Positions 1 to 33,547 of a DNA stretch of 33,547 bases are shown here, one piece after another. The notes beneath the pieces were generated by a model. That model worked only from the letters and a program-made list of their open reading frames with translations. It was not told the DNA's origin and did not search any database. The DNA lies in assembly GCA_029974175.1 (NCBI GenBank), contig JARKSS010000400.1, positions 1-33,547 on the forward strand. Direction: 5' to 3'. The DNA is from Vicinamibacterales bacterium (GTDB lineage Bacteria; Acidobacteriota; Vicinamibacteria; Vicinamibacterales; Fen-181). The position numbers and the translations under genes were made by a program. How positions within the stretch are numbered: position 1 is the stretch's first letter; every line of letters begins with the position of its first letter.

Positions 1-2
1 TG

Positions 3-935
3 CGCGCCGACAACGTCGAGATGCCGACCCTTGGCGGTCCTTCCCGCGCAACGGGCGGACGGCAGCGCGGCCCGGCCGTGTTCGCGCGCATGGCCGCCCC
101 GCTTGGTCCGCGCCTCTCGATCGAGGGTGGAGCGCGATGGGAAACGTGGGTGAACCAGGCGGTGGCTGCCGGCGGGTCGAGCCGCGCCGGCAGCCTGAGC
201 CCGCGCCTCTCGATCGCCTGGCACGCGTGGCCGGGGGTGGTGGTCAACGCGTCGGCCTACCGGGCGTTCCGCGCGCCGACGCTCAACGAACTGTACCGGG
301 GATTCCGGGTCGGCTCGATTGCCACCGCGCCGAACGACCGCCTGGGCCCCGAGCGTTCGAGCGGCGCCGAGGGCGGGGTGACGATGACGAGGCGACGCGT
401 GTCGGTACGGGCGACAGGCTGGTGGAACCTCCTCGACGACCCGGTTGCGAACGTGACGATCGGGCCGGGTGAACGGCAGCGCCAGAACGTCGGCGAGATC
501 CGGGCGTCTGGTTTCGAGACCGAGCTCGTCGTCCGGCCGGCCGCCGCCATCGAGTGGACCTCGTCGCTGGCGCTCACGCGCTCGACGTTCCACGACGCGC
601 TGCGCCTGGCGCTCGACGGTCGGCGCGTGCCCCAGGTGCCAGGCCGGCAGTTCTCCTCACGCCTGCGCGTTCTTGGCGAACGCGTGTGGGCGAGTGCCGA
701 GCTGAAGCACGTGGGCCGGCAGTACGAGGACGACCTGAACGAACTGCCGCTCTCTCCCGCGTCGGTGATTGACGTGGTCGCCGGGTGGCGCGTGCATCGC
801 CGCGTAGATGTGCGGGTTGGCGTGGAGAATGTCACCGGTCGCGAGGTGGAAGTGGGGCGCACGCCCGTCTCGACCATCGGCCTGCCGCGAACCCTTCACG
901 TGAGCGTGCGCATCGCGAGCCGACGCGCACCTTGA
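3..935 (+). CDS. TonB-dependent receptor, C-terminal beta-barrel fragment (5' end outside window)
   Basis: Frame is open to the window start (…RADNVEMPTLGG…). Contains barrel-type motifs such as NASAYRAFRAPTLNELYRGFRVG, NPxxGPERSSGAEGG-like, RQNVGEIRASGFETE and a C-terminal VGVENVTGREVEVGRTPVSTIGLPRTLHVSVRI. Confidence 0.85.
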   Translation, partial: RADNVEMPTLGGPSRATGGRQRGPAVFARMAAPLGPRLSIEGGARWETWVNQAVAAGGSSRAGSLSPRLSIAWHAWPGVVVNASAYRAFRAPTLNELYRGFRVGSIATAPNDRLGPERSSGAEGGVTMTRRRVSVRATGWWNLLDDPVANVTIGPGERQRQNVGEIRASGFETELVVRPAAAIEWTSSLALTRSTFHDALRLALDGRRVPQVPGRQFSSRLRVLGERVWASAELKHVGRQYEDDLNELPLSPASVIDVVAGWRVHRRVDVRVGVENVTGREVEVGRTPVSTIGLPRTLHVSVRIASRRAP

Positions 936-1122
936 CAACCACGACGCGCCGGTCTAGCGCCTTAGCCGGCCGTGCGGCCCAGCGGATCGAACCGCAAGCG
1001 GCCCTCGTCTCGCTCAAGCGTCACAACTCGTGGCACCTCGCTTGCTGCCTCCCGAACTGCCGGGCAGTCCCGGGGGCTGCCGGGGGAAACCAGGACACGC
1101 GGACGTCATCCAAGGAGACGGC

Positions 1123-1386
1123 ATGGCAACGATGGATCCGATCAAGGCGGCCGAGCAGCAGACCGAAGGCCGGGTTGCACGCGCGATCGAAGAGCAGACG
1201 GCGAAGCTTCCCTCCGACACGTTCATGTGGGCGGCCGTTGGATCGATGGCAACCTCCCTCACCTTCGAGCTCATGGGGAAGCGCGAGATGGCGCTCTTCG
1301 TGGGGCAGTGGGCGCCGACGCTGCTGATCTTCGGGCTGTACAACAAGCTGGTGAAACAGCTGGGTCACGACCGGCTGAACCCGTAG
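1123..1386 (+). CDS. Small (87 aa) putative membrane protein of unknown function
   Basis: ATG at 1123 preceded by an AAGGAGA-type RBS. Protein MATMDPIKAAEQQTEGRVARAIEEQTAKLPSDTFMWAAVGSMATSLTFELMGKREMALFVGQWAPTLLIFGLYNKLVKQLGHDRLNP has an amphipathic N-terminus and two hydrophobic stretches. Confidence 0.7.
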   Translation: MATMDPIKAAEQQTEGRVARAIEEQTAKLPSDTFMWAAVGSMATSLTFELMGKREMALFVGQWAPTLLIFGLYNKLVKQLGHDRLNP

Positions 1387-1434
1387 GAAGGAAAGGGAGC
1401 CGTCGCTCCCGGCGGGCTTCTCACGAGAAACGCG

Positions 1435-2427
1435 ATGCAACCAGAGGTCGTCGTCGTGACCGGCGCCTCGGCGGGCGTGGGACGGGCCACCGCGCGTCTG
1501 TTCGGGCAACGCGGTGCCCGGGTCGGGCTGCTGGCGCGCGGACGCGACGGCCTCGAGGGCGCGCGGCGCGAGATCGAGGAGGCGGGCGGGATGGCGCTCG
1601 TCCTGCCCACCGACGTGGCCGACGCGAGCCAGGTGGAGCGGGCGGCCGAGCGAATCGAGGCCGAGTGGGGGCCCATCGACGTCTGGGTCAACAACGCGAT
1701 GGTCTCGGTCTTCTCCCCGGTCAAGGACATGACGGCGGAGGACTACCGGCGGGTGACCGAGGTCACCTACCTTGGCGTCGTGCACGGCACGCTTGCCGCG
1801 CTCCGGCGGATGCTCCCACGCGACCGGGGGACGATCGTGCAGGTGGGCTCGGCGCTGGCGTACCGGGGCATCCCGCTCCAGTCGGCCTACTGCGCTGCAA
1901 AGCACGCTGTCCAGGGCTTCTGCGACTCGCTCTGGAGCGAGTTGCTGCACGACAACAGCCGGGTGCGCCTGACGATGGTGCAGCTGCCGGCGCTGAACAC
2001 GCCGCAGTTCTCCTGGGTGAAGTCGCGCCTGCCGCGCAGGCCGCAGCCGGTGCCGCCGATCTACCAGCCGGAGCTGGCGGCCGAGGCCATCTTCTACGCA
2101 TCGCGGGCCGGGCGCCGCGAGATCGACGTCGGGTGGCCGACGGTCCAGGCGATCGTGGGCAACAAGCTCGCGGCGTGGTATGCCGACCGCTACCTCGCGC
2201 GGAACGGGTACGAGTCGCAGCAGTACGATGGCGTGGCCGATCCCGGCCGCCCTCACAACCTCTGGGAACCGCTTCCGGGAGACTTCGGCGCGCACGGCGA
2301 ATTCGACGATCGCTCGACCGGATCCAGCCCGCAGCTCTGGCTCAACATGCGGCGCGACTGGGTCGTGGCCGCGGCCGCGTCGCTGATGCTGTTCCTGGCG
2401 GCCGGCCGGGTGGCGCGGGCACTTTGA
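1435..2427 (+). CDS. SDR family oxidoreductase with C-terminal hydrophobic anchor
   Basis: TGASAGVGRATA cofactor motif, VNNAMV, S-x-YCAAKHA catalytic region. C-terminal WVVAAAASLMLFLAAGRVARAL. Confidence 0.88.
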   Translation: MQPEVVVVTGASAGVGRATARLFGQRGARVGLLARGRDGLEGARREIEEAGGMALVLPTDVADASQVERAAERIEAEWGPIDVWVNNAMVSVFSPVKDMTAEDYRRVTEVTYLGVVHGTLAALRRMLPRDRGTIVQVGSALAYRGIPLQSAYCAAKHAVQGFCDSLWSELLHDNSRVRLTMVQLPALNTPQFSWVKSRLPRRPQPVPPIYQPELAAEAIFYASRAGRREIDVGWPTVQAIVGNKLAAWYADRYLARNGYESQQYDGVADPGRPHNLWEPLPGDFGAHGEFDDRSTGSSPQLWLNMRRDWVVAAAASLMLFLAAGRVARAL

Positions 2428-2456
2428 AAAACCCCCGTCTTGGCACTATCCTTGTG
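2424..2456 (+). promoter_or_regulatory. Candidate promoter for kor operon: sigma70-like TTGAAA-N17-TATCCT overlapping a sigma54-like TGGCAC-N5-TTGT
   Basis: TTGAAA 2424-2429, TATCCT 2447-2452. Overlapping TTGGCACTATCCTTGT with GG-N10-GT instead of the canonical GG-N10-GC. Confidence 0.4.
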
Positions 2457-2464
2457 GCAGCCTG

Positions 2465-2605
2465 CAGTAGACGACCACACAGGTCGCCCCTACTGTCTGC
2501 CCTCGGCAGTAGGCCTGGCTTCCCCAATCGAGGCCTCGCACCTGCGGGTTCCAGCGAACGACAGCTGAGAGAAAAGCGAAGGTTGATCGACGGAGGATCG
2601 ACCTT
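2465..2605 (+). other. Structured leader region (several hairpins) upstream of the ferredoxin gene
   Basis: CAGTAG(2465-2470)/CTACTG(2490-2495) enclosing GACC(2473-2476)/GGTC(2482-2485); CTGCC-CTC-GGCAG (2497-2509); AAGGTTGATC-gacggag-GATCGACCTT (2579-2605, one G·U). Confidence 0.45.
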
Positions 2606-2649
2606 CACCCGGGTCCGCCTCTGGGCGGGCCTCCGCTCGAGGTCACCGC

Positions 2650-2880
2650 ATGGCTCAACCCACCCGTCGCGTCCGCGGGGTCGTCGTCATCCACGCGGAG
2701 CGCTGCAAGGGCTGCGGGCTCTGCGTCGAGTTCTGCCCGACCGACGTCCTGGCGCTCTCGCCGGCCTTCACCAGCAAGGGCTACCACCCGCCCGAAGTCG
2801 TCCGGGGCGAGGCCTGTTCGGGGTGCGACTTGTGCGGCATGTACTGCCCGGACTTCGCGATATACGGATACCGCCTCTAG
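2650..2880 (+). CDS. korD: 4Fe-4S ferredoxin-type subunit (delta) of 2-oxoacid:ferredoxin oxidoreductase
   Basis: Two CxxCxxCxxxCP clusters: CKGCGLCVEFCPTD and CSGCDLCGMYCPDFA. Directly upstream of alpha, beta and gamma subunit genes. Confidence 0.85.
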   Translation: MAQPTRRVRGVVVIHAERCKGCGLCVEFCPTDVLALSPAFTSKGYHPPEVVRGEACSGCDLCGMYCPDFAIYGYRL

Positions 2881-2990
2881 CAGGCCGTGGCGAACGTCCG
2901 CCCACGTCCTGAAGAAGGGCGTTGCCAGGCCGCGCCGGTGTTCGGGCGGCCTGCCAGGATTGACCGACGCGCATCACCCAGAGGTTTCCG

Positions 2991-4145
2991 ATGCATGCCG
3001 ATCCGGCGGGCGTCCTGACGGGCGCCCACTTCCTCGACGGCGACCACGCGGCGTGCGAAGGCGCGCTGGCGGCCGAGTGCCGCTTCGTCGCCGGCTACCC
3101 GATTACACCCTCCACCGAGGTCGTCGAGCGCATCGCGCAGCGCTTCCCGCTGGTGGGAGGCGTGTTCATCCAGATGGAGGACGAGCTGGCCTCGTCGATC
3201 GCCATCGCGGGTGCCGTCTGGGGCGGAAAGCGGGCGATGACGGTCACCTCGGGCCCGGGCTTTTCACTGATGATGGAGCACGTGGGCTTCGCGGTGATGA
3301 CCGAGACGCCCTGCGTCTTCATCAACGTGCAGCGTGGCGGTCCTTCGACCGGGCTGCCGACGCTGCCCGCGCAGGCCGACATGATGCAGGCGCGGTGGGG
3401 CTCGCACGGCGACTACGAGATCATCGCCCTCTCGCCCAACTCGCCGCAGGAGTGCTTCGACCTCACCTTCAAGGCGTTCAACCTCGCCGAGCAGTACCGG
3501 GTCCCCGTGCTCGTGATGATGGACGAATGCGTGGGCCACATGATGGAGCGGGTCGTGATCCCGAGGGCCGAAGAACTGGAGATCTACCCGCGCAGGTGGA
3601 CGAAGGCGGCGCCCGGGGAGTACCTCCCGTTCGCGCCGGGCGAGGACCTGGTGCCGGCAATGGCGCGCGCGGGGCAGGGCTACCGCTTCCACATGACGGG
3701 CCTGACGCACAACGAGCGCGGCTACCCCGATATGTCGGTGGCGGCGCAGGCCCGGCTGGTCGCACGGCTGACCGACAAGATCAGGAAGAACGCGGACGCC
3801 CTGCAGGACGTCGTCGAGGACGGCGTGGACGGCGCCGACGTGGTGGTCGTGTGCTACGGGATCACTTCCCGGGTCGCGCTGCCGGCCATCGAGGCCTGCC
3901 GCGCGAGCGGGTTGAAGGTGGGCTGGCTGCGCCTGCGCACGGTGTGGCCGTTCCCCGAGCGCCTGATCCGGGACCTGGCGTCCGGTCTCCGGGCGTTCGT
4001 GGTGCCCGAGCTGAACATGGGGCAGATCGTGCGCGAGGTCGAGCGCTGCGCCGGCGCCGCCCGCGTGGTCGGCGTTCCGCACGCCGGCGGCACGGTCCAC
4101 GACCCCGCCGTCATCGAGCGGGCGATCAGGGAGGCAGTGCGATGA
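2991..4145 (+). CDS. korA: 2-oxoacid:acceptor oxidoreductase subunit alpha (KorA-like)
   Basis: GYPITPSTEVVERIA, QMEDELASSIAIAGAVWGGKRAMTVTSGPGFSLMMEHVGFAVMTETPCVFINVQRGGPSTGLPT motifs. Confidence 0.92.
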   Translation: MHADPAGVLTGAHFLDGDHAACEGALAAECRFVAGYPITPSTEVVERIAQRFPLVGGVFIQMEDELASSIAIAGAVWGGKRAMTVTSGPGFSLMMEHVGFAVMTETPCVFINVQRGGPSTGLPTLPAQADMMQARWGSHGDYEIIALSPNSPQECFDLTFKAFNLAEQYRVPVLVMMDECVGHMMERVVIPRAEELEIYPRRWTKAAPGEYLPFAPGEDLVPAMARAGQGYRFHMTGLTHNERGYPDMSVAAQARLVARLTDKIRKNADALQDVVEDGVDGADVVVVCYGITSRVALPAIEACRASGLKVGWLRLRTVWPFPERLIRDLASGLRAFVVPELNMGQIVREVERCAGAARVVGVPHAGGTVHDPAVIERAIREAVR

Positions 4146-4990
4146 GCGAGCGAGCGAACCCGGTCGAACGCTACCTGCGCTCCGACCGCATCCCGCACAT
4201 CTGGTGCCCGGGCTGCGGCATCGGGACGACCGTGAACTGCTTCACGCGGGCCATCGACGAGAGCGGCATCCCGATGGACCGCCTGGCCGTGGTGTCGGGC
4301 ATCGGGTGCACGGGGCGCGTCGCGGGCTACATGCACGTGGACTCGTTCCACACGACGCACGGCCGCGCGATCCCGTTCGCCACGGGCCTCAAGCTGGCCG
4401 CCCCCGGGATGAAGGTGGTCGTCTACTCGGGCGACGGCGACCTGTTCGCCATCGGCGGCAACCACTTCATCCACGCCGCGCGCCGCAACCTCGACATGAC
4501 CGTGGTCTGCGTCAACAACCTCACCTACGGCATGACCGGCGGGCAGCTCACCCCGACCACGCCCGAGGAGGCCATCGCCTCGACGTCGCCGTACGGCAAC
4601 TTCGAGCAGCCGTTCAACCTGCCGTACCTGGCCGAGTCGTGCGGCGCGGTCTACGTGGCGCGGTGGACCACCTACCACGTGACGCACCTGAAGAAGGCGA
4701 TGCGCGAGGCGCTGCTCAAGAAGGGGTTCTCGTTCGTCGAGGTGATCTCGCCCTGCCCGACGCTCTACGGGCGGCGCAACCGGATCGGCGACGGCCTCGA
4801 CGAGGTGAAGACCTACAAGCAGCGGAGCGTCATCAGGAACGGTGCGCCCACCAGCGAGGTGTCGCTCGGGATGACCGGGCCGATCGTGGTGGGGAAGTTC
4901 GTCGACCGCGAGCGTCCGACCTACCAGGACGCGATGGACCAATTCTATGCGCGCAAGCTGGGCGACCGGTACGCGCGGGCGAGTCAGTAA
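4142..4990 (+). CDS. korB: 2-oxoacid:ferredoxin oxidoreductase subunit beta, TPP-binding (KorB-like)
   Basis: WCPGCGIGTTVNCFTRA, GIGCTGRVAGY…HTTHGRAIPFATGLKLA, GDGDLFAIGGNHFIHAARRNLD. ATGA overlap with korA. Confidence 0.92.
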   Translation: MSERANPVERYLRSDRIPHIWCPGCGIGTTVNCFTRAIDESGIPMDRLAVVSGIGCTGRVAGYMHVDSFHTTHGRAIPFATGLKLAAPGMKVVVYSGDGDLFAIGGNHFIHAARRNLDMTVVCVNNLTYGMTGGQLTPTTPEEAIASTSPYGNFEQPFNLPYLAESCGAVYVARWTTYHVTHLKKAMREALLKKGFSFVEVISPCPTLYGRRNRIGDGLDEVKTYKQRSVIRNGAPTSEVSLGMTGPIVVGKFVDRERPTYQDAMDQFYARKLGDRYARASQ

Positions 4991-5553
4991 TGGCGCAGAC
5001 CCAGATTCGAATTGGCGGCTTCGGCGGGCAGGGCGTCATCCTGAGCGGCATCATCATCGGCCGCGCGGCGGCGATCCACGCCGGCCTCAATGCCACGCTG
5101 GTCCAGAGCTTCGGGCCCGAGGCGCGCGGCAGCTCGTCGAGCGCCGAGCTGATCGTGTCGAGCGAGCCGATCTGGTATCCCTACGTGAAGCACCTCGACA
5201 TGCTGGTCGTGCTCTCGCAGGACGCCTACAACAAGTTCAGCCCGGCGCTCCGCCCGAGGGGCCTCCTGGTCACAGAGGCCGACCTCGTCAAGCCCGAGCC
5301 GCCGATCCCCGGCGCCAGGCACTTCGTGGTGCCCGCCACCCGCCTCGCGGAGGAACTCGGGCGCAAGATCGTCCTCAACATCATCTCCGTCGGCTTCTTC
5401 GGGGCGGTGAGTCAGCTGATGCCCCTCGAGGCGATCGAGCGGGCCGTGAAGGAATCGGTGCCCCCGGGGACGCTCGACCTCAACCTGAAAGCGTTTCGGA
5501 AGGGCTGGGAAGCGGGAGAGCAGGCCCTGAAGCAAGCCCCGGCCATGGCATGA
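4990..5553 (+). CDS. korC: 2-oxoacid:acceptor oxidoreductase subunit gamma (KorC-like)
   Basis: IRIGGFGGQGVILSGIIIGRAA, QSFGPEARGSSSSAELIVS. TAATG overlap with korB stop. Confidence 0.9.
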   Translation: MAQTQIRIGGFGGQGVILSGIIIGRAAAIHAGLNATLVQSFGPEARGSSSSAELIVSSEPIWYPYVKHLDMLVVLSQDAYNKFSPALRPRGLLVTEADLVKPEPPIPGARHFVVPATRLAEELGRKIVLNIISVGFFGAVSQLMPLEAIERAVKESVPPGTLDLNLKAFRKGWEAGEQALKQAPAMA

Positions 5554-5597
5554 AGATCCGGCGGACGCGGCGCCCTATGCCGGCCGAGCGTGGGCAC

Positions 5598-5618
5598 AAA
5601 AAGGAAGAGTTCCTTTTT
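5598..5618. terminator. Candidate bidirectional terminator between convergent genes
   Basis: Perfect inverted repeat AAAAAGGAA-GAG-TTCCTTTTT giving a T-run on both strands. The stem is AT-rich and therefore weak. Confidence 0.5.
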
Positions 5619-5724
5619 CAGGCAGCCGTGACGTCATTACCCGGTTGTGTCGGGTAACGAAACAGACCACCTGACATCCCCGAACAGAAGACCTGCCCCT
5701 GCGGTTCGGGACCGCCGCCTGTCC

Positions 5725-6066
5725 CTACGTCTTGGGACCGCCGAGCGATGGCACCTCGGTGTGCGGCGAATGCACCTCGTACAAGTTTCCCGCATCGTCG
5801 ATGCCGTAGGTCGCGACGGCATCGTTGATGTCGTCGCCGTCGAGCGTCGTCCGTGTCTTTCCCTCGAGCAGTCTGGGCGGTGGCGGGAACTTGCGAACCG
5901 TTGAGTCGGATGCCCCGGGCGGCGGCGGGATGCTCGGTTCCGACAAGGTGTGTGCCGGCGCGACCGGCGAGACCGCAGTCTCGAGTCTTGCGCCGCCGGA
6001 GGCACCAAGGACGAGTACCGCCACCATCGCCAGCGTCCCGCCCGAAACCGTGAATACCCGAAGCAT
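5725..6066 (-). CDS. Small signal-anchored, proline-rich hypothetical protein
   Basis: Internal ATG at 6066 has a GAGGGG RBS. MLRVFTVSGGTLAMVAVLVLGASGG signal/TM, Pro-rich linker, then LDGDDINDAVATYGIDDAGNLYEVHSPHTEVPSLGGPKT. The longer ORF start at 6255 looks non-coding. Confidence 0.6.
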   Translation of the reverse strand: MLRVFTVSGGTLAMVAVLVLGASGGARLETAVSPVAPAHTLSEPSIPPPPGASDSTVRKFPPPPRLLEGKTRTTLDGDDINDAVATYGIDDAGNLYEVHSPHTEVPSLGGPKT

Positions 6067-6309
6067 CAACTGACCCCTCACCGCGGCTCTCCCCCGGTCC
6101 GACCCGGCTCCCCGCCTCGCCCTCTTCGCGGTCCCGCGCTTGGCGCCCGCACCGCCCGACGGAGGGCCGTCGGCCCCGCCACCCTCTGTCGGCGCCGCCC
6201 GAACCCGATCCGTCTTGATGACCCGGACGGTCCTGTTGCAACCGAAGTGCCACAACGCCCCGGACGGCCGGCCGTGGCGCGCGAGTTGCTATTGAGCAGG
6301 CAGAGATTT

Positions 6310-8832
6310 ATGGCGCTCACGCCTTCCGGCATCCGACGTATCGCCAGCGGCCTCCGCCGCACGTACCAGAACCTTGGGCCTCAACGAGGCCTCATCACCG
6401 CGGCCTTTGTCCTGGTCGTTCTCTTCGTGGCCGCCGCGAGCGTGCAAGCCATCCGGTTCGCGACCGGCGTCCTGACCGGCCTCCCCGGGCGTGTCGAACT
6501 GCAGCAGATGACGCGGATGGCCCAAGCGACGACGATCTTCGACCGGGCCGGGGAGCCGGTCTTCAGCCTGAGCAAGGAACAACGGATCGAGGTGCGGATC
6601 GACGACGTGTCGCCGCACGTGCTCCAGGCCCTGATCGCCGTCGAGGATCAGCGCTTCTACACGCACCAGGGGTACGACCCGTGGCGCCTGGTGGCGGCGA
6701 TGTGGGCCAACCTCCGGGCCGGCCGGGCGGCGCAGGGTGCGAGCACGATTACCCAGCAACTGGCCCGCCAGTGGTTCCTCACCCCCGACAAGACGCTGCG
6801 GAGGAAGCTGCGAGAGATCGTCCTCGCAAACCGGATCGAGCAGTTGTTCACCAAGCGCGAGATCCTCGAGTTGTACCTGAACAAGGTGTACTTCGGCGAC
6901 GGTCTCTACGGTATCGAGGCCGCCGCCCGCGGGTACTTCGGCCGGCGCGCCTCGGAGCTGACGGTGTCGCAGGCGGCCCTGCTGGCGGGCCTCGTCCAGT
7001 CGCCGTCGGCGTACGCGCCGACCGTGAACCTGCGGCGCGCCATCGCGCGGCGGAACATCGTCCTGCAGGCGATGCTCGACACGGGCGCGATCGACCGGCA
7101 CGAGCACGCGCAGGCGCGGGCCGAGACAGTCGCCCTCAACGACGGCCTGCGCCGCGAGGAGCCGTGGGGGCGGTACTTCAAGGAGCAGGTGCGCCGCGAG
7201 CTGGTGAGCCGCTTCGGCATGGAGCAGGTGTACGAGGGGGGGCTCCGCGTCTACACGACGATCGACCCCGCCATGCAGCAGCAGGCGGAGGCGGCGGTCA
7301 AGGAGACGCTCGACCTGCTCGAGGAGCGGCGCCGGAAGGAGAGAGGCCGCCGGCGCGACGCGGCCGGCCCCGAAGAAGAGCCGCTCGAAGCCGCGCTGGT
7401 GGCGATCGATCCCGCCACCGGCGAGGTGCGGGCGATGGTCGGCGGGCGCGACTTCGAGCAGAGCCGCTTCAACCGGGCGATGCAGGCCAGGCGGCAGCCG
7501 GGCTCCGCGTTCAAGCCGCTGGTCTACGCGGCCGCGCTCGAGTCGGGCTACACGCCGGCTTCGCTGCTCGACGGGCTCAACGACCCGGTGCTCACCCCCG
7601 AGGGAGAGTGGGTGCCCGAGGACGAACACCTCGAGGCGTCCACCATGACGATCCGCACGGCCCTCCGCACGTCGAGCAACCGCGCGGCCGTCCGCATGCT
7701 CCAGGCCGTCGGCATCGGGCGCACGGTGGACTACGCGGAGCGAATGGGACTGGGCCCCGTTCCCAGCGTGCCGTCCCTGGCGCTCGGCTCGGGTGAGGTC
7801 ACGCTGCTCTCGCTCGCGTCGTCGTACGTGCCCTTCGCGAACGGCGGCGTCGCGCGCGCGCCGCTGTTCATCACCAGGGTGGAAGACCGCGACGGCAGGG
7901 TGCTGTTCGAGGCGCCGCGCATGGGTAACCGCGTGGTCAGCGAGCAGACGGCCTTCCTCATGTCCACGATGCTCGCCGACGTGGTCAACGGCGGGACCGC
8001 CTACCGGGTGCGGCAGATGGGCTTCCGCCTTCCCGCCGCCGGCAAGACCGGGACGACCAACGACTACCAGGACGCGTGGTTCGTCGGCTACACGCCGAAC
8101 CTGCTGACCGGGGTCTGGGTGGGGTTCGACCGGCCGCGGCCGATCCTCCGCAACGGCTACGCGGGCGACGTCGCGGTGCCGCTGTGGGCACGGTTCATGG
8201 CCGCGGCGACCAAGGGTGACAAGCCGCGCTGGTACTCACCTCCCCCCGGTCTCACGGCTCTCCGTGTCTGCCGGGTCTCGGGGCAGCTGGCGACACCGGG
8301 ATGCGACCACGTGCCCGTGCTCGACGCGGAGGGGCAGGTCGAAGAGCGGGCGTACAGCTATACCGAATACTTCGTCCGCGGCTCCGAGCCCTCTGGCTAC
8401 TGTCAGCTGCACGAGCAGCGGTTCGCGTTCGGCGAGGCGACCAACCTCCCGGACGGGGCGCGGACGGTCGCCGTCGGAGCCCCCGCGGCGCGTCCGCCGG
8501 ACGCCCGGTCTGGGAAGGCCGGCGACGACCGCCCGGAGGAAGGGAAGAAGGCGGCGCGCGAGGAGCCGAAGAAGAAGAAGGGGTTCTGGGGCCGCTTGTT
8601 CGGCATCTTCAAGGGCGACGACGGAAAGAAGGACGACGAAAAAGAAAAGGACGACAGCAACAAGAAGAAGCGGGACCAGAAGAAGAAGCCGGACGAAAAG
8701 ACGAAGCAGGAGGAGAAAAACGAGCAGGCTGGCGAGGAGGAGCAGGCCGGAGAGCAGGAGGAAACGTCCCGGGAGACCGGCGACGATACGGACGAGGTAG
8801 GGCGCAGTCGTGCCGCCGGCATGATGAGATGA
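6310..8832 (+). CDS. Penicillin-binding protein 1A family bifunctional transglycosylase/transpeptidase with long charged C-terminal tail
   Basis: N-terminal TM; GT51 motifs AVEDQRFYTHQGYDPW, QGASTITQQLARQWF; transpeptidase motifs RQPGSAFKPLVY, TSSNRA, GKTGTTNDYQDAWFVGYTP. Confidence 0.95.
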   Translation: MALTPSGIRRIASGLRRTYQNLGPQRGLITAAFVLVVLFVAAASVQAIRFATGVLTGLPGRVELQQMTRMAQATTIFDRAGEPVFSLSKEQRIEVRIDDVSPHVLQALIAVEDQRFYTHQGYDPWRLVAAMWANLRAGRAAQGASTITQQLARQWFLTPDKTLRRKLREIVLANRIEQLFTKREILELYLNKVYFGDGLYGIEAAARGYFGRRASELTVSQAALLAGLVQSPSAYAPTVNLRRAIARRNIVLQAMLDTGAIDRHEHAQARAETVALNDGLRREEPWGRYFKEQVRRELVSRFGMEQVYEGGLRVYTTIDPAMQQQAEAAVKETLDLLEERRRKERGRRRDAAGPEEEPLEAALVAIDPATGEVRAMVGGRDFEQSRFNRAMQARRQPGSAFKPLVYAAALESGYTPASLLDGLNDPVLTPEGEWVPEDEHLEASTMTIRTALRTSSNRAAVRMLQAVGIGRTVDYAERMGLGPVPSVPSLALGSGEVTLLSLASSYVPFANGGVARAPLFITRVEDRDGRVLFEAPRMGNRVVSEQTAFLMSTMLADVVNGGTAYRVRQMGFRLPAAGKTGTTNDYQDAWFVGYTPNLLTGVWVGFDRPRPILRNGYAGDVAVPLWARFMAAATKGDKPRWYSPPPGLTALRVCRVSGQLATPGCDHVPVLDAEGQVEERAYSYTEYFVRGSEPSGYCQLHEQRFAFGEATNLPDGARTVAVGAPAARPPDARSGKAGDDRPEEGKKAAREEPKKKKGFWGRLFGIFKGDDGKKDDEKEKDDSNKKKRDQKKKPDEKTKQEEKNEQAGEEEQAGEQEETSRETGDDTDEVGRSRAAGMMR

Positions 8833-8869
8833 CCGGCCGGCGGGCGTGGTAGTATCCGCTGGTCGGCGC

Positions 8870-9874
8870 ATGCCGTTCTCGGACATCATCGGACACGCAC
8901 GTTCCCTGGGCCTGCTCTCCAGGTCCATTGCACTCGGAACCCTGCCGCCCAGCCTCCTCCTGACCGGCCCCGCCGGCGTCGGGAAGCGCCGTGCGGCGCT
9001 GGCCGTGGCGCAGGCGTTGAACTGCCTTGCGCCGGTCCGGGGGGGCCAGTTTCCGATCGACGCCTGCGGCCGTTGCAGCCCGTGCCGCCGCATCGCGAAG
9101 CTGTCCCATCCCGACTTCCTCCTGCTCGAGCCCGGAGACTCGGGCAACATCAAGATCGACGCGGTGCGCGAGGCCCTCGAGGCCACGGCGTACCTTCCCT
9201 TTGAGGCTCGAGCACGCGTGGTGGTGGTGGACGAGGCCGAGCGGGTGCTGCCCGAAGCGCAGAACGCCCTGCTGAAGAGCCTGGAAGAACCCCCGCGCGC
9301 CACCTTCTTTGTCCTGGTCACTTCCCAGCCCGAGACCCTGCTGCCCACAATCCGATCGCGCTGCTCGCGGGTCCGCTTCGGGCGGCTCGCCCCGGCCGAG
9401 GTGGCGAGCCTGCTGATGGGACGCGAGAAGATGGACGCGGCCGAAGCCCACGCGGCAGCGGCGGTTGCCGAGGGCAGTCCTGGTCGCGCGCTGGAACGCC
9501 GCACCCGGGGGTTCCGGGCGGCGCGCGAGGCGGCGCTTGGCGCGCTGAGGGCCGCGGCCGGCCGGTCGTGGCAGGACCGGATGCGCGCGGCCGCCACGCT
9601 GGCGCCGAAGACCGCGTCGGGTGAGCGCGAGGAGTTGGCGACGAGGATCCGCCTGCTCGCCACCCTGCTCCGCGACGCCGCGCTCGTCGGGCAGCACGGC
9701 GCCGACGCGGTGCTGGCGAACGCCGATCTGGCCGGCGAGATCGAGCGGATCGCGCCCGCCTTCGACGCTGGGCGCGCGGCGCGGGCGTTCGAGGCGGCCG
9801 ACTTCGCGCTGGCGGCGCTCCGCCGGAACGCGAGCCCGAAGATCGTCGCACCGTGGCTGGTGGTGCACCTGTGA
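8870..9874 (+). CDS. holB: DNA polymerase III delta' subunit
   Basis: SLLLTGPAGVGKRRAALA (Walker A), CGRCSPCRRI zinc-binding Cys, NALLKSLEEPP, LLPTIRSRCSRVRF. GTG at 8846 is an alternative start. Confidence 0.9.
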   Translation: MPFSDIIGHARSLGLLSRSIALGTLPPSLLLTGPAGVGKRRAALAVAQALNCLAPVRGGQFPIDACGRCSPCRRIAKLSHPDFLLLEPGDSGNIKIDAVREALEATAYLPFEARARVVVVDEAERVLPEAQNALLKSLEEPPRATFFVLVTSQPETLLPTIRSRCSRVRFGRLAPAEVASLLMGREKMDAAEAHAAAAVAEGSPGRALERRTRGFRAAREAALGALRAAAGRSWQDRMRAAATLAPKTASGEREELATRIRLLATLLRDAALVGQHGADAVLANADLAGEIERIAPAFDAGRAARAFEAADFALAALRRNASPKIVAPWLVVHL

Positions 9875-10620
9875 GCGCACCCATGGACCAGAACCCCGAG
9901 CACCCCGGTGTGCGGGTCAAGCTGTGCAGGAGCGGGCGTCCCTGCATCTTCTCGGTGACGCCAGCCCAGGCCGCCACCCCCCTTCGTCCCGGGCTCCCGG
10001 TGGTGGTCGAGACCGACCTGGGCCTCTCCTTCGGCCACGTCGTCGGCACGCCGGTCTGCCGCGGCGTGCAGCCGCCGGCCGAGCAGCGGATGGTTCGCGT
10101 CGCCACCGAGGACGACGTGGCGATGCGTCGGCGGCAGCGGCAGCGCGAACTGGAGGCGTTTCGGGTGGCGCTGCTGAAGATCCGCGAGCGTTCGCTCGGC
10201 ATGAAGCTGACGCGGGTCGAGCAGCTGTACGACGGCTCCCGCCTCATCTTCTATTTCACCGCGGAAGGGCGGGTGGATTTCCGCGAGCTGGTTCGCGAGC
10301 TGGCGGCCGAGTTCCGCTGCCGCATCGAGATGCGGCAGATCGGTGTGCGCGACGAGGCCAGGATGCTGGGGGGCTACGGTTCGTGCGGCAGGCCCCTCTG
10401 CTGCGCGTCGTGGCTCCAGGCGTTCGAGCCGGTCTCGATCAAGATGGCGAAGCAGCAGGACCTCAGCCTCAACCCCTCGAAGCTCTCGGGGCTGTGCGGG
10501 CGGCTGAAGTGCTGCCTGCGCTACGAGCTACCCGAGGGCAAGGTGCCGCGCCGCGGCGAGGCGCGCGACGAGACGATTGCGAACGGGGAGAACGGGGGCA
10601 ACAACGGAGTGTCATCCTAG
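9871..10620 (+). CDS. ricT: PSP1 / RicT (YaaT)-like protein
   Basis: GTGA overlap with holB. MKLTRVEQLYDGSRLIFYFTAEGRVDFRELVRELAAEFRCRIEMRQIGVRDEARMLGGYGSCGRPLCC…LSGLCGRLKCCLRYE with conserved cysteines. Confidence 0.92.
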   Translation: MSAPMDQNPEHPGVRVKLCRSGRPCIFSVTPAQAATPLRPGLPVVVETDLGLSFGHVVGTPVCRGVQPPAEQRMVRVATEDDVAMRRRQRQRELEAFRVALLKIRERSLGMKLTRVEQLYDGSRLIFYFTAEGRVDFRELVRELAAEFRCRIEMRQIGVRDEARMLGGYGSCGRPLCCASWLQAFEPVSIKMAKQQDLSLNPSKLSGLCGRLKCCLRYELPEGKVPRRGEARDETIANGENGGNNGVSS

Positions 10621-10641
10621 GGGCGGCCCGCGCGGCAGCTT

Positions 10642-10763
10642 AGCAGGCCGCTGAAGAACGCGGCCTGAATGGAAAATGCAAAGGGAAGAATGGAAAAACA
10701 CGTCCCTCTTTCATTCTCCATTCTTCCTCTTACATTGCAGGTTTCTTTCTTCAGCAACCTGCT
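10642..10763. repeat. 122-bp nested inverted repeat with internal 7-nt periodicity (MITE/REP-like candidate)
   Basis: Outer arms AGCAGGCCGCTGAAGAA (10642-10658) / TTCTTCAGCAACCTGCT (10747-10763), 15/17. Inner arms AATGCAAAGGGAAGAATGGA (10675-10694) / TCCATTCTTCCTCTTACATT (10717-10736), 17/20. Confidence 0.7.
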
Positions 10764-10775
10764 GGCGCCTGGATC

Positions 10776-11678
10776 GTGACACCCTCATCTCCTGCCAATC
10801 CTCCCCGCATTGCCCTGACGGTGGGCGATCCGTGCGGCATCGGCCCCGAGATCGTTGCGCTGGCGGCGGCCGACCCGCGGGTGCGCGGCGCCTGCGAGCC
10901 GGTGATCTACGGCCCTCCTGACCTTTCCGCCTTCACGCCGGGGCAGGTGACCGCGGCGTCCGGGCGCGCTGCCTACGAGGCGGTCGTCCGCGCGGTCGAG
11001 GACGCGCGTGCCGGGCGCGTGGCGGCGGTGGCGACCGCGCCGGTGAGCAAGGAGGCGTTCGCGCTGGCCGGTCTGCCCTGGCGCGGCCACACCGACCTGC
11101 TCGCGCACCTCACCGGCGCGACCCGCTACGCGATGATGTTCCACTCCGACCGCCTGCGCGTCGTGCTGGCGACCGTGCACGTCGCGCTGGCCGAGGTGTC
11201 GAAGCTGATCACGCGCGCCTCGATCCGCGACCTCATCGATCTCACGGCCTCGGAGCTGCCCCGCTTCGGCTTCCCGCGTCCGCGCCTCGCGGTGGCGGCG
11301 CTCGACCCGCATGCCGGCGAGCACGGGGTGATCGGGACGCAGGACGACGAGGTGCTGCGGCCGGCGGTGAAGGAGGCGCGCGGTTCCGGCATCGACGTCG
11401 AGGGCCCGTTCCCGGCCGACACGCTCTTCGTGCGCGCGGCGCGCGGCGACTTCGACGCCGTCATCGCCTGCTACCACGACCAGGGGCTCATCCCGGTGAA
11501 GCTGCTGGCGTTCGGCCGCTCGGTCAACGTGACGATCGGCCTGCCCATCGTACGCACGTCGGTCGATCACGGCACGGCGTTCGACATTGCCGGCAAGGGC
11601 GTGGCCGACCCGGGAAGCCTGGTCGAGGCGGTGCTGCTGGCGGCCAGGCTGGCGGCACGTCCCAATCCCTCCACGTGA
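10776..11678 (+). CDS. pdxA: 4-hydroxythreonine-4-phosphate dehydrogenase
   Basis: ALTVGDPCGIGPEI, TAPVSKEAF, GHTDLLAHLTG, DPHAGEHGVIG, ACYHDQGLIPVKLLAFGRSVNVTIGLPIVRTSVDHGTAFDIAGKG. Confidence 0.95.
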   Translation: MTPSSPANPPRIALTVGDPCGIGPEIVALAAADPRVRGACEPVIYGPPDLSAFTPGQVTAASGRAAYEAVVRAVEDARAGRVAAVATAPVSKEAFALAGLPWRGHTDLLAHLTGATRYAMMFHSDRLRVVLATVHVALAEVSKLITRASIRDLIDLTASELPRFGFPRPRLAVAALDPHAGEHGVIGTQDDEVLRPAVKEARGSGIDVEGPFPADTLFVRAARGDFDAVIACYHDQGLIPVKLLAFGRSVNVTIGLPIVRTSVDHGTAFDIAGKGVADPGSLVEAVLLAARLAARPNPST

Positions 11679-11728
11679 CACGTGCGGCGCGCGACCCGAG
11701 CCCGTGTAGACTGAATGACTGGGGCGGG

Positions 11729-12208
11729 ATGGTGGAGAAGTCCGAGCGCCAGAAGGCGCAGCAGGTCATCGCCGAGAACCGCAAGGCCTTTCACGACTAC
11801 CACATCGTCGAGACCTTCGAGGCCGGCCTGGCGCTGCTCGGCACCGAGGTGAAGGCGATCCGCGAGGGGCGCGCGAACCTGCGCGACAGCTTCGGGCGGG
11901 TCGAGGGCGGTGAGGTGTTCGTGCACAACGTTCACATCAGCCCCTACAGCCACCGCGGCTACGCCACCCACGAGCCGCTGCGGAAGCGCAAGCTGCTGCT
12001 GCACCGGCAGGAGATCCGCAAGCTGATCGGGAAGACCGCCGAGCGCGGCATGACGATCGTCCCGCTGCGGCTCTACTACAAGAACGGCCGCGTGAAGTTG
12101 GCCATCGGCCTGGCGCGGGGCAAGAAGGAGTACGACCGCCGCGAGACGATCAAGCGGCGCGAGACCGAGCGCGAGACGCGCGCCGCGGTCAAGGAACGGC
12201 AGCGATGA
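11729..12208 (+). CDS. smpB: SsrA-binding protein
   Basis: NRKAFHDYHIVETFEAGLALLGTEVKAIREGRANLRDSF, LLLHRQEIRKL, KLAIGLARGKKEYDRRETIKRRE. Confidence 0.96.
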   Translation: MVEKSERQKAQQVIAENRKAFHDYHIVETFEAGLALLGTEVKAIREGRANLRDSFGRVEGGEVFVHNVHISPYSHRGYATHEPLRKRKLLLHRQEIRKLIGKTAERGMTIVPLRLYYKNGRVKLAIGLARGKKEYDRRETIKRRETERETRAAVKERQR

Positions 12209-12879
12209 CCGAAGAGGCGCCGCTCAGCGCGAGACGCTATGCCGTCATCGACGTCTACGACCGGTACTCACGTCATCGCATGCTGGTCGAGGAGGCGCGG
12301 CGGTACGCACGTGTCCTCGAGTGCGGCTGCGCCACGGGGTTCCTGTCGCGGCTGATCGTCGAGAACAGCGGCCCCGACCTCGTCGGCGTCGAACGGGATC
12401 CCGCGGCGGCCGAAGAGGCGGCTCGGCACTGCCGACGGGTGGTCGTCGCAGACCTCGCGGATCCCGCATGGGCGGCGCTCGTCGGCGAGCGCTTCGACCT
12501 CGTGATCTTTGGAGACGTGCTCGAGCACCTGCCCGACCCGGCCGCCACACTGCGGGCCGCGCGGGCGGCTCTCGCGCCGGACGGACGAATCCTCGTCAGC
12601 TTGCCCAACGTCGCACACTGGACGATCCGGGCCAAGCTACTGCTCGGCCGGTTCGACTACCGGCCGACTGGCATCATGGACGTCACGCACCTGCGGTTCT
12701 ACACCCGGCGGAGCGCGGTCCTGATGTTCGAGGCCGCGGGGTGCCGGCCAGTCTGGTTCAAGCCCGTGTTCCACGGTCGCTTCACAACCCGCGCGCGGCC
12801 GCTCTGGAACTTGGTGACCCGTGCTTTCCCTGGGCCGTTCGCCTTTCAGATGCTGTTCCTGCTCGAGCCCGCAGGCTAG
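12205..12879 (+). CDS. Class I SAM-dependent methyltransferase
   Basis: VLECGCATGFLSRLI (motif I variant), FDLVIFGDVLEHLPDPAATLRAARAALAPDGRILVSLPNVAHW. ATGA overlap with smpB. Confidence 0.85.
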   Translation: MTEEAPLSARRYAVIDVYDRYSRHRMLVEEARRYARVLECGCATGFLSRLIVENSGPDLVGVERDPAAAEEAARHCRRVVVADLADPAWAALVGERFDLVIFGDVLEHLPDPAATLRAARAALAPDGRILVSLPNVAHWTIRAKLLLGRFDYRPTGIMDVTHLRFYTRRSAVLMFEAAGCRPVWFKPVFHGRFTTRARPLWNLVTRAFPGPFAFQMLFLLEPAG

Positions 12880-12886
12880 CCGCCGG

Positions 12887-14023
12887 TCAGCCGCTCGCGA
12901 TTGACGCCACCGCCTCCTCCCGCGCCGCGCGTGTCGCTTCGAGGTACGCTCGGCCCCACCGCTGCCCCGGTTCCAGGTGGTTACCCTCGGCCCACTCGTT
13001 CCACGCGTTGATGAACACGATCCGCTCGCCGGCGGCCGTGGGTTCGGCGCGGCGGATCATCTCGCGCAGCCAGTTGCCGTAGGCAGCCGGCGTGGATCCT
13101 TCCAGCACGAAGGCTCTCCCGCCCCTCCGCGGCGTGTTGTCCCACGACGGCGTCACGCAGCGAAATCGGCGGTACGGGGGAAGCGGCTCGTTCAGCGCCC
13201 GGCGCACTAGCTCGAGGTAGGTGAGAAGCGGCCTCCCGAACGCCTTCCGGAGGAATCGAAGCCACACGCGCGTTTTGAAGTCCTGGTAGAAAAGCAGGTT
13301 CGGCTGGAACTCGACGGCGGCGTCGAAGCCGACGGAGAAAGGGTTGACGCGACCGGTCTTGGGGAAGTTCCCCTCGACCGAGGCGAGGAAGATCTCCCCG
13401 ATGCCGGCCCGCCGCGCCTCCTGGCGCCAGACCTCCGCAGTCCGCGCTGGCTCGGGCAACAGGCCGACGCGGTACACGAGAAACAGCGGCTTCCCCTCCA
13501 CGCGTACCTGGCGAGGGTCCTCGAAGACCCGCAACAGCCAGCGGATATGTGCCCGGTCGTCCTCCGGGCTGTAGGTCTGGCGCATCAGCACGTCGCGCTC
13601 CTGCGCATGCCACGCCCTGGTCCAGTGCTCGTTGGCCCAGCACAGGCAGAAGGGGAAATCCGGGCGCCCGGTCGCCAAAACTTCGTTGAAGGGGCGCTCG
13701 AGCAGGCGCTTCCCGTGAAACCAGTAATGGTAGTAGCAAAAGGCGGTGACGCCGTACTCACGGGCGAGGGCGGCTTGTGCCTCGCGTGTCTCGGGCAACC
13801 GCAGGTCGTAGAAGCCCAGATCGGCCGGAAGGTCGGGCTGGTGATGGCCCCTGTAGATGGGACGCGCGCGTGTGACGTTGGTCCATTCGGTGAAGCCCTT
13901 GCCCCACCACTCGTCGTTCTCGGGGATTGGGTTGAACTGCGGGAGGTAGAACGCGATCAGCTTCAGCAGGTCGTTCACGTTCGCGGCTGACGGCAAGGCT
14001 CCTCCTGGATTCCGGCGCTCCAC
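12887..14023 (-). CDS. WbsX / GH99-like domain protein of polysaccharide loci
   Basis: LIAFYLPQFNPIPENDEWWGKGFTEWTNVTRARPIYRGHHQPDLPADLGFYDLR, FCYYHYWFHGKRLLERPFNEVL, FCLCWANEHWTRAW, INAWNEWAEGNHLEP. Confidence 0.88.
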   Translation of the reverse strand: MERRNPGGALPSAANVNDLLKLIAFYLPQFNPIPENDEWWGKGFTEWTNVTRARPIYRGHHQPDLPADLGFYDLRLPETREAQAALAREYGVTAFCYYHYWFHGKRLLERPFNEVLATGRPDFPFCLCWANEHWTRAWHAQERDVLMRQTYSPEDDRAHIRWLLRVFEDPRQVRVEGKPLFLVYRVGLLPEPARTAEVWRQEARRAGIGEIFLASVEGNFPKTGRVNPFSVGFDAAVEFQPNLLFYQDFKTRVWLRFLRKAFGRPLLTYLELVRRALNEPLPPYRRFRCVTPSWDNTPRRGGRAFVLEGSTPAAYGNWLREMIRRAEPTAAGERIVFINAWNEWAEGNHLEPGQRWGRAYLEATRAAREEAVASIASG

Positions 14024-14026
14024 ATT

Positions 14027-15571
14027 CTAGCGAACCATGATGCTCCGAACGAGGAACGCCCGCTCGGCGGCGTCGAGGGATCGCCACGCCCCGCAGGCGA
14101 GACCGCCCATGGCGATGGTGAGGAGCAGGATCCGGGTCGCTAGGCTGCCGGGAAGGGAGACACTCGCGAACATGCCAGCCGTGATGGCGACGGCGGCCGC
14201 CAGCTTGGGCAGCAGGTCCCGCCGGCCGCGCAGCAGCGGGCGGGACAGAATGAACAACGCGACCGCGTCCACCGCCGCTCGTGCCGTCCACGCCAGCGCG
14301 GTACCGGCGATGCCGAACCACGCGGTGAGCACCCAGACGGCAGCCAGGTAGAAGGGCAACTCGATCAAGTGCAGCTTTGCTGCGACGTGGGGTCTCCCGC
14401 CCGCCTGCAGCAGGGCAAACGGGCCCTGGGCGAGACCGTTGGCCACCACGCCGACAGCCAGCCAGCGGAGTGGAGCGGCGCTTCGATCTGCGAAAGTGGG
14501 TCCGAGCCAGATCTGCAGCGCTTCGGGCGCCAGCGCGGCAGCAGCAAGCGTGATCGGGACGATCGCAAAGAAGATGTACTTCGTCCCACGCGACAGGAGC
14601 AGGGTCGCCCGCTCGGGCTCGCCTGCCAGGCTGTAGGCAAGTGCAGGAAACAGCACGCTCGCCACAGCGCCGGGCACGACGAGGAAGCGGGTGACCACGT
14701 CGAACGGCGTCGTGTAGTACGCGATGGCCCCCACCGAGAGGACTACGCCGACAAGGAACCGGTCGAAGTGTGTCATCAACGGGCCAACGACGTTGGTCAC
14801 CGTCATCCAGCCGCCGAGTGCCAGCGTTGGCTTGATGAGCGCGCGCTCGAACGCGATCGGTGTCCGCAGCGCAGGATAAACACGGAGGCAGACGGCCAGG
14901 TGGACGAGCGCGGCGGTCAGGCGGGCGGCCACCAGCACCACGACGACTGCAACCAGGCTGCTCGAGAAAGGGAGCACCAGCAGCGGTCCCGCGAACATGA
15001 AGATGCTCATCGGGATGCGGATGAGGTTGACGGCCGTGAAGTGCTGGCCGGCTTCGAGCAGCCCCCTCAACCCCGAGGTGACCGTGATGAGCGGGATCGC
15101 GGCCCCAAGCCAGTAGAAACTGTGCAGGCTCTCTGCGCGAAGCCTTCCCTCCACGCCTAGAGCGCCGTCGACGACCCATCCAGCCAGGCTCCAGGTCGCC
15201 AGTGCTCCGACGGCACCTAGACCCGCCAGCAGCCACAGTCCTGTCCATGCGACGGGGCCGATCGACTCGTGATCCTCCTTCGCGAACCGGTCCGAAACCA
15301 TCTTGGTCAGCGCGCGTCCGAGTCCAAGGTCGAACAGGGTGAAGTAGCCGATGAGTGTCCAGGCGAGCGAGAGGATGCCGAACCGGTCCACGCCGAGGCC
15401 CCTGACCAGGAACGGGACCGCGACAATGGCCACCCCGAGCGGCAACAGCAGCCCGGCGAGGTTCCAGAGCACGTTGCGGGCGAGCAGCGGACCGCGGCTG
15501 AGCCGTTGCGCGGCCTGTGGTGTCGAGGTCATCACGAAGAGGCTCCTCCTACCCGCATCGCTGGCATTCAT
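14027..15571 (-). CDS. Oligosaccharide flippase (Wzx / MOP superfamily)
   Basis: Polytopic; LARNVLWNLAGLLLPLGVAIVAVPFLVRGLGVDRFGILSLAWTLIGYFTLFDLGLGRALTKMVS. Start chosen at the internal ATG at 15571; another ATG is at 15532. Confidence 0.88.
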   Translation of the reverse strand: MNASDAGRRSLFVMTSTPQAAQRLSRGPLLARNVLWNLAGLLLPLGVAIVAVPFLVRGLGVDRFGILSLAWTLIGYFTLFDLGLGRALTKMVSDRFAKEDHESIGPVAWTGLWLLAGLGAVGALATWSLAGWVVDGALGVEGRLRAESLHSFYWLGAAIPLITVTSGLRGLLEAGQHFTAVNLIRIPMSIFMFAGPLLVLPFSSSLVAVVVVLVAARLTAALVHLAVCLRVYPALRTPIAFERALIKPTLALGGWMTVTNVVGPLMTHFDRFLVGVVLSVGAIAYYTTPFDVVTRFLVVPGAVASVLFPALAYSLAGEPERATLLLSRGTKYIFFAIVPITLAAAALAPEALQIWLGPTFADRSAAPLRWLAVGVVANGLAQGPFALLQAGGRPHVAAKLHLIELPFYLAAVWVLTAWFGIAGTALAWTARAAVDAVALFILSRPLLRGRRDLLPKLAAAVAITAGMFASVSLPGSLATRILLLTIAMGGLACGAWRSLDAAERAFLVRSIMVR

Positions 15572-15608
15572 TACCCGCACTGAACTCAGGGACAACTCCG
15601 GAATTGCC

Positions 15609-15624
15609 ATTACACATCTGTAAT
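15609..15624. promoter_or_regulatory. Operator-like dyad ATTACA-CATC-TGTAAT upstream of the flippase gene
   Basis: Perfect 6+6 bp inverted repeat in an AT-rich patch of an otherwise GC-rich divergent intergenic region, 38 bp upstream of the flippase start. Confidence 0.35.
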
Positions 15625-15784
15625 TACTCCTAATCGCCCTGCCGCTCTTCGGCCGGCTCCACCCCAAAAAAACCCACGAATTGCTGAGGAAATCGGCTCG
15701 ACTTCTCTGCGCGCCTCACAGCAACCGTCGGGCACCCGCCTTGCGACCCCAGCGGTTAAGCGAGTCTGCTCGCGCTGACGCACC

Positions 15785-17032
15785 ATGGCCAAGAAGACTT
15801 CCAGACTTCCCCTCCTCTTCAGCTTGATACTCGCGGCCGCTCCCGCCGCGGCGGCACCGGTGACGGTCATTTGGGATCCCAACCCGGAGCCGGACATCGT
15901 GTCGTACATCGTCCGATGGGGCACCCGTTCTGGAACCTATACCAACGCCGCGACGGTGGACGCCAGGAGGACTTCCTGGGTTTCTCCCGACCTGCTCGAT
16001 GGGCGCTCGTACTACTTCGTCGTTCAGGCCGTGAACGCGGACGGCCTCTCGAGCCCGTATTCCGAGGAGGTATCCATCCTGATCCCCGGAGTGTCGAGCA
16101 CCGTGGCCGCCGACTTCTCGGGAACCGGGACGGCTGACTTCACAGTGTTTCGGCGCAGCCGTGGGCAATGGTACATCCGTGGGGGGAGGACGATAACCTT
16201 TGGCGCCGCGTCCGACGTTCCGGTGGTGGGTGACTACGACGGTGACGGTGTCAGCGACATCGCGCTCTGGCGGCCCTCGACGGGGGTCTGGTCGGTGCTT
16301 CAGTCGAGCCACGGCTACGCCACGCAGTCGATGCTCACGGTCCAGTGGGGATCGCAGTCGTCCGGCGACATCCCTGTTCCAGCAGACTACGACGGCGACG
16401 GGCTAACGGACATTGCCGTCTGGCGGCGGCCGACGGGAACCTGGTACATCCTGCGGTCACGAGAGCAGTACAGCACGGCAACGATGCAAGCGGTCCAGTG
16501 GGGTGTCGCAAAGCACAATGATGTTCCCGTTCCGGCCGACTACGATGGCGACGGTGCAACCGATATTGCCGTCTGGCGCGCGAACAACGGCTGCTGGTAC
16601 ATCCTCCACTCGAGCGAGGGCTTTTCAGTCGGGCCCCGGGCTGTCCAATGGGGCGTCGCGTCGCAGAAGGATATCCCGGTTCCCGGGGACTACGACGGCG
16701 ACGGGATGGGGGATATCGCAGTCTGGCGTCCCGCGTCAGGTACGTGGTACATCCTCGGGTCGGCAACGGGCTACGACCCGTCGGCGTTCTTCGCCGTCCA
16801 GTGGGGGGCGAGCCGCGATATCCCGGTACCCGCGGATTTCGACGGCGACGGTGTCACCGATATTGGGGTGTGGCGCCCGTCGAACGGCACTTGGTACGTC
16901 CTGAAATCGAGCCTCCAGTTCAGTCGCTTCGCGCCGGTTTCGGTGCAGTGGGGCGTTGAGTCGCAGCGCGACGTCCCGGCCACGGGCACGGTGCCGCTGG
17001 CGGCGTCGAACCCCGCTCTCGTAGGATACTGA
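15785..17032 (+). CDS. Secreted protein with fibronectin III-like domain plus FG-GAP/VCBS-type repeats
   Basis: Signal peptide LLFSLILAAAPAAAA, Fn3-like VTVIWDPNPEPDIVSYIVRWGTRSGTYT…YYFVVQAVNADGLSSPYSEEV, then repeats D(I/V)PVPxDYDGDGxxDIAVWRPxxGTWYIL. Confidence 0.85.
   Translation: MAKKTSRLPLLFSLILAAAPAAAAPVTVIWDPNPEPDIVSYIVRWGTRSGTYTNAATVDARRTSWVSPDLLDGRSYYFVVQAVNADGLSSPYSEEVSILIPGVSSTVAADFSGTGTADFTVFRRSRGQWYIRGGRTITFGAASDVPVVGDYDGDGVSDIALWRPSTGVWSVLQSSHGYATQSMLTVQWGSQSSGDIPVPADYDGDGLTDIAVWRRPTGTWYILRSREQYSTATMQAVQWGVAKHNDVPVPADYDGDGATDIAVWRANNGCWYILHSSEGFSVGPRAVQWGVASQKDIPVPGDYDGDGMGDIAVWRPASGTWYILGSATGYDPSAFFAVQWGASRDIPVPADFDGDGVTDIGVWRPSNGTWYVLKSSLQFSRFAPVSVQWGVESQRDVPATGTVPLAASNPALVGY
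16106..16990 (+). repeat. Tandem in-gene repeat array, period 147-153 bp, with DxDGDG motifs
   Basis: GACTACGAYGGYGACGG-type cores start at 16232, 16385, 16538, 16688 and 16835, plus a degenerate copy near 16112. Confidence 0.85.
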
Positions 17033-17062
17033 GCCCCCAGGAAGACCGTTTTGACCGAGCGT

Positions 17063-17112
17063 CGGGATGCTGCTCTCTGTCCCGGAGGGTGGCATCCCGT
17101 GCCGAACGGCAC
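17063..17112. other. Two adjacent intergenic hairpins
   Basis: CGGGATGC (17063-17070)/GCATCCCG (17092-17099), then GTGCC-GAAC-GGCAC (17099-17112). Confidence 0.4.
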
Positions 17113-17310
17113 AGAGGTGTGCACCGTGAGGTCCGGTCGCTCAACACCAGCCGGCCTACCGACGGTGGCCTCCCATCCCCGCCCCGGTTTCCCGACGATG
17201 CCTCGCCGTGCGGGCCGGCGACGCGGTAGCATGTAGGGCGTCCCACGCTGCCGCAGCCGGTCGCTCGCCGCAATCTGCCTGCTGCGCCGCGACAAGCCGG
17301 GAGAGTGTGT

Positions 17311-18441
17311 ATGCCGCCTGTCACCAGCGTCCCCCTGCTCGACCTGCAGGGGCAGTACCGGCCCTTGCGCGACGACATCCTCCGGGCCATCGAGCGGGTG
17401 TGCGACAGCCAGCGCTTCATCATGGGCCCCGAGGTCGAGGCGTTCGAGCGCGAGGTCGCGGCGGCGCTGCAGGTGCGCGAGGCCGTCGGCGTCTCCTCGG
17501 GGACCGACGCGCTGCTGGCCGCGATGATGGCGCTCGGGATCGGCCCGGGCGACGAGGTGATCACGAGCACGTACTCGTTCTTCGCCACCGCCGGCTGCAT
17601 CGCCCGCCTGGGTGCGAGACCGGTGTTCGTGGACATCGACCCGGTGACCTACAACATCGATCCCCACGCCGTTGCCGCGGCCATCGGCCCGAAGACCAGG
17701 GCCATCATCCCGGTGCACCTCTACGGCTGCAGCGCGGCGATGGACGAGCTGCTGGCCGCAGCCAACGGCGCCGGCATCGCCGTTATCGAGGACGCCGCGC
17801 AGGCGATCGGCTCGCTTTACAGGGGGCGGCCGGTGGGCGGCCTCGGCACGCTCGGCTGCTTCTCGTTCTTCCCCAGCAAGAACCTCGGGGCGTTCGGCGA
17901 CGGCGGCCTGGTCACCACCAACGACGCCGCGCTCGCGCACCGCGTCCGCCTGGTGCGGAACCACGGCGCCGAGCCGAAGTACTTCCACAAGTTCGTCGGC
18001 GCCAACTTCCGCCTCGACGCGCTGCAGGCGGCCGTCCTCCGCGTGAAGCTGCCGCACCTGCCGGCCTGGACGGAAGGCCGCCGCCGCAACGCCGCCCGCT
18101 ACCGCGAACTGCTCGCGCCGCTCGAGGAGCGCGGCCTCGTGCGGCTGCCGGCCGAACCCGTCGGCTGCTTCCACATCTACAACCAGTTCGTCGTCAGGGT
18201 GGACCGGCGCGACGAGGTCCGGGCCGAACTCGAGCGCCGCCGTGTCGGCACCGAGATCTACTACCCGGTCCCGTTCCACCTCCAGGAGTGCTTCGCGCAC
18301 CTCGGCTACCGGCGCGGCCAGTTCCCCCGCGCCGAGGACGCGGCCGATCACACGCTCGCGCTGCCGATCTTCGGCGAGCTGACCGACGACCACCTGTGCT
18401 ACGTGGCCGAGGCTCTGGCCGCGGCGGTGACCGCCAGCTGA
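17311..18441 (+). CDS. DegT/DnrJ/EryC1/StrS family sugar aminotransferase
   Basis: [82 protein letters not shown] (PLP Lys). Confidence 0.94.
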
Positions 18442-18444
18442 CCC

Positions 18445-19724
18445 ATGGCGCTGAACCCTCCCGCCCCGTCCGCGCCCCCCTCGATCCTCAGGCGCTCGCG
18501 CGCGCCCAGTCTGACGACCCAGATCTTCATCGGGCTGCTGGTCGGCATTGCCGTCGGCTACTTGTGGCCGCCGGTCGGGGTGGGCATCAAGCCGCTCGCG
18601 GAGGTCTTCCTGCGGATGATCAAGATGATCATCGCGCCGTTGATCTTCTCAACTCTGGTGGTCGGCATCGCGGGAACCGGCGACCTGAACGCCCTCAAGC
18701 GGATCGGCCTGAAGGCGATCGTGTACTTCCAGGTGGTCACCACCATCGCGCTCTTCTGGGGGCTCGGGTTCGTCAACTGGTTCCAGCCAGGTGCGGGGCT
18801 GGCGGTTCCCCTCACCGGCGCCACCGAGGATCTCGCCGCAGCGGCGGCCCGGCAGCAGGGCGGCTGGGACATCCTCGTTCACCTGTTCCCCACCTCGATC
18901 TTCGACGCGATGGCCCGGGGCGACATCCTGCAGCTCGTGGTCTTTTCCATCTTCTTCGGCATCGCGCTCGCAGCCATCGGCGAGAAGGGGAAGCCGGTCC
19001 TCGACTTCTTCGACGGCGTCGCGCAGCTGATGCTGAAGTTCACCAGCTACGTGATGCTCTACGCGCCGGTCGGCGTCACCGCGGCCATCGCCGCCACGGT
19101 CGGCGGCAAGGGCCTGGCGATCCTCTGGACGCTCGGCAAGCTCGTGCTCGTGGTGTACGGCAGCCTGGCGCTGTTCACGGTGGTCGTGCTCGGGGCGGTC
19201 GCCCTGCTGATCCGCGTGCCGTTCCTGGCCTTCCTCAAGGCGATCCGGGAGCCGTTCCTCATCGCCTTCACGACGGCCAGCAGCGAGGCGGCGCTTCCCA
19301 AGGCGCTCGAGGTCATGGAGCGCTTCGGCTGCCCGAAGAACATCGTCGGCCTGGTGCTCCCAACGGGCTACAGCTTCAACCTCGATGGGACGACGCTCTA
19401 CCTGCCGGTGGCCACGGTGTTCGTCGCGCAGCTCGCCGGCGTGGAGATGTCGTTCGGCCAGCAGATGATGATGCTGCTGACGCTGACGCTCACCAGCAAG
19501 GGCGTCGCCGCCGTGCCCCGCGCCTCGCTGGTCGTGCTCACGGCGACGCTCACCCAGTTCAACCTCCCGCTCGAGGGGGCCGCGATCCTGCTCGGCATCG
19601 ACCAGGTGCTCGACATGGCCCGGACTGGCGTGAACGTCATCGGCAACTGCCTGGCGACGGCGGTGGTGGCGCGCTGGGAAGGCGTGTTGGACGATCGGCG
19701 GATGCTCGAGCAGGCGAGGGCGGC

Positions 19725-19728
<4 letters not shown>
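18445..19728 (+). CDS. Dicarboxylate/amino acid:cation symporter (DAACS family)
   Basis: AEVFLRMIKMIIAPLIFSTLVVGIAG, FTTASSEAALPKALEVMERFGCPKNIVGLVLPTGYSFNLDGTTLYL, LTLTLTSKGVAAVPRASLVVL, DQVLDMARTGVNVIGNCLATAVVARWEG. Confidence 0.95.
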
Positions 19729-21649
<1,921 letters not shown>

Positions 21650-21652
21650 GGG

Positions 21653-23503
21653 ATGGCCGCTGGATCCGCATTCCTGCTCGCTCTCGCCGCCTCGCTCGCA
21701 GCCACCCCGCTGGTTCGCCTGGTCGCGCTTCGACGCGGCTTCGTTGCCCGCCCCACGAGCGACCGCTGGCATCGCCGCCCGACGGCGCTCCTCGGCGGCA
21801 TTGCCGTGTTCGCCGCCACGGTTTCCGCAGCCGCCCGCGACGGCTGGCCGCCCGCCCCGTTTCCCGCCATCGGCGCCGGCGCCGTGCTCGTGTTCCTCGT
21901 CGGCCTGGCTGACGACCTGCTGAAGCTGAGACCGACCACCAAGCTTGCCTGGCAGATCGCGGCGGCGTCGCTGGCGGTGTGGGGCGGGGCCTCGCTCGGC
22001 TGGACCTCGTCGCTCACGCTCGACACGCTGCTGACGATCTTCTGGTTCATCGGCGTGACCAACGCCTTCAACCTGGTCGACAACATGGACGGTGCCTGCG
22101 CCGGCGTGGGCACCATCGCGGCGGCGGCGGTGGCCGCGATCGGGCTCCTGGCGCCCGGCGGGTCCGCCACGGGCGCGATTTGGGCCGCGGCGCTGGCGGG
22201 CGCGCTCGCCGGGTTTCTCGTCTTCAATTTCCACCCCGCCCGGATCTTCCTGGGCGACTCGGGAAGCCTCTTCATCGGCTTTCTGCTGGCGGGGCTCACC
22301 AGCGCCGTGGCGACCGGCGCCACCTCCTCGCGCCTGTCGCTCGTCGCGGCGCCGGTCCTCGTGCTCGCCGTTCCGATCTTCGACACAACCCTCGTGACGC
22401 TTGCCCGCCGGCTCTCGGGTCGGCGCGCATCGGTGGGTGGGACCGACCATACCGCACACCGGCTCGTGCGCCTCGGGTTGTCGGAGGTGCGCGCGGTGAT
22501 GGTGCTGTATCTCCTGACGTCATTGGCGGGCGCGGCCGCGGTAGCACTGCTTTCCCGCAGCCCTGCGTGGGAGCTTCTTGCACTCGTGCTTGTACTGACG
22601 CTCGGCCTGCTCGGCCTGGTGCTGATCAACGTCCGGGTCTACGGTGGCGAGGACTACTCCGTGGTGCTCGGCGGCCCGACGCGCCAGCAGCTGGCCAGTT
22701 TCCTGCTGCGGCGCCACGTCTTCGAGGTGCTGTTGGACTTTGCGCTCATCGCGGCCGCTTACTACCTGTCGTACCGGCTTCGCTTCGAGGCGGCCCCGTG
22801 GCCGGTCTTCTTCCCGACGTTCCTGCAGTCGCTGCCGATTGTCATCGCCTGCCACGTCCTGGCGCTGCTCGTCGCCGGCGCATACGGCCGGATCTGGCGG
22901 TACTTCGGCCTCACCGACCTGGTGTCGCTTGCCAAGGGCGTTGCCCTCGGTTCGGCCTCATCGATTCTGGTGCTGGTCTATCTCTACCGCTTTCAGAACC
23001 TGTCGCGCGGCGTCCTGCTGATCAACGCCGTGCTGCTGTTCACGCTCTTGTCGCTCTCGCGGACGGTGTTCCGCGTGCTGCCCGGGATCTCCGGCCGCGA
23101 TGACGCTTCACTTCGCCGCGCCGTGGGCTACGGGGCGGGCGACGCCGGCGAGATGCTCGTCCGCGAACTGGAGAACAACCGGCGTTACGGCTATCGGCTG
23201 ATGGCCTTCGTGGACGACGACGTGAAAAAGGCCGGTCGTCGCATTCGCGGGGTGCCGATGGTAGGTGCCGGGGCCAACCTGGCCGACGTCATCGGGCGAT
23301 ACGGCGCGGAGGCGGTGATCGTGTCATCGGACCTAATCCACCCCGATCGCCTGGCTGCCGCCGCGAGCACGTGCCGGGACGCGGGCGTGGACCTCCTCCA
23401 CTTCAGGCTGAAGCTCGAAGGTCCGCTGACGCCGCCACCCGTGCGGCCCCCCGCTTCCGCCGCGAAGGCCGTTCCACCGCCGGACGGGGTCGTGGCAGGA
23501 TGA
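21653..23503 (+). CDS. Fusion: WecA/MraY-type polyprenyl-phosphate sugar-1-phosphate transferase + CapD/PglF-type N-terminal TM and CoA-binding (Rossmann) region
   Basis: PGT motifs GLADDLLKL, NAFNLVDNMDG, FLGDSGSLFIG, GGTDHTAHRLVRLGLS. Then four-TM block HVFEVLLDFALIAAAYYLSYRLRF…YGRIWRYFGLTDL and Rossmann GYGAGDAGEMLVRELENNRRYGYRLMAFVDDD. ORF ends without an SDR dehydratase. Confidence 0.88.
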   Translation: MAAGSAFLLALAASLAATPLVRLVALRRGFVARPTSDRWHRRPTALLGGIAVFAATVSAAARDGWPPAPFPAIGAGAVLVFLVGLADDLLKLRPTTKLAWQIAAASLAVWGGASLGWTSSLTLDTLLTIFWFIGVTNAFNLVDNMDGACAGVGTIAAAAVAAIGLLAPGGSATGAIWAAALAGALAGFLVFNFHPARIFLGDSGSLFIGFLLAGLTSAVATGATSSRLSLVAAPVLVLAVPIFDTTLVTLARRLSGRRASVGGTDHTAHRLVRLGLSEVRAVMVLYLLTSLAGAAAVALLSRSPAWELLALVLVLTLGLLGLVLINVRVYGGEDYSVVLGGPTRQQLASFLLRRHVFEVLLDFALIAAAYYLSYRLRFEAAPWPVFFPTFLQSLPIVIACHVLALLVAGAYGRIWRYFGLTDLVSLAKGVALGSASSILVLVYLYRFQNLSRGVLLINAVLLFTLLSLSRTVFRVLPGISGRDDASLRRAVGYGAGDAGEMLVRELENNRRYGYRLMAFVDDDVKKAGRRIRGVPMVGAGANLADVIGRYGAEAVIVSSDLIHPDRLAAAASTCRDAGVDLLHFRLKLEGPLTPPPVRPPASAAKAVPPPDGVVAG

Positions 23504-24612
23504 CCCGAGCGACGCGTGTGCTTCTGGCCCTCCCGGGAGGTCCCGCAATGCCGGCCCCCCGCGTTCGCGTGCTGCAATACCTGCCGGCGCTCGAGGCGCG
23601 TGGCTGCGACTGCACGGTGATGGCCATGCGGGGGCCGCGGGGCACCTCGCGTGCGCTGCGTTCGGAGATGGAGCCCACGCCGCTCCGCGCGACCCACCTT
23701 TTCGCGTCGTGGTGGGCGGCGCAAGTGTTCCAGGCCCGGCTCGTCCGGCGAGCCGGAGACTACGACCGCATCCTGATGCACCGCATTCCAGTGTCCGCCT
23801 GGGCGCGCCCCTTCCTCGCGCGTCACCGCGACCGCCTCGTGTACGACTTCGACGACGCACTGTACGACGCAGAGCCGGCCGGCCTTGTGTTCCTTGCGGC
23901 CTGGAGGGCGAGGTTTCTTCGGCGCTCACTGGAGCGCGCAGTCGGCGTCGCCGGCGTGGTGATGACGTCGAACCGCGCAAACGCCGAGTGGGCCCGCGCA
24001 CGCGGCGCCGCCACGTGCATCGTGCCGACCAGCGTGGACACTGATCGCATTCGGCCGCAGCCGCGTGCGAAGCGTGACCGCCTGGTCATCGGCTGGATGG
24101 GCACCCCGTCCACCTCGCGCTACCTCCTGGAGGTCGAGGACCTGCTCGCCGAGGCAATCGAGGGCCGCGCAATCGTCCGCCTGGTGGGGGTGCCGCGCAG
24201 CCCGTTCCGCCGGCTGCAAGCGGAGGTCAGGCCCTGGAGCCTGGAGTCGGAGTCGAACGATCTCGCCGGCTTCGACATCGGGATCATGCCGATGCCGGAC
24301 ACGGCCTGGACACGCGGAAAGGCGGCGTTCAAGGCACTCCAGTACGGGGCGGCGTCGCTGCCGGCGGTCGTGTCGTGGACGCCGACCAACGAGGAGATCC
24401 TCGGCCCGGGAGGCGGAGCGATCCTCTGCCGCTCGCGGCAGGAGTGGAAGGAGGCGCTCGGCCGGCTGCTCGCCGACGAGAAGCTGCGCGTCGAGATGGG
24501 CGAGCGGGGGCGCGCGCACGTCGCCGCCCATTACAGCGTTGCCGTCAACGCCTCCACGCTCGCGCGCGTGCTGCTCGGCCCTGGTACGCCCTGTCGGGAG
24601 GCCCGGCCGTGA
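23500..24612 (+). CDS. Glycosyltransferase, GT4-like
   Basis: YDFDDALYD, IVPTSVDTDRI, VIGWMGTPSTSRYL, FDIGIMPMPDTAWTRGKAAFKALQYGAASLPAVVS. ATGA overlap with the upstream gene. Confidence 0.85.
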   Translation: MTRATRVLLALPGGPAMPAPRVRVLQYLPALEARGCDCTVMAMRGPRGTSRALRSEMEPTPLRATHLFASWWAAQVFQARLVRRAGDYDRILMHRIPVSAWARPFLARHRDRLVYDFDDALYDAEPAGLVFLAAWRARFLRRSLERAVGVAGVVMTSNRANAEWARARGAATCIVPTSVDTDRIRPQPRAKRDRLVIGWMGTPSTSRYLLEVEDLLAEAIEGRAIVRLVGVPRSPFRRLQAEVRPWSLESESNDLAGFDIGIMPMPDTAWTRGKAAFKALQYGAASLPAVVSWTPTNEEILGPGGGAILCRSRQEWKEALGRLLADEKLRVEMGERGRAHVAAHYSVAVNASTLARVLLGPGTPCREARP

Positions 24613-25997
24613 CACCGGCACTCACCCCCGTCGCCGCCTGGTTCGCGAGGCTGCTTGGGGCAGTCGTGGCGGGTGTCTTCGTGGTCTGGGCCTGCCGCGC
24701 CATCCAGCGCGCGTGCCCGCGGGCGGGACTGCTCGTGGCCGCTGGCGTCATTCTCAGGGCCTCCATCACCACCGCTTTGTTCTTCGTGTCGTACTTCGAT
24801 GTGCCGTGGCTGCGTGGGCTGCACACCGGCGACGGATTCTGGGCGCTCGCGCCTGACGCCCGCGGTTACGTCGCGGTGGCGATGGGCGACGCAGGGGCGG
24901 GGCCGGAAGCCGGGTCGTCGCCCGCGTTCACCGCCGCGCTGGCGCTCTGGATGCGGGTCGTGGGCGAGAGCCCCGCATCCGGAGCGTTCCTGAACCTCTG
25001 CTGCTACCTGGGGATCGCGTGGATCCTTGTTCGCACACTCCGGCGTCACGAGCGGGTCGCCCTGCCAGCCCTGGCCGCCTTCACCTTCTCACCAGCCCTG
25101 CTGATCTTCGGCAGCCAGTCCCTGAAGGACACCGTCTTCGTTCTGCTGCTGGCTGGCGTGTGTCTCGGGGCGTGGGCGTTGCTGCGGGAGCGACCGCGCG
25201 GCGGCCCTGAACTGGCGTTCGACATCGGCGTGGCGCTGCTCGTTGCGGTGACGCTGAAGCTCATGACTGGCATTCGCGGCTACGTTCCGGTCTTCGTCGG
25301 CCTGGCGTTTACGGTCGCGCTGGCGGCCGGAACGCTGTGGCCCCCGCGGCCGCGTGTCTGGTCCCGGTTGGGCCGCGCGGTGCTGCTGCTGCTCGTCGTG
25401 AACTCCCTCTGGATTGCCGGGCGCGGGGAGCAGACCCTAGCGCGGGCCCGGGATGCGGGGAGTGAACGGGCCGAGGCGGTGGCGGCTGCCCGCGCGGATG
25501 CCTCGGCGGTTCGGGACGGGGGTGTCCTCGACCGACTGGCACGCCCGTTCGACGTTATGCGGGCCCGGTTCACGAGGTCGGGCGGGAACACGAACCTCGG
25601 TCGCGAGGTTGCTGCCGTGGGGCTGAAGGGCCGGCTGGCGGCCCTTGGGTACGGCCTGCTGGTGGTGTTCGTTCCTTTCTCGCTGCTGACCGCCATCGGC
25701 GTGGTTCCGGCCGTGGGGAAGCAGGCGTTCATCCTGATTGCCGACCTCGACACGATCTTCATCGATCTCTCGCTTGGGGGCCTCGCGTGGGCCGCGTGGC
25801 GCGAGACCCGCACGCGCGGTTTGAACAAGGCCTACGCGCTGTTCGCCGGGTTGCTCGGCCTGACCCTCGCGCTGGCCCTCGGCTACGTCGTCACGAATTA
25901 CGGCACGCTGTTCCGCCTGCGCCTGATGGCCGTGGCGTCGTTCTGGATGACGGCGCTCGCGGTGCGGCGGAGGAGGACCGACCAGACCGATGCCTGA
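24609..25997 (+). CDS. Polytopic membrane protein of polysaccharide locus (possible polymerase or GT39-like protein)
   Basis: Multiple TM segments; GDGFWALAPDARGYVAVAM, FSPALLIFGSQSLKDTVFVLLLAGVCLG. GTGA overlap with the upstream gene. No catalytic motif recognised with confidence. Confidence 0.75.
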   Translation: MTPALTPVAAWFARLLGAVVAGVFVVWACRAIQRACPRAGLLVAAGVILRASITTALFFVSYFDVPWLRGLHTGDGFWALAPDARGYVAVAMGDAGAGPEAGSSPAFTAALALWMRVVGESPASGAFLNLCCYLGIAWILVRTLRRHERVALPALAAFTFSPALLIFGSQSLKDTVFVLLLAGVCLGAWALLRERPRGGPELAFDIGVALLVAVTLKLMTGIRGYVPVFVGLAFTVALAAGTLWPPRPRVWSRLGRAVLLLLVVNSLWIAGRGEQTLARARDAGSERAEAVAAARADASAVRDGGVLDRLARPFDVMRARFTRSGGNTNLGREVAAVGLKGRLAALGYGLLVVFVPFSLLTAIGVVPAVGKQAFILIADLDTIFIDLSLGGLAWAAWRETRTRGLNKAYALFAGLLGLTLALALGYVVTNYGTLFRLRLMAVASFWMTALAVRRRRTDQTDA

Positions 25998-27204
25998 AAC
26001 GCAGCCGCGCCGCATCAAGGTCGTGGGCACGATCGCACGGCTCAACGTCGGCGGGGCGGCGCGGCAGGCGGCCCTGCTGCACGCCGAGCTGTCCCACCGC
26101 GGCTTCGAGACCGTGCTCGTCCATGGGCGCGTTAGCCCTGGTGAGGCCGACCTCGAGGACCTGCTGCCGGCATCGCGCGACGGGGTGGTGAAGGTCGCCG
26201 AGCTTGGCGCCCGCATCCGCCCGCTCGATGATCTCAGGGCGTTGTTTGCGTTGGTCCGCGTCGTGTTCCGCGAGAAGCCGGACGTCGTGCACACGCACAC
26301 CGCCAAGGCGGGTGCCCTCGGCCGCCTGGCCGCCCTCGCCTACAACCTGACCCAGCCGCGATCGAAGCGATGCCTGGTCGTCCATACCTTTCACGGTCAC
26401 GTGTTCGAGGGGTACTTCGGTACAGCCGGCAGCGCCCTAGTCCGGATCAGCGAGCGCCTGCTCGCGAGGGTGACTGACCGGGTGGTCACGATTTCGCCCC
26501 GGCAGCGGGAGGCCATCATCGAGCGCTTCCGGATCGCGCCCGCCAGCCGGGTGTGCGTGGTCCCGCTGGGACTCGATCTCCGCAGCTTCCAGGCCGTCAA
26601 TGGCGTGGACCGCCGCTTTCGCCAGTCGCTCGGCTTTCCGGCGGATTCGTTCCTCCTGGGTTGCATCGGCCGCCTGGTGAAGGTGAAGGACGTGGGGACG
26701 CTTCTTGACGCGTTGGCCCTCGCCAGCGGGAAGGCGCCCGAGCTGCGGCTGGTGGTCGTGGGCGACGGTCCCGAGCGAGAGGGCCTCGAGCGCCGGGCAC
26801 GCATGCCCGACCTCGCCGGGCGCGTCGCGTTCACCAGCTGGCGCCGTGACCTTCCGTTCGTCTACGGAGGCCTGGACGCGGTTGTCCTCAGCTCGAGGAA
26901 CGAGGGGACGCCCGTCGCCCTGATCGAGGCGATGGCGGCGGGACGACCTGTTGTTGCCACCGCGGTCGGCGGCGTGCCCGACATCGTCGAGCACGGGCGC
27001 ACGGGCCTTCTCGTACCGCCGCAGGATCCGCAGGCGCTTGCCTCGGCGCTCGCGGCGCTTGCCGAATCTGCCGACCTGCGCGCGCGCATGGGGACGGAAG
27101 GGAAGACGACCGCGACCCGGTTCGACCGGGCACGCCTTCTCGATGACCTGGAAGGGCTCTACCGCGGGGGTCTGGCAAGGCGCCGGGGGCTGCACCCTGC
27201 GTGA
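25990..27204 (+). CDS. Glycosyltransferase family 4 protein
   Basis: IARLNVGGAARQAALLHAEL, DVVHTHTAKAGALGR, TFHGHVFEGYF, GCIGRLVKVKDVGTLLDA, VVLSSRNEGTPVALIEAMAAGRPVVATAVGGVPDIVEHGRTGLLVPP. Confidence 0.95.
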   Translation: MPETQPRRIKVVGTIARLNVGGAARQAALLHAELSHRGFETVLVHGRVSPGEADLEDLLPASRDGVVKVAELGARIRPLDDLRALFALVRVVFREKPDVVHTHTAKAGALGRLAALAYNLTQPRSKRCLVVHTFHGHVFEGYFGTAGSALVRISERLLARVTDRVVTISPRQREAIIERFRIAPASRVCVVPLGLDLRSFQAVNGVDRRFRQSLGFPADSFLLGCIGRLVKVKDVGTLLDALALASGKAPELRLVVVGDGPEREGLERRARMPDLAGRVAFTSWRRDLPFVYGGLDAVVLSSRNEGTPVALIEAMAAGRPVVATAVGGVPDIVEHGRTGLLVPPQDPQALASALAALAESADLRARMGTEGKTTATRFDRARLLDDLEGLYRGGLARRRGLHPA

Positions 27205-27211
27205 GGCCGTC

Positions 27212-29176
27212 CTATCGCAGGATGCGAGGCGTTCCCACCCTGACCCTGGTGTCGATCGGCGCGCCGTCGCCACCGGAGACTGGCACCGGCACGACCGAGG
27301 CGCGCAGTTCCAGCGGCACGAAGCGCCGCCGTTGGTCGCCGGGCAGCCGCACCACCGCCTCCCGCCACTCACGCTCCACCACTAGGCGGCTCACGACCTC
27401 ACCATCCACGAGCAGCCTGATCACGGCCGGGCCCGCCGGCGAAGACAGGGGGATGGCCACCTCGCGCGCGTCGCCCGGCACGAAGACCTGGGCGCGCCGG
27501 GCCATCCAGCGGAATCGCCGTCCTCCCGGGTCGGTGTGCGTGGCCGAGAACCCCATGACGGCCCGCGACAGGTCGGCTCGACGGAGTTCCGCGCGAGCGC
27601 GCGGGACGGCGGAAAGCACGATGGCGAAAGCGAGCAGCGTGGCGGTCCGCAGGCCGACCGTGAGGACTCGCCGCCGGCGCCCGGCTGCAGCCGGCTCCGG
27701 AGCCTCTTTCCTCAGGGTGGATGCCATTCCCGGGAGCAGGCCCAGCGCCATCCAGAACGGCACGGCGGTTTCGAACACGAGCAGCGGGTGGCCGGCAAAC
27801 CAAGTCAGCACATAGGCGGTCACCCCTCCGGCCAGGCAGGTGAGGAGCGGATCGGAACGCGCCGTGGCCGCAGGGGTAGCGGAGACGACCAACGTCCACG
27901 CCGGCCACAGCACGCACGCGAGCAGCGCGACCAGCAGGCCCAGCCCCAGCAGGCCGAGCTCGGCCAGCACCTGCAGGAAATTGTTGTGCGCGTTTTCGCG
28001 ATACCCCCAGCCGGGCGAGGCATACGCTGGCGAGAGGGCGTAGAAGCGACCCACCCCCACACCAAACACCGGGTGCGCCGCGAACATCCGCAGGGCCGTC
28101 GCCCCTTGCTGAAGCCGCCACTCCAACGCGGTGCCGGCCGGGGTTCGCGGAGTCCAGTGAAGGTAGGCCCCAGCGAGGATGACCAGGCCGGCCGCGCCGC
28201 CGGCAGCGGCCAGCGTCGCGGCGCGGCTGCCGTTCCGGCGCCAGGCGAGCGCCGCCAAGGCGATGGCCACGATCGCGGGTGCGGCCAGGCCGATGCGCGA
28301 CCCCGTCATCCACAGACCAGCCAGCGCGAGGATGCCGGCGACACCCCAGATCACCAGGTACCGGCGGTCTGCGAGAATCAGCCCACCGACGGCGCCCAGG
28401 GCGAGTGCGTAGTACGAGCCGGCGGCATTGACATCCGGACCGACCGAGCTGAGACGCACGCTGGCGATCCCGGCCGGGAAGGCTTCATCCCACCCGGAGG
28501 CGGCCGCGGTCCAAATCACCGTGTAGACCGCTGCCGCGGCCGTCGCTGCCGCGCCGGCCGCAAGCGCCCGGGCGCCCTGCAGTCCAAGACGCGGCCATCG
28601 CCGGGAAAGCACGATGGCAGCCACGAACAGCGCAACCGCCTCGAGCACCTGGAACGCGGGAGTTATCGGCGCCCGAAACCGCGCCCCCGCTCCGGCAGAC
28701 CCGAGGTAGTCGTGCCACAGGAAGCGGAAGAGTGCCCGCAGGTAGGGTGCCGGAAAGTCCACGGTGACGTGTTGCGCGGCCAGGTTCACGGCGAGCGACG
28801 CGACGACGGTAACGCCGAAGAGCGGGGCGAGGCCGAGTGCGAGGTCCGCGGCGGGAGGCTCGTGTCCCGTGCGTACCGCTGCGTGCGAGGCTTCGTGTGC
28901 AAGCCAGCCGGCGAGAAAGGCCAGCACGACCGGCTCGGTGAGGCTCGATGCCGCCCCGAGCCGCGCGGCCGCCAGCGCGCCCAGCGGTGCCAGCGCCGCG
29001 GTCGCCACCCAGCCGGCAGCAGGCCGGAGCGCCGAGACGGCCAGCAGGATGGCCGCGAGCAGCTTCGGGGTCCGGGGGCCCGGGCTGATGAAGACCGAGG
29101 CCAACGGCAGCGCGGCCGCGACGAACGCGAGCGCCTGCGCCCAGAAACGGGCTTGCCCGGGCCTCGTACCTCTCAC
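27212..29176 (-). CDS. O-antigen ligase/polymerase family protein (Wzy/WaaL-like) with extra C-terminal soluble domain
   Basis: Polytopic; TGSRIGLAAPAIVAIALA, HPVFGVGVGRFYALSPAYASPGWGYRENAHNNFLQVLAELGLLGLGLLVALL. GTG start at 29176 overlaps the upstream TGA (GTGA); the track's 29209 start would overlap the upstream gene more. Confidence 0.88.
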   Translation of the reverse strand: MRGTRPGQARFWAQALAFVAAALPLASVFISPGPRTPKLLAAILLAVSALRPAAGWVATAALAPLGALAAARLGAASSLTEPVVLAFLAGWLAHEASHAAVRTGHEPPAADLALGLAPLFGVTVVASLAVNLAAQHVTVDFPAPYLRALFRFLWHDYLGSAGAGARFRAPITPAFQVLEAVALFVAAIVLSRRWPRLGLQGARALAAGAAATAAAAVYTVIWTAAASGWDEAFPAGIASVRLSSVGPDVNAAGSYYALALGAVGGLILADRRYLVIWGVAGILALAGLWMTGSRIGLAAPAIVAIALAALAWRRNGSRAATLAAAGGAAGLVILAGAYLHWTPRTPAGTALEWRLQQGATALRMFAAHPVFGVGVGRFYALSPAYASPGWGYRENAHNNFLQVLAELGLLGLGLLVALLACVLWPAWTLVVSATPAATARSDPLLTCLAGGVTAYVLTWFAGHPLLVFETAVPFWMALGLLPGMASTLRKEAPEPAAAGRRRRVLTVGLRTATLLAFAIVLSAVPRARAELRRADLSRAVMGFSATHTDPGGRRFRWMARRAQVFVPGDAREVAIPLSSPAGPAVIRLLVDGEVVSRLVVEREWREAVVRLPGDQRRRFVPLELRASVVPVPVSGGDGAPIDTRVRVGTPRILR

Positions 29177-30594
29177 GCCTTCTCCCCAATCACCGCGTAG
29201 TCGAGCCAACTGAAAAGCAACCGGTTCAGGGTGTCCACGTTCCGGTTGAACTGCTCGACGACCTCGGCGACAACCTCGCCTTCCGACAGCAGCGTCCGCG
29301 GCAGCCGCTGCAGGCGCGCCTCAGGAGGGTACGGCGAACTGTACCGGATCTCGACGTTGGTGAAGCCGGCCGCACTCACCAGGTAACTGAGCGTCTCGGG
29401 GTGGACCGGCCGGACGTGGGTGAGATCGCGCACGTAGCTCGAGAAGAAGGCGGCCCAGCACGCCACGTTGATGGTCTCGAGCACCACTCGGCCGCCTGGC
29501 CGCAGGCAGCGGTGCGCGAGATTGAGCAGGTGGAGGAGGCGGTCGGGTGGAAGGTGCTCGACGACCTGCCCCGCGAACAGGCCGCCGAGCGACTGGTCGG
29601 CCAGCGCCTCGAGGTGCGCGATGCCGTCGCCTTCGACGACGTCGAGGCCGAGCTCGCGGCATCGCCGCACCATCTCGGGGTTCAGCTCGACGCCGCGCGC
29701 GCGGATGCCGCGCTCGCCCAGCAGGCGCAGCAGCTCGCCGCGGCCGCACCCGATGTCGAGGACGTCCTGCGCCCCGGCGAACAGCGGGACGTAGTCGGCG
29801 TGGCGTGCCTCGATTTCCTCCTGGCTGCCCCGGTAGCAGTCCTCGAACCCGGCGTAGGCCGTCGCGCTCTGCGGTTCGGCCAGGGCGTCGCGCTGCGCCG
29901 TTTCGAGGGAGACGGCTGCGGGCGCCACCGGAGCGACGCCCGGCGGCGGGGCGTCGCGGACGCTTTCGGCGGCACGGCCGCGCATCGCGTCCACGCGAGC
30001 CTCGAGTCGCCGCTGCCGCGCGAGCGCGGCCTCCGTGCGCTTCAGCAGTTCGTCGCCCACCGCGTCGAGGCCGGCGGCCAGGCCGGCGCTGCGCGTCTCG
30101 ATCAGGCGACGAAGTTGCGCAACCTCGTGGCGGTCTTTCGTGTCAACGAACGCGGTGATTCGCTGGAGGTACTGGACGAGGTTCGACTCGAAGCGGGCGA
30201 GGGCCGCGGCTTCGTCGCGCAGGCCGTCCGCCAGGGCGGCCATCGCGTCACGTCCCTGCGAAGCCACCGCGTGCAAGCGGTTCAGGTGATCGACAAGGGC
30301 GGCGTTGAATGCCTGCTGCCGCTGGAACAGAGGAGCGATCACCCGCCAGATCCCCGAGGCGATGCGGCCACGCCAGCCGCCGGTGGCGACGGGCGACGGC
30401 CCGATGATCTCCCAGCCGCTGTTCAGCTCGGCCAGTCGTGTGGCGTCCGGACCAGGCGGGAGAGCCGGGTCGAACGGCGGGCGCGACGCCGCGCGATCGA
30501 CGGAGGTCAGTGCCTCGTTGTACGCGCGGTCGGCCTCGAGCCGCTGCTGGTCGAGCCGCGCCAGGTCCTCTTCCGTGACAGTGATCTTCGCCAC
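29173..30594 (-). CDS. Class I SAM-dependent methyltransferase with long N-terminal helical/coiled-coil region
   Basis: N-terminal ~220 aa rich in A/E/R/L/Q heptad-like helices; C-terminal VLDIGCGRGELLRLLGERGIRARGVELNPEMVRRC, GLFAGQVVEHLPPDRLLHLLNLAHRCLRPGGRVVLETIN. GTG start with GAGG RBS. Confidence 0.88.
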   Translation of the reverse strand: MAKITVTEEDLARLDQQRLEADRAYNEALTSVDRAASRPPFDPALPPGPDATRLAELNSGWEIIGPSPVATGGWRGRIASGIWRVIAPLFQRQQAFNAALVDHLNRLHAVASQGRDAMAALADGLRDEAAALARFESNLVQYLQRITAFVDTKDRHEVAQLRRLIETRSAGLAAGLDAVGDELLKRTEAALARQRRLEARVDAMRGRAAESVRDAPPPGVAPVAPAAVSLETAQRDALAEPQSATAYAGFEDCYRGSQEEIEARHADYVPLFAGAQDVLDIGCGRGELLRLLGERGIRARGVELNPEMVRRCRELGLDVVEGDGIAHLEALADQSLGGLFAGQVVEHLPPDRLLHLLNLAHRCLRPGGRVVLETINVACWAAFFSSYVRDLTHVRPVHPETLSYLVSAAGFTNVEIRYSSPYPPEARLQRLPRTLLSEGEVVAEVVEQFNRNVDTLNRLLFSWLDYAVIGEKA

Positions 30595-30647
30595 CCTGAA
30601 CCTCGTCCTTCTCCCCTGGCCACCGTGTGCCTGCTTGGCTGCCGCAA

Positions 30648-30710
30648 AGGCCTTTCTGCTCTGTCCTTCTCCCTTGTGCCTTCGACCTTGAGCCTTTTTC
30701 TTTCACCCTT
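30648..30710 (-). repeat. Degenerate heptameric tandem tract (AAGGNNN)n
   Basis: Minus strand, in register: AAGGGTG AAAGAAA AAGGCTC AAGGTCG AAGGCAC AAGGGAG AAGGACA GAGCAGA AAGGCCT. The first unit contains the TGA stop of the upstream glycosyltransferase gene. Confidence 0.75.
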
Positions 30711-32085
30711 CGAGTAGGTCCACCCCGACGCCCCACTCCGACGCGATCAGGCGCGCGGCTTCCATTGGATCGGGACGCAGGTGCGCCGGCAGGTCGTGCA
30801 CTCGCGGGGCGGGGCACGCCAGGGCGTGCGCAATCGCCGCGCGGTAGTCGTTCACGGCCGACTCCATGGTGTGGTTGGCCGACCAGCAGGCGCGCGCGGC
30901 CCGGCCCAGCGCCTCGCGGAGCGCCACGTCGTCATGCAGCCGCCGCATCGCCCGCTCGAGTTGGCGCTGCTCGTCGGTGAGGCTCACCGCCACTGACACG
31001 GGCTCGTCCGGCGTGCCGGAACGCGCAAGCGGGGCGGGCAGCACGTCCCACGTCTCCGGGTCGAGCATCCGCACCTCGCCACCGTGGGCCAGATCGGTCA
31101 CCACTGTGGGCTTTCCCGCCGCCAGCGCCCGAAGCCAGGCTGCGGAAGTCTCCCGCCCGGTGGGCCATCGCAGCGACAGGCAGACGTCGCACATCGCCAC
31201 GTGGTCGTCGAGCTCCTCATCCGGGACGTACCCGGCGAAGTGGACGCGGTCGGCCACGCCGAGCGCCTCTGCCTCGGCAGCGGGGTCATAGTGCGCGACC
31301 CTCCCGCCCGCCAAAAGAAGGTGGGTTGACGCCGGCATGGCCGCGAACGCGCGCAGGATGGACGGGATACGCTTCTCGGGCGTGACCAGGCCGTACGCGG
31401 CAAACAGCACCGCGTCGCGAGGCACCCCATACCGGTCTCGCAGCTTGCGGCCGCGGACGGGAGCGTTCCGATCGAGCGGGTCGGGCATCCCGGACCGGAG
31501 GCTCCGCACCATCACGGACGGGTAGTCCTCCGAGAGGTCCTGCGCCAGGCCCGGGCTGTGCACGGCCACCAGCCGCGCCGTGCGGACCACCCAGCGCAGC
31601 ATCGGGTAGAAGTAGTAGATCGATCCCGCCAGCGAATCGATGACGAGCCGCGACACGTCCGGCGGTGCGTCGGGGTGGTTGTAGCGGAACTCGGCGCGGT
31701 ACGCGTCGCGGCCGCGGCGGACGACCGAAGCCGGCGCCCCCTCGGGTGCGGCCAGCAGGAGCCTGCCCCGCGCGTGGTGCAGCTGGCCGTCGTGCAGGAC
31801 CACGAGGCCGGGGTAACGGGCCAGGTGGGGCCAGATGAAGTCGTGGCAGGGTGCGTTGCCCAGCTGGTACACGTTCAGGTCATAGGGCCGCTGCAACTGG
31901 CGCCAAGCGAACTCATGGGCCGGGAAGACCGGGAGAGCCGTGCCGTCGAGGGGTTGCGCGGCCTCTGTCGCGGTGTACACGTCGATGTCGTGCGCCGCGG
32001 CCAGCCGCGGCAACAAGTCGGCGTTGTAGGCCGCGATGCCCGACCGTTCGGGGGGGAGCGGCGTGAACCACGCGAGGCGCGCCAT
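30703..32085 (-). CDS. Glycosyltransferase family 4 protein
   Basis: WFTPLPPERSGIAAYNADLLPRLAAAHDIDVYT, FAAYGLVTPEKRIPSILRAF, HFAGYVPDEELDDHVAMCDVCLSLRWPTGRETSAAWLRALAAGKPTVVTDLAH. Confidence 0.93.
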   Translation of the reverse strand: MARLAWFTPLPPERSGIAAYNADLLPRLAAAHDIDVYTATEAAQPLDGTALPVFPAHEFAWRQLQRPYDLNVYQLGNAPCHDFIWPHLARYPGLVVLHDGQLHHARGRLLLAAPEGAPASVVRRGRDAYRAEFRYNHPDAPPDVSRLVIDSLAGSIYYFYPMLRWVVRTARLVAVHSPGLAQDLSEDYPSVMVRSLRSGMPDPLDRNAPVRGRKLRDRYGVPRDAVLFAAYGLVTPEKRIPSILRAFAAMPASTHLLLAGGRVAHYDPAAEAEALGVADRVHFAGYVPDEELDDHVAMCDVCLSLRWPTGRETSAAWLRALAAGKPTVVTDLAHGGEVRMLDPETWDVLPAPLARSGTPDEPVSVAVSLTDEQRQLERAMRRLHDDVALREALGRAARACWSANHTMESAVNDYRAAIAHALACPAPRVHDLPAHLRPDPMEAARLIASEWGVGVDLLEG

Positions 32086-32173
32086 GTGGCGCTATTGTAG
32101 CCGCGCGGCGCTGCGACCGGCGCACCTCGCCGCGTGGGGGCCGATTCCCGGGGCGCGATCGGGGCGCGACGCG

Positions 32174-32203
32174 TTGACTTGCCTCGGACCCGTCCATTAC
32201 GAT
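32174..32203 (+). promoter_or_regulatory. Candidate sigma70-type promoter of the nuo operon
   Basis: TTGACT (32174-32179), 18-bp spacer, TACGAT (32198-32203), about 80 bp upstream of nuoA ATG. Confidence 0.5.
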
Positions 32204-32281
32204 TGAGTGATTTTCCGAGAAAGAACGAGCGGGCACCGAGGGGCGGGCCAGACGCGGCCCGGCGATTGAGAAACGGTTCAC

Positions 32282-32641
32282 ATGCAAGGCTGGATCTCGA
32301 TCTTGCTGCTGCTGCTGCTCGGCGTCGCCTTCGGCGCCGGGTCGGTGGTCCTGTCGGGCCTGCTGGGGCCGAGGAAGCCGACACCCGAGAAGGCCGCCCC
32401 GTACGAGTGCGGGATGCCGCCGGTCTCCGACGCGCGCGAGCGCCACCCGGTGAAGTTCTACCTGGTGGCGATGATCTTCCTGCTCTTCGACATCGAGGTG
32501 GCGTTCCTCTACCCCTGGGCGATGGCGCTGCGCGACCTTCGCTGGGTGGGGTTCGCCCAGGTGCTGGTGTTCTTCGCGATCCTGCTCGCCGGGTACGTCT
32601 ACATCTGGCGCAAGGGCGCGCTGAACTGGGACAAGCCGTGA
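32282..32641 (+). CDS. nuoA: NADH-quinone oxidoreductase subunit A
   Basis: [45 protein letters not shown]. Confidence 0.96.
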
Positions 32642-33120
32642 GCCCCATGCCCGAATTCGAGATCCCGGTCCTGACGACGACCGTCGAGAAGATGGTGACG
32701 TGGGCGCGACGCTCGTCGATCTGGCCGGTCACCTTCGGCCTCGCCTGCTGCGCGATCGAGATGATGTCGATGAGCGGCCCCCGGTACGACATCGCGCGGT
32801 TCGGGGCCGAGGTCTTTCGCGGCTCGCCCCGCCAGTCGGACCTGATGATCGTCGCCGGGCGGTTGTCGCGGAAGATGGCGCCGGCACTCAGGCGCGTGTA
32901 CGACCAGATGCCCGAGCCGAAGTGGGTCATCTCGATGGGGGCCTGCGCCTCGGTCGGCGGCGTCTTCGACAACTACGCGATCGTCCAGGGGGTGGACCAG
33001 ATCGTCCCGGTGGACGTGTTCGTCCCCGGGTGTCCGCCGCGGCCCGAGTCGCTCATCTACGGCATCATGCAGCTCCAGAAGAAGATCGAGGAGTCGGGGT
33101 TCTCGAGGAAGGTCGGGTAG
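32638..33120 (+). CDS. nuoB: NADH-quinone oxidoreductase subunit B
   Basis: [93 protein letters not shown] overlap with nuoA; ATG at 32647 is the alternative start. Confidence 0.97.
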
Positions 33121-33123
33121 CCG

Positions 33124-33547
33124 GTGGACGCCGCGGCCATCATTGCCACGCTCTCGCCTGCGCTTCCCGACGCCGGCCTCCGGGACGGGCAGGGCGTCGA
33201 TCAGCCCACGCTCGTCGTCCCGCGCGACCGCCTCGTCGAGGTGTGCGAAGCCCTTCGCGACCTGCCCGCGCTGCGCTTCGACGTGCTTGCCGACATGACC
33301 GCCGTCGACTGGTGGCCGGCCGAGCCGCGGTTCGCGGTCGTCTACCACCTGCTGTCGACGGTGAACCGGCTGCGCCTGCGCCTCGAGGTGCCGCTCGAGG
33401 GGGCGGACGCGCACGTGCCGACCCTGAGCCGCACGTGGGCCTCGGCCGGCTGGCTCGAGCGCGAGGTGTGGGACCTGTTCGGCATCGTCTTCGACGGCCA
33501 CGGCGACCTGCGCCGCCTGCTGATGCCCGAGGACTGGGAGGGCCAAC
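33124..33547 (+). CDS. nuoC: NADH-quinone oxidoreductase subunit C (truncated by window end)
   Basis: GTG start; FDVLADMTAVDWWPAEPRFAVVYHLLSTVNRLRLRLEVPL…SRTWASAGWLEREVWDLFGIVFDGHGDLRRLLMPEDWEG. Confidence 0.95.
   Translation, partial: MDAAAIIATLSPALPDAGLRDGQGVDQPTLVVPRDRLVEVCEALRDLPALRFDVLADMTAVDWWPAEPRFAVVYHLLSTVNRLRLRLEVPLEGADAHVPTLSRTWASAGWLEREVWDLFGIVFDGHGDLRRLLMPEDWEGQ

Follow-up and report, generated by a model that had tools for sequence, protein, structure and literature searches.

A degenerate heptamer tract behind a glycosyltransferase stop codon and its company of intergenic 7-bp arrays

We find that a purine-rich tract in the window (the whole stretch of DNA analysed here, 33,547 nucleotides of a Vicinamibacterales genome) is real and not a one-off, as many other period-7 arrays occur in its genome. 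These belong to a large, patchily distributed class of 7-bp tandem repeats that are intergenic in bacteria and most often placed right after a stop codon. The tract itself is probably a decayed intergenic heptamer array, made by slippage and tolerated in unconstrained DNA behind the stop.

Read directly on the minus strand from 30710 to 30648, the tract runs AAGGGTG, AAAGAAA, AAGGCTC, AAGGTCG, AAGGCAC, AAGGGAG, AAGGACA, GAGCAGA and AAGGCCT, that is, nine in-register 7-mers of which seven begin with AAGG, just as the initial annotation had described. Its further claim that the array starts exactly at the stop codon holds to within 6 nt: the TGA of the upstream gene does extend across units 1 and 2, and the AAGG core begins 6 nt past it. 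Because the TGA spans these two units, unit 1 is still coding (..CTC GAA GGG TGA). The core comprises the five unbroken units from AAGGCTC to AAGGACA (30662–30696, minus strand); an A-rich linker (30697–30702, minus strand) joins the stop codon to the first AAGGCTC, and the 3' end, GAGCAGA AAGGCCT (30648–30661, minus strand), is degenerate. The first core unit, AAGGCTC, is the main heptamer of the window's genome and its sole exact occurrence in the degenerate window copy. The upstream gene (30703–32085, minus strand, TGA at 30705–30703) encodes a group-1 (GT4-type) glycosyltransferase of 460 residues (PF13692/PF00534). The co-directional gene downstream (29173–30594, minus strand) encodes a SAM-dependent methyltransferase of 473 residues with a predicted GTG start at 30594, and the DNA of its N-terminal part aligns by eye with the orthologues in two other genomes, G004 and G005. 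The 108-bp spacer between the two genes (30595–30702, minus strand) contains the tract.

The spacing of AAGG was compared with shuffled and reversed controls. The pattern (AAGGNNN)2AAGG with at most 1 mismatch has 5 matches in the window, all of them within the tract, against 0.02 expected from dinucleotide shuffles, and exact (AAGGNNN)3AAGG has 5 matches (at 3 loci) in the 3.8-Mb assembly against 1 for the reversed control. Without conditioning on AAGG, the tract is the top 63-bp period-7 segment of the window with a score of 43, the runner-up reaching 40; Markov sequence attains a score of ≥ 42 at ~ 3e-5 per position. Since a similar score is thus expected about once per window, the reality of the tract rests on its AAGG spacing and on its genomic company; taken alone, outside that context, it would be marginal. 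Column identity is 0.67 at period 7 and ≤ 0.55 at the other periods from 3 to 12. The contrast between four constant and three variable positions in the five-unit core has p ~ 0.012 under uniform decay, a post hoc figure, and is only moderately unlikely. Column heterogeneity is found in other arrays as well (15 of 45 at p < 0.05, a count inflated by slippage copying of variant units).

The window's own assembly (G000; 3.8 Mb in 539 contigs, 83% complete) supplies this company. A pattern search of the assembly places AAGGCTC-type arrays at dozens of loci, and a period scan of fetched contigs adds further heptamer families: CAGGGCT, GGGATTC/AGGATTC, GGGGCTA, GGGAGTC and GACAGCN. Further tracts elsewhere in the genome are therefore many, and the frequency of the class differs from the null, lying well above it. 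Near-perfect, slippage-type arrays of four AAGGCTC units are among them and in other arrays, too, variation is concentrated in one to three columns, so that the initial view that the tract does not look like a simple slippage repeat does not hold. The left junction of the tract (stop codon, short A-rich linker, AAGGCTC) resembles those of other arrays in the genome, where TAG-A-, TAG-AG-, TGA-AG- or TGA-GAA- precedes the first A(A/G)GGCTC. The stop codon at arrays is TAG in 13 of 18 cases compared with 98 of 285 elsewhere (p 0.002). Like the bacterial intergenic heptamer SSR class, the tract has a tandem 7-bp unit, its unit recurs at many intergenic loci of the genome (the window copy being degenerate) and, right after the stop, its sense strand is the one rich in purines/G. 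This orientation holds class-wide, with the purine strand sense-oriented in 34:13 of the arrays within 20 nt of stops.

The purine-rich stretch upstream of pdxA, which the initial annotation had put into the same class, is the interior of a ~ 122-bp palindromic MITE-like repeat (10642–10763, plus strand). The notion of a shared class of intergenic element is thus borne out for the period-7 arrays, which exceed the null and tend to start at stops, but not for the pdxA tract. The pdxA repeat has AGCAGGCCGCTGAAGAA at one end and the inverted partner of this sequence at the other (ends AGCAGGCCGCTGAAGAA / AGCAGGTTGCTGAAGAA). The general pattern of its ends, AGCAGGYYGCTGAAGAA, inverted and ~ 105 bp apart, matches in the window (≤ 2 mismatches) only at 10642 and 10747; the heptamer tract has no such ends. 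The repeat folds to − 62.9 kcal/mol (z − 4), a strong hairpin. About ten paired copies are present in the genome, with roughly nine further places showing similar paired ends ~ 100–105 bp apart (C110, C133, C277, C391, C406, C464, C491, C498 and C500). At one locus (L023, around 1463–1600) a copy lies directly beside a GGGGCTA heptamer array. The pdxA repeat is a class different from the heptamer arrays.

Among relatives, with one genome for each species, the pattern (AAGGNNN)3AAGG is present in 28 of 60 genomes of the order and in 43 of 199 of the phylum, a very uneven spread. The units of relatives include AAGGATG, AAGGCCC, TRACGTT and GAAATTT, and the variable triplets are genome-specific: AAGGATG/AGG/CGG in G003, AAGGCCC/CCT/ACC in G002 and AAGGGCA in G023. 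Two genomes of the window's family, G001 and G002, also have degenerate AAGGNNN arrays like that of the window. Intergenic arrays number 47 at period 7 in G021, against ≤ 5 for any other period from 4 to 12, and 13 in G003 against 3 otherwise, while three array-poor genomes of the same order (G019, G025 and G029) have no period-7 arrays in 80 kb each. Period-6 and period-8 versions of the AAGG pattern are each found in 10 of 60 genomes of the order. In G040, 8-bp arrays replace the 7-mers: we found 252 matches to the period-8 pattern AAGGNNNN, mostly AAGGGATC, in arrays of AAGGGATC / AAGGTGAC such as G040:C7:116089-116172. Period 7 is therefore a strong preference and not a rule. Two further genomes of the phylum are rich in heptamers: G107 has ~ 500 matches to the reversed control (GGAANNN)3GGAA, and G217 hundreds of matches to both the AAGG pattern and the reversed control.

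The position of arrays relative to genes was determined in ~ 1.25 Mb from five array-bearing genomes (G021, G009, G002, G003 and G000), which gave 122 arrays. The G000 contigs were partly picked for AAGG repeats, not by position or orientation relative to genes. Genes were predicted by a purpose-written simple codon-usage caller, with a coding fraction of ~ 0.90, reliable stops and uncertain starts. Almost all arrays are intergenic, that is, in the ~ 10% of non-coding DNA. Array starts fall within 5 nt of a stop codon in 48 of the 122 cases; placing the arrays at random within these spacers predicts 20.4, and 0 of 2000 trials reached the observed number. Gene starts show no excess (15 arrays, 13.0 expected). 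A symmetric window of − 8 to + 5 nt around stops holds 42 arrays where 22.5 are expected, and the excess is confined to about 5 nt. Convergent spacers, 10% of spacer bp, hold 25% of the arrays (p 7e-6). Of 96 arrays, 64 have their purine strand leading away from the closest gene end (64:32, p 0.0014); DNA behind array-free stops has a purine fraction of about 0.5 and no bias. Two arrays sharing one spacer mostly face each other ('+-' 11, '-+' 2).

The spacer of the window tract has no stable RNA fold (z + 1.56; in 192 of 200 shuffles the fold was at least as good), which speaks against an intrinsic terminator or RNA hairpin, and Rfam has no match anywhere in the window, which speaks against a riboswitch or known RNA. 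By direct reading the tract contains no canonical G3+N1-7 quadruplex motif, the four G3 runs of GGGNATC-type repeats being absent. G004 and G005 keep the glycosyltransferase–methyltransferase pair and lack the heptamer tract in both orthologous spacers, so that a conserved regulatory element at this locus is rejected. In both (L114 and L115) the 3' end region of the glycosyltransferase gene has, at the position corresponding to the tract, two copies of GTGAAATCG and a hairpin-like, GC-rich sequence, which in G004 is GCACGGGCGACC..GGTCGCCCGTGC. No function need be invoked for the window copy, which does not fold as RNA, lacks a canonical quadruplex motif and is absent from the orthologous spacers.

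In the slippage reading that we favour, arrays would arise and change length by replication strand slippage in 7-bp steps, along the lines of the proposal by Mrazek et al. 2007, which links slippage to polymerase contacts (cited in PMC4679880 and PMC4692102), and would drift by point mutation. They would survive where selection is weakest, directly behind stops and above all in promoterless convergent spacers, the stop codon presumably bounding the array on its gene side; the placement is observed and these causes are proposed to fit it. The AAGGCTC unit and the stop-plus-A-rich-linker junction, common to the tract and other arrays of its genome, support this reading, as do the dominance of period 7, the placement of arrays at stops and in convergent spacers, the tract-free spacers of G004 and G005, and the lack of added structure in single-array spacers and of a fold at the tract. 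Against it, expansion in place leaves unaccounted for the presence of one unit at dozens of separate loci and the genome-specific units. Anchoring at stops is also sharper than would follow from a smooth relaxation of constraint, the observed lead of the purine strand away from genes (64:32) is not accounted for, the choice of stop codon goes with the unit (TAG in 13/18 at arrays of the window's genome) and period 7 is not universal, G040 using period 8.

A rather unlikely alternative is that arrays behind stops are functional 3'-end elements, in which purine/G-rich nascent RNA or DNA (a quadruplex or R-loop) would pause RNA polymerase and mark transcript ends, so that sense-strand arrays would be kept. 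Stop anchoring and the sense-strand purine bias agree with this, as do the 25 of 122 arrays with a canonical G3 quadruplex motif and the more frequent starts or stops of Xanthomonas transcripts at quadruplex-capable repeats reported by Rehm et al. (PMC4692102). However, the 97 arrays that have no such motif are still stop-anchored (31 compared with 19.4 expected, 1/2000), so that quadruplexes cannot be the whole reason for the placement and are rejected as its general cause. Moreover, the window tract consists mostly of GG pairs with 5-nt loops, GAAATTT and TRACGTT units are not G-rich, and Rehm et al. found no regulatory role (PMC4692102). Single arrays neither add nor replace hairpins: spacers with one array have roughly the same degree of structure as array-free ones matched for type, with a clear increase only where there is more than one array. 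A further candidate role, that of an all-frame stop generator (7-mers with TGA, TAA or TAG), fits TRACGTT and CTAGGGG units and is not general because sense AAGGCTC and GGGATTC arrays contain no stop.

It is unlikely that arrays were copied between loci by gene conversion, template switching or a templated polymerase, with insertion tolerated or targeted behind stops. Such copying would explain why a few genome-specific units are common to many sites, and the sharp junction at the stop and the inverted '+-' pairs favour it; on the other hand, neither a target-site duplication nor an enzyme or mobile gene was found, and adjacent arrays in one spacer can differ in unit (L079, L131). We regard as quite improbable the idea that arrays are generated at stops independently of unit sequence and G-quadruplexes, a gene-3'-end process (translation termination, transcript ends or R-loops) seeding 7-bp repeats of which each genome would amplify its few units. 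A chance origin of the tract, as a purine-rich stretch that has nothing to do with the arrays, is highly improbable: the unconditional period-7 score is borderline and three of the seven columns look random, but the AAGG spacing far exceeds the shuffles, unit, orientation and stop position are those of the genome's arrays, and similar degenerate arrays occur within the family.

These results bear on the question of what makes 7-bp repeats accumulate in many bacterial genomes, and why they do so behind stop codons. Units that have no quadruplex motif follow the same placement rule, a point against quadruplexes as its only cause. The lineage is also rich in natural unit variants, on which slippage can be tested against function.

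Cyanobacterial heptanucleotide repeats (STRR) are likewise 7-bp tandem units, with units other than those here. A report on heptanucleotide repeats of Calothrix is cited in PMC4692102. According to Mrazek et al. 2007, as cited in PMC4679880 and PMC4692102, heptanucleotides are the most abundant long SSRs in scattered bacteria; placement at stop codons is not described in those citations, and one relative here favours 8-mers. The TAACTGA direct repeats of Beggiatoaceae, Cyanobacteria and Bacteroidetes (MacGregor 2015, PMC4679880) are also 7-bp intergenic repeats at many loci, but have one fixed unit and in Beggiatoaceae lie mostly just upstream of start codons. The closest description is that of Rehm et al. 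2015 (PMC4692102), who found the same anatomy in quadruplex-forming GGGNATC and GGGGA(C/T)T heptamers of Xanthomonas and Nostoc. Units of that kind (GGGATTC, GGGAATC and GGGAGTC) occur among our arrays too, whereas AAGGNNN in the window has no regular G3 tracts and a canonical quadruplex motif is missing from most of the arrays. Our arrays are enriched in convergent spacers, while Rehm et al. stress aligned ORFs (PMC4692102), and the host lineage differs. As the anatomy matches their description, the kind of element is already known and not new; our additions are another lineage, the variety of units, and stop anchoring within ~ 5 nt that extends to the 97 of 122 arrays outside the quadruplex motif.
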